A DNA stretch of 64,000 bases from Streptomyces clavuligerus. Its GTDB lineage: Bacteria; Actinomycetota; Actinomycetes; Streptomycetales; Streptomycetaceae. A program made the translations under genes and the position numbers. Within the stretch, counting starts at the first letter, position 1, and each line of letters starts with the position of its first letter. Where the stretch lies: assembly GCF_005519465.1 (NCBI RefSeq), contig NZ_CP027859.1:1550001-1614000 (forward strand), in the 5' to 3' direction. Positions 1 to 64,000 of this stretch are shown here, piece by piece. The notes under the pieces are model-generated. The model made no database searches and was not told the origin of the DNA. It saw only the letters and a program-made list of their open reading frames with translations.

Positions 1-2
1 GC

Positions 3-2231
3 AGTTACCGCGTGGACGGCCACCAGTACGTCGTCCCGGAGGACGCGCGGCACCTGCTGCGCGCGGGCCGCGTCGACCGGCGGCTCTTCGACGTCACCGC
101 GCTGCTGGGCGCGGGCTACCACGACCGGGGCGCGGACCTGCCGCTCACGGTGGACGGAGAGCGGCGGGGACTGCCCGCGGCGCAGCGGGCGGCCTTCTGG
201 AAGGATCTGGCCGGCCGCTCCCGAGCCGCCGTCCCCCGTACGGCCCGCGCCCAGGGACCGGCGGAGGACGCCGACGGACCCCTTGTCCTGCTCGCCGACG
301 GCGCGTCGGCGGACCTCGGGTCCCCCGCGGCGGAAGTCCGGGCGGACCGCGGCGCGGACGCGCCCGGCCGTACGCGCGCAGCCGCTGACTCCTCCACCTT
401 GACCGTTCGCCATCTGGACCGGGACGGAACACCCGCCGCCGACTCCGAGACGATGGTCGTCGGGCTCGACGCACCGGTGCGCCACTTCCTCCACGACGAC
501 GACGGCACCGCTCAGGCACGGCTGCCGCGCGGCCGGTACCTGCTCGTCGGCGACATCGTCGACCGGGCGGGCAACTGGCACCGGGTCGTACGGCCCCTCC
601 TCGACCTGACCGGGGACACGGTGGTCACCGTCGACGCCCGCACCACCCGGCCCGTCACCACGGCCGTCGCCCGCCCCGGCGCCCGGCCCGCCGCGGTCGA
701 CCTGGGGATCGAACGGCACCACGGCGACCGTGTGATCAGTGTCTCCCTGGGCTCCGCGGCCTTCGGCCGGCTCTACACCGCGCAGCTCGGCCCCTCGGTT
801 CCCGCCGCCGCCATGACCTCCGGGATCTCCTCCACCTGGGGCGCCCCCGGGCCCGCGGGAGACTTCAGCGACACGCCCTACAGCTACCATCTGCTCGACA
901 CCCGCCCCGGCGGGTTCTTCACCGGCTTCGAACGCCGGGTCCGCGACGCGGAGCTGGCCCGGCTGGAGGCGTCCCACCTCACCCAGACCACCGGCAGACG
1001 GGGCGTGAAGGGCTTCTTCGGCAAGGCGCCGGGCTTCGCGGCCGTGTCCGGGACGATGCTCCCCGTCACCCTGCCGTCCCGGGTCACGCACTACCTCGAC
1101 ACCCGGGACACCGAGTGGTCCGGCGCCTTCGGCGAACAGATCACCGGCGCCGACGGATTCGGCCAGTACGCCACCGCCATGGGCTCCGACTACCGCGCCT
1201 ACCGCGCCGGGCAGCGGACCACCGAGCGGTGGAACGCGGCTGTGTTCGCGCCCTTCCTCTTCCGCCCCGACCACGCGGGCCGCAAGGGCGACACGATGTG
1301 GGTCGGGGTGCCCCTCTTCACCGACCAGGACGACCACCGGGCGGGTTCGCTGACCGACAGCGAGTCCATCCGCCTCTACCGGGACGGGCGGCTCGTCGGC
1401 GTCTCCGGCGGCGGCCAGCTCACGACCCGGGTACCGCCCGGCCCCGGCAGGTTCCGCATCGAGAGCAGCGCTTCCCGGCCCTCCTGGTTCCGTCTCTCGG
1501 ACCGGGTGAAGTCGGTGTGGACCTTCTCATCGGACACGACGCCCGGCGCCGGCGCGCCCCTGCCGCTGTGGGCGGTCCGGTACTTCCCCCGGGTCGACGC
1601 CCACAACAACCTCGTGCCCGAGCCCGGCCGGGCGGCTTCGCGGACCTTCAGCCTCCCGCTCTCCGCCGAGCCCCATCCGGGCGCGGACACCGGCGCCGTA
1701 CGGTCGCTGCGGCTGAACGTCTCCACCGACGGGGGCGCCACCTGGCGGCCCGCCCCGGTCGTACCGGACGGCTCCGGCGGGTGGCGGGCGACGGTACCCC
1801 GTCCGCACGGCGCCCAGGGCCTGTCCCTGCGGGCCCGGCTGACCGACGAACGGGGCAACACCCTGGAGCAGACCACCCACAACGCCCTGCGGGCCGGGGG
1901 CACGGCGCCGCCCGACCCCGGCACCGGCCCCGCCGAGCCGTCGCGCACCTGCACCAACGCCCCGGCGACTCCCCACCTGAGCCACAGCGGCTTCCGGATT
2001 CTCAGCTCGGCGCGCAACGACTGCTCGACCCCCACCACGTTCTGGCTGCTCCGCTACGACGCGGACCGTTCGGAATGGCACACCATCACGGAGAACGTCA
2101 TCCACGCGGGTGCCACCGCGGACGCCGAGTGGCCCTGCCGGGGCAGCGGCACACATACCTACCGGGCCGTCCAGTTCGACCCGAACATGATGTTCACCAA
2201 GGCGTCCCCCGCTGTCTCCATCCGCTGCTGA
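3..2231 (+). CDS. S8-protease-associated secreted protein without a visible protease domain (5' partial)
   Basis: The reading frame is open to the window edge. Homology to the subtilisin-like protein at 15,980-19,321 continues upstream of the first GTG (SYRV...QYVVP against SWTE...TYAVP), so the true start lies outside. Shared landmarks are DRRLFDVT near the N-terminus, LPRGRYLLV (LPKGDYALF in the other), VDARTTRPV, THYLDTRD, VPLFTD and STDGGATWRP. What is missing is the whole catalytic block: I see no Asp, HGTH or GTSMAAP motif between the DRRLFDVT segment and the post-catalytic region. The 742 visible residues therefore look like a propeptide-like head joined directly to the accessory C-terminal region, plus a Cys-containing tail (CTNAP to SIRC). 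Role unknown; it might be a cell-surface or binding paralogue, or a decayed protease. Homology is seen in the sequence; function is inference. Confidence 0.75.
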   Translation, partial: SYRVDGHQYVVPEDARHLLRAGRVDRRLFDVTALLGAGYHDRGADLPLTVDGERRGLPAAQRAAFWKDLAGRSRAAVPRTARAQGPAEDADGPLVLLADGASADLGSPAAEVRADRGADAPGRTRAAADSSTLTVRHLDRDGTPAADSETMVVGLDAPVRHFLHDDDGTAQARLPRGRYLLVGDIVDRAGNWHRVVRPLLDLTGDTVVTVDARTTRPVTTAVARPGARPAAVDLGIERHHGDRVISVSLGSAAFGRLYTAQLGPSVPAAAMTSGISSTWGAPGPAGDFSDTPYSYHLLDTRPGGFFTGFERRVRDAELARLEASHLTQTTGRRGVKGFFGKAPGFAAVSGTMLPVTLPSRVTHYLDTRDTEWSGAFGEQITGADGFGQYATAMGSDYRAYRAGQRTTERWNAAVFAPFLFRPDHAGRKGDTMWVGVPLFTDQDDHRAGSLTDSESIRLYRDGRLVGVSGGGQLTTRVPPGPGRFRIESSASRPSWFRLSDRVKSVWTFSSDTTPGAGAPLPLWAVRYFPRVDAHNNLVPEPGRAASRTFSLPLSAEPHPGADTGAVRSLRLNVSTDGGATWRPAPVVPDGSGGWRATVPRPHGAQGLSLRARLTDERGNTLEQTTHNALRAGGTAPPDPGTGPAEPSRTCTNAPATPHLSHSGFRILSSARNDCSTPTTFWLLRYDADRSEWHTITENVIHAGATADAEWPCRGSGTHTYRAVQFDPNMMFTKASPAVSIRC

Positions 2232-2260
2232 GACCACGAGACCGGCCCAGGGAGGCCCCC

Positions 2261-3595
2261 ATGCGCGTCCTGTTCACCGTCTGGCCCAACCCTTCACACC
2301 TCTACCCCGTGGTGCCCCTCGCCTGGGCGCTGCGCAGCGCCGGGCACGAGGTCTGTGTCGCCGCCCACCCGGAGGTGGCCGACGCCATCGCCGCCGTGGG
2401 ACTCACCGCCGTCCCCCTCGGCGACCCCGCTCTCATGCCTGTCCCCCTCGGGCCGGGCCGGGCCTATACGGCCGAGCGCGCCCAGGTCGCCCGTGTCACC
2501 GAGGAGCTGGCGCTCGGCCCCGAAGACCGTGAGCTCTGGGACACTTTCAGCCAGTTCATGTTCCCGGCGATCTGGGACTTCCACCCCTACGGCGCGGCTC
2601 CCGACGAGCCGAGCCCCGCCATGGACGCCCTGGTCGCGTTCGCCCGGGAGTGGCGCCCCGACCTGGTGCTCTGGGACCCCTGCTTCCCCGGTGCCGCCGT
2701 CGCGGCCCGCGCCTGCGGCGCCGCGCAGGCCCGTTTCATCACGGCGCCGGACTGGTGGGGCTGGTCCGTCGACCGGCTCGCCGAGCGGGCCGCCGCGGCC
2801 ACGGGACCGTGCGAGGACCCGCTCCTGCGCACCCTCGGCCCGGTCGCCGAGCGCTACGGCCAGAGCCTGGACGACGAGCTGATCCGCGGCCAGTGGACCG
2901 TCAGCACCCTGCCCGAGTCGATGAGCATCCCCGTCAGCACCCCGACGGTCCGCGTCCGCTGGGTGCCGTTCTCCAGCCAGACGGTGATGCCCTCCTGGCT
3001 GCGCCCGCTGCCGGACCGGCCCCGGGTGGGCCTCTCACTGGGCCTGTCCTGGCGCCGCTATCTGGAAGGCGGCTGGGACCATGTCCCCGCGTTGCTGGAC
3101 GCGGTCTCCGGGCTCGACATCGAGGTCGTCGCCACCCTCAACGCCAAGCAGCTCGCCGGAGTCGGAGAGCTGCCCGGCAATGTCCGCGCCGTCGACTATG
3201 TTCCGCTGGATCAGCTCGTGCCGACCTGCTCCGCCCTCATCCACCACGGTGGCCTCGCCACCTACTCCGCGGCGGTGTCCCTGAACGTTCCGCAGCTCAT
3301 CACCGACACCCTCACGGCGGACGTCCTGGCGGTCGAGGAGGGCGGCGGCATGGGCGCCACCAAGCACGCGGCGTCCCCCGTCTCCGTGCGCCGGGTCCTC
3401 GACGAGGGGGCCGGTCTTGTCCTGGACATCGGCACGCCCTCGGCCGAGGCGATGCGCGAGCGCATCGCGCGCGTCCTGGGCGAGCCGTCCTTCCGGGAGG
3501 GCGCGGGGCGGTTGCGTGAGGAGCACCTGGCGATGCCGAGCCCGCACGACACCGTCCCCGTCCTGGAGAAGCTCACCGCGCGGCACCGTCCCTGA
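2261..3595 (+). CDS. Family-1 (GT-B) glycosyltransferase, macrolide/aminosugar type
   Basis: The 444-aa protein starts with the EryCIII/DesVII-like N-terminus MRVLFTVWPNPSHLYPVV, with the usual early His (H13), and carries the nucleotide-sugar motif ALIHHGGLATYSA (HHGG at residues 328-331). Family knowledge: such enzymes transfer a TDP-deoxysugar to a small-molecule acceptor in the cytoplasm. The ATG has a GGAGG 5-10 bases upstream, 30 bases after the preceding stop. A sugar aminotransferase follows after 94 bases, so they are probably co-transcribed. EryCIII/DesVII-type enzymes often need a P450-like activator encoded next door; none is adjacent here. The acceptor is unknown because no aglycone genes are in view. 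Confidence 0.88.
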   Translation: MRVLFTVWPNPSHLYPVVPLAWALRSAGHEVCVAAHPEVADAIAAVGLTAVPLGDPALMPVPLGPGRAYTAERAQVARVTEELALGPEDRELWDTFSQFMFPAIWDFHPYGAAPDEPSPAMDALVAFAREWRPDLVLWDPCFPGAAVAARACGAAQARFITAPDWWGWSVDRLAERAAAATGPCEDPLLRTLGPVAERYGQSLDDELIRGQWTVSTLPESMSIPVSTPTVRVRWVPFSSQTVMPSWLRPLPDRPRVGLSLGLSWRRYLEGGWDHVPALLDAVSGLDIEVVATLNAKQLAGVGELPGNVRAVDYVPLDQLVPTCSALIHHGGLATYSAAVSLNVPQLITDTLTADVLAVEEGGGMGATKHAASPVSVRRVLDEGAGLVLDIGTPSAEAMRERIARVLGEPSFREGAGRLREEHLAMPSPHDTVPVLEKLTARHRP

Positions 3596-3689
3596 GGCCG
3601 CCCGTCCGCCCGTCCGCCCCTTCCCCGAGGCCCTTCCCGAGTCCGTTCCCCGAGCCCGTCCAAGAGTCCGTCCGTCCCGGGAGTCAAAG

Positions 3690-4829
3690 ATGATCAATGT
3701 GTCCCAGCCGAGCCTGGGCGACGAGGAACTCGCGGCCGTCCAGGAGGTGTTCGCCGGCAACTGGCTGGGGTACGGTCCGCGCTCCGAGGCGTTCGAGGAG
3801 CGGTTCGCCCGGTACCTCGGCGTCGAACCCGGGCATGTCCTCTTCCTCAACTCCGCCACCTCCGGGCTGTTCCTCGCCACCGAACTGCTCGGCCTCGGCC
3901 CCGGCGACGAGGTCGTCCTGCCGTCGGCCGGCTTCGTCGCCAACGCCAACGCCGTCGTCGCCACCGGTGCCCGCCCGGTCTTCTGCGATGTCGACCCCCG
4001 CACGATGAACCCCTCGGTCGCCGACGTCGAGCGGGTCATGACGCCGCGGACGAAGGCGGTGATGCTGCTGCACTACGGCGGGCTGCCCGGCGACATCGCC
4101 GCGACGGCCGCACTCTGCCGGGACCGGGGCGTGGCCCTCATCGAGGACGCCGCCTGCTCGGTGGCCTCCTCCGTCGACGGCCGGATGTGCGGGACGTTCG
4201 GCGACATCGCGGTCTGGAGCTTCGACTCCAGGAAGATCATCACCACCGGGGACGGGGGCATGCTCCACGTGCGCGACCCCGAGCTGGCCCGCAGGGCACA
4301 CCGGCTGGCCTACCACGGCATCGCCGAGCGCAGCGCGTTCACCACCGCCGCGCAGGGCACCGACCGCTGGTGGGGGCTGGACGTGGAGTACGTGGGGCGC
4401 CGGCTGATCGGCAACGACCTGACCGCCGCCATCGGCCAGGTGCAGCTCAGCCGTCTGCCCGCGTTCGTCGCCCGCCGCGCCGAGCTGACCACGCTGTACG
4501 ACGAGGCGCTGGCCGGACTCGACGGCGTACGGCTGCCGCCCCGCCCACCCGTGGACCACCGCAGCACGCACTACTTCTACTGGGTGCAGCTCCCCGAGGA
4601 CCGGCGCGACCGGGTCGCCAAGTCCCTGCTGGCGCGCGGTGTCTACACGACCTTCCGCTATATGCCGCTGCACCGCGTCCCCCTCTACGGCCCGCCCGTG
4701 GACCTGCCGGGTACCGACGAGGCATGGGCCACCACGCTGCTGCTGCCGTTGCACCAGGCACTGAGCGACGGCGAGGCACGGACCGTGGCCCGGGAGTTCA
4801 TCGCGGCGGTGGGGGAGTGCGGGGCCTGA
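3690..4829 (+). CDS. DegT/DnrJ/EryC1/StrS-family PLP-dependent sugar aminotransferase
   Basis: 379 aa, the normal family length. The PLP-binding pattern is clear: NSATSG near residues 54-59, IEDAAC (D153) and FDSRKIITTGDGG with the Schiff-base lysine K182. The family transaminates keto-deoxysugar nucleotides at C3 or C4, usually from glutamate or glutamine. With RmlA, RmlB, a sugar C-methyltransferase and a glycosyltransferase in the same block, the substrate is probably a TDP-keto-deoxyhexose, but the regiochemistry cannot be read from sequence. The start was chosen at ATG 3690 because the similarity begins at INVSQPSLG. The stop codon lies inside a 20-bp tandem repeat. The gene converges on the SARP regulator. 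Confidence 0.9.
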   Translation: MINVSQPSLGDEELAAVQEVFAGNWLGYGPRSEAFEERFARYLGVEPGHVLFLNSATSGLFLATELLGLGPGDEVVLPSAGFVANANAVVATGARPVFCDVDPRTMNPSVADVERVMTPRTKAVMLLHYGGLPGDIAATAALCRDRGVALIEDAACSVASSVDGRMCGTFGDIAVWSFDSRKIITTGDGGMLHVRDPELARRAHRLAYHGIAERSAFTTAAQGTDRWWGLDVEYVGRRLIGNDLTAAIGQVQLSRLPAFVARRAELTTLYDEALAGLDGVRLPPRPPVDHRSTHYFYWVQLPEDRRDRVAKSLLARGVYTTFRYMPLHRVPLYGPPVDLPGTDEAWATTLLLPLHQALSDGEARTVAREFIAAVGECGA

Positions 4830-4884
4830 GACACCTCACGGCGGCCTGAGACACCTCACGGAGGCGTGAGACCCCCACGGGGGC
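4825..4884. repeat. Three tandem 20-bp repeats over the aminotransferase stop codon
   Basis: Units at 4825-4844, 4845-4864 and 4865-4884. The first two differ at one base (CTCACGGCGG against CTCACGGAGG); the third is degenerate. The first unit contains the TGA stop of the aminotransferase, and each unit repeats a GTGAG or CTGAG core. Confidence 0.8.
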
Positions 4885-4904
4885 GGGGGCGCCGCCCCCG
4901 CCCC
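4880..4904. terminator. GC-rich hairpin between convergent genes
   Basis: Perfect 11-bp stem (GGGGCGGGGGC, 4880-4890, with 4894-4904) and a 3-nt loop, lying between the convergent aminotransferase and SARP genes. No T-run follows, which is common for actinomycete terminators. Confidence 0.65.
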
Positions 4905-4912
4905 GCACCACC

Positions 4913-7900
4913 TCACGCCTCCGGAAGCAGCGTGCTCGCCGCGGAGTACAGTTCGCCGAGGTCCGCGTTCCCGCCCGCCGTGTGCTCCCGTTCGTAGGTC
5001 TCCTGGCCGACGGCCGACCTGACCTGTGCGGTCACCCGCTCGACATCGCCCCGCTCCGCAGGGGCCGTCGGGGCGTTCGCCGACTTCCGGGCCGCCGCCG
5101 CCGCGCCCAGCAGACGCGCCGCGCGCTCGTGCCGGCCGAGCCGGGCATGGGCCCCCGCCAGCCCCTCCAGGGCGAGCACCGTCCCCCGGGGGTCACCCGC
5201 CAGCCGACGGCCGACCTCCAGACCCTCCAGATGCAACTCCAGCGCCGCCCGCACATCGCCCCGCTGCTCCGCGACGAATCCCAGCTCGGGCAGGATCAAC
5301 GCCAGCGGCAAGGTATCGCCGCGACCCGACCGCTCCCGCGGCAGCCACTCCAGCACCCGCCGCAGCCGCGTCTCGGCGATGTCGAGCTTCCCGGCCTTGC
5401 GCGCCGCGATCCCGAGCCCCATCTCGCCGAAGATCTCCCCGGGTTTGAAGCCGTGCTCCCGCGCCAGGTGGATTCCCCGCTCGTGCAACTCCCTCGCCTG
5501 CTCGAACTCACCGGTCAGCATCGCCACTCGGCCCAGCCACGACAGCCTGCTGGAGACCTCCGACCACAGACCCAGCTCCTGCGCCGTACGCAGCCCGGTC
5601 CAGTGCAGCTCGGCCGCCGCGTCGTAGTGCCCCGCGATCTCCGCCAGATTGCCCAGGGCGTCCGTCGCCTGGAGATGGCCCCAGCGGTCCCCGATCTCCT
5701 GGAACAGGGCCGCGCTGCGCTCCCCGTCCCGGCGCAGTGCCGCCAGGTCCCCGCGGACCATCGCGTGCTTGGCACGCGTCCCCAGGGCCGCCGCCGTGCC
5801 CCACCGGTCGCCCAGCTCCTCGAAGGTGTCCAGGGCCGAGCCCACCAGCTCCTCGCTGAGCGCGAGATCGCCGAAGTCGCACTCGACGAACCCCAGGAAC
5901 CACCGGGCGCGTGCCCGGTCCACGGGTGCGTCGCCGCCCTGCCCGAGCGCCTCCGCCGCCCGTCGCCGCGGGCCGTCGTCCGCCGTGTCCCCCGACAGGG
6001 CCATGAACCCGGCGTGCCAGGCCAGGGCCACCGCGCGCGCCGCGCTCCCGCCGCCCGCCACCGGGTCCGCGCCGTCCGGTCCCGCACCGCCGCCCGCCGG
6101 ACCACCGGGCAGCCCGGCCGTCGCGTCCAGGGCCATGCCCAGATGGCTCAGCCCCTCACGAAGACGCCCGCGCAGAAACCAGTACCAGGCCAGCGCGCCG
6201 GCGAAGCGCAGCGCCTCCTCATCGGCGCCCTCCGTGCCCGCCGCCGCCTCCCGTACGGCCCCCGCGAGCGCCACCCGCAGATTTCCGTGCTCGACGTCCA
6301 GGAGTTCCAGCCAGCGGCGCTGCTCGCCGGTGACCAGCAGGCCGCCCACCCGCTCGGCCAACTGCCGGTAGTGGCGCCGGTGGCGCAGAACGGGCCCGGT
6401 GTCCCCGGCCTCGCGGAGCCTCTCCCGGCAGTACTCGGCCACGGACTCCAGCAGCCGGTAACGGGGCCCCTCCGCGGTGTCGGCGGCCACCACCAGCGAG
6501 CGGTCCACCAGATGTGCCAGCAGCATGAGAACGTCCTCGGCCGCCACCCCGCCGTCGCCGCCGCACACCTCCTCGGCCGCCTCCAGCGTGCAGCCGTCGG
6601 CGTGCACGGCCAGCCTGCGCAACACGGTCCGCTCGGGCCCCGACAACAGCTCCCAGCTCCAGTCGATCATCGCGCGGAGCGTCTGCTGCCGGGGCTCGGC
6701 GCCCCGGTACCCGGTGGCCAGCAGCCGGAACCGGTCGTCGAGCCGGGCGAGCAGCCCCGCCACGCCCAGGGCGCGAATCCGGGTGGCGGCCAGCTCCAGG
6801 GCCAGGGGTATCCCGTCGAGCCTGCGGCAGACCGCGGCCACCGCCGCGGCGTTGTCCAGGGAGAGTGCGAAACCGGGCAGGCCGTCCCCGGCGCGGGCCA
6901 CGAAGAGCTGTACCGCGCTGCACCGCTCCAGCACCTCCGGCCGGTGGTCGTCCTCCGGGCCGGGCAGCTCCAACGGCGGTACGGGCCACAGCACCTCGCC
7001 CGCCAGCCGCAGCGGCTCCCGGCTCGTCGCCAGGATGCGCAGACCGGGCGCCGCCACCAGTACGTCCCGGGCGAGCGCGGCGACGGACTCCACGAGGTGC
7101 TCGCAGTTGTCGAGGACCAGCAGCAGCCGCTTGGCGGCCAGGAAGTCCGCGAGCCGCCCGGCGGGCGAGGCGCCCGCTCCGTACTCCGCCGTGGTCGCCT
7201 CGCGCACCCCCAGTACCGCCATCACGGCCTGTGCCACCGACTCGGCCGTGGCCGGGACCCCGGGGGCGCCCAGCGGCGCCAGCTCCACCAGCCACACCCC
7301 GTCGGCGAACGCGTCCGGTATCCGCGCGGCCGTCTCCAGCGCGAGCCGTGTCTTGCCCACGCCACCGGGTCCCGTGAGCGTCACCAGACGGCCGGCGGCG
7401 AGGAGCGCGCGCACCTCGGCGACGGCGGTCTCCCGCCCGACGAGCGCGGTCAGCGGGGCCGGAAGGTTACCGGCACGCCGGGGGCGTGCCGGACCGGGAA
7501 CGGGTCCCGGCGCCCCGTCCAGCGCGGGGTCCTGGCGCAGGATCGCGCCGTGCAGAGCGACGATGTCGGCCCCCGGGTCGAGACCCAGCTCCGCGACGAG
7601 GAGTTGTCGCAGCTCCTCGTAGGCGGTCAGCGCGTCGGCCTGCCGCCCCGAGCGGTACAGGGCCAGCATGTACGAGGCCCGCAGCCGCTCGCGCAGCGGA
7701 TGGAGTCCCACCAGCTCGCCCAGTTCACCGGTGAGCGCCTGGTGCCCGTCCAGCGCGAGCAGGGCCTCGGCCCGCTCCTCCAGGGTCGAGAGCCGCTGCT
7801 CCTCCAGGCGGGCGATGGCCGGCTGGAGATGGACCTCGTGGGCGAAGTCCGAGAACGCCGCCCCCCGCCACAGCCCGAGCGCCTCGGTCAGCAGATCCGC

Positions 7901-8266
7901 GCGCTCCCGCGGGTCCGGGGCCGCCCGCCCCCGCTCCACCAGCGCCTCGAACCGGGCGGCGTCCACCGAGTGGCCCGCGGCCTCCAGGGCGTACCCGGTG
8001 GCGAGCGACACCACCAGCTCCCGGCCGCCGGGCTCGGCCTCCTCCAGCACCCGGCGCAGCCGGGAGACCTTGATCTGGAGCGCGCCCACCGGGTTGGCCG
8101 GGGGAGTGTCGCCCCACAGATCCTGTACGAGACGGTCGGTGGAGACAGGGCGGCCGTCGTGCGCCAGGAGATCGGCCAGCAGGGCACGGATCTTCTGCTC
8201 GGGGACCCTGACCGGACGGTGATCCGCGGTCAGGACCGAAAGGGGACCCAGCACACCGAAACGCAT
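4913..8266 (-). CDS. Large SARP-type transcriptional regulator (winged helix-BTAD-NB-ARC-TPR)
   Basis: 1117 aa. Residues 1-95 form an OmpR/SARP winged helix (MRFGVLGPLSV...QKIRALLADLLAH...GALQIKVSRLRRVLE). Residues 100-245 are the BTAD bacterial transcriptional activation domain (RYS-like LYRSGRQADALTAYEELR, ending LGLDPG). From about 270 comes an NB-ARC ATPase (P-loop GPGGVGKT, residues 299-306; Walker B LLLVLDNCEH), and from about 650 to the end TPR-like helices. This is the AfsR-class architecture: pathway activators whose ATPase part senses a signal. It is transcribed divergently from the MFS exporter, with repeated ACCGAA motifs between them, so it probably controls the exporter and perhaps the neighbouring sugar genes. 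Targets are inferred. Confidence 0.92.
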   Translation of the reverse strand: MRFGVLGPLSVLTADHRPVRVPEQKIRALLADLLAHDGRPVSTDRLVQDLWGDTPPANPVGALQIKVSRLRRVLEEAEPGGRELVVSLATGYALEAAGHSVDAARFEALVERGRAAPDPRERADLLTEALGLWRGAAFSDFAHEVHLQPAIARLEEQRLSTLEERAEALLALDGHQALTGELGELVGLHPLRERLRASYMLALYRSGRQADALTAYEELRQLLVAELGLDPGADIVALHGAILRQDPALDGAPGPVPGPARPRRAGNLPAPLTALVGRETAVAEVRALLAAGRLVTLTGPGGVGKTRLALETAARIPDAFADGVWLVELAPLGAPGVPATAESVAQAVMAVLGVREATTAEYGAGASPAGRLADFLAAKRLLLVLDNCEHLVESVAALARDVLVAAPGLRILATSREPLRLAGEVLWPVPPLELPGPEDDHRPEVLERCSAVQLFVARAGDGLPGFALSLDNAAAVAAVCRRLDGIPLALELAATRIRALGVAGLLARLDDRFRLLATGYRGAEPRQQTLRAMIDWSWELLSGPERTVLRRLAVHADGCTLEAAEEVCGGDGGVAAEDVLMLLAHLVDRSLVVAADTAEGPRYRLLESVAEYCRERLREAGDTGPVLRHRRHYRQLAERVGGLLVTGEQRRWLELLDVEHGNLRVALAGAVREAAAGTEGADEEALRFAGALAWYWFLRGRLREGLSHLGMALDATAGLPGGPAGGGAGPDGADPVAGGGSAARAVALAWHAGFMALSGDTADDGPRRRAAEALGQGGDAPVDRARARWFLGFVECDFGDLALSEELVGSALDTFEELGDRWGTAAALGTRAKHAMVRGDLAALRRDGERSAALFQEIGDRWGHLQATDALGNLAEIAGHYDAAAELHWTGLRTAQELGLWSEVSSRLSWLGRVAMLTGEFEQARELHERGIHLAREHGFKPGEIFGEMGLGIAARKAGKLDIAETRLRRVLEWLPRERSGRGDTLPLALILPELGFVAEQRGDVRAALELHLEGLEVGRRLAGDPRGTVLALEGLAGAHARLGRHERAARLLGAAAAARKSANAPTAPAERGDVERVTAQVRSAVGQETYEREHTAGGNADLGELYSAASTLLPEA

Positions 8267-8286
8267 GCGTCACGATATCGCGTGGC

Positions 8287-8321
8287 GGACCGAATGCCGT
8301 CCGACAGTGGACCGAAAGCCG
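8287..8321 (+). promoter_or_regulatory. Candidate SARP operator: direct repeat with 22-bp period
   Basis: Two 13-bp elements, GGACCGAATGCCG (8287-8299) and GGACCGAAAGCCG (8309-8321), match at 12 of 13 positions and are offset by 22 bp, two helical turns. SARP proteins are known to bind direct repeats in phase with the helix. A further GGACCGAA lies at 8233-8240 and an ACCGAA at 8255-8260, inside the start of the regulator gene. Binding is inference. Confidence 0.5.
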
Positions 8322-8339
8322 CTCCCGGCAAGCTGAAAA

Positions 8340-8382
8340 GGCATCGGGCAGCCGACCGTTCCCCCGCAGGCTGCCCGATGCC
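8340..8382. promoter_or_regulatory. Perfect 14-bp inverted repeat in the MFS leader
   Basis: GGCATCGGGCAGCC (8340-8353) and its exact complement (8369-8382) enclose a 15-nt loop, 59 bases upstream of the exporter ATG and between divergent genes. It could be a leader hairpin (attenuator) or a dimer operator. A plain terminator would be out of place here. Confidence 0.55.
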
Positions 8383-8441
8383 TCCCCAAACGCCGGGCCT
8401 CCGCAGCCCGGACCCCCGATGGAGGAACGGAAGGCTCAGTG

Positions 8442-10049
8442 ATGGATACGAGCACCACGGGCGAGGCGCCCGCTCGCGCCGGACAGCGGGAGTGGATCGG
8501 TCTGGCCGTGCTGGCCCTGCCGACCCTCCTGCTGTCCCTGGACATCAGCGTGTTGAACCTGGCGCTCCCGCACCTCAGTGCGGACCTGGGCGCCAGCGCC
8601 ACCCAACAGCTCTGGATCATGGACATCTACGGCTTCATGATCGCCGGATTCCTGATCACCTGGGGCAACCTCGGCGACCGCATCGGCCGCCGCAAGCTCC
8701 TGCTGTTCGGTGCCGCGGCCTTCGGCGTCGCGTCCGTCCTGGCCGCCTACGCCAACAGCCCCGAGACGCTGATCGCGGCCCGCGCGGTCCTCGGCATCTC
8801 GGGGGCGACCCTGATGCCGTCGCTGCTGGCGCTCATCGGCAGCATGTTCGCCGACCCCAAACAGCGCGGCCTGGCCATCGGCGTCTGGATGAGCTGCTTC
8901 ATGGGCGGCATGGCCCTGGGACCCGTCGCGGGCGGCGCGCTTCTCGACCACTTCTGGTGGGGCTCGGTCTTCCTGCTCGGCGTGCCGGTCATGCTGCTCC
9001 TGCTCGTCCTCGGCCCGATTCTGCTGCCCGAGCACCGCGACCCCGCGGCGGGCCGGACCGACCTGCCGAGTGTGCTGCTCTCCCTCGCCACCATCCTGCC
9101 GGTCATCTACGGAGCCAAGAAGCTGGCCACCGACGGCTTCGCCGCCACGTCCCTGCTGGCCCTGCTCGTCGGCATCGCCATCGGCTTCCTCTTTGTCCAG
9201 CGCCAGCAGAAGCTGACCAGCCCGCTGCTGGATCTCGGCCTGTTCCGCAACCGCACCCTCAGCTCCGCCCTCGGTGTCGCCCTGCTCTGCTCGGCCACCA
9301 TGGGCGGTGTGACACTGCTGGTCTCGCTCTACCTCCAGCAGGTCGCCGGGCTTCCCGCACTGGAGGCAGGGCTGTGGCTGGTGCCGTCCTTCGCCCTGGC
9401 CATCATCGGCAACCTCGCCGCCCCCGGTCTGGCGCGCCGTATCCGTCCCGCCTACGCCATCGCCATCGGCCTGCTCGTCACGGCAGCCGGGCTGCTGCTG
9501 CTCACCCAGGCCGACGCCGACGGCGGAATCGCCCTGGTGGTCATCGGCTACGCGCTCGCCTTCGCGGGCACCAGCCCGATGGGCGTGCTCAGCACCGAAC
9601 TGGTGGTGGGCTCCGCGCCACCGGAGAAGACGGGTTCCGCCGCCGCCATGTCGGAGACCAACGGCGAGTTCGGCATCGCGATGGGCATCGCCGTCCTCGG
9701 CAGCGTCGGCGCGGCCGTCTACCGCCACCGTGTCGAGGACGAGATCCCCGCCGACACCCCGTCCGCCGCCGCCGAGAGCGCCCGCGACAGCCTGCCCGCC
9801 GCCTCGGAGGCCGCCGCGGGCCTCCCCGGGGCCACGGGGGACGCCCTGCTCACCGCTGCCCGGGAGGCGTTCACGGGCGGACTGCACATCGTCGCCGTCG
9901 CGGCGGCCGTCGCCATGGTGGCCTTCGCCGCGCTCTCCGTCGCCGTACTGCGGCACGTGGGGCCCAGCGCCACCGACGAGGAGCAGCCCGGAGGGACGGA
10001 AACGGACGGCGAGCCCGCGCCCGTCCCCACCACGGCCGAGTCCGGCTGA
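8442..10049 (+). CDS. MFS drug exporter, DHA2 (EmrB/QacA) family
   Basis: 535 aa with about 14 hydrophobic segments, the DHA2 count. The N-terminal signature LDISVLNLALPHLSADLGAS and the motif-A region GNLGDRIGRRKLLLFG are visible, as is motif C (LGPVAGGALLDHFWWGSVFLLGVP, residue region 165-190). The family exports drugs by proton antiport across the plasma membrane; here it probably confers efflux of, or self-resistance to, the compound handled by the sugar block. GTG at 8439 directly precedes ATG 8442; the ATG was chosen because GGAAGG ends 7 bases before it. The C-terminal tail (last ~35 aa) is acidic and polar. It is divergent from the SARP gene. Confidence 0.93.
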   Translation: MDTSTTGEAPARAGQREWIGLAVLALPTLLLSLDISVLNLALPHLSADLGASATQQLWIMDIYGFMIAGFLITWGNLGDRIGRRKLLLFGAAAFGVASVLAAYANSPETLIAARAVLGISGATLMPSLLALIGSMFADPKQRGLAIGVWMSCFMGGMALGPVAGGALLDHFWWGSVFLLGVPVMLLLLVLGPILLPEHRDPAAGRTDLPSVLLSLATILPVIYGAKKLATDGFAATSLLALLVGIAIGFLFVQRQQKLTSPLLDLGLFRNRTLSSALGVALLCSATMGGVTLLVSLYLQQVAGLPALEAGLWLVPSFALAIIGNLAAPGLARRIRPAYAIAIGLLVTAAGLLLLTQADADGGIALVVIGYALAFAGTSPMGVLSTELVVGSAPPEKTGSAAAMSETNGEFGIAMGIAVLGSVGAAVYRHRVEDEIPADTPSAAAESARDSLPAASEAAAGLPGATGDALLTAAREAFTGGLHIVAVAAAVAMVAFAALSVAVLRHVGPSATDEEQPGGTETDGEPAPVPTTAESG

Positions 10050-10202
10050 CCCGGCGGGAAGGCCCGGCGGGCGAGGCGGGAAGGGAACCGGACGCCGCGG
10101 GACGCGGGAGGCGACGCAATCCCGAAGATGCGGAGCCGGGGGCCCCGGTGCCACGCTCGAAGCGGTTCATCCGGTTTCCCTTCACGTGAGAAAGAGGACA
10201 AA

Positions 10203-11402
10203 GTGCTGACAGCGGATACGACGGCACAGACCGTGACCCCGACGCGCGAGGAGCTGGTCAGCAGGGCCTCGGAGGTGGCCGGCACCCTGCGGGAGCACGC
10301 CGGGTGGTCGGAGGAGAACCGGCGCCCCCACGACGACACCGTCCAGGCGCTGGCCGACGCGGGCATCTTCCGTATGCGGGTGCCCGCGCGGTACGGCGGC
10401 TATGAGTCCGACGCCACGACCCTGTGCGAGGTGGCCGCGGAGCTGGGCCGCGCCGACGGGTCCGCCGCGTGGACGGCGGCTGTCTACTCGATCCCGACGT
10501 GGATGACGGGCCTGTTCCCCGACGAGACACAGGCGGAGGTCTTCGCGACCCCCGACGTACGGATCTGCGGGACGCTCAGCCCCACCGCGCAGGCGGTCCC
10601 CGCGGAGGGCGGCATCGTTGTCGACGGCCGCTGGGGGTTCATCACCGGGGCTCTGCACGCACAGTGGCAGATCGTCGTGGCCGTGCTGATGGTGCCCGGC
10701 GGCGAGCCGGCCCCCGTCATGGCGCTGGTGCCGATGGACGACCTGACCATCGTCGACGACTGGCACACCGCGGGCCTCAAGGGCACCGGCAGTGTCACCA
10801 CGATCGCCGAGCGGGTGTTCGTCCCGCAGGCCCGGGTGATGCCCATGGGCGCGGTGATCCAGGGACAGTCGGCCTCGCCCACCACCGCGGCGGGGGCCCT
10901 GCACCGCGCGCCGCTCCTGCCGGTCGCCTCCGCCTCGTCCGTCGGACCCGTCCTCGGCATGGCCAAGGGCGCGCTGGACGCGTTCCTGCACCGGCTGCCG
11001 GACCGGAAGATCACCTACACCTCCTACGGCCGGCAGAGCGACGCCGCGCTCACCCACCTCCAGGTCGCGGACGCCGTGATGCGCATCGACGAGGCGGAGT
11101 TCCACGTCCGCCGCCTCGCGGGCCAGGTCGACGCCAAGGCCGCGGAGGCGTCCGAGTGGACGCTGGCGGAACGGGTGCGGGCCCGCGCCGACATGGGCGC
11201 GGCATGCCGGCTGGCGAAGGAGGCCGTGGACATCCTGAACACCGCCAGCGGCGCCTCGTCGATCCGCCTGGACGTTCCGATCCAGCGGTTCCAGCGCGAC
11301 ATCCAGGCCGTGTGTCTGCACGCCCTGATGCACCCGGACACCAACGCCGAGCTGTACGGCCGGTTCCTGTGCGGCCTGGAGCCCGACACGCTGTATCTGT
11401 AG
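10203..11402 (+). CDS. Acyl-CoA-dehydrogenase-fold flavin monooxygenase (class D, two-component hydroxylase type)
   Basis: 399 aa. Helical N-domain (LADAGIFRMRVPARYGGYESDA, about residues 50-70), middle beta domain with GRWGFITGALHAQW, and a C-terminal four-helix domain ending in HPDTNAELYGRFLCG. This pattern matches the HsaA/ActVA-ORF5/HpaB-like hydroxylases that use reduced flavin supplied by a separate reductase, rather than true acyl-CoA dehydrogenases. Aminosugar nitrososynthases (KijD3, DnmZ) share the fold, and the sugar aminotransferase and C-methyltransferase nearby make N-oxidation conceivable, but the N-terminal motifs look more like the hydroxylase branch. No flavin reductase gene is in the window. 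Start GTG 10203 follows AGAGGA. A strong terminator follows the gene. Confidence 0.8.
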   Translation: MLTADTTAQTVTPTREELVSRASEVAGTLREHAGWSEENRRPHDDTVQALADAGIFRMRVPARYGGYESDATTLCEVAAELGRADGSAAWTAAVYSIPTWMTGLFPDETQAEVFATPDVRICGTLSPTAQAVPAEGGIVVDGRWGFITGALHAQWQIVVAVLMVPGGEPAPVMALVPMDDLTIVDDWHTAGLKGTGSVTTIAERVFVPQARVMPMGAVIQGQSASPTTAAGALHRAPLLPVASASSVGPVLGMAKGALDAFLHRLPDRKITYTSYGRQSDAALTHLQVADAVMRIDEAEFHVRRLAGQVDAKAAEASEWTLAERVRARADMGAACRLAKEAVDILNTASGASSIRLDVPIQRFQRDIQAVCLHALMHPDTNAELYGRFLCGLEPDTLYL

Positions 11403-11439
11403 GAGATCCGGGAGCCGGCCGGAGCCGGTGCGCGAAGAA

Positions 11440-11480
11440 CGGCGGGGCGGCGGACAGGGAATCTGTCCGCCGCCCCGCCG
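11440..11480. terminator. Strong bidirectional terminator
   Basis: Perfect 18-bp stem (11440-11457 with 11463-11480; arm begins CGGCGGGGCGG and ends GGACAG) and a 5-nt loop. It lies between the convergent monooxygenase and rmlB genes. Confidence 0.85.
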
Positions 11481-11496
11481 CGTGGACGAGGCGCGC

Positions 11497-12471
11497 TCAC
11501 CTGGCGCGGTGCTTCACCTCCTTCCACCAGTCGGCGTGGTCGTGATACCACGCCACTGTCTCCGCGAGCCCGGACGCGAATCCGACCCGCGGCGCGTAGC
11601 CGAGCCGTTCGCGGATGCGGGAGTCGTCCAGGGAGTACCGCCGGTCGTGGCCCGCGCGGTCGGCGACGTACCGCACCCGGGACCGGTCCGCGCCGCACAG
11701 CCGCAGCAGCTCCTCGGTGACCTCGATGTTCGAACGCTCCCCGCCGCCGCCGATGTTGTAGACCTCACCCGCCCCACCCTGGGTGAGGACGAGGTGGACG
11801 GCACGGCAGTGGTCATCGACGTGCACCCAGTCGCGGATGTTCCGCCCGTCGCCGTACAGGGGGAGGTCGAGCCCCTCCATGAGATGGGTGATGAACAACG
11901 GGATGAGCTTCTCCGGGTGCTGGTACGGACCGTAGTTGTTGGCACACCGGGTGATCGACACATCCATGCCGAACGCCTGATGATAGGCGCGGGCCAGCAG
12001 GTCGGCTCCGGCCTTGGACGCCGCGTAGGGGGAGTTGGGCAGCAGCGGCGAGTCCTCCGTCCAGGAACCCCGTTCGATGGAGCCGTACACCTCGTCGGTC
12101 GAGACGTGCACCACCCGCTCGACTCCGGCGTCCCGGCAGGCGCTCAGCAGGGTCTGTGTGCCGCCGATGTTGGTGCGTACGAAAGGATCGGCGGACCGCA
12201 ACGAGCGGTCGACGTGCGACTCCGCCGCGAAGTGGATCACGGCGTCGTGGCCCGGCAGCAGCTCGCGCAGGAGTCTCCGGTCGCAGACATCGCCCTCGAC
12301 GAACTCCAGGCGCGGATGCGCGGAGGGCACGTTGTCCCGGCGGCCCGCGTAGGTCAGCGCGTCCAGCACGGTGACCCGGGCGTCGGCGCACCCGGGATAG
12401 CCGGGCCCCAGGAGTGTCCGGACGTAGTGCGAGCCGATGAACCCGGCGCCTCCGGTGACCAGCAGCCTCAT
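11497..12471 (-). CDS. rmlB: dTDP-glucose 4,6-dehydratase
   Basis: 324 aa, full length. It is an extended SDR with the NAD-binding GGAGFIGS at residues 7-14, the catalytic STDEVYG (T125, D126, E127) and YAASK (Y149, K153), followed by NNYGPYQHPEKLIP. It makes TDP-4-keto-6-deoxyglucose, the branch point for deoxysugars. Its ATG overlaps the stop of the upstream rmlA gene (ATGA), so the two are translationally coupled. This pair supplies the activated sugar for the aminotransferase, C-methyltransferase and glycosyltransferase in the block. Confidence 0.95.
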   Translation of the reverse strand: MRLLVTGGAGFIGSHYVRTLLGPGYPGCADARVTVLDALTYAGRRDNVPSAHPRLEFVEGDVCDRRLLRELLPGHDAVIHFAAESHVDRSLRSADPFVRTNIGGTQTLLSACRDAGVERVVHVSTDEVYGSIERGSWTEDSPLLPNSPYAASKAGADLLARAYHQAFGMDVSITRCANNYGPYQHPEKLIPLFITHLMEGLDLPLYGDGRNIRDWVHVDDHCRAVHLVLTQGGAGEVYNIGGGGERSNIEVTEELLRLCGADRSRVRYVADRAGHDRRYSLDDSRIRERLGYAPRVGFASGLAETVAWYHDHADWWKEVKHRAR

Positions 12472-13547
12472 GCGCGGGCCGCCTTCGTGGCCGCGGTGGC
12501 GGAACCACCCGTCCCCGCGGTTCCCCCTGCCGCCGCGGGCGCACGGGAGGCGGTCAGCACCGCCTCGGGGCTGTACAGCGCCCCGCGCGTCCGGGGCAGC
12601 TCCGCGAGCGCGGTGCCCTCCAGCACGATCGCGTCCGCCAGGTCGACCGCGCGCAGCCGACAGCCCGCGCCGACGGCCGTGTGCGGGCCGATGAGGCTGT
12701 CCTCGACGAGCGCGCCGGGGCCGATGATCGCGGGGCCTGTGATCCGCGAGCGCACCACCCGGGCGCCGGGCGCGATCCGTACCCGCCCCAGCAGTGCGCT
12801 GGCCGCGTCCACCGACCCCGCCACACCGCCGGACTCGCCCTCCAGGACACGGCGGTTGGCCTCCAGGAGGTCATCGGCGCGGCCGGTGTCCTTCCAGTAA
12901 CCGCCGTACTCGCTGCATCCGACGGACGCGCCGTCCTCCAGCAGCCATTGGATCGCGTCCGTGATCTCCAGTTCGCCGCGTGGGCTGGGGCGGATGGCGT
13001 CGACGGCCCGGTGCACGGCGGAGGTGAAGAAGTAGGTGCCGACCAGCGCCAGATCGCTGCGCGGACGCGATGGCTTCTCGACCAGACGGCGCACCCCGCC
13101 TGCCGCGTCGAGTTCCACGACGCCGAAGTCCCGCGGATCGTCGACCTTGTGCACGACGACCTGGGCGGCGGGCCGTCCGCGCAGGAAATCCGCGGCGACC
13201 GGGGCGACCCCGTCGGGCAGGAGATTGTCACCGAGGAACATCGCGAAGTCGTCGTCGCCCAGAAACGGCCGGGCCAGCCGTACGGCGTGGGCGAGACCCG
13301 CCGGGCGTTCCTGGCGCAGATAGGTGATCTCGGCGCCGAACCGGGAACCGTCGCCGACTGCGCCGCGGATGGTGTCCGCCCAGCCTCCGACGACCAGCCC
13401 GATCCGGGTGATGCCCAACTCCCTGATGTTCTCCAGAACATATTCGAGCACCGGTTTGTTCGCCACCGGAATCAATTGTTTTGGCATGAAATTACTCAGT
13501 GGCCGCAATCGGGAACCCGACCCGCCGGCCAAGACCAGAGCCTTCAT
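12468..13547 (-). CDS. rmlA: Glucose-1-phosphate thymidylyltransferase, long StrD/RmlA form
   Basis: 359 aa. The nucleotidyltransferase signature LAGGSGSRLRPLS is at residues 6-18, followed by MPKQLIPVANKPVLEY and FLGDNLL. After the catalytic domain (about 1-240) comes a left-handed beta-helix-like extension with hexapeptide character (ARVVRSRITGPAIIGPGALV), which marks the long, antibiotic-cluster (StrD-like) form rather than the ~290-aa housekeeping form. The last ~35 residues are Ala/Gly/Thr rich. It catalyses dTTP + glucose-1-phosphate to dTDP-glucose. First gene of a two-gene operon with rmlB; divergent from the SgcJ-like gene across a 192-bp gap. Confidence 0.93.
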   Translation of the reverse strand: MKALVLAGGSGSRLRPLSNFMPKQLIPVANKPVLEYVLENIRELGITRIGLVVGGWADTIRGAVGDGSRFGAEITYLRQERPAGLAHAVRLARPFLGDDDFAMFLGDNLLPDGVAPVAADFLRGRPAAQVVVHKVDDPRDFGVVELDAAGGVRRLVEKPSRPRSDLALVGTYFFTSAVHRAVDAIRPSPRGELEITDAIQWLLEDGASVGCSEYGGYWKDTGRADDLLEANRRVLEGESGGVAGSVDAASALLGRVRIAPGARVVRSRITGPAIIGPGALVEDSLIGPHTAVGAGCRLRAVDLADAIVLEGTALAELPRTRGALYSPEAVLTASRAPAAAGGTAGTGGSATAATKAARA

Positions 13548-13739
13548 GGAGTGCCCTCCTCCCTCTGTCGAGGGCGTGTTCGACGGTCCTGGCCCTCATC
13601 GTCGCGAGTGGCTTGGGCGGCGCGCATCTCCCAGAATGCGTGCCTGGACGGCAATTCAGAAGATGCGCCCCCTGCCATTTCGCTGCGAAGCTGTTCGAAG
13701 ACTTCCAGGAGAAGCTGTCCGAGCGGAAGAGGAGAAGGT
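13548..13739. promoter_or_regulatory. Divergent promoter region between rmlA and the SgcJ-like gene
   Basis: 192 bp without a convincing gene, upstream of both rmlA (minus) and the SnoaL-like gene (plus). A purine-rich AGGAGAAGG just before 13,740 is the ribosome site of the latter. I cannot place -35 and -10 boxes with confidence. Confidence 0.5.
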
Positions 13740-14147
13740 ATGGAAACGGCGAGCGCAGGCCCTTCGGACGCGGACAAGAAAGCTGTGGTATCCCTTCCCG
13801 GCAAGATTGTCGCGGCGTGGGCCGCCCATGACGACCAGGCATTCGCGAAGGTGTTCACCCCGGACGGGACCATGATTCTTCCGGGTGTGTTCAAGAAGGG
13901 ACAGGAGGAGATAGGCGCCTTCATGGCCGAGGGCTTCGCCGGCCCGTTCAAGGGGACACGGGTCACGGGTGAGCCCCTCGACGTCCGGTTTCTGAGCGCC
14001 ACGTCCGCGCTGCTCATCACGCGCGGCGGCGTTCTGCTGGAGGGCGAGGAGGAAGTGGCGGCGGAGCGCGCCATCCGCGCCACGTGGACCGCGGTCAAGG
14101 ACCAGGGCCGCTGGCGTCTCGCGGCGTATCAGAACACCCCTGCCTGA
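13740..14147 (+). CDS. SnoaL-like / SgcJ-EcaC family small protein
   Basis: 135 aa with the NTF2/SnoaL-like cone pattern: helix KIVAAWAAHDDQAFAKVFTPDGTMILPG followed by strands and ending WTAVKDQGRWRLAAYQNTP, the typical C-terminus of the SgcJ/EcaC group. Members are found in natural-product clusters; several are of unknown activity and some are isomerases, hydroxylase helpers or cyclases. A strong AGGAGAAGG precedes the ATG. It sits alone on the plus strand between rmlAB and the C-methyltransferase, so it is probably part of the same pathway. Its substrate cannot be inferred. Confidence 0.8.
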   Translation: METASAGPSDADKKAVVSLPGKIVAAWAAHDDQAFAKVFTPDGTMILPGVFKKGQEEIGAFMAEGFAGPFKGTRVTGEPLDVRFLSATSALLITRGGVLLEGEEEVAAERAIRATWTAVKDQGRWRLAAYQNTPA

Positions 14148-14274
14148 GGGGACTGAAGGGACTGAGGGGAACCGCCGAGCCGGCGGGACCCGGTTCCGTG
14201 GTCGGCGGCAGGCGAGCACTTTCGCCGCGGGAGCTGTTCGGGCCCTGTGGCCGGACCGTGCCGCCCGCTGCCGA

Positions 14275-14346
14275 CCGGACAGGACATGCCGACCGGGCAG
14301 GGCATGACGGCCGGACAGGACATGACGGCCGGACAGGACATGACGG
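14275..14346. repeat. Four tandem 18-bp repeats
   Basis: Units at 14275-14292, 14293-14310, 14311-14328 and 14329-14346. The last two are identical (CCGGACAGGACATGACGG); the first two carry two or three changes each. The array lies in the non-coding gap between convergent genes, just before a terminator hairpin. Confidence 0.85.
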
Positions 14347-14350
14347 CCGG

Positions 14351-14394
14351 CGACGGGGAGCGGACCGGGTGAGCCCGCGGTCCGCTCCCCGTCG
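14351..14394. terminator. Bidirectional terminator
   Basis: Perfect 17-bp stem (14351-14367 with 14378-14394) and a 10-nt loop, immediately next to the C-methyltransferase stop codon on the minus strand and downstream of the SgcJ-like gene. Confidence 0.8.
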
Positions 14395-15645
14395 TCACAC
14401 GATGTGGACGTCGGGTACGTACAGAATCCACTTGCCGCCCTGCTCGGCGAACCGGTGCTCCTTCGCCATGATCTCCTCCGCGTGGTTCCACGCGAACAGC
14501 ACGGCGTATTCCGGATACGGATCGGTGAAGTCCTCCGGCGGGCGCACCGGAATGCGCGCTCCAGGGGTGACCAAATGCTGTTTGCCCGGGGTGGAGTCGC
14601 AGATGAACGGGATCAGATCGGTGCCGATGCCGCAGTGGTTGAGGATGGTCGCGCTCTTCGACGTGGCGCCGTATCCCACGACCCGCCGCCCGTCCGCGCG
14701 CAGCTCGCGCAGCAGCTCCACCAGGTCCCCGCAGATACGCTCGGCGTCGTCGGCGAAGCGCCGGAGCGTCGCGAGGTCGGCCAGGCCCTGCCCCTCCTCG
14801 TGGGCCAGCAGCTCCGCCACGGCACCGGCTGTCGGGTGGGTTCCGGGGCGGGCCAGGGTGTAGCGCAGCGAGCCGCCGTGCACCGGCAGCCGTACGGCGT
14901 CCACCAGTTCGAGCCCGAAGCGGGCCGCTGCCGCCCGCACCGAAGCCACGGTGAGCAGGTAGTAGTGCTCGTCGTAGATCTGGTCGAACGCGGTGTGCTC
15001 GACGATGTCCCCGAGGTAGCGGTCCTCGAAAACGAAGACGCCGTTCCGGGCGAGCAGCACCTCGACGCCCCGGAGCACCGAGTCGAAGTAGGCGAGGTGG
15101 CTGATGGTGTTGGCTGAGAAAATCAGATCGGCGGGCCCCTCGGTGCGGCGTACCGACGCTGCCGACTCCTCGTCGAAGAACGCGACGCGCACGTTCACCC
15201 CGCGCTGCCGCGCGACCTCGGCCGCGCCCGCTGACGGGTCGATCCCCAGATGCCGCACGCCTGCCGCGTGCACCGTCTCCAGCAGTCCGCCGTCGTTGCA
15301 GCCGATCTCCACGACGAACGGTTCGTCCACGGCGGCGAGCCGACCCCTGAGGAAGCCATCGGCCGTCTGTGCGAAATGGTCCCTGATGCGCTGTGATTCC
15401 GAGGAGCGGTAGGGGTATCCGGCGTGGAACATCACGCCCCGGGGGACTTCGTTGAGCTGCTGCACCATGGTGCAGGAGCCGCAAATCCCCATCGCGAGAC
15501 GGTAGAACACCTCGCCGGTCGGGCTGTCGGGTTTCATGAAAGCATTGGAGACAGGTTGGCGCCCGAAGTCGATGAATTCATGCAGAGCACCACCGCAGAC
15601 GCGGCAGTTGTATTCCTCCGCTTTCCCTCTCCTGTTTTCCTTCAT
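14395..15645 (-). CDS. NDP-hexose C-methyltransferase (TylCIII/TcaB9/NovU-like)
   Basis: 416 aa, family length. The N-terminal zinc-binding domain has C14, C17, C55 and C58. The SAM-binding Rossmann motif EIGCNDGG is at residues 113-120. The catalytic-region YDEHYYLL (Y224, E226, H227) and the C-terminal GYGATSKSATILN segment are both diagnostic. The family methylates carbon 3 (or 5) of TDP-keto-deoxysugars and retains a Rossmann-like C-terminal domain. Together with rmlAB and the aminotransferase, this points to a branched-chain aminosugar. I see no 2,3-dehydratase, 3,5-epimerase or 4-ketoreductase in the window, so the pathway as seen is incomplete. Confidence 0.9.
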   Translation of the reverse strand: MKENRRGKAEEYNCRVCGGALHEFIDFGRQPVSNAFMKPDSPTGEVFYRLAMGICGSCTMVQQLNEVPRGVMFHAGYPYRSSESQRIRDHFAQTADGFLRGRLAAVDEPFVVEIGCNDGGLLETVHAAGVRHLGIDPSAGAAEVARQRGVNVRVAFFDEESAASVRRTEGPADLIFSANTISHLAYFDSVLRGVEVLLARNGVFVFEDRYLGDIVEHTAFDQIYDEHYYLLTVASVRAAAARFGLELVDAVRLPVHGGSLRYTLARPGTHPTAGAVAELLAHEEGQGLADLATLRRFADDAERICGDLVELLRELRADGRRVVGYGATSKSATILNHCGIGTDLIPFICDSTPGKQHLVTPGARIPVRPPEDFTDPYPEYAVLFAWNHAEEIMAKEHRFAEQGGKWILYVPDVHIV

Positions 15646-15979
15646 GCACGAATTATGCTGCGATTAATTTTGCCCCGTCATCTTCCGTTGTGCTCTGCAC
15701 ACCTCACACGGGGGCTCGCGTCCAGGACGAGCGCGTCGGCCGGTCCGCCGGGCCCCGGCCGGGCGGCTGACCGGACGCGGATGCGGTTGTCGCGGGGCCG
15801 GCACCGAACCGATGGGCATCCTGACGGGAGCGGGCGGCGGGCTCTCCAAAGGTCGATTTTCGGCCATCTGTGCGACCGGGGGCAACGGGGATTGGATCTT
15901 CTTTCTCTTCCCGCCGGGAGCGGGCAGCGGGGCCGCTCCTGCTCCTTCACCCCCCGACCCCGCGCAGCAAGGGAGCACT
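15646..15979. promoter_or_regulatory. Divergent promoter region between C-methyltransferase and subtilisin
   Basis: 334 bp with no convincing gene. The first 50 bases next to the C-methyltransferase start are unusually A/T-rich for this window (ATTATGCTGCGATTAATTTT), as expected for a promoter. In-frame codons upstream of the subtilisin GTG exist, but they lack a signal-peptide start. Confidence 0.5.
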
Positions 15980-18900
15980 GTGTTCTCCAGCAGGCATCAA
16001 GGCCGTGGTGCGGTCACCGTCACCACGGCCCTCGCGACGGCGGCACTCCTCGCCGGAATGACCGGCACCACCGCCGTCGCGCATACCGCCGCCTCCACCG
16101 CCTCCACGACCGGTACCGGTCCAGGGCTGCGGTGGGTCACCCTGATCACCGGGGACCGGGTCGGCCTGGACGGCCGGGACCGGGTCGTCTCCGTCGAGCG
16201 GGGCGAGGGGCGCGAGAGCACGGCCGTACGGAGCTGGACCGAGCGGGGACGCACCTACGCCGTCCCCGTCGACGCCGAGCGGCTGATCGCCCGAGGCACC
16301 CTCGACCGGCGGCTCTTCGATGTGACGAGGCTCGCCGGCCCGGAGAGCCGACGGGCCTACCGCGACGGGCTGAAAGTCATCGTCCAGTACGCGGGGGCCT
16401 CGGCGGCCGGTGCCCGGAAGGGGATTCGTGCCGACGCGAAGGTGGCACGGACACTGCCGTCGATCAACGCGGACGCCGTGACCGTTCCGCGCCGGGACCC
16501 CGGCGGGCTGTGGTCCACCCTGACGGGAACCGGAGCACGGGCCGGGGGAGCGGGTGCCCGGACCGCGGGGACCGCACCCGGCATCGAACGGGTCTGGCTG
16601 GACGCGGTGTACACCCCGAACCTGGACACCAGCGTGGGACGGATCGGCGCTCCGAAGGCATGGCAGTCCGGGTACGACGGCACGGGCGTCACCGTCGCGG
16701 TCCTGGACAGCGGGGTCGACGACACCCACCCGGACCTGGCGACACGGGTCGTCGGGGCGGCGAACTTCAGTTCGTCCCCGGACACCAAGGACCGGAACGG
16801 GCACGGTACGCACATCGCCTCGACCATCGCCGGGACCGGTGCCAAGTCCGGCGGCAGATACCGAGGGGTCGCCCCCGGGGCCGACATCCTCAACGGCAAG
16901 GTCATGGGGGACCACGGCTCCATGGAGTCCGGGGCCATCGCCGCCGTCGACTGGGCCGTCGGCCGGGGCGCCGACATCGTCAGCATGAGCTTCGGCTCCG
17001 GCGACGAACCCGAGATCAACCCCCTTGAGGCGCACATCAACCGGGTGACGAAGGAGAAGGGCGTCCTCTTCACCGTCTCCGCGGGCAACGAGGGACCGAA
17101 CCCCGGCTCCGTCGGCTCCCCGGGCAGCGCGGAAGCCGCGCTCACCGTCGGTGCCGTGGACGACGCCGACCGGGTCGCCCCCTTCTCCAGTGTCGGCCCG
17201 CTGCACGACGGGTCGGTCAAGCCGGATGTCACCGCCCCCGGTGTGGGCATCACGGCGGCGTCGGCCCCCGGCAGCACCATCGCCGAGCAGGTCGGCGAGA
17301 ACCCGCCCGGCTACTTCACCATCGGCGGGACGTCCATGGCCGCCCCGCATGTCGCGGGCGCCGCGGCGCTGCTCAAGCAGCGGCACCCCGGCTGGACGGG
17401 CGAACGGCTCAAGGCCGCGCTGACCGCTTCCGCCCAGGACGGCGGGAACTCCGTCCTCCAGCAGGGCACCGGCCGGGTCGCCGTCGACCGCGCCCTCGAA
17501 CAGACGGTGGTCACCGACGAGACCACCGTCTCCTTCGGCCGCCAGCAGTGGCCGCACACCGACGACCGGCCCGTGACCCGGCAGCTCACCTACCGCAACC
17601 TCGGCACCCAGCCGATCACCCTGGACCTGGCCGTCAAGGGGCTCGACGCCCGGGGCGGTCCCGCCCCCGCCGGGTTCTTCACCCTCGGTGCGGACAAGGT
17701 CACCGTTCCTGCCGGGGCCACCACCACCGTGCCGTTCACCGCGGACACCCGGACGGGCGGCGACAACGACGGCCTCTACACCGCCGTCGTCACCGCGACC
17801 GGCGGCGGCCAGACCGTCCGGTCCACGGCCGCCGTGGACCGCGAGGTCGAGTCCTACGATCTGACCCTCGACTTCGTGGGCCGGGACGGACAGCCCGGCA
17901 CGGACTTCTACACCCATCTGCTCCAGCTCTCCGGCGCGGGTGACATATCCGAGACCCTCAACGGCAGCGCCACCGGCACGGAGCGGCTCCGGCTGCCGAA
18001 GGGCGACTACGCCCTCTTCGCGAGCCAGTCCAACCCGTCCGGCGGCTCGGACCGGCTGGTCCACCCCCGGCTGGAGCTGACGAAGAACACCGCCCTCACC
18101 ATCGACGCCCGCACCACCAAGCCCGTCGAGATGACCGTCTCCGACCCCCGGGCCCGGATGACCGGCGCCGCCGCGGCCGTCTCCGTCGCCATCGGTGACC
18201 GGTCCATGGAGTTCGGCGATCACTTCGCCACCACCTTCGAAGGATTCCGTACCGCGCAACTCGGTCCGGAGCAGCCCACCGGTGTCCGCCTCAGGGACTC
18301 CCTCTACGCCCAGTGGGAGCGCGACGCCTCGGTCCAGTACAGCCTCGCCGCCGGAGGCGAGGTGAACCGGCTCTTCACCGGCTACACCAGGAAGTTCGGA
18401 CCCGCCGACTACGCCAGGGCCACCGTGGTCCTCGGCGCCTCGGCCCAGGGCAGGACGGGACGCACAACGGCGCTGGGCGGGAAGGAACGCTTCGCCTTCG
18501 GCTCCGAGCACGCCTTCGCGCTGCCGGGCTCCCGGACCCACTATCTGGCCACGGACGGGAAGGCCGCCCTCTGGTCGCTGTCCGGGGCGCAGCTCGACCC
18601 CCAGGGCGGGGAGGAGATCGAGTACACCACCCCGGAACGGGAGTTCCGCCCGGGCACGAGCCACCGGCTGACACTCGGCACCGCCGTCCACTCCCCGCTG
18701 ATGCAGGGTCGGAACGGTGTCTTCCGCAAGGGGAACCGGCTGGAGTTCGTCGTGCCGCTGTTCTCCGACGGCCGGGGCAATGTCGCCCGGTCCGCGTACT
18801 CCTCGGCGAGGACCACCCTCCACCAGGGCACCACCATGATCGCCGAGAAGGCAGATCCGCTGATGGGCTGGGAGTTCTACGCGGTCGGCGCGGAGGACGC

Positions 18901-19321
18901 CGAATACACCCTGGCCACCTCGGTCACCCGGAGCCGCGACATCTCCGCCGTCGGCACCCGCGTCGACGCCTCCTGGACCTTCCGCAGCGCCAAACCCCCG
19001 ACGGACACCGAGACGCGCACCGCGCTGTCCACCGTACGGTTCGGCGCCCAGGTGAACGTGGACGGCACCGTTCCCGCGGACCGTACGGCGACCTTCCCGG
19101 TGACCGTGCAGGGACCCGCCGCCGGAACGGGCCTGAAGTCCCTCCGGGTCGCGGTCTCCTACGACGGCGGGACGACCTGGCAGCCGACCTCCGTCGACCA
19201 GGGCAGGATCACCGTCAAAAACCCTGCGAAGGGAAAGTCGCTCGCGCTGCGCGGTGAGGTCGCCGACACCAGCGGCGGCACGGCGAGCGTGACCGTGCAC
19301 GACGCGTACATCGGCGGCTAG
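15980..19321 (+). CDS. Secreted subtilisin-like serine protease (S8) with long C-terminal region
   Basis: 1113 aa from GTG 15980, chosen because GGGAG ends 4 bases upstream and a Sec signal follows (AVTVTTALATAALLAGM, cleavage near AVAHT). Propeptide about 40-210. The S8 domain at about 215-500 has the complete triad: D243 in VAVLDSGVD, H275 in NGHGTHIA, S452 in GTSMAAPH. The remaining ~600 residues are beta-rich accessory domains ending in a CBM/Ig-like segment (VSYDGGTTWQP). It is extracellular and probably digests protein. Its C-terminal part is homologous to the truncated protein at the left edge of the window. A clear terminator follows. Confidence 0.93.
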   Translation: MFSSRHQGRGAVTVTTALATAALLAGMTGTTAVAHTAASTASTTGTGPGLRWVTLITGDRVGLDGRDRVVSVERGEGRESTAVRSWTERGRTYAVPVDAERLIARGTLDRRLFDVTRLAGPESRRAYRDGLKVIVQYAGASAAGARKGIRADAKVARTLPSINADAVTVPRRDPGGLWSTLTGTGARAGGAGARTAGTAPGIERVWLDAVYTPNLDTSVGRIGAPKAWQSGYDGTGVTVAVLDSGVDDTHPDLATRVVGAANFSSSPDTKDRNGHGTHIASTIAGTGAKSGGRYRGVAPGADILNGKVMGDHGSMESGAIAAVDWAVGRGADIVSMSFGSGDEPEINPLEAHINRVTKEKGVLFTVSAGNEGPNPGSVGSPGSAEAALTVGAVDDADRVAPFSSVGPLHDGSVKPDVTAPGVGITAASAPGSTIAEQVGENPPGYFTIGGTSMAAPHVAGAAALLKQRHPGWTGERLKAALTASAQDGGNSVLQQGTGRVAVDRALEQTVVTDETTVSFGRQQWPHTDDRPVTRQLTYRNLGTQPITLDLAVKGLDARGGPAPAGFFTLGADKVTVPAGATTTVPFTADTRTGGDNDGLYTAVVTATGGGQTVRSTAAVDREVESYDLTLDFVGRDGQPGTDFYTHLLQLSGAGDISETLNGSATGTERLRLPKGDYALFASQSNPSGGSDRLVHPRLELTKNTALTIDARTTKPVEMTVSDPRARMTGAAAAVSVAIGDRSMEFGDHFATTFEGFRTAQLGPEQPTGVRLRDSLYAQWERDASVQYSLAAGGEVNRLFTGYTRKFGPADYARATVVLGASAQGRTGRTTALGGKERFAFGSEHAFALPGSRTHYLATDGKAALWSLSGAQLDPQGGEEIEYTTPEREFRPGTSHRLTLGTAVHSPLMQGRNGVFRKGNRLEFVVPLFSDGRGNVARSAYSSARTTLHQGTTMIAEKADPLMGWEFYAVGAEDAEYTLATSVTRSRDISAVGTRVDASWTFRSAKPPTDTETRTALSTVRFGAQVNVDGTVPADRTATFPVTVQGPAAGTGLKSLRVAVSYDGGTTWQPTSVDQGRITVKNPAKGKSLALRGEVADTSGGTASVTVHDAYIGG

Positions 19322-19337
19322 CCGCCGGTTCGCCACG

Positions 19338-19378
19338 AAGGGCCCCACCGCCGGGAAGCCGGGCGGTGGGGCCCTTTT
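19338..19378 (+). terminator. Rho-independent terminator after the subtilisin gene
   Basis: Perfect 15-bp stem (AAGGGCCCCACCGCC, 19338-19352, with 19362-19376), a 9-nt loop and a TTTT tail overlapping the end of the stem. Confidence 0.9.
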
Positions 19379-19503
19379 GCGGTGGTCGCTCCGGCCGATA
19401 GCGTTGACCACCGAGTGCCCGAGTCCCGGACGACGGAGAACCGTCCTGGTCGCAGGTAACGGAAAACAGCATGATCACGTGACAACGTCGCAGGTCACGA
19501 AGT

Positions 19504-19592
19504 ATCGGCCCCGCACGCGCGGGGGTCGTCCGAGCCGGTCGACCGCGTCCGAACCGCACGCCTGATCGGCCCCGTATGCGCGGGGCCACCCC
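19504..19592 (+). CRISPR. Possible minimal type I-E CRISPR array: two repeats, one spacer
   Basis: Repeat 1 (19504-19531) and repeat 2 (19565-19592) start exactly 61 bp apart, that is 28-nt repeat plus 33-nt spacer, the type I-E spacing. Both begin ATCGGCCCCG and carry the I-E stem (CCCCGC...GCGGGG in repeat 1, CCCCG...CGGGG in repeat 2). They match at 19 of the first 21 bases, and the 3' end of repeat 2 is degenerate, as terminal repeats often are. The stretch upstream of repeat 1 (about 19,450-19,503) is relatively A/T-rich, like a leader. Repeat 1 resembles actinomycete I-E repeats from memory. There are no cas genes in the window, and two units could be chance or a relic. Confidence 0.5.
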
Positions 19593-19945
19593 AATGACCC
19601 GCCGCCCCCCGCAGCGTGACGGTCGACCCCATGACCACCCAAGGGAGCGGACCACCTGAACGCGCGGCCCATGGACCGAGACAGCCACAGCCGCGCTCCC
19701 GCTCCGCCTGACGACGATCGCCGCCTCCGCAGGCGCTCTGGTCGACACCGCGGCTGCCCGGCAACCACTCCACCGCCACCCTCGCGGCCTTCTCCGCTAC
19801 GGAGCCCCGGCCGCTGTGACGACCCTCACACGGCCGGACGGGCCCGCGGCCCGTGGTGATGGACGTGGTGGGCGGGGACCCCCGTGGCTGACGGCCGGTG
19901 CCCGCCCGCCACGCAGGCCGTCCCCCATCCCCTCCGGAGGTATCC

Positions 19946-20332
19946 GTGCGCCGCCTCACCGTTCTGGCCGCGGCCCTGGCCATCGCCACGCCGACCGCGC
20001 CCGCAGCCGCCGCACCCGTTCCCGCACCCGATCCCGTTCCCACGGCCGTCGTGAGCTTCTCCGGCTCCAACTGTCCGGAGCGGAGTCTCTGTCTCTACCG
20101 CGACGCCAACTACACCGGCGGCGGAATCGCCTTCCGCGGCGGTGACTTCGTCATGAATCTGGGCACCTACGGCGTCAACGACACGATGTCGTCCTGGTCC
20201 AACAACGCCTACCGGGACTGCTTCTGGTTCCCGCACGCCGACATGGTGGGCGGGGGCCACGTCATGAGCACGTTCAAGCGGATCAATCTCCCGCCGAACG
20301 AGAACGACACCGCCTCCTCGATCCTGTGCTGA
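19946..20332 (+). CDS. Secreted peptidase-inhibitor family I36-like protein
   Basis: 128 aa from GTG 19946, with GGAGG 5 bases upstream. Sec signal RRLTVLAAALAIATPTAPAAAA. The mature part has the I36/SMPI pattern CPERSLCLYRDANYTGGG, a crystallin-like beta/gamma motif, and further Cys at CFWF and at the very C-terminus (SILC), so two disulphides are likely. I36 members inhibit metalloproteases such as thermolysin; many homologues are untested. A second member is at 26,636-27,010, and a snapalysin metalloprotease lies at 32,035. Confidence 0.8.
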   Translation: MRRLTVLAAALAIATPTAPAAAAPVPAPDPVPTAVVSFSGSNCPERSLCLYRDANYTGGGIAFRGGDFVMNLGTYGVNDTMSSWSNNAYRDCFWFPHADMVGGGHVMSTFKRINLPPNENDTASSILC

Positions 20333-20344
20333 GGACGGGCGCGA

Positions 20345-21508
20345 TCAGCCGAACAGATGGGACCCGAGCGGACGCCGCCGGTCGAAGCCGGGAAGGATCA
20401 GGAAGCTCGCACTGGCGGTCGTCGTGGTGAAGGGCAGCAGCGCGTCGGACGCGTCCATGCGGCTGAGCGTGGCCGTGAAGGTCCGCAGGTCGTTCTGGAA
20501 GCTGATGAAGAGCAGGCCGGGCGGCTCGTCCATGCTGTAGGAACGGCGGAGCATATGGCCGACGCCGACCGTGGTGGGGTTGGCCCGGCGCACATGGGCG
20601 TCCACGGGGATCAGATAGCGCCCGTCGGGGGTCTTGGCGCCGAGCCGCGGGCCCGAGGCGGCCGTACCGCCGGAGAGGGGCACACCGCTGGCCCGGCGCC
20701 GTCCGAAGACCGCCTCCTGCTCGGCGACGGACAGGGCGGCGAACCGGGGCAGGTCGAGTTCCATGCGCCGCAGGACGGCCAGGGTTCCGCCCGCGACGGC
20801 GGGGGGTCCGGCCAGCCACAGGTCGCGTTCCTGCTCGGCGGCCGTGTGCGGGCCCACGATGCCGTCGACGAAACCGAGGAGGTTGCGCGGCGCGGTGAGG
20901 CCCTGGGCGACGGGCACCTCCGTACCGCGCCGTCCGGACTGCCGCCAGCGCTCGCGGACGCGGTCGCCGAGCCGGTCCAGGAGCGCGGCGGCGGCGAGCG
21001 GTACGAGCAGCGCGTCGTCGGCGCAGATCTGCAACAGCAGATCGCCGCCGCGTGCCCGCGGGGTGATCCGTTCACGGGAGAACCGGGGGAGGTCGGCCGC
21101 GCCGGGCAGGGCGGGACCGGCCGTCCGCACCAGGCGCGGACCCACACCGACGGTCACGGTCAGATCGCCCGCGGGCAGGCCCAGCAACCCCGCGCCGGAC
21201 CCGGCGGTGAGGGTGCGGACGGCCTTGCCGAGGTCGGCCAGCAGGGGGCCGGGCGCCACCCCCGGACCGAGGTCGGCCACCACGGCCAGCAGATTGCGCT
21301 GCGCCGTCCGGGGAAGCACGACGCCTGCCTGATGCCGACCCGTCGCCGGAACCGGAACCGGCGTGGGTGCGGACGAAGAGACAGCGGCGGACCGGTCCGG
21401 CCGGGCGGCGGAGTCCGGTGAGCACCCGGCGACAAGACCGGCGGCCACCGTGGCACCGGCGACATCGAGGAACGCGCGGCGTGACGGAGGGCGATCGGCG
21501 CGATGCAT
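20345..21508 (-). CDS. Dyp-type heme peroxidase, Tat-exported lipoprotein
   Basis: 387 aa from ATG 21508. The N-terminus combines a Tat motif (SRRAFLD, residues 9-15) with a lipobox (LVAGC, C29), so it is probably exported folded with its heme and then lipid-anchored. DyP hallmarks: GFVDG (residues 212-216, distal D215), proximal heme ligand H305 in DAHVRRANP, distal Arg in HMLRRSY (321/322), and the C-terminal LLFISFQND. This is the EfeB-like class A/P layout, but no EfeU or EfeO partner is adjacent, so an iron-uptake role is not supported here. It ends 12 bases from the convergent I36 gene. Confidence 0.92.
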   Translation of the reverse strand: MHRADRPPSRRAFLDVAGATVAAGLVAGCSPDSAARPDRSAAVSSSAPTPVPVPATGRHQAGVVLPRTAQRNLLAVVADLGPGVAPGPLLADLGKAVRTLTAGSGAGLLGLPAGDLTVTVGVGPRLVRTAGPALPGAADLPRFSRERITPRARGGDLLLQICADDALLVPLAAAALLDRLGDRVRERWRQSGRRGTEVPVAQGLTAPRNLLGFVDGIVGPHTAAEQERDLWLAGPPAVAGGTLAVLRRMELDLPRFAALSVAEQEAVFGRRRASGVPLSGGTAASGPRLGAKTPDGRYLIPVDAHVRRANPTTVGVGHMLRRSYSMDEPPGLLFISFQNDLRTFTATLSRMDASDALLPFTTTTASASFLILPGFDRRRPLGSHLFG

Positions 21509-21595
21509 GATGTGCAGAGTGCCACACGCGCCTTCCGTTCGCCGCTCAACTGCCCTATTCCAGCGGGGAATGCGCCGCCGTGCCAGACTGGGATC

Positions 21596-22945
21596 ATGTC
21601 TCGATGGGCTCTTCGCACGACGGCGGCGGTACTGGGCGCACTGACGCTGATGGCCGGTTGCAGCGGCGGCAGCGGCGGTGACGGCGACGGATCGGACAAG
21701 GGCCGACGCCCGGACGGCGCGAAGGTGACGATCCGTGTGCCCGGCGACGCCCCGACGATCTCGGCGGCGGTGTCCCTCGCCCGCCCCGGTGACCTGGTAC
21801 TGGTGGCTCCCGGCGTGTACCACGAGTCCGTGAGGGTCGACACGGCCCGCATCACGCTGCGCGGTGAGTCCCGGCAGAAGGTCGTCATCGACGGGCAGCT
21901 ACGGCGGCCGAACGGGGTGGTCGTCACGGCACCCGGGGTGGCCGTGGAGAATCTGACCGTGCGGCGGAACACGCAGAACGGGGTACTGGTCACCGGCTCG
22001 GCGGCGGCGGTCACCGGGCTGCCGGGGAGCGGCGGCTACGACACCGGCGACGAACCCGTCCGCTTTCTGAAGTCGTTCCTCGTCTCGCATGTCACCGCGA
22101 CCCGCAACGGCCTGTACGGCATCTACGCGTTCTCCGCGCAGAACGGCGTCATCGAGCACTCCTACACATCGGGCGGCGCGGACTCCGGGATCTACGTCGG
22201 CCAGTGCAGACCGTGTCGGATCGTCGTGCGGGACAACGTCTCCGAACTCAACGCGGTCGGCTACGAGAACACCAACGCGGGCGGCGACCTGTATGTGGTC
22301 GGCAACCGTCTGGTCGGCAACCGCGTCGGACTCACCACCAACTCCGACCACCAGGAGAAACTGCTCCCGCAGCGCGACACCGTCGTCGCGGGCAACCTGA
22401 TCGCGGACAACCAGCAGCCGCGCACCCCCGAGCAGGCCGACGGCGGCTGGGGCATCGGCATCGGGATCGACGGCGGCAGCGAGAACCGGTTCATCCGCAA
22501 CCGGATCACCGGCAACACCACCGTCGGACTCATGATCACCGCGACCGCCGATCTGACGGCGGACCGCAACCGGATCACGGAGAACACCTTCACCGCCAAT
22601 GGTGTCGACGTCGGCTGGACGTTCTCCACCGCCACCCGTGGACGGGGCAACTGCCTGCGGGGGAACACGCTGCGGACGACCGTGCCCGCGGGGCTCGCGG
22701 ACAGCGCCGCCTGCCCCGTCCCCGCCACGGCACCCACACCCTCCGGCACCTGGCGGAGCCCGACGGCGCCCGCGGGCATCCCGTTCACCGACGTGGCCGC
22801 GCCCGGCCCGCAGCCGCAGCTCCCCCGTGCCACCACCACCGGCGCCACCGTCGTGCCGGACGTTCCGGCACTCCCCGACACCGCGGACATCAGGCTGCCG
22901 TCGCCCTCGCTGCTCGCCGCCGGTGCGCGGGTACGGACCTCCTGA
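21596..22945 (+). CDS. Right-handed beta-helix lipoprotein
   Basis: 449 aa. Lipoprotein signal with lipobox LMAGC (MSRWALRTTAAVLGALTLMAGC). The body is a parallel beta-helix of the NosD/DUF1565 type: APTISAAVSLARPGDLVLVAPGVYHESVRV, then repeated turns such as RNTQNGVLV, RNGLYGIYA, GGADSGIYV, GNRVGLTTN and RNRITGNTTVGLMI. Such folds bind or cleave polysaccharide, but no lyase residues can be assigned. Cys pair CRPC near the middle. It is divergent from the DyP gene with 87 bp between starts. Confidence 0.85.
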   Translation: MSRWALRTTAAVLGALTLMAGCSGGSGGDGDGSDKGRRPDGAKVTIRVPGDAPTISAAVSLARPGDLVLVAPGVYHESVRVDTARITLRGESRQKVVIDGQLRRPNGVVVTAPGVAVENLTVRRNTQNGVLVTGSAAAVTGLPGSGGYDTGDEPVRFLKSFLVSHVTATRNGLYGIYAFSAQNGVIEHSYTSGGADSGIYVGQCRPCRIVVRDNVSELNAVGYENTNAGGDLYVVGNRLVGNRVGLTTNSDHQEKLLPQRDTVVAGNLIADNQQPRTPEQADGGWGIGIGIDGGSENRFIRNRITGNTTVGLMITATADLTADRNRITENTFTANGVDVGWTFSTATRGRGNCLRGNTLRTTVPAGLADSAACPVPATAPTPSGTWRSPTAPAGIPFTDVAAPGPQPQLPRATTTGATVVPDVPALPDTADIRLPSPSLLAAGARVRTS

Positions 22946-22946
22946 G

Positions 22947-23052
22947 CGGCGACCACGGCACCGATGCGACCCGGCGACCACGGCGTTGACGTGATGCGAC
23001 GGGGCGGGGCTACGGCACCGATGTGACACGGCGCCTACAGCAGCGATATGAC
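22947..23052. repeat. Degenerate ~24-30 bp repeats between convergent genes
   Basis: Four units (22947-22970, 22971-23000, 23001-23027, 23028-23052), each ending in a GATgtGAC or GATGCGAC core preceded by C/ACGGC. Lengths are 24, 30, 27 and 25 bp. The array fills the gap between the beta-helix gene and the minus-strand membrane protein gene. Confidence 0.55.
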
Positions 23053-23063
23053 AGGGCGATCGG

Positions 23064-23930
23064 CTACCGCCCCGCCGTGACCCCGCGTACCGGCTGGACG
23101 GGGACGTACGGATGCGTGTCGAAGTCGAAGACCACCGGCTGCGACGCGGAGGCGATACCGGCCCGGACCCGGTACATGGTGCCGTCCGGGCCGATCCAGT
23201 AGCGCACGGTCGGTGACGTACGGGCCTCGGTCCTGGCGTCCGGCCCGTTCATGATGTCCGTGGGACGGCCGCGCACCCGGTCCCGCCCGACCCACTCGGC
23301 GCCGTTCTGCGGCAGCAGCGCGGCGTTGTCCGGCCGGTCGCTGCCGAGGCCGAGCGCGATGATCAGCGAGCTGTCCAGGGACATGCCGGACCTCTGGAGC
23401 GGACGCCGGTACCACCCGGACGCGGGTGGCTTCGCGGGTGCGGCTGCCGGGGGGTCGGTCATGGGATGCACGAGGACGGTGGTGCCCGTCCACTGGATCA
23501 GTCCGTCGCTGGACGTGTCGCGCCCGGTCCCGCGCACCACCCCGTAACCGGTGTGGGTGCGGTAGTCGATGGACCCGGTGACGACCAGCCCGCCGGTGGT
23601 GCTCGGGACGGTGATCGTCACCGCCCTGCCCCCCGCCCGGTAGTTGAGGAACCGTGTGATGGCCAGCCGGTCCACCTCGTCCGCGGTCAGCGCCCGTGGG
23701 GAGGCGGGGTCACCGCTGTTGCCGAGGAGGAGGAAGGCACCCACCGCGGCGGCCGCGACAGTGATGACGGCGGCTGCCACCCAGCGCGGCCCCGGCCACC
23801 GGCGGCGACCCGTCCCGCGCCCCCGGGCGCCCTGGGTGATGTCGATGCTCCGTGTTCTGATGCTTCGCACGCGGCGCGACTGTAACAGGTCCCGCGGAGG
23901 CACCCTCAATGTCCGCGCACCCCGGGACAT
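23064..23930 (-). CDS. Single-pass membrane protein of unknown function
   Basis: 288 aa. A basic, cytoplasmic N-terminus (about 48 aa, RGRGTGRRRWPGPR) precedes one transmembrane segment (WVAAAVITVAAAAVGAFLLLG, about residues 50-70). The rest is predicted extracytoplasmic, with LTADEVDRLAITRFLNYRAGG and VTGSIDYRTHTGYGVV segments that recall the LppX/LprG-like beta-sandwich lipoprotein family, but only weakly. The start is uncertain: ATG 23930 has only a weak GGAA, and GTG 23870 is an alternative. No function assigned. Confidence 0.65.
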   Translation of the reverse strand: MSRGARTLRVPPRDLLQSRRVRSIRTRSIDITQGARGRGTGRRRWPGPRWVAAAVITVAAAAVGAFLLLGNSGDPASPRALTADEVDRLAITRFLNYRAGGRAVTITVPSTTGGLVVTGSIDYRTHTGYGVVRGTGRDTSSDGLIQWTGTTVLVHPMTDPPAAAPAKPPASGWYRRPLQRSGMSLDSSLIIALGLGSDRPDNAALLPQNGAEWVGRDRVRGRPTDIMNGPDARTEARTSPTVRYWIGPDGTMYRVRAGIASASQPVVFDFDTHPYVPVQPVRGVTAGR

Positions 23931-24006
23931 GATGTTCCGTCAGCTAGTAGGCTCCGGCTGGAATTTGCCGAGCTGGCGCTAGCGTAGGACGAGGTAAAGG
24001 AATGCC

Positions 24007-26565
24007 ATGCCATTACGTGGACTGGTGCGGATGGGGCTGTCCGGCCTGTTGCTGGTGGGGGGCGGCACAGGCGCGATCCTGACCGGGGCCGGGCAGGCCG
24101 GCGCCGCGGCGACCGACGGCACCCTGACCGTCGAGGTACTGCGGGACTTCTTCGGCACCGGCGTGATCAACGCGACCATGGATGTGCCGCAGCGGGGAAT
24201 GACGGTCGAGGTCACCGACCCCGAGGGCCATCGCGTCACCGGTGTCACGGACGCCACAGGAAAGGTCATCATCTCACCGTCGGACGAACTGACCGGCGGC
24301 CGGTACCGGGTCGATGTCACCGTCCCGGCTCCGTACAGCAACTATCTGCGGGCCGCGCCCGCCTCGACCGCCCCGAACCACTTCGACAGCTTCACGTCGT
24401 ACGTGGACGTCTCGGACGGCAAGGACGACTCGGTGACCACCGGGGTCTGGAACCCGGCCGACTACGCGCTGCCCGACTCCCGTTACTTCGTACCGGTCCA
24501 GAACGGCGCGGGCGGCGCGGACACCCGGGCACTGGTGGCGTTCGGGACGAACGTTCGCGGCAACTGCCCCGAGCAGCAGACATGTCCGGAGGTGATCAAC
24601 ACCCAGGAGCAGGTGGGCACGACCTACGGGCTGGCCTACGACAGGTACCGCAAGCAACTGTTCCAGTCGTCGTTCGCCCGGCGGTACACCCAGTACGGGC
24701 CGGACGGCGGTGACGCGATCTACACCGTGCCGACCGACGGCGGCGCCACCAAGCTGTTCGCGAAGGTGCCGGGCGCCACGAAGACACCGCACGACACCGC
24801 CAACCTGATCAAGGACGCCGGGTTCGTCGACGTACCGGGCAAGGAGAGCATCGGCGGCCTGGCCCTGTCCGAGGACGGCGAGACCCTGTACGCGGTGAAT
24901 CTGCTCGGCCGCACCCTGGTCAGCTTCAACGCGACCGGGCCCACGGCCGCGTCACCCAAGGCGATCGTGCCGATCCCCGACCCGGGCTGCGCGGCGGCCG
25001 GGGACTGGCGCCCGTTCAGCGTGGCCACCCACAACAACACGCTGTACGTCGGTGGGGTGTGCAGCGCGGAGAGCACACAGCAGCGCACGGACCTGAAGGC
25101 CGTCGTCGCCACCTATGACGGCAAGCGGTTCACCACCGTGCTCTCCCAGCCGCTGACCGCCGAGCGCGGCAGCGTCCTCACCAGCAACTCCGGCCGCGAC
25201 CAGGTCAACCACTGGAATCCGTGGAACACCAACCTGGCCACCTGGGACAACCTCCAGGTGGGCAGCGCGATGATCAACCCGCAGCCGGCGCTGGCCAGTA
25301 TGGCCTTCGCCCGCGACGGCTCGCTGATCCTCGGTTTCCGTGACCGGTTCATGGACGTCGTGAGCTGGGGCGGACTGGACCCGAGGCCGGGCCCGCCCAA
25401 TCCGCAGTTCGGCATGTCCGGCGGCGACATCAACATGGCCTGCGCCACGCCCACCGGCGGGTACGAGTGGGAAGGCACCGGAAGCTGCCCCGACCACGCC
25501 ACGGACCCGCGGGTCGACGGTGTCCAGCCCGGCGCCGTCGTCGAGTACTTCGCGGGTGACTTCTTCCCGAACGGCGGCTCCGCGACCAACCCCGGTCCGC
25601 ACCAGGAGTCCGCCCTGGGGTCGGTCGCCTACATCCCGCAGCAGCAGTGGATCGTCAGCACCCAGATGGACCCGACCGGCCGGGTCATCACCAACGGAAC
25701 CGGCTACTACGACGTCGCCACTGGCCTCGGCCCCGGCAACGACCCGGTCAACAACGCGTACGAGTTCATCGGCCCGAACCAGAACGGGTTCGGCAAGGCC
25801 GGTGGCCTCGGCGACATCGCGTACGCCGCCGCGAACGCGCCGATCCAGATCGGCAACGTGGTGTGGTTCGACGGCGACCGCAACGGCATCCAGGACCCCG
25901 GGCACGTCCTGCTTCCGGGTGCCACGATCAATCTGCTGGACGCCGACGGCAAGCAGGTCGCCACGACCACGACGGACGCCGCCGGTGAGTACTACTTCGG
26001 CGGTGTCGGCGCGGAGTACGAGCTGACACCGGGCGCCAAGTACACCGTCCAGTTCGATGTGTGCACGGCGGACACCAGCGAGGTGCCGGGCCAGCCGCCC
26101 GCCACCGACCTGCGGTTCACCCTGCCGCGGACCGGTGACGACCGGGTGCACGACTCCAATGTGACCCCGCCGACCACCGACCGGCTGTGCAACGGGTACG
26201 CGCCGGTCACCGCACCGGCCAAGGCGGGAGGGGTCGATCACACGATCGACGCCGGCGTGTACATCCCGAAGGAGCCCTCGCCGACACCCACGCCGACGCC
26301 GACCCCGACGCCCACGCCGACCGAATCCCCGTCCCCGACACCGACTCCGACCGCCACGCCCACACCGACTCCGACCCTGCCACCGACCCCGACCGTCCCG
26401 GCCCCCAACAACCCGGCACCGAACGGCGGCCGGACACCGGGTGGCGGACTCGCCAACACCGGCGCGGCCGGCCTGGGAGAGGCCCTCACCCTCGTCGCCG
26501 TACTGCTCGCCGCGGGTGCGGCAGTCGTCCTGATCAGCCGTAAGCGGCGCACCAGGCACCACTGA
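24007..26565 (+). CDS. Cell-wall-anchored surface protein with SdrD-like B domain and LANTG sorting signal
   Basis: 852 aa. Sec signal at about 1-35. A large beta-propeller-like region follows (LAYDRYRKQLFQSSFARRYTQYG, GGLALSEDGETLYAVNLLGR), then an SdrD-B Ig-like domain (IGNVVWFDGDRNGIQDPG, DAAGEYYFGG) and a Pro-Thr repeat stalk (about 757-795). The C-terminal signal is LANTG at residues 815-819, a hydrophobic segment and a basic tail RKRRTRHH. LAxTG is the class E sortase motif in Streptomyces, so the protein should be covalently linked to peptidoglycan. No sortase gene is in the window. It is a likely adhesin or display protein; the ligand is unknown. Confidence 0.88.
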   Translation: MPLRGLVRMGLSGLLLVGGGTGAILTGAGQAGAAATDGTLTVEVLRDFFGTGVINATMDVPQRGMTVEVTDPEGHRVTGVTDATGKVIISPSDELTGGRYRVDVTVPAPYSNYLRAAPASTAPNHFDSFTSYVDVSDGKDDSVTTGVWNPADYALPDSRYFVPVQNGAGGADTRALVAFGTNVRGNCPEQQTCPEVINTQEQVGTTYGLAYDRYRKQLFQSSFARRYTQYGPDGGDAIYTVPTDGGATKLFAKVPGATKTPHDTANLIKDAGFVDVPGKESIGGLALSEDGETLYAVNLLGRTLVSFNATGPTAASPKAIVPIPDPGCAAAGDWRPFSVATHNNTLYVGGVCSAESTQQRTDLKAVVATYDGKRFTTVLSQPLTAERGSVLTSNSGRDQVNHWNPWNTNLATWDNLQVGSAMINPQPALASMAFARDGSLILGFRDRFMDVVSWGGLDPRPGPPNPQFGMSGGDINMACATPTGGYEWEGTGSCPDHATDPRVDGVQPGAVVEYFAGDFFPNGGSATNPGPHQESALGSVAYIPQQQWIVSTQMDPTGRVITNGTGYYDVATGLGPGNDPVNNAYEFIGPNQNGFGKAGGLGDIAYAAANAPIQIGNVVWFDGDRNGIQDPGHVLLPGATINLLDADGKQVATTTTDAAGEYYFGGVGAEYELTPGAKYTVQFDVCTADTSEVPGQPPATDLRFTLPRTGDDRVHDSNVTPPTTDRLCNGYAPVTAPAKAGGVDHTIDAGVYIPKEPSPTPTPTPTPTPTPTESPSPTPTPTATPTPTPTLPPTPTVPAPNNPAPNGGRTPGGGLANTGAAGLGEALTLVAVLLAAGAAVVLISRKRRTRHH

Positions 26566-26577
26566 CACCCGAAACCC

Positions 26578-26610
26578 CCGATGGGCCGGTGCGTCGCACC
26601 GGCCCATCGG
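26578..26610. terminator. Bidirectional terminator
   Basis: Perfect 15-bp stem (CCGATGGGCCGGTGC, 26578-26592, with 26596-26610) and a 3-nt loop, between the convergent surface-protein and I36-like genes. Confidence 0.85.
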
Positions 26611-26635
26611 CATGACCGGCCCCGCTACCGGCCCG

Positions 26636-27010
26636 CTACTGCGGCCGGAAGGAGCGGATCTGGTACGTACCCGCCAGGTTTCCGTGCCCACCGGCGGGCG
26701 TGGAACCGATGCGGCCCTCATAGGACCTGCCCGTGTAGTACTGCTTGCGGTGCCCGGTGCTGTTGGCCACGGACAGCACGTTCCGCTGGGCCCGGATGAA
26801 GCTGCAACCGATCGTGTCCGGAATGCTGGCGGTCGCCCAGATGCACCGTTCCCCGGTGTAGTTGGCACCGCTGAAGAGGCAGAAGTACCCCGTGTCGCAG
26901 TTGGGAGCCATCGGCGCGGGCGCCGCGGCGACGGCGGAGGGGGCGGCCAGGCCGATCGCGGCCAGGCCCGTGACAGAGGCCATGACCAGGGTGGTCAGGG
27001 AGGTACGCAT
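26636..27010 (-). CDS. Secreted peptidase-inhibitor family I36-like protein (second copy)
   Basis: 124 aa from ATG 27010, with AAGGA upstream. Sec signal MRTSLTTLVMASVTGLAAIG, cleavage near AVAAAP. The mature chain has CDTGYFCLFSGANYTGERC, matching the I36/beta-gamma-crystallin-like pattern of the protein at 19,946 (CPERSLCLYRDANYTGGG), plus a later Cys (IGCSF). It is only distantly related outside that motif, so this is a family expansion rather than a recent duplication. Extracellular; target protease unknown. Confidence 0.78.
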   Translation of the reverse strand: MRTSLTTLVMASVTGLAAIGLAAPSAVAAAPAPMAPNCDTGYFCLFSGANYTGERCIWATASIPDTIGCSFIRAQRNVLSVANSTGHRKQYYTGRSYEGRIGSTPAGGHGNLAGTYQIRSFRPQ

Positions 27011-27337
27011 GAAGGAAGTCCTTTCCAGCCGTCTTCCAGGTGCCCACCGCTGCGGCTCCCGGAACGTGTCCATCGGGGAATGTCGCAGCTCCACTGTCAC
27101 CCGCTCCGGGTGGGCCGGTCTTTAGCCGGGAACGCAGACATCCTGTGCGTTCAGCGCACCGCGCGGGCGGTACTGATCTCAACGATTCCGCCTTCGTGCG
27201 CGGTGCGACGGTGCCATGCTGAACGCGCTGACACGTGCGGGGGGTCTTGCGCCGTGCCGGCCGCTCCGTCGCGGTTTCCCGAGGGCCGGCAGGCCCCGCC
27301 GTCGCGGGGCGGACCAGGGGAGGGGAGTACCACCATC
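27011..27337. promoter_or_regulatory. Divergent promoter region (I36-like and YVTN genes)
   Basis: 327 bp upstream of both genes. No gene is convincing in it. It must carry both promoters, but I cannot place the boxes with confidence. A purine-rich GGGGAGGGGAG precedes the YVTN start. Confidence 0.45.
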
Positions 27338-29140
27338 ATGTCCCTACGTTCCGCCTTACACCCGGCGCCGCACGCCGGAGCACGCAGACGGCTGACCGCG
27401 TTGCTGGCCACCGGGGCGCTGGTCTGCTCCGGGCTCGCCGCGGTGGCCGCCCCGGCCGCGACCGCCGCCCCGGCGCGGAACACGGCCGCTCCGGTGGCGT
27501 ACGTCGCCAACAGCGGCTCGGACAACGTATCGGTCGTGGATACGGCCACGCACACGGTCATCGCGACCGTCCCGGTCGGCAACAGCCCCTCCGGGGTGGC
27601 GGTGACCCCCGACGGGGGCGCGGTCTACGTCACCAACCGCAGCTCCGACTCGGTCTCGGTGATCGACGCCGCCACCCGTACCGTCACCGCGACCGTGCCC
27701 GTCGGCGACAACCCGTTCGGAGTGGTGGCGAGCCCCGACGGGGGCGCGGTCTACGTCACCAACTACCTGTCCGACTCGGTCTCCGTGATCAGCACCGCGA
27801 CGAACACCGTCACGGCCACCGTCCCCGTCGGCGCGCAGCCGACCAGCGCCGCGGTGGCCCCCGGCGGGGGCCATGTGTACGTCACCAGCACCAACAGCTC
27901 CTCGGTCGCGGTGATCGACACCACCACCGACACCGTCACCGCGAGCATCCCGGTCGACAAGCCCAACGGCGTCGCGGTCTCCCCGGACGGCAGCCGCCTC
28001 TACGTCAGTTCGCAGAACGAGGCCGTCGCCGCCGTCGTCGACACCGCCACCCGGACCACCGTGGCCACCGTCCCCGTCAGCAACACACCCTTCGGTGTCG
28101 CGATCTCCCCGAACGGGTCCCGCGTCTATGTGACCAACATCGGCGGCGACAGCACGTCCGTGATCGACACCGCGACGAACACCGCCGTCGCCACCGTCCC
28201 CGTCGGCTCCACCCCGATCGGTGTCGCGGTCTCCCCCGACGGGGGCGCGGTCTATGTCGCCGACAGCAACAGCGGTACCGCGTCGGTGATCGACACGGCC
28301 ACCGACACCGTCATCGCCACCGTCCCCGTCGGCAGCGAACCGTACGCCGTGGCGTTCACCCCGTCGGCCGCGCCCGCCGCGAACCTGTCCGTGACGGTGA
28401 CCGAATCGGCCGACCCCGTCGGCCAGGGCGACACCTTCACCTACACCGCCACCGTCACCAACCACGGGCCCGCCCCGGCCACCGCCGCGACCGCTGCCCT
28501 CACCCTGTCCGGCGCCGCCCGCGCCATCGTCTCCGCGAGCGCCTCGCACGGGTCGTGCACCATCGCGGCACCGGCCGTCGAGTGCGCCCTGGGCAGGCTC
28601 GCCGTCGGCGCCTCGGCCACTGTCACCGTCAGTGTGAGGCCGACCGCGACGGGCACCCTCACCGCCACGGCCACCGCCGCCGCCACCGAGACCGACCCCG
28701 TCCCGGCCGACAACAGCGCCACCCAGTCCACCACCGTCGCCACCCCGCCGACCGCGGACCTCGACATCGACGTCACCGCCAAGCCGAACCTGGGCCTCCT
28801 GGTGCCCTACCTCACCTACACCCTCACCGCCCGCAACACCGGCCCGAGGGCGGTGACATCGGCCACCGTCACCGCGACCCTGCCGCCCGGCTCCACCGCC
28901 ACCGCTCTGTCCCCCGGATGCACCACCACAAGCAGGACGGTGACCTGCGTCCACGGCGCGATCGCCAACGGCGCCAGCGCGCACAAGACCTTCCGTGTCC
29001 CGCTGCACCTGCTGTCCCTGGGCCAGGTCGGCGTCACCGGAACCCGGACCCTGTCCGCCCCGGCCGACCCCAACCCGGCCAACGACACCGCGACGGCCAC
29101 CTGCACCGTCCTCTCCATCCTCCTGGCCACCTGCCCCTGA
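27338..29140 (+). CDS. Secreted YVTN beta-propeller protein with DUF11-like domains
   Basis: 600 aa. Sec signal (LTALLATGALVCSGLAAVAAPAA, cleavage near ATAAPA). Then seven ~42-aa repeats of the form VYVTN...SVIDTATxTVxATVPVG...GVAVSPDGG, enough for a complete seven-bladed propeller (about residues 50-345). Two DUF11-like Ig-fold repeats follow (NLSVTVTESADPVGQGDTFTY and DLDIDVTAKPNLG), with Cys pairs. There is no LPxTG or TM anchor at the C-terminus, which ends in a hydrophobic CTVLSILLATCP. It probably acts as an extracellular binding scaffold. It is neighbour to another propeller-like surface protein upstream. Confidence 0.88.
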   Translation: MSLRSALHPAPHAGARRRLTALLATGALVCSGLAAVAAPAATAAPARNTAAPVAYVANSGSDNVSVVDTATHTVIATVPVGNSPSGVAVTPDGGAVYVTNRSSDSVSVIDAATRTVTATVPVGDNPFGVVASPDGGAVYVTNYLSDSVSVISTATNTVTATVPVGAQPTSAAVAPGGGHVYVTSTNSSSVAVIDTTTDTVTASIPVDKPNGVAVSPDGSRLYVSSQNEAVAAVVDTATRTTVATVPVSNTPFGVAISPNGSRVYVTNIGGDSTSVIDTATNTAVATVPVGSTPIGVAVSPDGGAVYVADSNSGTASVIDTATDTVIATVPVGSEPYAVAFTPSAAPAANLSVTVTESADPVGQGDTFTYTATVTNHGPAPATAATAALTLSGAARAIVSASASHGSCTIAAPAVECALGRLAVGASATVTVSVRPTATGTLTATATAAATETDPVPADNSATQSTTVATPPTADLDIDVTAKPNLGLLVPYLTYTLTARNTGPRAVTSATVTATLPPGSTATALSPGCTTTSRTVTCVHGAIANGASAHKTFRVPLHLLSLGQVGVTGTRTLSAPADPNPANDTATATCTVLSILLATCP

Positions 29141-29166
29141 ACCGCACTGACCGACGCGTGGTCCAC

Positions 29167-29204
29167 CGCCGCCCCGCCCCGGGTCCGCCCGGGGCGGGGC
29201 GGCG
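29167..29204 (+). terminator. Terminator after the YVTN gene
   Basis: Perfect 17-bp stem (29167-29183 with 29188-29204, CGCCGCCCCGCCCCGGG arm) and a 4-nt TCCG loop, 26 bases after the stop. Confidence 0.8.
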
Positions 29205-29327
29205 CAGTGACGCGGCATCCGCCGATGAGCCGCCGCCCGGAAGAAGGCGGCGAGATCCCGCGACCGTTCTGGCCCCGGCGTTTCAGGGCGGCGTTCCACC
29301 CCTGTTGAGCAGTGCCATGTCAGCGGG

Positions 29328-29344
29328 GGTGGAACGGTTCCACC
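29328..29344. promoter_or_regulatory. 17-bp perfect palindrome, candidate operator
   Basis: GGTGGAAC-G-GTTCCACC (8+1+8), with a third half-site GTTCCACC at 29293-29300. It lies about 170 bp upstream of the small secreted protein gene at 29,517. The arrangement suggests a dimeric regulator; the regulator is unknown. Confidence 0.5.
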
Positions 29345-29460
29345 GTCGCACCGGTGCCCACAGCGCTTGCCGCACCTCCCCGGCCTGCTGAGGCTGGTGA
29401 TCGCCACGTCGGCCGCTCAGCAGGGGCACACCCCCTGAACCGCAGACGGACGACGACGAC

Positions 29461-29484
29461 GGCGGAGGCGGCGCCGCCTCCGCC
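29461..29484. promoter_or_regulatory. 24-bp perfect palindrome in a leader
   Basis: The 12-bp arms GGCGGAGGCGGC and GCCGCCTCCGCC abut exactly, 32 bases before the ATG at 29,517. As RNA this gives a 10-bp stem with a GCGC loop close to the ribosome site GAGGAG. The rest of the 376-bp gap 29,141-29,516 shows no gene. Confidence 0.5.
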
Positions 29485-29516
29485 GTCACCATCACCACGA
29501 CTGACGAGGAGCCACC

Positions 29517-29852
29517 ATGGCCCACTCATCCGCCTCACGACCGCGTTCCCTCGCCGTGGCCCTCGCCGCCGCCGGGCTCCTCGTCGGAGGCATCACCTCC
29601 GCCCAGGCGGCCCCGGCCAAAGCGGCAGCAGCCCCGAAGAAGTCCGTCGCCGTGGCCGAGGTCCGGACGTTCACCGGCACCGGTATGGGCGTCTCCCCGT
29701 CCCAGGCGGTGGACAGCGCGGTCCGGACGACCTACCGGATCGCCCAGGCATACGGCTGGCAGGCGAACCAGTGCCACGTCCACTCGACCGGCGTCAGATC
29801 GGTCGGCAGCGGCCTGTACTCCGCGGCGGCCAATCTGTTCTGCCAGCGCTGA
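29517..29852 (+). CDS. Small secreted protein, unknown family
   Basis: 111 aa. Sec signal (SLAVALAAAGLLVGGITSAQA, cleavage at AQA-AP). The mature ~80 residues have FTGTGMGVSPSQAVDSAVRTTYRIAQAYGWQANQC and end NLFCQR, so one disulphide is likely. GAGGAG lies 9 bases before the ATG. I do not recognise the family. The A-V-D-S-A repeated helix pattern recalls small secreted domains often seen in Streptomyces, but no function follows from that. Confidence 0.75.
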   Translation: MAHSSASRPRSLAVALAAAGLLVGGITSAQAAPAKAAAAPKKSVAVAEVRTFTGTGMGVSPSQAVDSAVRTTYRIAQAYGWQANQCHVHSTGVRSVGSGLYSAAANLFCQR

Positions 29853-30093
29853 ACCCACCGATCCGCCACCAGGAACTCCACCCGGGGACCTCGGCACCCA
29901 TCCGCGGCGGCCCCGCCGCCCGGTCCGCCCGGGGAGCGGTGAACGGGACCCGTCCGACCAGCACGGTCGCCCGGGTCCCGACGGGCACCCGCCCACGCGC
30001 CGCGCTCGTCGTCCAGCCCATGAGGGTGCCGTTGACGCCGAGTCCGGCGGTACCCCCGGCGATCCCCCCTCTCCCCTGTGAAGGACGTGTCCG

Positions 30094-31737
30094 ATGACCG
30101 ATGCCCCCCTGCCCCGGAGACCGCTGGACGGTGAACGGATCGACCGGCGCCTGGCCCGGGTCCGGGCGCTGTACGCGCGGTGGGCCACGCTGCGACCCGG
30201 CGACCGGGAGGTGTGGCGCAGCGGGTTTACGCCGCTGACCGAGGCGGAGGTGGCCCGGACCGAAGCCCGGCTGGGACTGCGGCTGCCGGAGAACTACCGC
30301 CGCTATCTGCTGGAGTTCGGCGACCCCGGACAGGCGCTGATGTCCTACGCGGGCCGGCCGTTCGAGCGACAGGGCGGCGCCCGCTCCGCCGAACCCTTCC
30401 CGCTCGACGGCCCCTGGGCGGGCAGCCCGATCGTGATCACCGCATGGGAGGACGAGGAAGGGGGCGACTTCTTCGAGGACGGGCCCGGTGAGTTCCACGG
30501 CTGGCTGGACGATCCGGAAGCCGCCTTCTACGAGCTCCCGGACGGCGCGCAACACCACGACGGCACGCTGCTCCTGGGCGCGACCCGCAGTCACTTCCTG
30601 GCCCGGCTGGTGCTCAACGGCCCGTGGGCGGGCACCGTCTGGTTCGACAGCTTCGGCTGTGACGGGGGCCTGATCCATCCGGCCGACGACAGCGACGACC
30701 CCTTCCAGGACTACACCCTCGGAGCCTTCTTCGACGCCGGGGAGTGGCGGCCACTCGTGGACCAGCCCTGGTTCCCCGGGCCGGAGGAGGAGATCGAGGA
30801 CCCGGCCCCGGCGGACTTCCTCGATCTGACGCTGGCCTGGCTGCGCCACCGGGTACGGCAGGCCGAGGCCGAACGGACCTGCGACCTGATCGACGCCGCC
30901 ACCCTCGCCGAGGCCGCCCGACGCCTGCGGACCCCGCACGCGTTCGGATTCCCGCGCGGACACACCTACGGAAGTTTCGCACCGTACGTCGCCGGGCTGA
31001 TGCGGGACGAACTGCTCCGCCCGGCCCCGGACCGGGCCCTGGGCACACGGATCGTCGAGCTGGCCCGAGCGCTGCTCGGCCCCGGGAACCTGCCCGTGGC
31101 ACTGATCCTGGCCGGCCGGTGGCAGGAACTCGCCGATCTCGAACGGAACACCTTCCCGGACGACGGGCGCAGCGCGGTCAACCTGGCGCTGGCCGAGGCG
31201 ATGCTCGGCACCGCGCCGACGCCCTCGGCCACCGTCCCCACGCGTCCCGGTCCGCAGCGCACGGGCACCGACCGATGGGCGGTGCTCGACACCGTGGCCC
31301 GCGTCGACGCCGCCCGGCGGCGGCGGTTCCTGGAGCGGCTGCCCGAGCCGGACGCCGCCGAACTGCGCCCGCTGCTGGCGACCGCCACCCAGCCCGTCGA
31401 CGCGGCGGCACTCGACGCGGTGCTCGCCGGGGACCTGACCGGCCCGCACCGCGACGCGGCCACCGTCCTGCTGGTGAGAACCCTGCACGCCATGGCCGTG
31501 GACGGCGGTCCGGCCACCGCCACGGGCACGGCCACCGGCACGGGCATGGCCGAACGGGTGTGCGCCCTGGCCGTCGCGACCGACCGGGTCGGAGACGTCT
31601 TCGACCTGCTGACCGCCGTGACCGGGGGCCGGTGGGCCGACTGGCACGCCGCCCGCGAGGACGGGCAGCGATTTCTCGCCACCCTGCGTCCGCCACGGCC
31701 CGTAGCGGAAGCGGCGGTACCGGAGCGGCAGCCGTGA
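30094..31737 (+). CDS. SUKH (SMI1/KNR4) domain protein
   Basis: 547 aa, no signal peptide. Residues about 45-205 show the SUKH pattern: LTEAEVARTEARLGLRLPENYRRYLLEFGDPG early, and GTVWFDSFGCDGGLIHP at the end of the domain. The remaining ~340 residues are acidic and helical, with no family I can name (LAEAMLGTAP, FDLLTAVTGGRWADWHA). SUKH proteins often act as immunity proteins for polymorphic toxins, or as cytoplasmic regulators. No toxin gene is adjacent. AAGGA lies 8 bases upstream of ATG 30094. Function uncertain. Confidence 0.75.
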   Translation: MTDAPLPRRPLDGERIDRRLARVRALYARWATLRPGDREVWRSGFTPLTEAEVARTEARLGLRLPENYRRYLLEFGDPGQALMSYAGRPFERQGGARSAEPFPLDGPWAGSPIVITAWEDEEGGDFFEDGPGEFHGWLDDPEAAFYELPDGAQHHDGTLLLGATRSHFLARLVLNGPWAGTVWFDSFGCDGGLIHPADDSDDPFQDYTLGAFFDAGEWRPLVDQPWFPGPEEEIEDPAPADFLDLTLAWLRHRVRQAEAERTCDLIDAATLAEAARRLRTPHAFGFPRGHTYGSFAPYVAGLMRDELLRPAPDRALGTRIVELARALLGPGNLPVALILAGRWQELADLERNTFPDDGRSAVNLALAEAMLGTAPTPSATVPTRPGPQRTGTDRWAVLDTVARVDAARRRRFLERLPEPDAAELRPLLATATQPVDAAALDAVLAGDLTGPHRDAATVLLVRTLHAMAVDGGPATATGTATGTGMAERVCALAVATDRVGDVFDLLTAVTGGRWADWHAAREDGQRFLATLRPPRPVAEAAVPERQP

Positions 31738-31988
31738 ACGACGCACGGCGGGGCGGACCTTCATGGCTCAGCCATGGGCCGTCATGACTTGTTGGTGAGG
31801 GTGGTGCGCTGTACCGTCTGCACGATCGCCGGCGGCGAGAGGGGAGCGGAGTGGCGTATGCCCGGCTCGTGGAACGGGTTGGCACGTCGCATCCGGGCGC
31901 GCCGTGTGCGACTCCCCTCCCGGAGGGGGCGGGCGTTCGACAGCGCGACGCCCCCCGCCGGCCCGCAGATACCTCTCTCCACAACACG

Positions 31989-32010
31989 CCCGACTCCGGA
32001 CGGAGTCGGG
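31989..32010. promoter_or_regulatory. Near-palindrome just upstream of snapalysin
   Basis: CCCGACTCCG (31989-31998), GA, CGGAGTCGGG (32001-32010): a perfect 10-bp inverted repeat with a 2-nt centre, ending 24 bases before the snapalysin ATG. It may be an operator or a leader hairpin covering the start. The rest of the 31,738-32,034 gap shows nothing clear. Confidence 0.5.
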
Positions 32011-32034
32011 ACCCCCACATGTGAAGGGACAGCG

Positions 32035-32625
32035 ATGCTGCCTTGCATACGCCTGGCATCGGCCGCCGCCACCGTCGTGGCGGTCGCCCTGACCACGGCA
32101 CCGGCCGCGAATGCCTTCTCCGCGCCGCATCCGACCGGGGCACAGAGCACGGCGGCGGCCGTGGTGACACTCCGTTATGACGACAGCCGGGCCACCGGCT
32201 GGGAGGCGGCGGTCACGGCCGGAGTCGCCTCGTGGAACACGAACGTCGACAACGTGAAGCTGGTCAAGGCATCCCCGGGCACCCGGGCCGACATCCAGTT
32301 CGTGGCCACCAGCGGCTGGCCGCAGGCCACCCTCGGCCCGGTCCGGCCGGGAGGCCGGGGCCGGATCGAACTCGGCAGCCAAGCGGTCGCGCTGGGGCAC
32401 GACAAGACGCGCATCGCCGCGCACGAGATCGGCCACAACCTGGGCCTGTGGGACACCAAGCCCGGCCCGTGCTCCCAGTTGATGTCGGGCTCCAGCGCCG
32501 GTGCCACCTGCAAGAACGCCATCCCCGACGCGGCTGAACAGGCACAGGTCGAGGCCGCCTACGCCGCGCGGTCCACCTCTGTCCTCCCGGCCGAAGGCGG
32601 TGTGCTGGTCGTGGACGACCAGTAG
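32035..32625 (+). CDS. snpA: Snapalysin-type small neutral metalloprotease (M7)
   Basis: 196 aa, the usual short snapalysin. Sec signal (ASAAATVVAVALTTAPAANA), short pro-region, then the M7 zinc motif HEIGHNLGLWD: H130, H134 and D140 as the three ligands, E131 catalytic. C147 and C159 flank the SGSSAGAT loop, the conserved disulphide. Extracellular caseinolytic protease of streptomycetes. In many species a LysR regulator (snpR) is divergent from it; none is seen here. AAGGGAC lies upstream of the ATG. The last residues (LPAEGGVLVVDDQ) extend beyond the core. Confidence 0.9.
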   Translation: MLPCIRLASAAATVVAVALTTAPAANAFSAPHPTGAQSTAAAVVTLRYDDSRATGWEAAVTAGVASWNTNVDNVKLVKASPGTRADIQFVATSGWPQATLGPVRPGGRGRIELGSQAVALGHDKTRIAAHEIGHNLGLWDTKPGPCSQLMSGSSAGATCKNAIPDAAEQAQVEAAYAARSTSVLPAEGGVLVVDDQ

Positions 32626-32714
32626 GCGACGGACCAGGGGCGGTCGCGGCCGGACGCACCGGAGCGCCGGTATCCCTCCAGCCGTGGAAGGCGGTGACCG
32701 CTCCGAGGGGGAGT

Positions 32715-32741
32715 ACGCTCCGGGCGCGAGGTCCGGAGCGT
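32715..32741. terminator. Hairpin after snapalysin
   Basis: ACGCTCCGG (32715-32723) pairs with CCGGAGCGT (32733-32741) around a 9-nt loop. It could terminate snapalysin transcripts or lie in the leader of the downstream lyase. Confidence 0.4.
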
Positions 32742-32759
32742 GCAAGTCCGCTGTGTGTG

Positions 32760-32788
32760 TTGACCCTTGCCACACCCACCCTTATGGT
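32760..32788 (+). promoter_or_regulatory. Candidate sigma-70-type promoter for the lyase gene
   Basis: TTGACC (32760-32765), 17 bp, TATGGT (32783-32788): five of six and four of six matches to the -35 and -10 consensus, about 60 bases before the GTG start. Confidence 0.5.
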
Positions 32789-32848
32789 CGCTCACCCCAG
32801 AGGAATCCAGAAGGACGTCTCTCGTTCACATCAGAGAATGGACCTCCT

Positions 32849-34072
32849 GTGCCGATCACCAGAACTCGCCTTGCGCTGCCGGTGGGCGCCCTGGTCGCCG
32901 CCCTCCTCGTCGCCCCCGGAACCCACCGGGCCGACGCCGCACCCGGCGGCGGCCGTCCCCTCCCGCCCGGGCCCGCCGCCCCCGCCCACTTCACGCACCC
33001 CGGCGTCGTGGTCTCCCAACCCCAGCTCGACTTCGCCCGGGGGCGGGTGGCGGCCGCCGCGGAGCCCTGGAAGAGCGCGTTCGACCAGATGACGGGGAGC
33101 GGCTACGCCTCCCTCGACCGCGTCCCCAAACCGCGCGCGGTGGTCGACTGCGGACCGGGATCGAATCCGAACAACGGCTGCACCGACGAGCGTCAGGACG
33201 CTCTCGCCGCCTACACCACGGCCTTGGCCTGGTACATCACCCGCGACGAGCGATACGCGAAGAAGTCCGTCGAGATCATGGACGCCTGGTCGGCCGTGAT
33301 CCAGGACCACACCAACAGCAACGCACGCCTCCAGACCGGCTGGGCGGGCTCCTCCTGGTCCAAGGCCGCCGAGCTGGTCAAGCACACCTACACCGGCGGC
33401 TGGCCGCAGGCCGGACGCTTCGCGACGATGCTGCGCACTGTCTATCTGCCCGAGGTCATCGGTGGCGCGAACGCCAACGGGAACTGGGAGCTGGTGATGA
33501 TGGAGGCCGCTGTCGGCATCTCCGTCCACCTGGAGGACAGGGCGTCGTACGACAAGGCCATCGCCAAGTTCCGTACCCGTGCCGCCGCGTATGTCTACCT
33601 CTCCTCCGACGGCCCGCTGCCCCGCACCGTGCCGAGTCAGAACCTCGACACCCCCGAGAAGATCATCAAGTACTGGTACGGCCAGGAGCGGTTCGTCACC
33701 GGGCTCGCACAGGAGACATGCCGAGACTTCGGGCATACCGGGTGGGGCCTCTCCGCCATGTCGCACATCGCCGAGACCAGCCGCATCCAGGGTGAGGACC
33801 TGTACCGCACCGATATCGGCGAGCGGCTGCGGCACGGGCTCGGCTTTCACGCGAAGTACCAGCTGGGCGAGGCGCCGCCGGACTGGCTGTGCGGCGGTTC
33901 GGTCAAACGCGGCCTGGGCTCGATCACGGAGATCGGCTACACCGCCATGCACCTCCGCCTCGGCTTCGAGATGCCCGACACCCAGCGCCTCAACCAGCAG
34001 AACCGTCCCGCCGGTGCGAACAACTACTTCACCGGCTGGGAGACGCTGACACATGGGGACAATGTGAGCTGA
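32849..34072 (+). CDS. Secreted alginate-lyase-family (PF05426-like) polysaccharide lyase
   Basis: 407 aa from GTG 32849. The signal peptide is clear (TRLALPVGALVAALLVAPG, cleavage near ADA). The alpha-toroid lyase body shows DERQDALAAYTTALAWYITRD, GWAGSSWSKAAELVKHT, NANGNWELVMMEAAVGISVHL and DFGHTGWGLSAMSHIAE, the landmarks of this family. Family members cleave uronic-acid polymers such as alginate by beta-elimination; the real substrate cannot be read from sequence. There is no good Shine-Dalgarno immediately upstream (GAAGGA is ~35 bases away), which leaves some doubt about the start. Followed by a hairpin and short repeats. Confidence 0.85.
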   Translation: MPITRTRLALPVGALVAALLVAPGTHRADAAPGGGRPLPPGPAAPAHFTHPGVVVSQPQLDFARGRVAAAAEPWKSAFDQMTGSGYASLDRVPKPRAVVDCGPGSNPNNGCTDERQDALAAYTTALAWYITRDERYAKKSVEIMDAWSAVIQDHTNSNARLQTGWAGSSWSKAAELVKHTYTGGWPQAGRFATMLRTVYLPEVIGGANANGNWELVMMEAAVGISVHLEDRASYDKAIAKFRTRAAAYVYLSSDGPLPRTVPSQNLDTPEKIIKYWYGQERFVTGLAQETCRDFGHTGWGLSAMSHIAETSRIQGEDLYRTDIGERLRHGLGFHAKYQLGEAPPDWLCGGSVKRGLGSITEIGYTAMHLRLGFEMPDTQRLNQQNRPAGANNYFTGWETLTHGDNVS

Positions 34073-34101
34073 ACCGCCGGTCCGCCGGTCCGCCGGTCCG
34101 G

Positions 34102-34140
34102 CCGCCGTGGGCGGGGGCGCTTCGCCGTCGCCCACGGCGG
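34102..34140 (+). terminator. Terminator after the lyase, with octamer repeats
   Basis: Three tandem CCGCCGGT octamers (34074-34097) lead into a perfect 12-bp stem (CCGCCGTGGGCG, 34102-34113, with 34129-34140) and a 15-nt loop. Confidence 0.7.
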
Positions 34141-34266
34141 GCACGGGACGCAAGGGTCCTCTGCGCCCGGCCTTCCGCGCCCGTCTCCGGCCGGTGGGCA
34201 TCCGATACCGGACCACCGCGCACATGGGTCCACGACCTGGCCGCCGGACTCGGCGACCGTGGGGAC

Positions 34267-35218
34267 ATGCGCATCGATCGAGCGACGGGGCCCGGCTCCC
34301 CGGACGGGGACACCGAGCGGGCTGGGACACCGAGTGGGGCTGGGAGATCGCCCGCCCCCTCGGCGGCGGCTCGCTCGGCGGTGTCTGGATGGGCGGTGTC
34401 TGGATGGGCGGCTTCCGGGACCGCGCCACCGCGGGGCTGGACACGCGGGTGCTGCCCCGCCCCGCCGTGACCGTCGTCATCGGTATCGGGGACGCCTCCT
34501 TCACCGTCGAGGACGCCACCGGCCACCGGCCCGTGCACAGCAGCGTCGCCCCGCCGGTACCCGGACCGTCCCGGGTCCGCGGCGGGCGCGTCACCTGCGT
34601 CGAACTGCGTCTGCCGCCCTGGGCCGTCCCCGCTGTCCTGGGCTTCTCCCCGGGGGAACCCACCGGCTCCCTGGCCCGGCCCGACGACCTGTGGGGGCGG
34701 CGGGAGCAGAACCTCCGCGAGCGGCTGGCCTCCGCGCCGGACCGGCCGGAACGCTTCCGGCTCCTGGGCGAGGTGGTGTTGCGTCGGGCCGCGCGGGCGC
34801 CTGGAACGGCGCCGGAGGTCGCCGCCGTCTGGAACGGCATCCTGGCCCGGCACGGCCGGATCCGGGTCGACGACCTCGCCGCGGCCTGCGGCTGGAGTCG
34901 CGGACGGCCGTGGTCCCGGTTCACCGCCCAGATCGGCCTCACCCCGAGCGTGCCGCGATGCTGGTCCGCCTCGACCGGGCCGCCCGCGCCCTCAGCGCGG
35001 GCCGGAACGCCGCCGACACCGCCCTCTCCTGCGGATACACCGATCAGTCCCCTCTCCACCGCGATGTCCTGGCCTTCGCCGGGCGCACCCCCGGCGCCCT
35101 CGCCGCCACCGCGAACGCCGCCGACCGACCCCGGGGAACGGGCCCGGTCCGGCGCCCCGGACCCGGCCCCCGCGGTCCCCGTACCACCCCACCGCCACCG
35201 AGGAGGAAACCCCTGTGA
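34267..35218 (+). pseudogene. AraC-family regulator broken by a 17-bp tandem duplication and a second frameshift
   Basis: Start ATG 34267 gives MRIDRATGPGSPDGDTE. There the frame is lost because GGGACACCGAGCGGGCT (34307-34323) is repeated as GGGACACCGAGTGGGGCT (34324-34341). Removing the first copy restores DTEWGWEIARP and the rest of the regulatory domain. A 15-bp in-frame duplication follows (GVWMG twice). Within the DNA-binding domain a single base is missing near 34945: CGWSRGRPWSRFTAQIGLTP ends in one frame, and ERAAMLVRLDRAARAL...CGYTDQSPLHRDVLAFAGRTP continues in another. The final frame ends at 35218, overlapping the downstream methyltransferase GTG. Unless these are sequencing errors, no functional regulator is made. 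Confidence 0.8.
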
Positions 35219-36393
35219 CCCAGCAGAACTCCGATGCCCGAGCGGCCGTACCCGGCACCCCCGCCGACCCCGCGGGCCCGGACAGCACCACCGGACCGCA
35301 GCCGCAGCCGGCCACGGGACCGCAGCCGACCACCGGGCCGGGCGGGTCCGCACCCGACGGCCGCATACTGATCAACCAGATCGTCTTCGGGGGCATGGCC
35401 GCGCAGACCCTGCGCGCGGCGGACCGCCTGAACGTGGTCGAGCTGATCGGCGAAGGACCGCGCCCGGCCGCAGACGTGGCCGCCGCCGCAGGGGCCGAAC
35501 CCCGGCACATGACCCGGCTCCTGCGCGCCCTCGCCGGGCTCGGCCTGCTGAAGGAGCACACGCCCGGCACCTTCTCGGTGACCCCCGCGGGCAGGTTCCT
35601 CGACCCCCGCCGCCCCGACTCGGTCGCCTCCCTCGTCCGTATGCTCACCGACCCGCTGATGCTGCGCGCCTGGGAACACCTCGACGACAGCGTCCGCACC
35701 GGCGACACCGCGTTCGAGGCCGTCTTCGGCACGGACTTCTTCGGCCATCTCGCCCGGAACCCCGAACTCTCCGCCGAGTTCAACGCGGCGATGAGCCAGG
35801 CCACCCGGTACGCCGCCGCCGCACTGCCGCACGCCTTCGACTTCAGCCGCTTCACCACGGTCACCGATGTGGGCGGCGGCGACGGAACCCTGCTGGCCGC
35901 CGTGCTCGACGCCCATCCGGGCGTCGGCGGCGTCGTCTACGACACGGCCGATGGCCTGGCACAGACCCGGCGGACCCTGCGGCGCCACGGGCTCCTGGAG
36001 CGCTGCTCCACGATCGCCGGGGACTTCTTCCAGTCCGTGCCCGGGGGTTCGGACCTCTATCTGATGAAGAGCGTTCTGCACGACTGGCCGGACGACCGGG
36101 CCGTCACGATCCTCCGCCACTGCCGCGCGGTACTGCCGCCCGACGGCCGTGTCCTGATCGTGGAACCCGTGCTGCCGGACGTCGTCCCCGAAGCCGTCGG
36201 CGCGCCCGGGGCCGCCGTGCGCGGTCTCGTCTATCTGAGCGATCTGAACATGATGGTGAACGTGGGCGGCAGGGAGCGCACCCGCCGGGACTTCGAGGAA
36301 CTCTGCGGGCGCGCGGGCCTGCGTGTCGTCTCGTCCGCCCCGCTGGCGGGGGCCACCCGGTTCTCCCTCGTCGAGGCGGCCCCCGGCGAGTGA
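35215..36393 (+). CDS. SAM-dependent O-methyltransferase (TcmN/DnrK-like class)
   Basis: 392 aa from GTG 35215. GGAGGAAA lies upstream, and the stop of the AraC pseudogene overlaps (GTGA). A Pro/Thr/Gly-rich, unusual N-terminal tail of ~50 aa precedes a dimerisation winged-helix (ADRLNVVELIGEGPRPAADVAAA, HMTRLLRALAGLGLL). The SAM-binding glycine loop is DVGGGDGTLLAAVL, and the catalytic-base His lies in VLHDWPDD, the pattern of small-molecule (polyketide, phenol) O-methyltransferases. Substrate unknown. No biosynthetic genes are adjacent. Confidence 0.88.
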   Translation: MTQQNSDARAAVPGTPADPAGPDSTTGPQPQPATGPQPTTGPGGSAPDGRILINQIVFGGMAAQTLRAADRLNVVELIGEGPRPAADVAAAAGAEPRHMTRLLRALAGLGLLKEHTPGTFSVTPAGRFLDPRRPDSVASLVRMLTDPLMLRAWEHLDDSVRTGDTAFEAVFGTDFFGHLARNPELSAEFNAAMSQATRYAAAALPHAFDFSRFTTVTDVGGGDGTLLAAVLDAHPGVGGVVYDTADGLAQTRRTLRRHGLLERCSTIAGDFFQSVPGGSDLYLMKSVLHDWPDDRAVTILRHCRAVLPPDGRVLIVEPVLPDVVPEAVGAPGAAVRGLVYLSDLNMMVNVGGRERTRRDFEELCGRAGLRVVSSAPLAGATRFSLVEAAPGE

Positions 36394-36412
36394 CTCCGGC
36401 CCCCGGGACGGC

Positions 36413-36811
36413 TCAGGCGGAACGGATCGCCAGATCCTCCAGGACGGCCATCGCCCGGTCGGCGTCCCCAGCGGGGACGAAGAGGTGGTCGTGGTGGAAA
36501 CCGGCGACGACATTGCAGCTCAGACCGGCGTCGGCGAGCTCCCGCGAGACGGCGGCGGTCAGCCCGACCGCCTCCAGCGCGGAGTGAATCCGCAAGGTGA
36601 TCCAACCGGCCACGTAGTCGTACGCCAGCCCCGCCGCGTCCGCCTCCTCGCGCCGCACCACCAGGGTCAGCCCCTCGGGCTCCGCCACGGTCACCACCGG
36701 GTGGACGCCGTCGGGCACCCCGGCGGTGACCGTGGTGAACACGAACCGGCCCGGGTTCAGCTCCGGACGCATTCCGCTCAGCAGTTTCCGCAGATCACTC
36801 TCGCCAGCCAT
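36413..36811 (-). CDS. ACT-domain protein
   Basis: 132 aa. ATG 36811 was chosen because the longer upstream reading frame is Cys/Pro-rich and unlike protein; GGGGAC lies just before it. Ferredoxin-like pattern LTLVVRREEADAAGLAYDYVAGWITLRIHSALEAVGLTAAVSRELADAGLSCNVVAGFHHDHLFVP, typical of small stand-alone ACT proteins (two beta-alpha-beta halves). Such proteins are presumed amino-acid or ligand sensors. Function unproven. Its stop lies 19 bases from the convergent methyltransferase stop. Confidence 0.8.
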   Translation of the reverse strand: MAGESDLRKLLSGMRPELNPGRFVFTTVTAGVPDGVHPVVTVAEPEGLTLVVRREEADAAGLAYDYVAGWITLRIHSALEAVGLTAAVSRELADAGLSCNVVAGFHHDHLFVPAGDADRAMAVLEDLAIRSA

Positions 36812-37002
36812 GGTCCCCACACTACGCACGATCCACCAAAGCCTTCGCGCGGGGGAGGAGTCCCGGCGGGGCAGGTGGAGCGGGCGGGGCGGCGGGGACG
36901 TCTCACCGCACCCCCCAGGGGGTGTGTCGGGCTTGTCAAGGGAGCATGAACTCTCCATGACGCCTATAGCCGTCAAATGCTGCTAATACAGGAAATTGAA
37001 GC

Positions 37003-37033
37003 GGAGATATGTCGCTTCGGGCGTGATATCTCC
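37003..37033. promoter_or_regulatory. Inverted repeat upstream of the ROK gene
   Basis: GGAGATAT (37003-37010) and ATATCTCC (37026-37033): perfect 8-bp arms with 15 bases between, ending 70 bases before the ROK start, in an unusually A/T-rich stretch (36,940-37,035). It is a plausible auto-regulatory operator. The 36,812-37,103 gap holds no gene. Confidence 0.5.
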
Positions 37034-37103
37034 CCGCTGGGAGCGGGCGGGGAATTCATCCGGGACATTGACGTAAATCCGGAGCGGCGGCACGCTCCTC
37101 CCC

Positions 37104-38279
37104 ATGCCGAGGAGCGAGCCGACCCCGCTGACCCTCCTGCGCCGCGCCCATGAGGCGCAGGTGCTCGACCTGCTGCGCCGACTCGGCGCGCTGAGCCGTG
37201 CCGAGCTGGCCCGGCGTACCGGCCTGTCGCGTACCGCGCTCTCCTCCATCACCACATCGCTGATCACCCGCGCGCTCGTCGTCACCGTGCCCGCACCGGC
37301 GGAAGGGCCGCGCGGCCGTGGCCGCCCCGTCGGCCTGCTGCGGCTCGACCCCGCCACCGGGCGGTGCGCGGGCGTCGACCTGGGGCGCGTCCGGGTCCGC
37401 GCCGTCGTCGCCAACGCGGCGCACGAGACCATCGCCACGGCCTCCCGCCCCTGCCCGCCCCACGCCTCCTGGCAGCACCGCACGGAGCTGGCCCTGGAAC
37501 TGCTGGACGAACTCCTCGGCGGCGCCGCCCAAGGACTCGAAGGCATCGGGGTCGGAGTCGTCGGCCCGGTCACGGGAGCGGCCGAACGCGACCTGGGCGT
37601 GGCACGCCGCTTCGGCGAGCAGTACGGGGTACCCGTACTGGTCGACAACAACACCCGGCTGGCCGCGCTGGCCGAGACCGTGCACGGGGCAGGCGCGGGC
37701 AGCCGCCACGTCGTGTACGTACGGCTGTCGCACGGCGTCGGCGGCGGCGTGGTGGTCGACGGCAGGCTGCTGCGCGGCGCGGGCGGCACCGCCGGTGAGA
37801 TCGGGCACATCACGGTCGAACCCACGGGGCCGCGCTGCCAGTGCGGCGGCCACGGCTGTCTGGAGCTGTACGCGTCCCTGCCCGCCGTGGCGGCGGCGGG
37901 CGGCCCGGAGAACGACGCCGCGGTGGCGCGCGCCGGCCGGCTCACCGGCCGGATGCTCGCCGGGCTGTGCGCCGCGGTCAATCCGGAGCTGCTGATCGTC
38001 GGCGGGGAACTCGCCCGCTGCGGGGCGCGGCTGCTCACCCCGCTGAGGACGGAGCTCCGGGCCCGTACCCTGTCCGCGGCCCGCGCCGGAGTGCGGGTCG
38101 TCGGCGAGCGGCTCGGTGACGAGGCCGGGGCGCTGGGCGGGATGGTGCTCGTACGCCAGGAGACGCCCGCCCTGTACGGCGCCCCGACGGGGGACGCCGT
38201 GGCGCTGTCCATGGCCGACCGGAACGCCGCGTCCGCCGACGGCTGTTGTACCGGGCCGGTGGCGTCCGGTTCCTGTTGA
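37104..38279 (+). CDS. ROK-family transcriptional regulator (NagC/XylR type)
   Basis: 391 aa. N-terminal winged helix-turn-helix (AQVLDLLRRLGALSRAELARRTGLSRTALSSITTSLI, about residues 18-55), then a ROK sugar-kinase-like domain with VDLGRVRVR, GVGVVGPVTG and the zinc-binding signature from GEIGHITVEPTGP: H235, C245, C247 and C252. ROK repressors usually respond to a sugar or sugar phosphate. The regulator gene precedes an ABC importer, sulfatase and DUF4838 hydrolase, and the 351-bp gap after it is full of repeats, so it probably represses that catabolic operon. Inducer unknown. Confidence 0.9.
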   Translation: MPRSEPTPLTLLRRAHEAQVLDLLRRLGALSRAELARRTGLSRTALSSITTSLITRALVVTVPAPAEGPRGRGRPVGLLRLDPATGRCAGVDLGRVRVRAVVANAAHETIATASRPCPPHASWQHRTELALELLDELLGGAAQGLEGIGVGVVGPVTGAAERDLGVARRFGEQYGVPVLVDNNTRLAALAETVHGAGAGSRHVVYVRLSHGVGGGVVVDGRLLRGAGGTAGEIGHITVEPTGPRCQCGGHGCLELYASLPAVAAAGGPENDAAVARAGRLTGRMLAGLCAAVNPELLIVGGELARCGARLLTPLRTELRARTLSAARAGVRVVGERLGDEAGALGGMVLVRQETPALYGAPTGDAVALSMADRNAASADGCCTGPVASGSC

Positions 38280-38290
38280 ACCTCCCGCCG

Positions 38291-38337
38291 CCGGTCCGGG
38301 ACCTGTTCCACCGTTCCGGTCCGGGACCCGTTCCACC
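38291..38337. repeat. 22-bp direct repeat
   Basis: Copies at 38291-38312 and 38316-38337, identical except at one base; each contains GGTCCGGGACC and GTTCCACC. Immediately downstream of the ROK gene, in the control region of the importer. Confidence 0.75.
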
Positions 38338-38384
38338 CGTTCCAGCGGGCCGCCCGTCCGCAGGAGCCGACCGGGTTCCGGAGC

Positions 38385-38438
38385 GGTCCGGAGCGGACCG
38401 GTCCCTGAAACGGTCCGGAGCCGACCGGTTCCTGGAAC
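38385..38438. repeat. Tandem 27-bp repeat with palindromic cores
   Basis: Two adjacent units (38385-38411 and 38412-38438) match at 24 of 27 bases, each starting GGTCCGGAGC and containing GACCGG. A degenerate third unit precedes them. They lie between the ROK gene and the ABC permease, where operators are expected. The rest of the 38,280-38,630 gap shows no gene. Confidence 0.7.
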
Positions 38439-38630
38439 GGTCCTGGGCGGCGGACGCCCCGCCGCGCCCCCGGTCCGACCGCACGGCACCGGGCGGCGCC
38501 CCGGACTCCGGCGCCCCCGCTCCACGGCCGGACCGCCGTCCGCCGGGCCGCCGTCCGCGGGGCCGATCGCCCCACCTCCCGTCCGACCACCCGCGCACCT
38601 CCCTCCTCAGGACACAGAGGCGACCTCTCC

Positions 38631-39500
38631 ATGCCACGAACCGCGTATTCCTCCCCACTGGCCCCAGGAACACCCCCGCGCCCGGCCGACGACCCACCCG
38701 CCGGGAGATCCGGCGGGAGATCCGGCGGACACCGACCCGTCCCCGGGGCGACGGCCGCGGCCCGGCTGTCGGGTGCCGTCTCCGTCCTCGCCGGAGTCGG
38801 ACTCTGGCACCTGGCCACCGTCCTCGGCGCGGTGGGCGTCCCCGGGCCCGCCCCGGTGCTGGCACGCGGCGCGGAGCTGCTGGCCGACGGCACACTGACC
38901 ACGGACGCGCTGGCCTCGGTACGCCGGGTCCTCACCGGTTTCGCCCTCGGCACCGCCGCCGCGCTGCCCGTCGGCGCGCTGATGGGCTGGTATCCGGTGG
39001 CCCGGGCGCTGCTGGAGCCCTGGGTGCAGTTCTTCCGGATGGTCCCGCCCCTGGCGGTCATCCCGCTGACGATCGTGCTGCTCGGCATCGACGAGACCCC
39101 CAAGATCACCGTGATCTTCCTCGCGGCGTTCCTGTCGACGGCGGTCTCCGTCTTCCAGGGCGTCCTCACGGTCGACCGGACCCTGATCGACGCCGCCCGG
39201 GTGCTCGGCGCCCGCGAGCCGGTGATCTTCGCCCGGGTCGTGGTCCCGGCGACCCTGCCCTTCCTCTTCACCGGCGCCCGGGTCGGCCTCGGAGCATCGT
39301 GGTCGACGCTCGTCGCCGCCGAACTCATCGCCGCGCAACAGGGCCTCGGCTACCGGATGCAACAGGCCCAGCTCTACTACGACCTGGAAACGATCTTCGT
39401 GGGGATTCTCGCTATCGGCTCGCTCGGACTGCTGATGGACCGTCTGCTGATCGCCGCCGAACGCCGGGCGACGGCCTGGCAGGACAGGAGGGAGGCATGA
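38631..39500 (+). CDS. ABC importer permease (SsuC/TauC-like)
   Basis: 289 aa with about six transmembrane segments and the BPD_transp_1 pattern: [37 protein letters not shown] with the EAA-like loop (about residues 180-195). A Gly/Pro-rich cytoplasmic N-terminus of ~45 aa is longer than usual. The SsuC/TauC branch imports sulfonates, taurine, nitrate or related compounds. Its stop overlaps the ATPase start by 4 bases (ATGA). First structural gene of the operon after the ROK regulator. Confidence 0.88.
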
Positions 39501-40303
39501 CCGCCACCCCGCCGCCGCTGATCTCGTTCCGGCACACGGCCAAACACTTCCCCGGGCCCGACGGCGGGTTCACCGCCCTCGGCGGAGTCGACCTGCACAT
39601 CGCCGAAGGCGAGTTCACGGTCCTGGTCGGCCCCTCGGGCTGCGGAAAGTCGACCCTGCTCGGGATCGCCGCCGGCCTGGTCGAGCCCACCGGGGGCGAG
39701 GTCCGGATCGACGGCCGACCCGTCCACGGACCCGGCCCCGACCGGGGGGTGGTCTTCCAGCAGTACGCCCTCTTCCCCTGGCTCACCGTCCGGGGGAACG
39801 TCGAGTTCGGGCTGCGCACCGCCAAGGTGCCACGCGCCGAACGGCGCCGCAGGGCCCAGTACTTCATCGACCTCGTCGGACTGTCCGACACGGCCGACGC
39901 CCTGCCCAAAACGCTGTCCGGCGGGATGAAGCAGCGCTGCGCCATCGCCCGTGCCTACGCCGCCGACCCGCGCATCCTGCTGATGGACGAGCCGTTCGGC
40001 GCGCTCGACTCCCTCACCCGCTCACAGCTCCAGGCACGGCTGCTGGAGATCTGGGAGCGGGAGCGCCGGACCGTCCTGTTCGTCACCCACGATGTCGACG
40101 AGGCGGTGTACCTCGCCACCCGGGTGGTCGTCATGGCCGCCCGCCCCGGCCGGGTCCACCGCGCCATCGACATCGACCTGCCGTCGCCCCGTACCCCGGC
40201 GGTCCGGCTGACCGAGCGGTTCACCGCCCTGCGTACGGAGGTCTGGCGCGCGGTCCATGAACAGGAACCCCGCACCGCGCCGTCCATGGACAGGAAGCAC
40301 TGA
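39497..40303 (+). CDS. ABC importer ATPase (SsuB/TauB-like)
   Basis: 268 aa. Walker [10 protein letters not shown] at residues 45-53, Q-loop in [11 protein letters not shown], signature LSGGM at 140-144, Walker [13 protein letters not shown] at 160-171, and the H-loop THDVDEA. It resembles the nitrate/sulfonate/taurine ATPases. ATG 39497 follows GGAGG and overlaps the permease stop. The stop codon lies inside a 17-bp tandem duplication. Confidence 0.92.
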
Positions 40304-40356
40304 GCCGCAGGAAGCACTGAGCCACAGAGTCCCCGAGCCACAGAGTCCCCGAGCCC
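40291..40356. repeat. Two pairs of tandem repeats at the ATPase stop codon
   Basis: A 17-bp unit (40291-40307, 40308-40324; one mismatch, containing CACTGA) is followed directly by a 16-bp unit (40325-40340, 40341-40356; one mismatch). The first copy ends the ATPase gene. Confidence 0.8.
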
Positions 40357-40412
40357 GCCGTCCCCTGAGCGGGAAACCCCCGTTCCGCACCCCTCCGGAG
40401 AACCGAACCGCG

Positions 40413-41519
40413 ATGTCTCTGTCCTCTGTCTCCCGAATATCCCGCCCCTTCCCGGCGGCCCGGGCCCCCCGGCCGCCGCACCGCCTCCGGTCCCGTCCCC
40501 GTCCCCGCCCCCGGTCCCGCCTCGCCGCCGTCACCGCCGCCCTCGCCGTGCTCACCCTGGCCGGATGCTCCGGCGGTGAAGGCGGCAGCGGCGGCGGTGA
40601 CGGCGGCGGGCGGACCCGTTCGATCGAGTTCGGGTACATCGCCGACTACAACCAGGCCGGTCTGCTCGCCATCGCCCAGAAACGCGGCCTGTGGGCCCGG
40701 AACGGCCTGAACGCCTCGTACAAGGTCTTCACCGACGGCCCCACCCAGATCGCCGCACTCGGCGCGGGCGATCTCGACTTCGGCACCATCGGCCCCGGCG
40801 CGACCTGGCTGCCCGCGTCGGGCCGGGCCACCGTCGTCGCCGTGAACCAGCTCGGCCGGGCGGACCGTGTCGTCGCCCTCCCCGGCAGCGGGATCACCCG
40901 GACCGCCGACCTCAAGGGGAAGAAGATCGCCGTGCCCGAGGGAACCTCCGGCGACATGATCCTCACCCTCGCCCTCGACCGCGCCGGACTGACGAGGGAC
41001 GACGTACGGATCGTCCCCATGACCCCGCCCACCGCCGTGTCCGCGCTGGCCTCCCGCCAGGTGGACGCCGCCGCACTGTGGTACCCGCTGCTCACCACCG
41101 TGGAGAAACGCGTACCCGGTCTGGTGCACCTCGCCGGGAGCGCCGACTTCGCCGACGAGTTCGCCTTCCCCAGCTCCGTCGTGACCGCCCCGGCCACCGC
41201 GCGGAAGGAACGCGCCCTGGTCACCGACGTGACCCGGGTACTCCAGGAGGCCAACGACTACCGGCACCGAAACCCCGGGGAATCGGTCGCCATCACCGCC
41301 GGGTTCCTCCGTCTCGACCCCGGAACCGTGGCCGCCGACGCACGCAACACCCTGCCGCTGTCCACGGCCGACCTGGTCGCGAAGACCGAGGACGGCACCG
41401 TCACCCGCTGGTTCACCGCACTTCAGCGCTTCTTCGTCCGCACCGGAAAGCTCGACGCGGTGACCGACGGCCGGAAGCTCTACACCGGCGATCTCTACAC
41501 CGAGGCGGCGGCCCGATGA
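40413..41519 (+). CDS. ABC substrate-binding lipoprotein (SsuA/NMT1-like)
   Basis: 368 aa. Arg-rich N-terminus, then a lipobox (LTLAGCSGG). The periplasmic-binding fold shows SIEFGYIADYNQAGLLAIAQKRGLWARNGLNASYKVF, the start typical of NMT1/SsuA proteins, and DLKGKKIAVPEGTSGDMIL. It delivers the ligand to the permease. GGAG lies 12 bases upstream of ATG 40413. Its stop overlaps the sulfatase ATG (ATGA), which links import to desulfation. The ligand class (sulfonate or sulfate ester) is inferred. Confidence 0.88.
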   Translation: MSLSSVSRISRPFPAARAPRPPHRLRSRPRPRPRSRLAAVTAALAVLTLAGCSGGEGGSGGGDGGGRTRSIEFGYIADYNQAGLLAIAQKRGLWARNGLNASYKVFTDGPTQIAALGAGDLDFGTIGPGATWLPASGRATVVAVNQLGRADRVVALPGSGITRTADLKGKKIAVPEGTSGDMILTLALDRAGLTRDDVRIVPMTPPTAVSALASRQVDAAALWYPLLTTVEKRVPGLVHLAGSADFADEFAFPSSVVTAPATARKERALVTDVTRVLQEANDYRHRNPGESVAITAGFLRLDPGTVAADARNTLPLSTADLVAKTEDGTVTRWFTALQRFFVRTGKLDAVTDGRKLYTGDLYTEAAAR

Positions 41520-43330
41520 CGACCACACCCCTGCCCGCCCGGACGGCCACGGCCCCCCGCTCCGGCCCCACCGGCTCCGCGCCCCGCCGCAACATCCTCT
41601 TCCTGATGACCGATCAGCACCGCACGGACACCCTCGGCGCCTACGGTGCCCCCGGCGGGCACACTCCGCACCTCGACGCGCTCGCCGCCTCCGGCACCCG
41701 GTTCGACCGCTTCTACACCCCGACCTCCATCTGCACCCCCGCCCGCGCCAGCCTCCTCACCGGCTACGCCCCCTTCCGGCACCGGCTGCTCGCGAACTAC
41801 GAACGCAACGTCGGCTACCGGGAAGACCTCGCCGACGACCAGTTCACCTTCACCGCGCCCCTCGCCGATGCGGGCTACCGGCTCGGCCTCATCGGCAAGT
41901 GGCACACGGGGGTCCGCCGGGTCCCGGCCGACTTCGGATTCGAGGGCCCCTATCTGCCCGGCTGGCACAATCCGGTCACCCACCCCGACTACCTCGCCTA
42001 CCTGGACGCCCACGACCTCCCGCCGTACGCCGTCACCGACCCCGTCCGCACCCGGCTGCCCGGCGGCGGACCCGGCCCGCTCCTCGCCGCCCGGCTGCGG
42101 CAGCCCGTCGAAGCCACCTTCGAGCACTACCTGGCGACGCGGGCGATCGAACTGCTCCACCGCTGGGCCGAGGAGCCCGGGACGGACGGGGAGCACAGGA
42201 CGAACGGGGAGCCCGGGACGGACGAGGGGCACAGGGCGGACGGGGAGCCCGGGGCGAATGGTGAGCACCGGGGGGACACCTCCCCCCGGCCCTTCTTCCT
42301 CGCCGTCCACTTCTTCGGTCCGCACCTGCCCTATCTGCTCCCCGACGCCTACTACGACCTCGTCGACCCCGCCACCGTCGAGCTTCCCGCCTCGCTCGCC
42401 GAGACCTTCGAGGGCAAACCACCCGTCCAGCGCAACTACAGCGCCCTGTGGGGCCATGACAGCCTCACCGAGACCGAGTACCGGGGGCTGATCGCCGCCT
42501 ACCACGGCTATGTCGCCCTCATCGACCTCCAGATCGGCCGAATCCGCCGGGCCGTCGACGAACTCGGGCTCACCGACTCCACCGCCGTCGTCTTCACCGC
42601 CGACCACGGGGAGTTCACCGGTTCCCACCGGATGCACGACAAGGGACCGGCGATGTACGAGGACGTCTACCGCATCCCCGGGCTGCTCCAGGTGCCCGGC
42701 GCGCCCGCCGGTGTCGCCCGGCGGGAGTTCGCCACCCTCACAGATGTCACCGCGACCCTCCTCGACCTGGCCGGATGCGATCCGGCACCCGCCGTGGACG
42801 GCCGCAGCCTGCTGCCGCTCACCGGGGGCGGACCGGCGCCGGAGGACTGGCCGCGGGAAGTCGTCGGCGAGTTCCACGGACACCACTTCCCCTACCCCCA
42901 GCGGATGCTCCGCGACGAGCGGTACAAGATCGTGATCAACCCCGAGTCCGTCTGCGAGCTGTACGACCTCGACCGCGACCCCCATGAGCTGCGCAACGCC
43001 TGGGACGACCCCGCTCTGCGCGATGTCCGGGACCACCTCGTCCACAGGCTCCACCGGCTGCTGTCCGCACGCGGTGACAACTTCCACCACTGGATGGCCG
43101 CCGTGCTCGACGTCGGCGCACCGGCCGGGGACACCTCCCTCGGCTCCTTCGAATCCGCCGCCGGGGCCGCCCGTACCCCCGCCGCCCGGGACCGGGGGCC
43201 GGACCGCGCACCGGACTCCGGCGCCGTACCGGACCCGGCCCGTACCCCCGCCCGCGTCCGGGAACCCCGCACCGGGGAACCCCCCGCCCAGAAAGAAGGA
43301 GAGGACACCCATGTCACCGCGGCCCCATGA
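41516..43330 (+). CDS. Cys-type sulfatase, cytoplasmic
   Basis: 604 aa. Sulfatase fold with ILFLMTDQHRTDT (metal ligands D33, Q34), the formylglycine motif SICTPARASLL (C73-T-P-A-R), KWHTG, FTADHGEFTGSH, and the C-terminal YKIVINPESVCELYDLDRDPHELRNAWDD. C73 must be converted to formylglycine by an FGE, which is not in the window. No signal peptide is present, unlike most glycan sulfatases, so it should act on an imported ester. Residues 220-254 form three near-identical 12-aa repeats (EPGTDGEHRTNG type). An Ala/Arg/Pro-rich C-terminal tail of ~60 aa is also unusual. It overlaps the next gene by 20 bases. Confidence 0.9.
   Translation: MTTTPLPARTATAPRSGPTGSAPRRNILFLMTDQHRTDTLGAYGAPGGHTPHLDALAASGTRFDRFYTPTSICTPARASLLTGYAPFRHRLLANYERNVGYREDLADDQFTFTAPLADAGYRLGLIGKWHTGVRRVPADFGFEGPYLPGWHNPVTHPDYLAYLDAHDLPPYAVTDPVRTRLPGGGPGPLLAARLRQPVEATFEHYLATRAIELLHRWAEEPGTDGEHRTNGEPGTDEGHRADGEPGANGEHRGDTSPRPFFLAVHFFGPHLPYLLPDAYYDLVDPATVELPASLAETFEGKPPVQRNYSALWGHDSLTETEYRGLIAAYHGYVALIDLQIGRIRRAVDELGLTDSTAVVFTADHGEFTGSHRMHDKGPAMYEDVYRIPGLLQVPGAPAGVARREFATLTDVTATLLDLAGCDPAPAVDGRSLLPLTGGGPAPEDWPREVVGEFHGHHFPYPQRMLRDERYKIVINPESVCELYDLDRDPHELRNAWDDPALRDVRDHLVHRLHRLLSARGDNFHHWMAAVLDVGAPAGDTSLGSFESAAGAARTPAARDRGPDRAPDSGAVPDPARTPARVREPRTGEPPAQKEGEDTHVTAAP
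42173..42277 (+). repeat. In-frame 36-bp minisatellite inside the sulfatase gene
   Basis: Units at 42173-42208, 42209-42244 and a shorter 42245-42277 encode EPGTDGEHRTNG, EPGTDEGHRADG and EPGANGEHRGD. They lie in a surface loop between two core strands of the sulfatase. Confidence 0.85.
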
Positions 43331-45638
43331 CCCCGCCACCCGCCCCACCCGGCGGATCGCGCCCCCACCCGGGGCCGCCGCCGCGCGCGTGCCCGGCCCC
43401 GGCCCGCGCCGCAGAACCGTCCTGCGCACGGCGGTGGGCACCGCCGGGGCGACCGCCCTGCTCACCGCCGCCCCCCTCCGCGCGAGCGCCGCGCCCCCGC
43501 CCACCGGACCGTTCGCGGTGGCCGGGAGCCATATCGTCTGGTGGTCCCCGGAACAGGGCACGGACACCGCGGTCGTGGCCTTCGCCGCCGGGGAACTCTC
43601 GCGCTATCTGCGGCACATCACCGGCGGTGGCCCCGGCGCGTTCCCACCGCGCAGGGTGGACCGGCCCGGCCATGGAGTCGCCCTGCTGCCCCCGCCCGCG
43701 GGCCCAGGGGTGCCCGAGGCCCTGGCCGCGGAGGCCGGACGGCTGCTGACGGACCGGGGCGAGGAAGCACATACCGTCCTGGTGACCTCCCCGGGCGCGC
43801 TCACCGCGGGCAACAGCGCGCGGGCCGCCCTGTACGCCGTGTACGCGCTCCTCGAAAGGGCGGGCGTCCGCTTCTTCGCACCCGCCCTCCCCGGGTACGG
43901 GGGCGGCGGCGAGCACGTGCCGCGCGACACCGCCCTCACCCTGCCCGCCACGGCCCTGCTGGAGGAACCCGCCTGGGCCTGGCGGCGCAAATACGTGGAG
44001 GAGGGCACCAGCCACACCCCCGAAGGACTCGTCCACCTCCTGGACTGGATGGCCAAGAACCGGCTCAACACCCTCGTCCACCCCTACGACTACAACCACT
44101 GGGGGCACATCACCTGGGACCGGGTCCGCGCCACCGCCGCCCCCGAGGCCGCCCGGCGCGGCATCCTCGTCGAGGTCGGCGGACACGGATACGAGAGCTT
44201 CCTCCCCCCGGAACGCCACCCGGCCTTCTACACGAGCGGCGCCAACGTCTTCGACGTCCACGACCCCGCCGCCCTCGACACCTATGTCAGGGCCGTCACC
44301 GCCTACCTCACCGAGCGCCCCGAGATCGCCGTCTTCGACTGCTGGCCCCCCGACTCGGCGACCTGGCCCGCCGCCTCCGTCGCCGCGTTCGGCTCGGTCA
44401 CCGACGCCGAGGCCCATGTGGTCAACACCCTGCGCGTGGCCCTCGCCACCACCCTCCCCTCCGTCCGGGTGGAACGCGTCGCCTACGGGGCCGCCATCGC
44501 CCCGCCCACCCCCGGCCGGGGATTCCACCCCCGGGTACTGATCGACTTCGCCCCGTACGAGCGCACCTACCGCCACGCCCTCGACGACCCCGCGTCCGCC
44601 GCCAACGCGCCGCTGGCGTCGCTGCTGCGCTCCTGGGCCGCCACCGCCGAAGGCCCCCTCGCGGTCTACGACTACAACCGCCGCTACCGCTGGCGCTCCC
44701 TGCCCGTACGGCCGCTGCGCGTCCTGGCCGCCGACGCCCGCTTCTACGCGGCGCTCGGCGCCGACGGCCTCGGCTCGTACTCCGAACCCGCCGACTGGCT
44801 GCCCTTCGAGGCGGTCCATCTGTTCTCCGCCCGGCTCGCCCGCGACCCCGGCACCGACCCCGACACCTGGCTGGGGCAGTACCTCGCCGACCGGTTCGGC
44901 CCCGCCGCCCGCCACCTCGCCGACTACTACGCCAGGACCACCGCCGACCCCGACGGATTCTCCGACCCCGGGTACGCCGCCGCCGCCGAGAGCGCCTACC
45001 GGGAGGCCGCCGCCGCGCTCGACCGGGCCCTGGCCGTCCTCGCCGGCCGCCCCGAGCACCTCCTCGTGGCCCGGCTCCGCTCCCATCTGGAACTCGCCCT
45101 GGCCGATGTCGCGATCTCCACGGCCGCCACGGCCGGGGCCCGCGCCACCGCCAGGGCCACCTACCGGACCCTCCTGGAGGAACGCCGCTTCCAGGGCCTG
45201 GTGCTCCAGGACATCCGCGCCGTACAGCGCTGGGGCGGCACCCTCGCCCACCGGGACGGGCACCCGCTCTACCGGCTCCCCGCCCACGCCTCCCTCGTCA
45301 CCGACCGGCTCACGGTGGCCCGGGGCGGCTCCACCACCGTACGGCTGCGCGCCCAGGACATCGACTGGCGCGGCCACACGGTCACCTGGACCGCCGCCTT
45401 CCCCCCGGGCCTGACCCCGTCGGCCACCTCGGGAACCCTCACCCCGGCGGGCCCCGCGGACGGCACCCAGCGCCTGACCCTGACCGCGTCCCCGTCCCTG
45501 GCCACCGGAGCCCACCAGGCGGTCTTCACCTTCGTCTGCGACGGCGGTCTCCCCCTGCCCCCGGCGCGGCTCACGGTCACGGTCGGCACGGCAGGTGGTT
45601 CCGCCGCCCGGACCGGGGAGGAAGCCCCCATGCCATGA
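43311..45638 (+). CDS. Tat-exported DUF4838-like glycoside-hydrolase-fold protein
   Basis: 775 aa. Tat signal PRRRTVLRTAVGTAGATALLTA near residue 32. An N-terminal beta domain (WWSPEQGTDTAVVAFAAGELSRYLRHIT) resembles the accessory domain of GH20/GH67 enzymes. The TIM-barrel-like core shows GLVHLLDWMAKNRLNTLVHPYDYN and WRRKYVEEG; the Tyr-Asp and Cys-Trp pairs (DCWPPDSATWP) are notable. A C-terminal Ig-like domain follows (GLTPSATSGTLTP). DUF4838 proteins are GH-like enzymes of largely unknown specificity. GAAGGAGAGG precedes ATG 43311, which overlaps the sulfatase stop. Extracytoplasmic, so it may release the oligosaccharide that the importer takes up. Inference. Confidence 0.8.
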   Translation: MSPRPHDPATRPTRRIAPPPGAAAARVPGPGPRRRTVLRTAVGTAGATALLTAAPLRASAAPPPTGPFAVAGSHIVWWSPEQGTDTAVVAFAAGELSRYLRHITGGGPGAFPPRRVDRPGHGVALLPPPAGPGVPEALAAEAGRLLTDRGEEAHTVLVTSPGALTAGNSARAALYAVYALLERAGVRFFAPALPGYGGGGEHVPRDTALTLPATALLEEPAWAWRRKYVEEGTSHTPEGLVHLLDWMAKNRLNTLVHPYDYNHWGHITWDRVRATAAPEAARRGILVEVGGHGYESFLPPERHPAFYTSGANVFDVHDPAALDTYVRAVTAYLTERPEIAVFDCWPPDSATWPAASVAAFGSVTDAEAHVVNTLRVALATTLPSVRVERVAYGAAIAPPTPGRGFHPRVLIDFAPYERTYRHALDDPASAANAPLASLLRSWAATAEGPLAVYDYNRRYRWRSLPVRPLRVLAADARFYAALGADGLGSYSEPADWLPFEAVHLFSARLARDPGTDPDTWLGQYLADRFGPAARHLADYYARTTADPDGFSDPGYAAAAESAYREAAAALDRALAVLAGRPEHLLVARLRSHLELALADVAISTAATAGARATARATYRTLLEERRFQGLVLQDIRAVQRWGGTLAHRDGHPLYRLPAHASLVTDRLTVARGGSTTVRLRAQDIDWRGHTVTWTAAFPPGLTPSATSGTLTPAGPADGTQRLTLTASPSLATGAHQAVFTFVCDGGLPLPPARLTVTVGTAGGSAARTGEEAPMP

Positions 45639-45693
45639 TCGGGGAACCCGCCCCCGGTCGTCCGTGGTCCAGCACTTCAGCACTGGGGGTTTC

Positions 45694-46719
45694 ATGTGGT
45701 CGTGGATGTCCACCGAGAACGTGGCGGCAGCCGACAGAGCCGACTGGTACCACGATGTGATCTCCCGGACGGTGGCTCCCCACGAGCTGACCGTGACGGA
45801 CCCCTCGGCGTTCCGGGCGCGTTCCGGCGGGATGAGCCTGGGGCGGATCGGGGTGTCGCGCCACTTCCACACGGAGCACAGCTCCCGGCGCACACCGAGG
45901 CTGATCCGGCAGGGCGACCCGGAACACTTCGTGCTGGGTGTGATCACCCACGGGGCGAAGAAGATCTCCCAGCACCGCACCGACACCGTGCTCGGTACGG
46001 GCGACGGTGTCCTCTTCGACACCTCGCACCCCTACGCCGTGGGAACCCCCGGGACCGGGAGTTCGGGAATGACCTTCCTCCACATACCGCGGACGCTGCT
46101 GTCCTTCCACGCCCCCCGGCTCGACACCGTGCTGCCCCAGCGGTTTCCCACCGGTCACGGGCTGGCCGCCATCCTCCGGCACTTCATCGACTCCCTGCAC
46201 ACCCACACCGCGGAATGCACGCCCCAGGAACGCCGGATTCTGGACCGGACGGCCCTGGACCTGGTCACCGGCTTCGTGGCCGAGCAGACGGACACCTGGG
46301 CCGGTGCCCCCGCCGACACCCCCCAGCGCGTCCTCCTGCACCGCGTCGACGCCTTCATCGACGACCACCTCGGCGATCCCCGGCTGGACCCCCGGGCCGT
46401 CGCCGACCACCACCACATCTCGCTGCGCACGCTCCAGGCGCTGTTCCGCACCCGGGAGGAAGGCATCGCCGCCTCCATCAAGCGCCGCCGGTTGGACCGC
46501 TGCCGGGCCGACCTGTCCGCCCCCGGCCAGGCCGGTGTGCCCATCGGCGTCATCGCCGCGCGCTGGGGCTTCGGCCGCCCGGCGGGCTTCAGCCGGGCCT
46601 TCCGCGACACCTACGGCATCTCCCCCCAGGAATACCGGAATCAGCAGGCCGCAGAAGGTGCGCGCAGGGCCAACCAGGTCTGCGCTCCTGGCCAACCCGG
46701 CGGGTCCCGGGGTGCATAG
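45694..46719 (+). CDS. AraC-family transcriptional regulator
   Basis: 341 aa. The N-terminal cupin-like sensor (AraC_binding_2 type: VGVSRHFHTEHSSRRTPRLIRQGDPEHFVLGVITHG) spans about 1-190, and the HTH_18 DNA-binding domain about 225-320 (AVADHHHISLRTLQALFRT, GVIAARWGFGRPAGFSRAFRDTYGISPQEYR). ATG 45694 was chosen; ATG 45706 is possible. It lies 55 bases after the DUF4838 gene on the same strand and might regulate the operon, but the ROK gene is the more obvious regulator. Confidence 0.85.
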   Translation: MWSWMSTENVAAADRADWYHDVISRTVAPHELTVTDPSAFRARSGGMSLGRIGVSRHFHTEHSSRRTPRLIRQGDPEHFVLGVITHGAKKISQHRTDTVLGTGDGVLFDTSHPYAVGTPGTGSSGMTFLHIPRTLLSFHAPRLDTVLPQRFPTGHGLAAILRHFIDSLHTHTAECTPQERRILDRTALDLVTGFVAEQTDTWAGAPADTPQRVLLHRVDAFIDDHLGDPRLDPRAVADHHHISLRTLQALFRTREEGIAASIKRRRLDRCRADLSAPGQAGVPIGVIAARWGFGRPAGFSRAFRDTYGISPQEYRNQQAAEGARRANQVCAPGQPGGSRGA

Positions 46720-46892
46720 GCTCTCGATGAGACGCCCTACCGAACAGGGAGGAGCGGGCAGCCCGGACATCCAGGACCAGCCGCCGGCCCCCACCGTTCT
46801 CCGTGGAGACCGGCGTTCGGTACGGCGATACGCAGGAGCAGCGCCACCGCGCCCGACCGCGTCGCGGAACCTCTTCGGAAGGATGACCGACC

Positions 46893-47309
46893 ATGCGCAT
46901 CAAAGCCCTGGCCATCGCCGCCATGGCCGCCGGTACTCTCGCCACGGCCGCCGCACCGGCCTCCGCCGTGGCCAACTGGCAGCCGGTGGACACCACACCG
47001 ACCTGGGAATGCAGCAGAGAACGTGTCCACCAGGTATCCAACAACATCAAGTTCAAGGTCTGCACCATACGCAATGCCAACAACGACGCCCAGGGCGTCC
47101 TGGTCGTCCAGCATTCGGGAACCGCCCCGGCCGTCATCTCGGGCGAGGTCGTGACCAATTTCGGCAGCAACACCGCCTGCGCCGGCTCGCAGCTCAACGC
47201 GGGTTTCACCCGAGGGTGCTTCGCCCCCACCGTCCATGTCGGCTCCGGGGGCACCCTCGCCATCAACGCGAGGCTGCGCGTCAACGGTGTGGACCAGTGG
47301 TACATCTGA
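46893..47309 (+). CDS. Small secreted protein, unknown family
   Basis: 138 aa. Sec signal MRIKALAIAAMAAGTLATAAAPASA. The mature domain has four Cys (TWECSRE, FKVCTIR, NTACAGS, RGCFAPT), so two disulphides are likely, and ends GGTLAINARLRVNGVDQWYI, a beta-rich pattern. I do not recognise the family. GGAAGG lies ~8 bases upstream of the ATG. Convergent with the lectin gene. Confidence 0.72.
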   Translation: MRIKALAIAAMAAGTLATAAAPASAVANWQPVDTTPTWECSRERVHQVSNNIKFKVCTIRNANNDAQGVLVVQHSGTAPAVISGEVVTNFGSNTACAGSQLNAGFTRGCFAPTVHVGSGGTLAINARLRVNGVDQWYI

Positions 47310-47335
47310 CCCCCTGAACGCCTGCGGAACCGGCA

Positions 47336-47361
47336 GGGCCCCCGCCGCGCGGCGGGGGCCC
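47336..47361. terminator. Bidirectional terminator
   Basis: Perfect 11-bp stem (GGGCCCCCGCC, 47336-47346, with 47351-47361) and a GCGC loop, between the convergent secreted-protein and lectin genes. Confidence 0.8.
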
Positions 47362-47385
47362 GTCGGCCCGGGGCGGACGTCCCGG

Positions 47386-47961
47386 TCAGTAGCCGAACTT
47401 CCAGCGCTGGAAGCCGCCTCCGTTCCTCGTGTACGCGTAGACGTTTCCGTTGCGGTCGCTGTCGATCGTGTCGGGCCCGCCGATCGGGCCGCCCCGGCTG
47501 ACGAAGGTGACGTTGTCCCAGCCCGCGCCGTACGCGAACCACTGCTGAGCGGTGACGGTGGCGCTACAGGGCACGGTGGTGATGTTCGCCGGGTAGCGGA
47601 AGGCGGCGCAGCGGTTGGTGGCCACGTTCCTGAGACCGACGATGTCGGCGCTCGGGTCCTTGCCGCGGAGCAGGGGCTCCCACACCTGGTGCGCGTTGCT
47701 GCCGACCGGCAAGCTACAGGGCAGCGTGTAGACATCGCCCTGGGCGTTGCTGTCCAGGCAGCGCCCGGTCTCCCAGTTGCGCAGGACGTTGGTGCCGACA
47801 TAGGCCGCCGTCCGCACACCGTCCTGGCGGGCCGCCGCGGACGCCCCGGCGGTGGGCTGCGATCCCGCGTGGGCCGCGGGGGCCGCCAGGACTCCGCTGA
47901 CGGTCGCGACGAGCGCCGCGCCCGTGAACAGTGCCCGCTTCGCAGTTCGTATGGCTTTCAC
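47386..47961 (-). CDS. Secreted ricin-type beta-trefoil lectin-like protein
   Basis: 191 aa from GTG 47961 (AAAGGACG upstream). The signal peptide is clear (RALFTGAALVATVSGVLAAPAAHA). Ricin-like repeats are seen: NWETGRCLDSNAQGDVYTLPCS, RNVATNRCAAFRYPANITTVPCSATVTAQQWF, and a C-terminal WKFGY. The QXW-type element is QQWFAYG. Such modules bind carbohydrates and often occur as a stand-alone or with a catalytic domain; here there is only the lectin. Target glycan unknown. Confidence 0.8.
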   Translation of the reverse strand: MKAIRTAKRALFTGAALVATVSGVLAAPAAHAGSQPTAGASAAARQDGVRTAAYVGTNVLRNWETGRCLDSNAQGDVYTLPCSLPVGSNAHQVWEPLLRGKDPSADIVGLRNVATNRCAAFRYPANITTVPCSATVTAQQWFAYGAGWDNVTFVSRGGPIGGPDTIDSDRNGNVYAYTRNGGGFQRWKFGY

Positions 47962-48130
47962 TGCCGTCCTTTCCGGAACCGCACGGTCGTGTCCTCCTCG
48001 GTCGAGGACGGCGGCCCGTTCCGCCGGGCCGCCGCTGAACAGCTTCGATCCACGGCCACGGCCCATCCAGGGACCGCCGGTCCCTGGATAACCACCGATC
48101 GGGGGGCGGCGGGGCCGTACGGTGGTGCCC

Positions 48131-48970
48131 ATGGACAAGCACGGGCTGGCGGCCTTCCTGCGCAACAAGCGTGAGCAGACCCGACCGGAGGACGTGGGGG
48201 TGCCGCGCGGGCCGCGGCGCCGCACCCCGGGGCTGCGCCGGGAAGAGGTCGCCGAACTCGCCCATATCTCCATCGACCACTACAACCGCCTCGAACAAGC
48301 CCGTGGACGCAACCCCTCACCCCAGGTCCTCCAGGCCATCGCCCACGCACTGCGCCTGTCCGACCAGGAGCGGTCCCATCTGTTCTCCCTCGCCGGGGAG
48401 CGGGAGGACGACCGGAGCCGTCTGCCGTCCCGCGCGGTGGCCCCCGCCACCGCCCTTCTGCTGGACCGCCTCACCGACACCCCCGCCCTGGTGGTGGACA
48501 ACACCTGCCGTGTCGTGGCCTGGAACCGGCTGGCCGGCACCCTGTTCGGCGACTTCTCCGCCCTGCCGACGACGGACCGCAGCCTGCTGCGCGGCATCTT
48601 CCTGAGCCCGGACTCGGAGCGCGGCCCGCACGGGCTCTCCGACCCCCGGGGCCTGATGGCCGGTGCCGTCGGCTATCTGAGGGTGGCCACCACCCGCTAC
48701 CCGGACAGCGCCGAACTGCACGGACTCATCGCCGAACTCCGCGCGGACAGCCCGGCCTTCGCCGAGCTGTGGGACTCGTACCAGCTCCATGTCGACCACC
48801 ACGCCCGTGAGGTGTTCCGCCATCCGCAGATAGGCGAGATCGAACTGGACTTCGACGTCCTCACGGTGCCCGACCGCGATCAGCAAATGGTGATCTTCAC
48901 GGCCGAACCGGGCTCCAGCGCCTACCGGAACCTCCAGCTCCTCAACGTCGTCGACACCCAGGACGGATAG
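48131..48970 (+). CDS. XRE-family regulator with MmyB-like ligand-binding domain
   Basis: 279 aa. N-terminal HTH_XRE (GLRREEVAELAHISIDHYNRLEQARGRNPSPQVLQAIAHALRLS, about 35-75). The C-terminal PAS-like MmyB domain is plain: TPALVVDNTCRVVAWNRLAGTLFGDF and LELIAELRADSPAFAELWDSYQLHVDHH-type segments. MmyB-type regulators act on adjacent secreted-protein or biosynthetic genes through a lipid-like ligand. ATG 48131 lies after GTG codons in the same frame. The neighbouring multicopper oxidase gene is convergent. Target unknown. Confidence 0.88.
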   Translation: MDKHGLAAFLRNKREQTRPEDVGVPRGPRRRTPGLRREEVAELAHISIDHYNRLEQARGRNPSPQVLQAIAHALRLSDQERSHLFSLAGEREDDRSRLPSRAVAPATALLLDRLTDTPALVVDNTCRVVAWNRLAGTLFGDFSALPTTDRSLLRGIFLSPDSERGPHGLSDPRGLMAGAVGYLRVATTRYPDSAELHGLIAELRADSPAFAELWDSYQLHVDHHAREVFRHPQIGEIELDFDVLTVPDRDQQMVIFTAEPGSSAYRNLQLLNVVDTQDG

Positions 48971-49029
48971 CGGTACACCTTGTGGTGGCCGGTGGCCGGT
49001 GGCCGGTTCTGGTGCCCGCCCGGCGTGGC

Positions 49030-50796
49030 CTACCCGTCGTCGACGACCTCGTACTCGCGCATCATCTCGTGGTCCTCGTGGTCGAGGATGTGACAGTGCC
49101 AGACGAAGACCCCGGGCTTGTCGAAGACGGCCCGGAGCCGGGTGACCTCTCCCGGCAGGGCGCGGACGGTGTCCTTGGGCCCGTTCTCGTCGGCTCCGGG
49201 GGGCCGCCGACTGCCCGTGGCGATGTCCGAGAGCGCCCCGGTGACGGGGTCCTGGACGGCGGTGAAGGGCGCCCGGTCGAGGATCTGGAACTGCACCAGA
49301 TGCAGATGGACCGGGTGGGCGTCGTCGGTGGTGTTGTAGAACTCCCAGATCTCCGTGGAGTGCAGGGCGGGCGTCTCGGTGACCGGTTCCATCCACTCCA
49401 GCATGCCCCGTTCGACCGTCCCCAGCATCGGCTTGGGCCGGTCGTAGCGGTCCATGTGCTCGGTGAGCACCAGCCGCCGGGTCCGCGCCGGAGCGCCCCC
49501 GGCCCGGAAGGGCGTCTCGCGCAGCGTCCGGGGCGGTACGGCTTCGGGCACCCGGCGGTCATAGGGCAGGGAGACCCGGAACCGCAGGACCCGGTCGGCG
49601 GGCGGAGCCACCGGGTCGCCGTCAGGGAAGGGGACGGGGGCGTCATTGGTGAGGTCGATGAGAGCCCCCTCGTGCCCCCGGAAGTCGACGATCAGATCGG
49701 CCCGTTCACCGGGCGCGAGGAGCAACGGGCGGTCCAGCGCGGCCGGGCGGTCCAGGAATCCGCCGTCGGCACCGATCTGGGTGACGGGAACCGGCCGGAC
49801 CCCGTGGGCCGACAGCCGGTAGAAGCGCGAGTTCGACGCGTTGAGCAGGCGCAGCCGGTACCGGCGCGGCTCCACGTCCAGGACCGGCCAGGCCGCGCCG
49901 TTGACCACGATCACCGAACCGAAGAACTCCGGCAGCACCGAGGGCCCGCCGGGCCAGTCGGGCGCCGCGGCGGGGGCGTCGGGAAAGGCGAGGGAGCCGT
50001 CGGGGCGGAGGTCGCGGTCCTGGATCGCCAGCTCCACCTCGTACGGCCCGGACGGGAGCGCGCCCCGCTCGATGAGGCTCAGTTCGCGGTCGTCCCGCAG
50101 GAGGTAGAAGCCCGCCAGACCCGCGTAGACGTTGAGACGGGTGAGGCCCAGGGTGTGGTCGTGGTACCAGAGGGTGGCGGCTTCCTGGCTGTTGTCGTAC
50201 GTCGGCCGGGTCCCGGTGAAACGGGGGCCCCTCGCGCCGCCCGGGGTGTACCAGGCGTCGGGGTGGCCGTCGCTCCCGGCGTCGCTGTGGCCGCCGTGGA
50301 GATGGACGATCGTGGGAACGCCGTCGTGCTCGATGCTCCGGCCGGTGCCGCTGAACGCCCAGTGGACGGTGGTGTCCAGGGGCAGCAGATGCCGGAACGG
50401 CAGCGCGTTGCGCCAGCGCACCCGTACCGGACGGCCGGAGCGGGCCACGAGCGTGGGGCCGGGCCAGGACGGGCGCGCCCCGGCCGGACCGCCGACGGCC
50501 CCGAACCCCCACACGGGTGTCCGCAGCCCGAGCCCGGCACCGACGACGTCCTGCGTGACCGGCGCCATCACCAGGGTCCGGCTCCCGCCGTCGGACAGAT
50601 CGATCCGGGAGGGCCGGGGGAGCGGGGTGACGAAGCGGGGGACGGCCCGGGCGTCCGCGATGGGGGCGAGGTAGCGCGGGTCGCGGACGGCGGGGAGCCC
50701 GCCGGGCGGAGCGGCAGCCGCCGTCTGCCCGCCGCCGGACAGCAGTACCGTCCCGGCACCGAGCGGCACCGCGGATAAGAAAGACCTTCTGCGCAT
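49030..50796 (-). CDS. Multicopper oxidase (CotA/bilirubin oxidase-like), Tat-exported
   Basis: 588 aa from ATG 50796. Tat signal MRRRSFLSAVPLGAG. Type 3 and type 2 copper ligands are in HLHGGH (165-170) and WYHDHTLG (H212, H214), and the C-terminal HPVHLHLVQF plus HCHILDHEDHEMM supply the remaining ligands, including the blue-copper Cys and His. Length and motifs fit the three-domain CotA-like laccases that oxidise phenols or bilirubin. Extracellular. It ends near the convergent XRE gene. Confidence 0.92.
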   Translation of the reverse strand: MRRRSFLSAVPLGAGTVLLSGGGQTAAAAPPGGLPAVRDPRYLAPIADARAVPRFVTPLPRPSRIDLSDGGSRTLVMAPVTQDVVGAGLGLRTPVWGFGAVGGPAGARPSWPGPTLVARSGRPVRVRWRNALPFRHLLPLDTTVHWAFSGTGRSIEHDGVPTIVHLHGGHSDAGSDGHPDAWYTPGGARGPRFTGTRPTYDNSQEAATLWYHDHTLGLTRLNVYAGLAGFYLLRDDRELSLIERGALPSGPYEVELAIQDRDLRPDGSLAFPDAPAAAPDWPGGPSVLPEFFGSVIVVNGAAWPVLDVEPRRYRLRLLNASNSRFYRLSAHGVRPVPVTQIGADGGFLDRPAALDRPLLLAPGERADLIVDFRGHEGALIDLTNDAPVPFPDGDPVAPPADRVLRFRVSLPYDRRVPEAVPPRTLRETPFRAGGAPARTRRLVLTEHMDRYDRPKPMLGTVERGMLEWMEPVTETPALHSTEIWEFYNTTDDAHPVHLHLVQFQILDRAPFTAVQDPVTGALSDIATGSRRPPGADENGPKDTVRALPGEVTRLRAVFDKPGVFVWHCHILDHEDHEMMREYEVVDDG

Positions 50797-51451
50797 GTCC
50801 CCACCCTCTCCCGGGTCGCGCCGGGGGCGATACGCACCACGCCGCCCCCGCCCGCGAAGAGAGTACGTGTTCCACCCCTTCGCGGGGTCGCGCCCGGACC
50901 CCGCACCGGGACACGGCACCGGGCCCGCCGGGACGCGCGGACGGCCCCCGGCCCGCGGCCCGGTGTGGAACGGCGCAGGTCCGGGCCGGGGGCGGCGGTC
51001 AACGGCGAGGCGACCACGCCGATCCGGCCGGGTCGGTCCACGGCCGGGGTCCGCTGCCCGTCCGTTCCGGAGAGTGGAACGGACGGCCGTCGCGCGGTGC
51101 CCGCGCGGGGCGCGGAGGCCGCCCCGGACGGCGGGACGGTGAGCCTGCTCGGTGCGGGTGCGGGTGCGGGTGCGGGTGCGGGTGCGGGTGCTGGCGCGAG
51201 GGCGGGTGCGGGGAGGGCCGCGCCGCCGGTGCCCCGGCACACCGGTGCCCGGTACACCGACGCCTCGGCGCCTCGGTGTCAGAAAAACTTCTCCGAATCC
51301 CGTACAACCCTTCAGCCCCAGTAGTGGTCTTGTGTTCGCCGACCGCCTGGAGTGGGCCCGCGAACATTCCCGGGTGAACAGGGCGGAACGCGACCCCATT
51401 GACGTGAGGAGGCCGGGAACCGGCCTCCCGCATGCCGCAGGAGAAGCCCGC
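50797..51451. promoter_or_regulatory. 655-bp divergent gap (oxidase and FG-GAP protein)
   Basis: Long non-coding gap upstream of both genes. I see no reliable gene, a hexanucleotide repeat at 51151-51186, and TGTTCGC/GCGAACA inverted elements at 51333-51339 and 51360-51366. The promoters cannot be placed. Confidence 0.5.
51151..51186. repeat. GGTGCG hexanucleotide tandem repeat
   Basis: Six perfect copies of GGTGCG, continued by GGTGCT. In the gap upstream of the FG-GAP gene. Confidence 0.9.
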
Positions 51452-52924
51452 ATGCAGAAGAAGTTCCGTACGGCCCTGGCCACCGCCACCGCGGTCGCAC
51501 TGACCGGTGGTGGCCTGGTGGCGATCTCCGCGAGCCCCGCGTCGGCGGCAGGCTCCGGTCTGCACGCCGACTTCAACGGCGACGGCTACACCGATATCGC
51601 CGTCGCCGCGTCCGGTGCCACCGTCGCCGGGAAGCCCGGGGCCGGGCAGATCGTCGTCCACTACGGCTCCGCCCAGGGCATCAGCGCCACCAAGCGCGCC
51701 CTGATCAGCCAGGACTCACCCGGTGTCCCGGGCGCCGCCGAGGCCGACGACTGGTTCGGAGCCGCCAGCGGCTTCGGCGACTTCAACAAGGACGGCTACG
51801 CGGACCTCGCCGTCGGGTCCTACGGCGAGGACATCGGCAGCGACAAGGACGGCGGCAGCGCCGTCATCCTCTGGGGCTCGGCCAAGGGCCTGGACGGGGG
51901 CACGGCCATCAAGGACCCCGCGCCGGGCAAGCACGACAACTTCGGCAAGTCCATCGAGACGGCCGACTTCGACGGCGACGGCAGAATCGATATCGCCCTC
52001 GGCTCCGACGGCGCCACCGTCGACCGCTACCGGGGCGGCTTCACCAGATCGGGCGGCACCGGCGGCTACGACGGCGTCGGCCTGCCGGTGTACACCGGCA
52101 AGTACAACGGCGTCCGCTACCTCACCTCCGGCGATGTGAACGGCGACGGTATCGCCGACCTGATCGCCAACGCCTACAGCACCGCCACCGACTTCAACGC
52201 CAACTACTGGGTGCGCGGCACCCGCAGCGGCAATCTGAACGGTGCCGGTGCCGGACTGCTGCCCGCGGGCACCATCACCGCCGTCGGCAAGCTCAACCGC
52301 GATAAGTACGCCGATATCGTTATCGGTCTGGAGTGGGACCCCAGCAAGGACTCGGCCGCCGCGGGCCAGCCCACCGCCAAGGGCGGCAAGGTCCTCGTGG
52401 TCAACGGCAGCGCGAACGGCCCCGTCCGCGGTGTCTCCCACTCCTTCACCCAGGACACCCCCGGTGTCCCCGGAGTCTCGGAGCAGGGGGACTACTTCGG
52501 CGGTGAGCTGGGCCTCGGCGACATCAACGGCGACGGCCACCTCGACCTGGCGATCGGCGCGTACGGTGAGAGGGTCGGCACCTCCCCGTACGCGGCGGGC
52601 TCCGTCACCGTGCTCTACGGGACGGCGAACGGTCTCACCACCGCCGGGGCGCAGTCCTTCTCCCAGGAGACCCCCGGAGTGCCCGGCGCGACCGAGAAGG
52701 AGGACTACTTCGGCAGCGATGTCAGCCTCGCCGACCTGAACCGCGACGGAAAGGGCGATCTGACCATCGGCGCCAACGGCGAGAACGGCTACGACGGCCT
52801 GGTCACCGTGCTCCGTTCCGACGGCAGGAAGATCACCGCCGCCGGAGCGCGCACGCTCTCCCCGGCCGAGGTCGGCATCTCCACCGCCGGTTCCCCGGGC
52901 TACGGCATGAACTTCACCGACTGA
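51452..52924 (+). CDS. Secreted FG-GAP/VCBS repeat protein (integrin-alpha-like propeller)
   Basis: 490 aa. Sec signal (TALATATAVALTGGGLVAISASPASA). At least six Asp-rich calcium loops of the FG-GAP type occur: DFNGDGYTDIAVAAS, DFNKDGYADLAVGS, DFDGDGRIDIALGS, DVNGDGIADLIANA, DINGDGHLDLAIGA and DLNRDGKGDLTIGA, spaced ~60-70 aa apart, giving a seven-bladed propeller. A common Streptomyces secreted family of unknown ligand. CAGGAGAAG lies 5 bases before ATG 51452. A terminator follows. Confidence 0.9.
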   Translation: MQKKFRTALATATAVALTGGGLVAISASPASAAGSGLHADFNGDGYTDIAVAASGATVAGKPGAGQIVVHYGSAQGISATKRALISQDSPGVPGAAEADDWFGAASGFGDFNKDGYADLAVGSYGEDIGSDKDGGSAVILWGSAKGLDGGTAIKDPAPGKHDNFGKSIETADFDGDGRIDIALGSDGATVDRYRGGFTRSGGTGGYDGVGLPVYTGKYNGVRYLTSGDVNGDGIADLIANAYSTATDFNANYWVRGTRSGNLNGAGAGLLPAGTITAVGKLNRDKYADIVIGLEWDPSKDSAAAGQPTAKGGKVLVVNGSANGPVRGVSHSFTQDTPGVPGVSEQGDYFGGELGLGDINGDGHLDLAIGAYGERVGTSPYAAGSVTVLYGTANGLTTAGAQSFSQETPGVPGATEKEDYFGSDVSLADLNRDGKGDLTIGANGENGYDGLVTVLRSDGRKITAAGARTLSPAEVGISTAGSPGYGMNFTD

Positions 52925-52979
52925 CCCGGCGGGGCGCACCCGCGCTCGCGCGGGACATGCCCGGCCGGTATCGCCGTGG

Positions 52980-53010
52980 AAGGCCCCGAACGGAGCGTTC
53001 GGGGCCTTTT
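52980..53010 (+). terminator. Rho-independent terminator after the FG-GAP gene
   Basis: Perfect 13-bp stem (AAGGCCCCGAACG, 52980-52992, with 52996-53008), a 3-nt loop, and TTTT at 53007-53010. The following 53,011-53,288 gap shows no gene, only a GTTCC element at ~9-bp spacing (53222-53252). Confidence 0.9.
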
Positions 53011-53288
53011 CCTTCGCTCCCCGCCGTTCCCTTTCCCCCGGCGGCCAGCGCTGCCGCCCACGACGCCGTGGCGCGCGATCCCCACCGGCCACCGGGCGGG
53101 CCGGGCGGTCCCGGCGGGGGAACAACACGACGGACAGATCTTTCTGACGGGATCCTCATATCGCCGCGCCACGATCCAACCAAGCCGGGCGCCCGGTGCT
53201 CCACCGTGCGCCACTCCATTCGTTCCGGCGTTCCTGGCGTTCCTGACGTTCCGACGGCAGCAGCGGTACGTCGGAGAGAGAGGGATTC

Positions 53289-54422
53289 ATGCCGAACCCC
53301 ACTGCCCACCGCCCCCTCCCGACCGCGCGGGACGGCGTTCCCGCCCGGTCGACGGGTCCGAGGAGGAACGCCCCGCGTCTCGCGGGCGCTCTCGCCGCCG
53401 CCACCGCCCTGGTGCTCCTCTCCCTGCCCGCCGCCATGGCGGCCCCGACAGCCCCGACAGCCACAGGACCCACGGACACGCGGCCCGCCCGGGGTGCCGC
53501 CTCCGCCGTGGTGCACCCGCTCGCCCCGTCCGCCGCCGACGAGCAGGCGGTACGGGAGTACTGGACGCCGGAGCGGATGGCGGCCGTCCTCTCCGAGCCC
53601 CCGTCGGACCGGCCCCCCGCCGACGGCCCCGACGGAGCGGCCTGGCAGGGATCAGCCGCGCTCTCCGCGTCCGTCGGCCGTCTCTTCTTCACCGACCGCG
53701 ACGGCGAGGACTCCAGTTGCACGGCCACCCTGGTCGCCGCAGGCAACCGCGGCACCGTCGTGACCGCCGCCCACTGCACCCTCGGACACGACCTCCTCGG
53801 CGAGAACGCCCGCTGGCACACGAACCAGCTCTTCGTCCCCGGCTACCGCGATGCCACGGCCCCCCACGGCACGTTCGCGGTCCGGCTCGCGTCCGTCCAC
53901 CCCGAGTGGGTCAGGAGCGGCGAGAACAGCCCGTACGACCAGGCGTTCCTGGCACTCGGCCGCAACGCCGCCGGGCTGCGCGCGGCCGACGCCGCCGGGT
54001 CCGTCCAGCGCCTCGGGTACGACCGGCCGGGAGGCCGCCAGGTCCAGCAGTTCGGCTATCCCCGTGCCGCCGCCTACAAGGAGGAGCACCGGGGGCGGCC
54101 CGAGTTCACCGGCAAACGGCTCGCCCACTGCTGGGGCACGGCCAGGGAGTTCCTCGGATGGGGCGAGGTGCCCCGGAGCGAGGACCAGTGGGGTGTCCGG
54201 TGCGACATGGGCGGCGGCTCCAGCGGTGGGCCCCGGATGGCCGGATTCGACGCGTCGACGGGGAAGGGCACCGTCGTCGGTGTCAACTCCTCGGGAGCGC
54301 GCATGACCGCGAACGGCCTGCACTGCGAGCCGCCCGCGGCGGGCTGCCACCGATATCTGGTCGGGCCGCAGCTCACCGCACGGATCACGCACCCGCTGTT
54401 CCGGGCGGTCCAGGACTCCTGA
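53289..54422 (+). CDS. Secreted trypsin-like serine peptidase
   Basis: 377 aa. Signal peptide (LAGALAAATALVLLSLPAAMA), long pro-region, and a chymotrypsin-fold triad: H162 in TAAHC, D217 in SPYDQAF, S312 in GGGSSGGP. One disulphide brackets H162 (C144/C163 region); others lie at HCWG and RCDMG. It belongs to the alpha-lytic/V8-like secreted group rather than classical trypsins. A paralogue (55,858-56,778) lies on the other side of the terpene synthase gene and shares VGRLFF, FVPGY, PHG-FAVR and GGSSGGP. Confidence 0.9.
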   Translation: MPNPTAHRPLPTARDGVPARSTGPRRNAPRLAGALAAATALVLLSLPAAMAAPTAPTATGPTDTRPARGAASAVVHPLAPSAADEQAVREYWTPERMAAVLSEPPSDRPPADGPDGAAWQGSAALSASVGRLFFTDRDGEDSSCTATLVAAGNRGTVVTAAHCTLGHDLLGENARWHTNQLFVPGYRDATAPHGTFAVRLASVHPEWVRSGENSPYDQAFLALGRNAAGLRAADAAGSVQRLGYDRPGGRQVQQFGYPRAAAYKEEHRGRPEFTGKRLAHCWGTAREFLGWGEVPRSEDQWGVRCDMGGGSSGGPRMAGFDASTGKGTVVGVNSSGARMTANGLHCEPPAAGCHRYLVGPQLTARITHPLFRAVQDS

Positions 54423-54502
54423 CCCGCGCCCCGACGCCCGCCCGGCCGGGGTGCGGACGACCGGTCTTCGGCTCGACGCGGACACCGGGCGGGGCGTCCG
54501 GA

Positions 54503-55558
54503 TCATCGTGTGTGTCCACCGTGTCCCGCGGCCGTGCCGGAGGCGAGCGGGTCCCACCCGGAGGACATCAGGTCGGCGAGGTCCTGAAGTCCGCTGATGG
54601 CCGGCTGGTAGCGGCCGGTGGTCCGCTCCCACTCGTTGTCGCCCCGGACCAGGTCGTGCAGGCCCTCCACGAACCGGCGCACCGCCTCGCGGCCCGCGCC
54701 GTCGAGCAGGCAGTCCACGTCCGTGACGGCGCGTTCGACGTCGAGGAAGCGGGCGACCCGTTCCGCCGTCAGGGCGCGCGCCCGCTCGATGGCCTCCGGG
54801 CGGTCCAGCCCCTCGTGGTTCTCCAGGACCAGCAGCAGATTGTTGCTCAGATCGCCGTCCGCCTCCTCCTTCTCCGCGGAGCAGAGGTCGTTGGAGATTC
54901 CGATCATCTCGGAGGTCAGCGTCCGCAGCTCGACGAGGACGGGGTGGTGCCAGACCATGGCCGGAACCTCGAAGCCCCCGGTCCGCTCGATCAGATCCAT
55001 GATCACGTGTGACGAGGTCGCGTATCCCCGCTGGCGCACGCAGTAAGCGGCGTCCACGGTCCGCCCGTGGTACCGGGGAACCGATTCCGCGGTGTGCGCG
55101 GCGAGATAGCCCGTCCAGTTGTGACGGGCACGGGTGCGCCAGAACGGGCTCATGCCCGTGCAACTCCGCCGCCACAGGTCCCCCAGCGCCCGGCCCACCG
55201 GGGACGAGGCGACCGGGCCGGGCTCCGGCACCCCGTACAGGACCTCGGCCAGCCCGGCGCAGACACCGGCCGTGCGGCGGGGGTCGCGGCCGAGCGCGCC
55301 GTCGAACTGGTCGTCGAACGGGGCGAAGTACCAGACCATCAGGTCCGTGGCGAGTTCAAGGCCCTCCTGGGTGGCACGCGGGAAGAAGTAGCCCGCCAAC
55401 TCGTCGAGCTGCCAGGTCACAAAGGTCTCGGCGGTCAGCCCCCGCCGGTCCGCCAGCCCCTGGGCGGCCAGCCAGCCGAGGCAGTGCTCCCGGGCCCCGG
55501 CCACACCGGGGTGCTTCCGCAGCGGCCACGGAAGATCGAACACAACATCCTGCGGCAT
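54503..55558 (-). CDS. Class I terpene synthase (sesquiterpene-synthase-like)
   Basis: 351 aa from ATG 55558 (GGAGGGG upstream). Aspartate-rich DDQFD at 82-86, effector region with R175, the NSE triad NDLCSAEKE (223-231; N223, S227, E231) and the C-terminal RY pair (316-317). All metal and pyrophosphate contacts are present, so it should be active on farnesyl or geranyl diphosphate. The product cannot be predicted from motifs. It lies between two paralogous serine peptidases and is two genes from a P450 on the same strand. No prenyltransferase is in view. Confidence 0.93.
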   Translation of the reverse strand: MPQDVVFDLPWPLRKHPGVAGAREHCLGWLAAQGLADRRGLTAETFVTWQLDELAGYFFPRATQEGLELATDLMVWYFAPFDDQFDGALGRDPRRTAGVCAGLAEVLYGVPEPGPVASSPVGRALGDLWRRSCTGMSPFWRTRARHNWTGYLAAHTAESVPRYHGRTVDAAYCVRQRGYATSSHVIMDLIERTGGFEVPAMVWHHPVLVELRTLTSEMIGISNDLCSAEKEEADGDLSNNLLLVLENHEGLDRPEAIERARALTAERVARFLDVERAVTDVDCLLDGAGREAVRRFVEGLHDLVRGDNEWERTTGRYQPAISGLQDLADLMSSGWDPLASGTAAGHGGHTR

Positions 55559-55857
55559 CCCAGCCCCTCCCGGCGTACGGTGGACGGTCCTGTACGCCCC
55601 ACCCATGTACCCATCTCTGAGCCACCCCACCAGTCCCACAGCACACACGGCTTGAACCGGTCCCCGACGCCCTCGGACGACACGGCCCGCCGCCGGGGCG
55701 GCCATCGCGGGACGCGCGTTCCGCTCGTATGTCCGTGATCCGTACGCATGTGTCACAGAACGTCGACAGGGCCAACCGAACCCCCCGGCCTCCCTGTCCT
55801 GTGGTGCGGACGGACAGACTCCGTCCGCCGTCCGCACCGACCGAGGAGAGACCCACC

Positions 55858-56778
55858 GTGCCCAAGACCTCAGCTCCCGCGATCCGCCGTCTCCGTGGCC
55901 GGGCCACGGGACTCGCCGTGGCGGGCACGGCCCTCGCCCTCCTCGCCCCCCTCCCGGCGAGCGCGGCACCAGCCCAGGCACCCGCCTTCCCCGCCGACCA
56001 CGTCTCCGTCCTGTCGTACACCGCCAAGGAGCGCCGCGCCGCCCTCGCCCACTGGACCCCCGCCCGGATCAAGGCCGTGGGCAAGTCCGTGGACCTCGGC
56101 CCCACCGGGCCGAAGACCAAGCCCTGGCGGGGCACCCCGCTGAAGACCGTCGGGCGCCTCTTCTTCGTCAACGCGAACGGCGCCGACACCTGGTGCTCCG
56201 GCACCGCCGTGAACAGCGCCAACAAGTCCGTCGTCATGACCGCCGCCCACTGTGTGCGCCGGGGCTCCTCCCCCTACAACACCCACATGGACATGGTGTT
56301 CGTCCCCGGCTACAGCAAGGGCGCGCAGCCGCACGGCGCGTTCGCGGTCCGCGCCGCCATGACCCCGCGGAGCTGGGAGAACGACTCCGTCAACGACATC
56401 GCCGCCCTCACCCTCGACACCGGCGCCACAGGCCGCAGGCTCACCGACGTCGTGGGCGGCCACCCCATCGCCTTCAACCGCCCCGTCGGCGGCACGATCA
56501 CCGCACTCGGCTACCCCGCCAGCAACCCCCAGCTCGGCGAGGAACTCCTCCACTGCACCGGCACGGCGAAGAAGGAGCACGGGTTGCAGGCCATCCCCTG
56601 CGACATGACCGGCGGTTCCAGCGGCGGCCCCTGGTTCGCCGGTCTCGACCCCGCCACCGGCACGGGCACCCTGGTCTCCGTCAACAGCGCGGGGGACGCC
56701 TTCCAGGCGACCAAGATGTACGGGGAACTGCTGAAGACCATGGCCAAGAAGGTGTACGACCGCGCCCAGCGCGCCTGA
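55858..56778 (+). CDS. Secreted trypsin-like serine peptidase (paralogue)
   Basis: 306 aa from GTG 55858 (GAGGAGAG 7 bases upstream). Signal GLAVAGTALALLAPLPASA. Triad H131 (TAAHC), D180 (SVNDIAALT), S255 (GGSSGGP), with a disulphide C113/C132. Shares VGRLFF, FVPGY, PHGAFAVR and GGSSGGP with the peptidase at 53,289, so an old duplication is likely. The terpene synthase gene sits between the two, on the opposite strand. Confidence 0.9.
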   Translation: MPKTSAPAIRRLRGRATGLAVAGTALALLAPLPASAAPAQAPAFPADHVSVLSYTAKERRAALAHWTPARIKAVGKSVDLGPTGPKTKPWRGTPLKTVGRLFFVNANGADTWCSGTAVNSANKSVVMTAAHCVRRGSSPYNTHMDMVFVPGYSKGAQPHGAFAVRAAMTPRSWENDSVNDIAALTLDTGATGRRLTDVVGGHPIAFNRPVGGTITALGYPASNPQLGEELLHCTGTAKKEHGLQAIPCDMTGGSSGGPWFAGLDPATGTGTLVSVNSAGDAFQATKMYGELLKTMAKKVYDRAQRA

Positions 56779-56782
56779 CACC

Positions 56783-56808
56783 GGCTCCGGTCCGCCGCTC
56801 CCGGAGCC
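56783..56808. terminator. Hairpin between peptidase and P450 genes
   Basis: GGCTCCGG (56783-56790) and CCGGAGCC (56801-56808) with a 10-nt loop, between convergent genes. Confidence 0.55.
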
Positions 56809-56877
56809 ATCGGTCCACGGCCGCCGAGGACGGGCCGGGACAGGGGAGCGGCGGGGAACCGCGCCGGGCGGGGCCGG

Positions 56878-58065
56878 TCACCAGGTGACCGGCAGCGCGA
56901 GCAGCCCGCCGGTCAACTGACTGTCCCGCCAGCGCAGATCCTGCTCCGGCACCGCCAGGCGCAGCCCGGGGAAGCGGCGGAACAGCAGGTCGAACACGAC
57001 CTGGAGTTCCAGCCGGGCGAGGGCGGCCCCGACGCAGAGATGGGGTCCGGCGCCGAAGGCGGTGTGCGGGGCCTGGTCGCGGTGGATGTCGAACCGGTGG
57101 GGCTCCGGGTAGACCGCCGCGTCCAGGCAGGCCGGGCCGTTGGCGAACAGGACCAGATCACCGGCGCCGATCCGGCCGCTCCCGGTGTCGACGTCGACGA
57201 CCGCCCACCGCCACACCAGGCCCAGGTCCGGCTGGCTGATCCGCAGCAGTTCCTCCACCGTCGCCGCGAGCAGCCGGGGGCCGCTCAGCATCGCCCGGCG
57301 CTGATCGGGGCGGGCGATCAGATACCGCACCCCGGTCCCGATCCGCGTCACCGTGGTCACATGACCGGCGAAGAGCAGCGCGACCGACCACAGCACCGCG
57401 AGGTCCTCGTCGATGTGCCCGTCGGCCCGGGCCCGGACCAGATCGGTGAGGACGTCGTCGGCGGGTTCGGCGCGTTTGCGTTCCATCAGCGCGCGCATGT
57501 AGTCGTTCAGCCGGAGCAGCGCCTCCCCGACGCGTTCCGGCTCGGACAGGTACACCACGTCCCCGGTCCAGCGCTGGAAGTCCTCGCGGTCGGCGAACGG
57601 CACGCCGAGGACTTCGCAGACCACCTCGACGGGCAGCGGCTCGGCGAGCAGGGCGTGCAGGTCCGCCGGAGCGCCCGCGGCCTCCAGCCGGTCGAGCCGC
57701 CTGCCCACCAGGGCCTCGATCCGCGGCCTCAGCTCCCGGACGCGGCGCACCGACAGGGAGTTGGCTGTCACGCGCCGCAGCACGCGGAACTCCGTCTCCA
57801 GCCGTTCGTGGTCGGTGCCCTGCGGACCGTAGAACTGTCCGGTCGCGGAGAGGACCGGCGCGGAGGGCGGGTCGGGGTGCGCCCGGCCGAAACGGTCGTC
57901 CGACAGTATGCGGACCACGTCGTCGTGCCGTGTCACCAGCCAGGCGGGATGTCCGGCGAACGTGCGCACTCGCGCGATGCCGCCGGACACCTGGAGATCG
58001 TGGAACTCCGGTGCCGCGGTCGCCGGATCCGTCCGTTCGAACGGCAGTCGCTCGGGCAAGGCCAC
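56878..58065 (-). CDS. Cytochrome P450
   Basis: 395 aa, soluble bacterial length, from GTG 58065 (GGGAG 5 bases upstream). Heme loop FGAGPHLCVG with C344, ExxR E272-R275 (EELLRI), and the DHERLETEFRVLRRV region. The I-helix reads AGHVTT (233-238): the acid normally found before the conserved Thr is Val236, while Thr237 is kept. Proton delivery might therefore differ from standard P450s. It may oxidise the product of the terpene synthase two genes away, though a peptidase gene intervenes; this link is inference. No ferredoxin gene is near. Confidence 0.92.
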   Translation of the reverse strand: MALPERLPFERTDPATAAPEFHDLQVSGGIARVRTFAGHPAWLVTRHDDVVRILSDDRFGRAHPDPPSAPVLSATGQFYGPQGTDHERLETEFRVLRRVTANSLSVRRVRELRPRIEALVGRRLDRLEAAGAPADLHALLAEPLPVEVVCEVLGVPFADREDFQRWTGDVVYLSEPERVGEALLRLNDYMRALMERKRAEPADDVLTDLVRARADGHIDEDLAVLWSVALLFAGHVTTVTRIGTGVRYLIARPDQRRAMLSGPRLLAATVEELLRISQPDLGLVWRWAVVDVDTGSGRIGAGDLVLFANGPACLDAAVYPEPHRFDIHRDQAPHTAFGAGPHLCVGAALARLELQVVFDLLFRRFPGLRLAVPEQDLRWRDSQLTGGLLALPVTW

Positions 58066-58322
58066 CAGCTCCCGTCACACGCTGTCCCAGGGGGCGGACT
58101 CATCGGTTTCCGGCAGGCCCCTGCCGCGGACGCAGCGTACACCGGCCATGGCCGCGTGGCCGCGAACCCCGGGCGCGGTGGCGTGTGCGGGAGCGGCACC
58201 CCACCGGGAACCCCCACCGGCACCCGGGCCGCCGGGGACAGCCGCTCCCGGCGGGGAGGCTCCGATCGGGCCCCTGCTGGGTAGGAGTCCGTCGATTCGC
58301 TTCCGGCAGAGAGGACCCATCC

Positions 58323-58520
58323 ATGAACACCTCGGCGGATTTCCCGGGACTCACCTGGACGAAAAGCTCGTACAGCCTGAGCAGTTGTCTGGAGATGGCC
58401 CGTCCGGACGATGTCTCGGTCGCGGTCCGTGATTCCAAGGACAGCACCGGACCGCTGCTCCGTTTCACCGCCGGGGGATGGACGGCGTTCCGGTCGGCCA
58501 TCGGTACCGGTCGGCTCTGA
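58323..58520 (+). CDS. DUF397 protein
   Basis: 65 aa: LTWTKSSYSLSSCLEMARPDDVSVAVRDSKDSTGPLLRFTAGGWTAF matches the DUF397 consensus (W.KSSYS, VAVRDSKD, F....W..F). In actinomycetes these short proteins commonly follow an XRE-type regulator and act with it; here the nearest XRE gene is ~9 kb away, so it is an orphan. The 257-bp gap to the divergent P450 gene contains no gene. Confidence 0.88.
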   Translation: MNTSADFPGLTWTKSSYSLSSCLEMARPDDVSVAVRDSKDSTGPLLRFTAGGWTAFRSAIGTGRL

Positions 58521-58569
58521 ACCGGTGGGGCGCGGACCCGGCTGGGCACAGGCGCCGGGCGCGGACTGA

Positions 58570-58592
58570 TCGGACCGGGTGATCCGGTCCGA
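58570..58592. terminator. Hairpin after the DUF397 gene
   Basis: TCGGACCG (58570-58577) pairs with CGGTCCGA (58585-58592) around a 7-nt loop. Confidence 0.5.
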
Positions 58593-58599
58593 CGATGCG

Positions 58600-58634
58600 C
58601 TTGTCGCTTGTCGCTTGTCGCTTGTCGCTTGTCG
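58600..58634. repeat. Five tandem CTTGTCG heptamers
   Basis: Exact copies at 58600, 58607, 58614, 58621 and 58628, running into the palindrome that follows. Confidence 0.95.
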
Positions 58635-58658
58635 CGGTCCGGACCGCGACAAGCGACA
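58623..58658. terminator. 36-bp perfect palindrome between convergent genes
   Basis: The 18-bp arms (58623-58640 and 58641-58658) are exact complements, so RNA folds into a long stem with almost no loop. It lies between the DUF397 gene and the minus-strand unknown gene, and the left arm is made partly of the heptamer repeats. Confidence 0.75.
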
Positions 58659-58679
58659 GCCGGTGCGGTGCGCCGTGGA

Positions 58680-60005
58680 TCACCCCACCGGGGCGTGGAG
58701 GCGGTCCAGCAGGGCGAGCAGATCGGTCCGTCCGCCGTTCCCGGTGGCGGCGACGGGCCCGGGGTCGTCCCAGTAGGCGGAGGTGGGACGCCCGAGGCGG
58801 TCGGTCAGCCAGACGGGACCGGCGGGATGCGCGGACAGCACGGGAAACGTCCGGCCGGGCGCGAGCGCCGCGAGCAGCCGCAGGACCTCGGCCCGCAGCG
58901 GGAGTTCCTTGTACTCGTCGGCGCAGACGACCAGGCGGCGTCCGCCCCGGTGCACACCCGCGCCGCGCAGCACCTCGACCGCGTAGCTGGCGTCGTTCAG
59001 CGCGGTGGCGTCGGCGGGCGGCACGGTGCGCAGGACGGCCCGCCACACGGGGTCGCCGTCGCGGTCCAGCAGGCGCAGCAGATCGTCGTGGCGGGGCGCC
59101 GTGCGGCCGAGGACCGCCTGCCGGTAGTGCCGTCCCAGGGCGTCGAGGCCACGGGTGGGACAGACGATCTCCGCGGTACGGCCGACGGCGGCGAGCCCGG
59201 CGCCGAGCCGGGACCGGAAGATCCGGACGAGCCGTGCGTGCCGGGCGTCCACCAGGTCCAGCCAGCGCAGCATGAGCGCCGGGGGGACCAGGCCGTGGGC
59301 GAAGGCGTCGGCGAGATAGCCGTAGTACTGCACCCGGGGTATGTCGACGGTGACGGTCAGCGGCACCCGGCGCGGCAGGGCGGCGGCGATCCCGGCGACG
59401 GTGCGGGAGGTGGTGAGGATCGTCTGGTACTCGTACAGCGAGAGGCGGTCGTCGGCCTCGATGGCCCGCACGGGTGTGGTGGGGCCGGTGTCGGAGCGGC
59501 GCAGCACGGGTACGGTACGGCCGTCGGTGTCCCGCACACGCAGGACTCCGTGCGCGAAGAGGCACACGCCCGTGTTGACATGGACCCCATCGAGTTCGGC
59601 CGCCGTGCCGCGCAGGTCCCGTACTCCGTGCAGGTTCAGATACTGGGGCCCACCGCCCATCCGGGCCTCGACGAAGACCTCCTCGTTGCCGGGACCGGTC
59701 CTCCGGCACAGCGCCCGGCTCCCCACGAGCGCCGCCCCGGCCCCGAGGAAGCACCCGAGCGCCTCGGTCCGCCGCGCGGCCCGGTCCACCGCGCGGGGTG
59801 TGCCGGACGCCCCGGGGTCGGCCCGCCGGAGCCCGAGCACCCCGGGGAAGAGGCCCGTGACGGCGCTGTGCGCCATCGCATGCTGGCGCAACAGCGGCAG
59901 TCCGTCCGGCCCTTCGCCCGGGTGCAGGACGAAGACCGATCCGGTGGCCCCGCCGTCCGCGGCCGGGCACGGGCCGTCCGGGGGAGCGGGGAGCTGCGTG
60001 GTCAT
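58680..60005 (-). CDS. 441-aa protein of unknown family
   Basis: Soluble, no signal peptide or TM segment, from ATG 60005. Notable segments: FVLHPGEGPDGLPLLRQHAMAHSAVTGLFPGVLGL near the N-terminus, LTVTVDIPRVQYYGYLADAFAHGLVPP in the middle, RLVVCADEYKELPLRAEVLRLLAALAPGRTFPVLSAHP, and a Trp/Tyr-rich end. It has the codon use and length of a real gene, and the upstream neighbour on the same strand is a phosphatase gene 136 bases away. I do not recognise the family and assign no function. Confidence 0.75.
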   Translation of the reverse strand: MTTQLPAPPDGPCPAADGGATGSVFVLHPGEGPDGLPLLRQHAMAHSAVTGLFPGVLGLRRADPGASGTPRAVDRAARRTEALGCFLGAGAALVGSRALCRRTGPGNEEVFVEARMGGGPQYLNLHGVRDLRGTAAELDGVHVNTGVCLFAHGVLRVRDTDGRTVPVLRRSDTGPTTPVRAIEADDRLSLYEYQTILTTSRTVAGIAAALPRRVPLTVTVDIPRVQYYGYLADAFAHGLVPPALMLRWLDLVDARHARLVRIFRSRLGAGLAAVGRTAEIVCPTRGLDALGRHYRQAVLGRTAPRHDDLLRLLDRDGDPVWRAVLRTVPPADATALNDASYAVEVLRGAGVHRGGRRLVVCADEYKELPLRAEVLRLLAALAPGRTFPVLSAHPAGPVWLTDRLGRPTSAYWDDPGPVAATGNGGRTDLLALLDRLHAPVG

Positions 60006-60141
60006 GCGCACACCACTACCCGGTGCGCGCACGCTGCCACCCAGGGCCGCGGCGAGGCGGCCGAAACCCTCTGTGCCCGCTGCCGCTTCGGACTCCTCTT
60101 CCCTTCCCCCCGTCCGTTCCGTTCCGTCTCCGCTCGCCCCG

Positions 60142-61332
60142 TCACCGCGGCGGGTGGTGCTGCGGGCGGTGGACGGTCAGGACGGCGATGTCGTCCTGCT
60201 GGCCGTGGTCGCCCGTGAACGTCCGGACGTCGTCGTACAGGGCTCCTGGCAGCTTGTCGGGCGCCAGGTCCGCAAGGCGCTCAAGGCGTTCGTCGACGGG
60301 GTAGAAGGTGCCGTCCGCCGCGCGGGCCTCCATGAGACCGTCGGTGCTCAGCACCAGGGTCGTCCCGGGAGGGAACGGGAACGAGCCGACCCGGGCGGGC
60401 TCGTCGGCGAGCGCGGTGAGCCCGAGGGGGACCCCGGTGGGGAGCGACGGGCTGGTCACTGAACCGGCGCGCAGCAGATGCGGGGGAAGGTGGCCGCAGT
60501 TGACCGCCTGGACCTCGTCGGGCCCGCCGATGGTGACGACGAGGGCGGTCACGAACCGTTCGTCCTCCCCTGCCCGCTCGGCGTAGAGGTTCTGCCCGGT
60601 GACGGCCGCGTCCAGAGCGGCGACGACCGCGGTCAGCCCGGCCTCACGGCGCGCTGCCGTGCGGAAGGCGCCGATGACGGCGAACGCGGCGCCGACCGCG
60701 GCCAGCCCCTTGCCCTGGACATCGCCGATCAGGATGCGGGTTCCCCAGGGGGACTCGACGACGTCGTACACGTCGCCGCCCACGAGCCGGTCCTCGTGCA
60801 GCGGCTCGTACACGCCGTTCACCAGTACATCAGCGGTGAGAAGGGGAAAAGGGCGCAGAAACTGCCGCTGCATCGCGCCGGCCACGGAACGCAGCCGCAG
60901 CATCTCGTTCTCCCGCGCGATACGACGGTGGCAGGCGTACACCGACGCCGTGCCCAGGCACCCGGTCAGCACCAGCACCAGCACCCGGTCGAGCGGCGAG
61001 CCGCCACCGTCCACCCAGACGAGCGCGATACCGGCGACGACGAGCGTCGTCCACACGCAGACGGCGATCGTCTGACGCACGGTGCACAGCGCAGAGGAGG
61101 CCGCGGGCAGGAACACCATGAACCCGATGAGCCACACCAGCGAATGGGCCAGTCCGCCGACGACCACCACCAGGACCGTCACCGCGGCCACGCTGATCAG
61201 CAGCCGACCGCTGCTCGGGGGCCCGCCGGGTGCGACGTCCCGACCTGACGGAGTGTGACGAGTGAGCAGCACGGGATCTCCCGGTCGGCGGCCCGCCCCG
61301 GCCGCCGGGCGACTGCCGCGGCGGAGGCTCAA
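60142..61332 (-). CDS. Membrane PP2C/SpoIIE-type serine phosphatase
   Basis: 396 aa. Three or four N-terminal hydrophobic segments (LLISVAAVTVLVVVVGGLAHSLVWLIGFMVFLPAAS and the next 50 aa), then a PPM/SpoIIE phosphatase domain: GGDVYDVV, GDVQGKGLAAVG, NCGHLPPHLL, STDGLMEAR and QDDIAVLTV, with the metal-ligand Asps in place. Such proteins dephosphorylate anti-sigma-factor antagonists in partner-switching networks that respond to stress or development. The start could also be an internal GTG. No antagonist or anti-sigma gene is adjacent. Confidence 0.88.
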   Translation of the reverse strand: MSLRRGSRPAAGAGRRPGDPVLLTRHTPSGRDVAPGGPPSSGRLLISVAAVTVLVVVVGGLAHSLVWLIGFMVFLPAASSALCTVRQTIAVCVWTTLVVAGIALVWVDGGGSPLDRVLVLVLTGCLGTASVYACHRRIARENEMLRLRSVAGAMQRQFLRPFPLLTADVLVNGVYEPLHEDRLVGGDVYDVVESPWGTRILIGDVQGKGLAAVGAAFAVIGAFRTAARREAGLTAVVAALDAAVTGQNLYAERAGEDERFVTALVVTIGGPDEVQAVNCGHLPPHLLRAGSVTSPSLPTGVPLGLTALADEPARVGSFPFPPGTTLVLSTDGLMEARAADGTFYPVDERLERLADLAPDKLPGALYDDVRTFTGDHGQQDDIAVLTVHRPQHHPPR

Positions 61333-61495
61333 CGGAGACCTTGGCAGCGATCCTAACAGGGCCTATGCGTTGAATTCGGGCATTTCCTGGCCTCGGGGTG
61401 TGGCGCCCGCCCCGCCGGTCCCTGAAGGCGCGCACGGCCTGTACGGTACCGCCGGAGCGGCCGTCCCGTGCGGGAGCTTCTGGAAGGGAGAGGGA

Positions 61496-61651
61496 ATGGG
61501 GGACCACAGTCGTCACCAAGACGAAGAAGGGCAAGGCGTATATCTCGGCCACAACAAGAGCCGTCTGAACAAGCCGTTCAGCCGGTTCCTGGCCGACGGG
61601 GGCAAGGGGACCAAGGCAACGATCGTCAGGGGCGGGCCGGGATGGTACTGA
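61496..61651 (+). CDS. Small basic protein, start of a coupled gene pair
   Basis: 51 aa: MGDHSRHQDEEGQGVYLGHN and later NKPFSRFLADGGKGTK, basic and hydrophilic. GGAAGGGAGAGGG just upstream is a strong ribosome site, and the stop codon touches the start of the next gene (TGATG). Too short for family assignment. The gene is divergent from the phosphatase. Confidence 0.6.
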   Translation: MGDHSRHQDEEGQGVYLGHNKSRLNKPFSRFLADGGKGTKATIVRGGPGWY

Positions 61652-62130
61652 TGACCCCGGCCCGCCTCTGGACGGCCGCCGCCGTCGCGGTCGTGGGTGC
61701 CGGTACCGCGGGCGTCCTCTGGTGGACGGCCGACGGCCCCGCGCCCTACGCCCTCCAGGACACCCCGGCCGTCACGGTGGAGGTCCGGGCAGAGAACTCC
61801 CGTTACCCGGACACCCAGGAGACCACCGAGGACGTCAGCGAACTGGTCAAGGTCTACGTCCAGCGCCTCCTCGCGGGCGACGCGGGCGAACTGGCCGGGA
61901 TCGGCGCGCCGTGGTTCACGGGGCGGGAGACACAGGCCGGTGAGTGGATCAGGAAGTACCAGCGATCGGCCGACGAGCCGGTACGGGCCACCGTGCGGGA
62001 GCCCGTCGTGCCCTATCTCGCGCAAGTGGAACTCCGTTTCGACGGAGGCGGTGAACAGGTGGTCGAACTCACCCGCGGGGACGGCACCTGGTGGGTGGTC
62101 ATGGGGGACGGTGACCCCGTCAAGCCCTGA
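61642..62130 (+). CDS. Membrane-anchored protein of unknown function
   Basis: 162 aa. One N-terminal TM or signal segment (LWTAAAVAVVGAGTAGVLWWTA) and an extracytoplasmic domain of ~130 aa with SELVKVYVQRLLAGDAGELAGIGAPWF and VRATVREPVVPYLAQVELRFDGGGEQVVELTRGDGTWWVVMGDG, a SnoaL/NTF2-like rhythm. ATG 61642 was chosen (AGGGGC upstream); ATG 61651, coupled TGATG-style to the small gene, is equally possible. Function unknown. Confidence 0.7.
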   Translation: MVLMTPARLWTAAAVAVVGAGTAGVLWWTADGPAPYALQDTPAVTVEVRAENSRYPDTQETTEDVSELVKVYVQRLLAGDAGELAGIGAPWFTGRETQAGEWIRKYQRSADEPVRATVREPVVPYLAQVELRFDGGGEQVVELTRGDGTWWVVMGDGDPVKP

Positions 62131-62204
62131 CGGCTCCTGACCCGGCCGCAGTGCTCCTCCCGCTGCGCCATGGGCCCGCCGGCGGCCCATGACCGGAGCA
62201 ATGT

Positions 62205-62237
62205 GTTTCGCCCCGTCGCTCAGCGGCGGGGCGAAAC
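62205..62237 (+). terminator. Hairpin after the membrane-anchored gene
   Basis: GTTTCGCCCCG (62205-62215) pairs with CGGGGCGAAAC (62227-62237) around an 11-nt loop. A smaller CATGGGCC/GGCCCATG hairpin lies at 62169-62191. Confidence 0.6.
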
Positions 62238-62344
62238 CGCTTTCCGGGCGAGCTGGTTGACCACCTGGGCGCCGCACGTGAACAGGCGGGACCGCCCGTA
62301 CGTATGGGTGTGTGGCCGGTGCGGCCCGGACACAAGGGGCGGGA

Positions 62345-63532
62345 ATGACGGAAACGGTGTTGGCGGCGGACGAGACGGTGCTGGGGGTCGTCGATGTGGC
62401 ATGGGGGAACATCACCGAGGGGGGAAAGGTCATCGGCACCGAGCACCTCCTCACGGGAATCGCGGAGCTGGCGGAGGAGACCACGGCCGGAAGAGCCCTG
62501 TACGCCGCCGGCGCGACCGAGACCGCGCAGCTCGCGGTGGTACGCGAGCGGGAGCGCGGTCACGGCCCCCGGGCCGTCACCGCGGCTGTCGGCTGGCTCA
62601 GCGGCGACGGGCGCGACACCGGGGCGGACGTCGCCCAGGTCCTGACCGGCCAGGCGGAGCCCGGCCGTCCGCTGTCCGGCGCCGCCGTACGGGCCTTCAC
62701 CGCCGCGCGGGAACTCGCCGGGCGGGACGGCGGCGCCGAGTTCACCGCGGGCCATCTGCTGCGGGCCCTGCTCACCGACGGAGCGAACCGGGCGACGGAG
62801 ACCCTGGCCGGCTGCGGCATCACCCCCGGGCAGGTCCTTGCCCGCCTCGACGCACGCGACTACGAGCCTGCGGAGGACGGCCTCGACCGGGCCCTGTGGC
62901 CGACACGCGACGTCCTTCTCGGCCGCCCCGTCCAGGGCGACGTCCCCTTTCTGTGGCGGCAGGTCTTCACCCTCACCCGAGGAGTCAATCTCGCCACCGC
63001 CCCGGTCGTCTGGACCGCCTGGGACGCCCGCGAACAGGCCCGCGCGCTGGGCCACAGACGCGGCACCGAGCACATCCTCCTCGCGCTCCTCGCGACCTAC
63101 GAGGCAGGCCGTGTCCATCCGCACCTGGCGGGTGAGGGAGGCCTCACACCCGAGGAACGCCTGGCGGGCGGGGCCCGGCTGGCGCGGCAGGGCCTCGACC
63201 ACGCGACCGTGCGGCGCGCCCTGGCACAGGCGCCCGAGCTGGGCAAGGACGACGAACACCTGGACGAGTACCTGAACGACGCGCGGAAGGCCGCGACGAC
63301 CGGTCCGCTCCTGGACGCGCTCCTGCGGGGCAGGAACCGGGCCGGGCGGCTGCTGGCGTCCCTCGGCTATGTCCCCGACGCCAAGGACAAGAGCGACGAC
63401 GACGGCGACGACGAGAGCGGTCTGGCCGCCGAGCTGCTCGACGCGCTCGACGCCGGATGGGTCCTGGACATCGCCCCGGTCGGCGGAAAGCAGATCAGAA
63501 AGCTGTGGAGGTTCCTGCGCGACTCCGACTGA
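62345..63532 (+). CDS. Clp-N-domain protein without ATPase domain
   Basis: 395 aa from ATG 62345. Repeats of the Clp amino-terminal (double Clp-N) type occur: GTEHLLTGIAELAEE (about 30-45), FTAGHLLRALLTDGANRA (about 135-150) and GTEHILLALLATYEAG (about 240-255), each with the H-L-L helix. No Walker motifs follow, so it cannot unfold proteins itself; it resembles stand-alone Clp-N adaptors, which bind ClpC substrates. The C-terminus is acidic (DKSDDDGDDES). Partner unknown. Confidence 0.82.
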   Translation: MTETVLAADETVLGVVDVAWGNITEGGKVIGTEHLLTGIAELAEETTAGRALYAAGATETAQLAVVRERERGHGPRAVTAAVGWLSGDGRDTGADVAQVLTGQAEPGRPLSGAAVRAFTAARELAGRDGGAEFTAGHLLRALLTDGANRATETLAGCGITPGQVLARLDARDYEPAEDGLDRALWPTRDVLLGRPVQGDVPFLWRQVFTLTRGVNLATAPVVWTAWDAREQARALGHRRGTEHILLALLATYEAGRVHPHLAGEGGLTPEERLAGGARLARQGLDHATVRRALAQAPELGKDDEHLDEYLNDARKAATTGPLLDALLRGRNRAGRLLASLGYVPDAKDKSDDDGDDESGLAAELLDALDAGWVLDIAPVGGKQIRKLWRFLRDSD

Positions 63533-63603
63533 GAACACGGCCCCGGCCCGGGGCCCGGAAACGATGCGCGCCGTGCGCGCGGACCGTGGCTGTCGCCCCG
63601 CCG

Positions 63604-63638
63604 CCCCGGCCCGGCCCCGCACCGGGGCCGGGCCGGGG
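63604..63638. terminator. Terminator after the Clp-N gene
   Basis: Perfect 16-bp stem (CCCCGGCCCGGCCCCG, 63604-63619, with 63623-63638) and a 3-nt loop. The remaining gap to 63,794 shows no gene. Confidence 0.8.
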
Positions 63639-63794
63639 GAGCGGGCGCGAGGCGGAGCAGCGCGCCCGCGCTGTCTGATCGCGCCTCAGCCGCCACCCCT
63701 GCCCCTGCCCCGCGTGCTCCGCCGGTCGCACGCCTGCCCCGATGTCGCAGGCGTCCCGTACTGTTCCCGGAATTCCGCCGTTCTGGGAGATCAC

Positions 63795-64000
63795 GTGTCC
63801 GTTCGCGCCCGGCTCCGTGCCACCGTCCACACCCCCCTGTCCTCCGCGCAGGCCGGTCCGCCGAAGATCGTCGGCCCGCCGGGGCGCAGGCTGCTCGTGC
63901 AGCGGGACGACGACGGGGTCGTGGCCCAGCCCCTGGACGACTCCTGTGCCGTACGCCCTGACGCACTCGGCCGAACGTGCCGTGGCCCCCGCCCCGGTCC
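63795..64000 (+). CDS. Protein of unknown function (3' partial)
   Basis: GTG 63795 with GGGAG 5 bases upstream opens a frame that stays open to the window edge: VSVRARLRATVHTPLSSAQ, then GPPKIVGPPGRRLLVQRDDDG. Only the first ~68 residues are present, too few to assign a family. Confidence 0.5.
   Translation, partial: MSVRARLRATVHTPLSSAQAGPPKIVGPPGRRLLVQRDDDGVVAQPLDDSCAVRPDALGRTCRGPRPG

Follow-up and report, generated by a model that had tools for sequence, protein, structure and literature searches.

A conserved cassette of ROK regulator, SsuA-type importer, leaderless sulfatase and DUF4838 genes in Streptomyces clavuligerus, with a predicted role in sulfated-glycan scavenging

Six neighbouring genes on the forward strand of the 1.8-Mb plasmid (megaplasmid) of S. 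clavuligerus were studied in a window of 64,000 nucleotides, the whole stretch of DNA that was analysed. The first gene (37104..38279) encodes a ROK-family transcriptional regulator with a MarR-type HTH (PF12802) and a ROK domain (PF00480, 141.8 bits). It is followed by genes for a TauC/SsuC-like ABC permease (38631..39500; PF00528; matches to NCBIfam SaoP, TauC and SsuC models were below cut-offs), a TauB/SsuB-like ABC ATPase (39497..40303; PF00005; NCBIfam matches below cut-offs), a lipoprotein-like substrate-binding protein (SBP) of the SsuA family (40413..41519), a leaderless S1-type sulfatase of 604 aa (41516..43330) and a DUF4838 protein (43311..45638). Pfam and NCBIfam profiles bore out this gene set, as given in a preliminary description of the DNA. 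That description had claimed four gene overlaps, and three were found: ATGA at both the permease/ATPase and the SBP/sulfatase junctions, and 20 bases between the sulfatase and DUF4838 genes. The fourth (ATPase/SBP) is unsure: it requires an SBP start at 40257, which is possible, instead of 40413.

The SBP matched TIGR01728 (SsuA family) with 194.5 bits (cut-off 163.5) and is thus of SsuA type; its kin in the PDB were SsuA (2x26) and TauA (6ssy), and a lipobox was visible by eye. The sulfatase carries the Type I (S1) domain PF00884 (133.5 bits, cut-off 25) and PF16347 (SGSH_C), and its best NCBIfam models were arylsulfatase and choline-sulfatase, both below cut-off. A formylglycine motif, C73-T-P-A-R, was read at codons 41732..41746 in the sequence and in the alignment. 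C73TPAR, D33, R77, K128, H130, D363, H364 and K376 were conserved in all 28 sulfatases aligned; C73 and the last six presumably have catalytic roles. The protein was 65–82% identical to 22 chosen homologues, and it contained a repeat insertion that none of the 27 sulfatases aligned with it showed. No signal peptide was visible by eye, as the preliminary description had stated, and the script-picked sulfatase starts in the 22 other cassettes compared were leaderless too. When dN/dS was computed with a custom script for the window genes against S. inusitatus, the lowest of the six values (about 0.20) was that of the sulfatase, the gene under the strongest constraint.

The last protein matched PF16126 with 49 bits (gathering threshold 26.6) and thus belongs to DUF4838, a match missed at first look in the genome-wide PF16126 search. 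By eye, its N-terminus combined an RR motif with a hydrophobic stretch. The AlphaFold2 model (pLDDT 90.1, pTM 0.89) gave GH20/GH84/GH115/GH67-like fold matches, about equally close to α-glucuronidases and β-hexosaminidases. PDB sequences matched the DUF4838 profile weakly, with the N-terminal parts of a β-N-acetylhexosaminidase and of a GH115-type enzyme at the top. Conserved acids, including D348, E388 and E492, were listed among the DUF4838 homologues without catalytic assignment. S. uncialis, S. tsukubensis and S. amakusaensis encode DUF4838 proteins with 71–76% identity. In the parts of the literature at hand, a table labels a DUF4838 protein GH163 (PMC9870897), and a GH163 enzyme cleaves GlcNAc-β1,2-Man (PMC10154615). 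In contrast to GH163/DUF4838 glycosidases such as the endo-acting enzyme of Bacteroides thetaiotaomicron, the putative enzyme of the window reached only the above 49 bits to PF16126; no GH163 chain was recognised among the fold matches listed, which excludes nothing.

A promoter/operator-like element with a −35-like TTGACG (37068–37073) lies upstream of the ROK gene, at 37045..37079 on the forward strand. Its core, TTGACG[AT][AT]A, precedes ROK in 21 of 23 cassettes, compared with 219 of 42761 random stretches from the same sources, a control that leaves uncorrected the choice of the pattern after the sites had been seen. At up to three mismatches, the 8.5-Mb genome contained one match, that of the window itself, and a reversed control pattern also gave one. 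The element additionally precedes a separate GH43-type gene in two of the sister loci described below (L082 and L086), and L086–L088 have little in common at the element beyond TTGACGAAAAT. It looked dyad-like by eye; however, its mean symmetry was reached in 777 of 2000 column permutations, and a palindromic ROK operator was rejected. Because the symmetry was not significant, the element is claimed for its conservation only. The 351-base gap between ROK and permease genes (38280..38630, forward strand) had been described as a repeat-rich control region. The direct repeats are present (three 27-nt copies at 38363–38443 and three two-copy families), but a control role was not supported, since the corresponding gap of S. 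inusitatus, compared by eye, had no comparable repeats. Nor was there support for this gap as a conserved operator; the conserved element sits upstream of ROK instead.

A search for the same gene set in other genomes showed that its content is kept in two gene orders across streptomycetes, and once in Paenibacillus without ROK. Of the streptomycete DUF4838 loci, 11 include sequence upstream of the match (L031–L034 and L036–L042, several of them near-copies of each other), and in all 11 the ROK, permease, ATPase, SBP and sulfatase genes lay within 10 kb; L035 (starting at the match, without upstream flank), L089 (covering the region of L039) and L067/G050 (short contig, unextended) were left out of the counts. 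Among seven Paenibacillus DUF4838 loci, one (L046) had four partners in the order sulfatase-permease-ATPase-SBP-DUF4838, one (L049) had the importer only, and five had no core gene at a 60-bit filter. No core gene was found at the 11 remaining DUF4838 loci, several of which are on short contigs. Thus, the DUF4838 family as such is not tied to the core. GH35 or GH92 genes were added in several DUF4838 loci, and GH20, GH95 or GH31 genes in single Paenibacillus loci. In G023, a stop-interrupted DUF4838 gene and a frame-split formylglycine-generating enzyme (FGE) gene lie together with ROK, with no sulfatase or importer match in 19 kb.

The sulfatase alone led to a further set of Streptomyces loci, and all 11 that were extended (L078–L088) had the same core with a GH43-family protein and without DUF4838. 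Seven of the GH43-family proteins directly follow the sulfatase and five are of a second type, L082 having both; the GH43 call is based on PF04616 in 4 of 12 proteins scanned and on clustering for the rest. A leader-like start was seen by eye in 8 of these 12 proteins at the called start; for the remaining four, the call placed the start within the protein. Since the gene caller for the extended loci was trained with the genes of the window, calls that agree with those genes do not confirm them independently. All 23 streptomycete cassettes (the window, 11 and 11) carried a DUF4838 or GH43-family protein. The GH43-family protein replaces DUF4838 in the sister cassettes, which suggests a modular core joined to exchangeable putative glycosidases. 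In sulfatase and SBP trees, the window and L031 grouped with the GH43-type cassettes, whose gene order they share. Holding all DUF4838 cassettes together was not rejected (p-AU 0.29 for the sulfatase, 0.28 for the SBP), and these cassettes formed one clade in 20% (sulfatase) and 10% (SBP) of 200 bootstrap trees. A quick permease tree, in which long branches were flagged, placed the window and L031 nearer the DUF4838 cassettes. Different cores may have acquired DUF4838 on two separate occasions.

Type I sulfatases need a known maturase for their usual activity. FGE was present in 10 of the 11 fetched DUF4838 cassettes, beside ROK in nine and inside the operon in L032; all ten FGEs carry the motif CHxSYCNRYR, and two were Pfam-scanned. 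FGE was also found in all 13 other sampled genomes with a sulfatase cassette. The preliminary description had missed this link to cassettes elsewhere. In neither of the two genomes of the window's type, those of S. clavuligerus and S. inusitatus, could an FGE be recognised. S. clavuligerus has two PF03781 proteins, both without the Cys motif and both encoded elsewhere on C2, away from the cassette; no cassette-type FGE was found in its genome at E 1e-60. The two Cys-type sulfatases recognised in this analysis are both encoded on C2. No anSME match exceeded the cut-off there (best 107 bits vs 349; weaker matches 24–41 bits), and L097, the best match to the anSME model, was rejected because the protein is FxsB. 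S. clavuligerus thus seems to have no known maturase (FGE or anSME); the presence of a maturase in the genome does not itself define the protein family. An active formylglycine sulfatase therefore cannot be taken for granted; either another maturase would act on the sulfatase, or the sulfatase would not use formylglycine.

The closest analogues appear to be the AtsR2/GlcNAc-6-sulfate cluster of Bifidobacterium breve and the Pseudomonas ats genes. The latter (atsRBC-atsA) encode an SsuABC-like importer and a cytosolic sulfatase, a combination shared with the window; they have, to our knowledge, no ROK regulator and no exported glycosidase, and are under sulfur-starvation control. The sulfo-β-GlcNAcase BbhII, a GH20 enzyme, comes from another species than the AtsR2 of B. 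breve. According to excerpts of the sources, the ROK protein AtsR2 represses the GlcNAc-6-sulfate cluster, with GlcNAc-6S, freed by a 6-sulfo-β-GlcNAcase, as effector (PMC9599254), and Bbr_0851 and Bbr_0853 are listed as a glucose/fructose transport protein and the Fe-S oxidoreductase AtsB (PMC6045583). In these excerpts, a ROK protein with a sulfated-sugar effector, uptake, a sulfatase and an outside enzyme that frees the sulfated sugar resemble the arrangement proposed here. ROK, transporter and sulfatase genes likewise lie together in the window, whose cassette contains no maturase gene. The window differs in its ABC importer, in the FGE of related cassettes and in its own DUF4838 protein, predicted to be exported. 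Among the open-licence PMC matches listed, none was found that pairs DUF4838 with a sulfatase or recognisably describes the cassette; it may be described elsewhere.

We consider it rather likely that the genes form an operon under ROK control whose role is to scavenge a sulfated glycan or glycoconjugate. The linkage in streptomycetes and once in Paenibacillus, the GH43-family proteins of the sister cassettes, the FGE genes of related cassettes, the shared upstream element, the added GH genes and the AtsR2 precedent speak for it. The exported DUF4838 protein would be a glycoside hydrolase that releases a small sulfated sugar or a sulfated part of a glycoside; the SsuA-like lipoprotein with its permease and ATPase would take up this piece, and the cytosolic sulfatase would strip its sulfate for assimilation, perhaps also feeding carbon metabolism. 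ROK may repress the operon at a site that overlaps the promoter in front of the ROK gene, and binding of an imported sulfated compound to ROK would end the repression. The preliminary description had read the genes as one system, and it is partly supported: importer, leaderless sulfatase, exported hydrolase and ROK regulator are conserved together, while co-expression of the genes is predicted and the ligand would be a sulfate ester, putatively of a sugar. The even fold similarity to two glycosidase groups counts against sulfated-glycan scavenging, as do the absence of a recognisable sulfatase maturase from the genome and the DUF4838 loci without core genes. In addition, the operon has no identified gene for a sugar kinase or catabolic enzyme, and the known ligands of the SsuA family are small sulfonates and sulfates rather than sugars.

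A less probable, though credible, reading is scavenging of small organosulfates as by the Pseudomonas ats genes. In that case the importer would take up an aryl or alkyl sulfate, which may be the aglycone part of a sulfated glycoside, and the gain would be sulfate instead of sugar. The SsuA/TauA-like importer, the arylsulfatase and choline-sulfatase models and the operon's lack of an identified sugar-catabolic gene are consistent with it, as is, in the part of the source available, the strong induction of P. aeruginosa atsA by sulfur starvation (PMC12581299). Also in its favour, a ROK regulator encoded beside a choline-sulfatase/TauD operon in Rhodococcus qingshengii IGTS8 is more abundant on dibenzothiophene than on sulfate; unlike the window, this locus has a TauD dioxygenase, and the excerpt names no importer or glycosidase (PMC8557817). 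However, pure organosulfate uptake would not need the DUF4838 or GH43-family protein that occurs in every streptomycete cassette, and the additional GH35/GH92 genes also argue against it.

We regard as somewhat more doubtful still that the sulfatase of the window's lineage is in practice not of formylglycine type, being inactive without FGE or using unmodified Cys73 on another ester. The lack of a recognisable FGE in both genomes, the lack of an anSME match over the cut-off in S. clavuligerus, where the best match is FxsB, and the repeat insertion point in this direction; retention of C73, R77, K128, H130, D363, H364 and K376 and the low dN/dS argue against it. A chance neighbourhood of unrelated genes, for which no supporting point was found, is highly improbable. 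It is refuted by the linkage, which recurs in two phyla and in two gene orders; the upstream element common to the cassettes and the interrupted genes that lie with ROK in G023 also speak against it.

If sulfated-glycan scavenging is the true explanation, the DUF4838 proteins of the window's clade gain a biological setting, sulfated glycans, and the GH43-family enzymes of the sister operons are predicted to act on sulfated substrates. More speculatively, the lineage of S. clavuligerus and S. inusitatus might mature Cys-type sulfatases without FGE or anSME, and its modular cassette might pair one ROK-importer-sulfatase core with interchangeable exported glycosidases, either DUF4838 or GH43, each suited to stripping other sulfated glycans. 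The comparison also brings to light a lineage in which a Cys-type sulfatase is retained under constraint in the absence of a recognised maturase.

The operon at window positions 37104-45638 is located on a contig (C2) of 1,795,495 bases in a two-contig genome of 8.54 Mb. The operon region was identical (100%, full length) to two S. clavuligerus plasmid records (1,795,699 and 1,794,824 bases); we take the contig to be megaplasmid pSCL4. Gene content and domain matches showed that the gene list in the preliminary description was correct. The regulator belongs to the ROK family and has a DNA-binding part of MarR type. The importer falls in the nitrate/taurine/sulfonate class: its substrate-binding protein (SBP) exceeds the SsuA-family cut-off, and the permease and ATPase matched several families of this type, each under cut-off. 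As described, the sulfatase carries a CTPAR motif but lacks a visible leader. Among PDB chains, an exo-2S-iota-carrageenan sulfatase matched it best, followed by chains named choline-sulfatase and N-acetylglucosamine-6-sulfatase; a single-sequence PDB search (E 0.1) with the DUF4838 protein gave zero matches. A repetitive low-complexity insertion within the sulfatase (approximately 42170-42280) is absent from the other 27 aligned sequences. The operon is followed directly by an AraC/FeaR-like regulator gene (45694-46719), and 3 kb upstream of ROK lies a gene (32750-34072) whose product contains an alginate-lyase-type domain (PF05426, 40.5 bits).

A profile built on DUF4838 relatives revealed 30 loci in named genomes, 12 of them streptomycete (11 Streptomyces, 1 Embleya). 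One of the 12 (L035) starts at the match, has no upstream flank, and was omitted from the linkage count. ROK, sulfatase, permease, ATPase and SBP were all present within 10 kb in each of the 11 remaining loci, although several are close relatives with short tree branches and the independent cases are therefore fewer than 11. The S. inusitatus locus has the same gene order as the window. The other streptomycete loci have ROK, divergent in all but L032, and then sulfatase-permease-ATPase-SBP-DUF4838. Among seven Paenibacillus loci, only L046 has this latter order; importer genes lie ~7 kb away in L049, and the other five showed no core genes. The last 11 of the 30 loci, several on short contigs, showed no core gene at a 60-bit filter. 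Thus, linkage of DUF4838 with the core is strong in streptomycetes and patchy elsewhere. L046 also has an AraC-type regulator upstream of the sulfatase. A 19-kb locus (L132, G023:C1:93000-112000) contains GH92, a stop-interrupted DUF4838, ROK, and a formylglycine-generating enzyme (FGE) gene with tblastn pieces in two frames, and no sulfatase or importer matches; from its sequence it looks like a decayed cassette.

With a close relative of the window's sulfatase as query, we searched 101 Streptomyces genomes (E 1e-100). Matches were found in 14: the window's genome, G070 (the L039 strain, whose cassette is of DUF4838 type), and 12 others. Longer stretches were taken for 11 of these 12, G050 being left out because of its short contig. 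All 11 extended loci contained ROK, permease, ATPase, SBP, sulfatase and a GH43-family protein. An arabinanase-like GH43 type directly followed the sulfatase in seven, and a second GH43 type was present in five; L082 carries both. GH43 assignment was by Pfam for 3/7 first-type and 1/5 second-type proteins, and by clustering for the others. The best PDB matches of the one first-type protein tested were endo-arabinanases; the second type had one weak match, a secreted arabinofuranosidase. A leader-like start was seen by eye in 8 of the 12 GH43-type proteins, the other four starts being called inside the protein. The window's sulfatase is 63-65% identical to those of GH43-type cores vs. 53-55% to those of other DUF4838 cores, and the gene order of its core is likewise nearer to GH43-type cassettes. 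The trees are compatible with one or two DUF4838 recruitments.

Of 23 cassettes, 21 (all but L032 and L085) carry a promoter-like element, TTGACG followed by an A/T run, either ahead of ROK or in the stretch that separates ROK from the divergent operon. In the window it occupies 37045-37079, with 24 bases separating it from the ROK start. The element core, a pattern picked after the sites had been seen, occurred in 219 of 42,761 random stretches of the same sources. Its flanks resemble each other across the DUF4838-type cassettes and across most of the GH43 type, with L086-L088 showing the least similarity. A pattern from the window and S. inusitatus (≤3 mismatches) matched the S. clavuligerus genome at a single site, the one in the window; the reversed control pattern likewise had one. 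Dyad symmetry of the element was not significant. Extra copies precede separate GH43-type genes (L082:14933, + strand; L086:10977, - strand) and a sulfatase (L088:9834, - strand), an arrangement that suggests a single regulon.

Of the 11 DUF4838 cassettes fetched, 10 (all except that of S. inusitatus) have an FGE gene bearing the CHxSYCNRYR motif, placed within the operon in L032 and next to ROK in the others; 5 of 11 GH43-type loci have one as well. A close FGE match (at least 60% identity) was found in all 13 other sulfatase-positive genomes of the 101-genome sample; the window's genome was the only one without. Neither of the two PF03781 proteins of this genome has the Cys motif, and both match cassette FGE partially; one (C2:849340-850146 of the same genome) has HEAT repeats. 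Other Streptomyces genomes also have FGE matches of 37-42% identity, with the motif absent where checked. S. inusitatus yielded nothing beyond a 38% match lacking the motif and, its genome completeness not being given, is a weaker case. Close FGE was present in 13/14 sulfatase-positive vs. 25/87 other genomes (Fisher p 6.8e-6, kinship ignored), indicating that FGE absence is common in the genus yet uncommon beside this sulfatase. For anSME, the other known maturase, the best S. clavuligerus match was an FxsB radical SAM protein under the anSME cut-off, which was rejected; weaker matches were also present. Between S. clavuligerus and S. inusitatus, the sulfatase had the lowest dN/dS of six genes (~0.20; others 0.25-0.43; ratios of computed dN and dS). 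A second sulfatase ~12 kb past the window (C2:1626045-1627004) has the Cys motif CSPTR and a twin-arginine-like N-terminus; for it, too, no maturase was recognised. Together, these findings indicate that a Cys-type sulfatase has persisted under constraint, with no recognised maturase to serve it. For M. tuberculosis, a passage of PMC3141025 names type II and III sulfatases as the source of the sulfatase activity that remains without FGE. Among our findings, the maturase gap is the most surprising and also the easiest to test.

The preliminary description of a sulfate-ester foraging operon was confirmed as an observation, and its interpretation was partly supported: the conserved linked unit stood, whereas the mechanistic steps are ones that we infer. 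Most likely, a sulfated piece would be released outside the cell and imported; desulfation would follow in the cytosol, and the sulfated compound would be the signal to which ROK responds. The nearest working model for this path is the B. breve AtsR2 system. GH43 in place of DUF4838 argues against a single fixed sugar, such as GlcNAc, across cassettes. We read the system as ROK-controlled uptake of sulfate esters or sulfated sugars with an exchangeable glycosidase, a variant on a known theme. Among the operon's genes we identified no sugar kinase, so its main gain may be sulfur.
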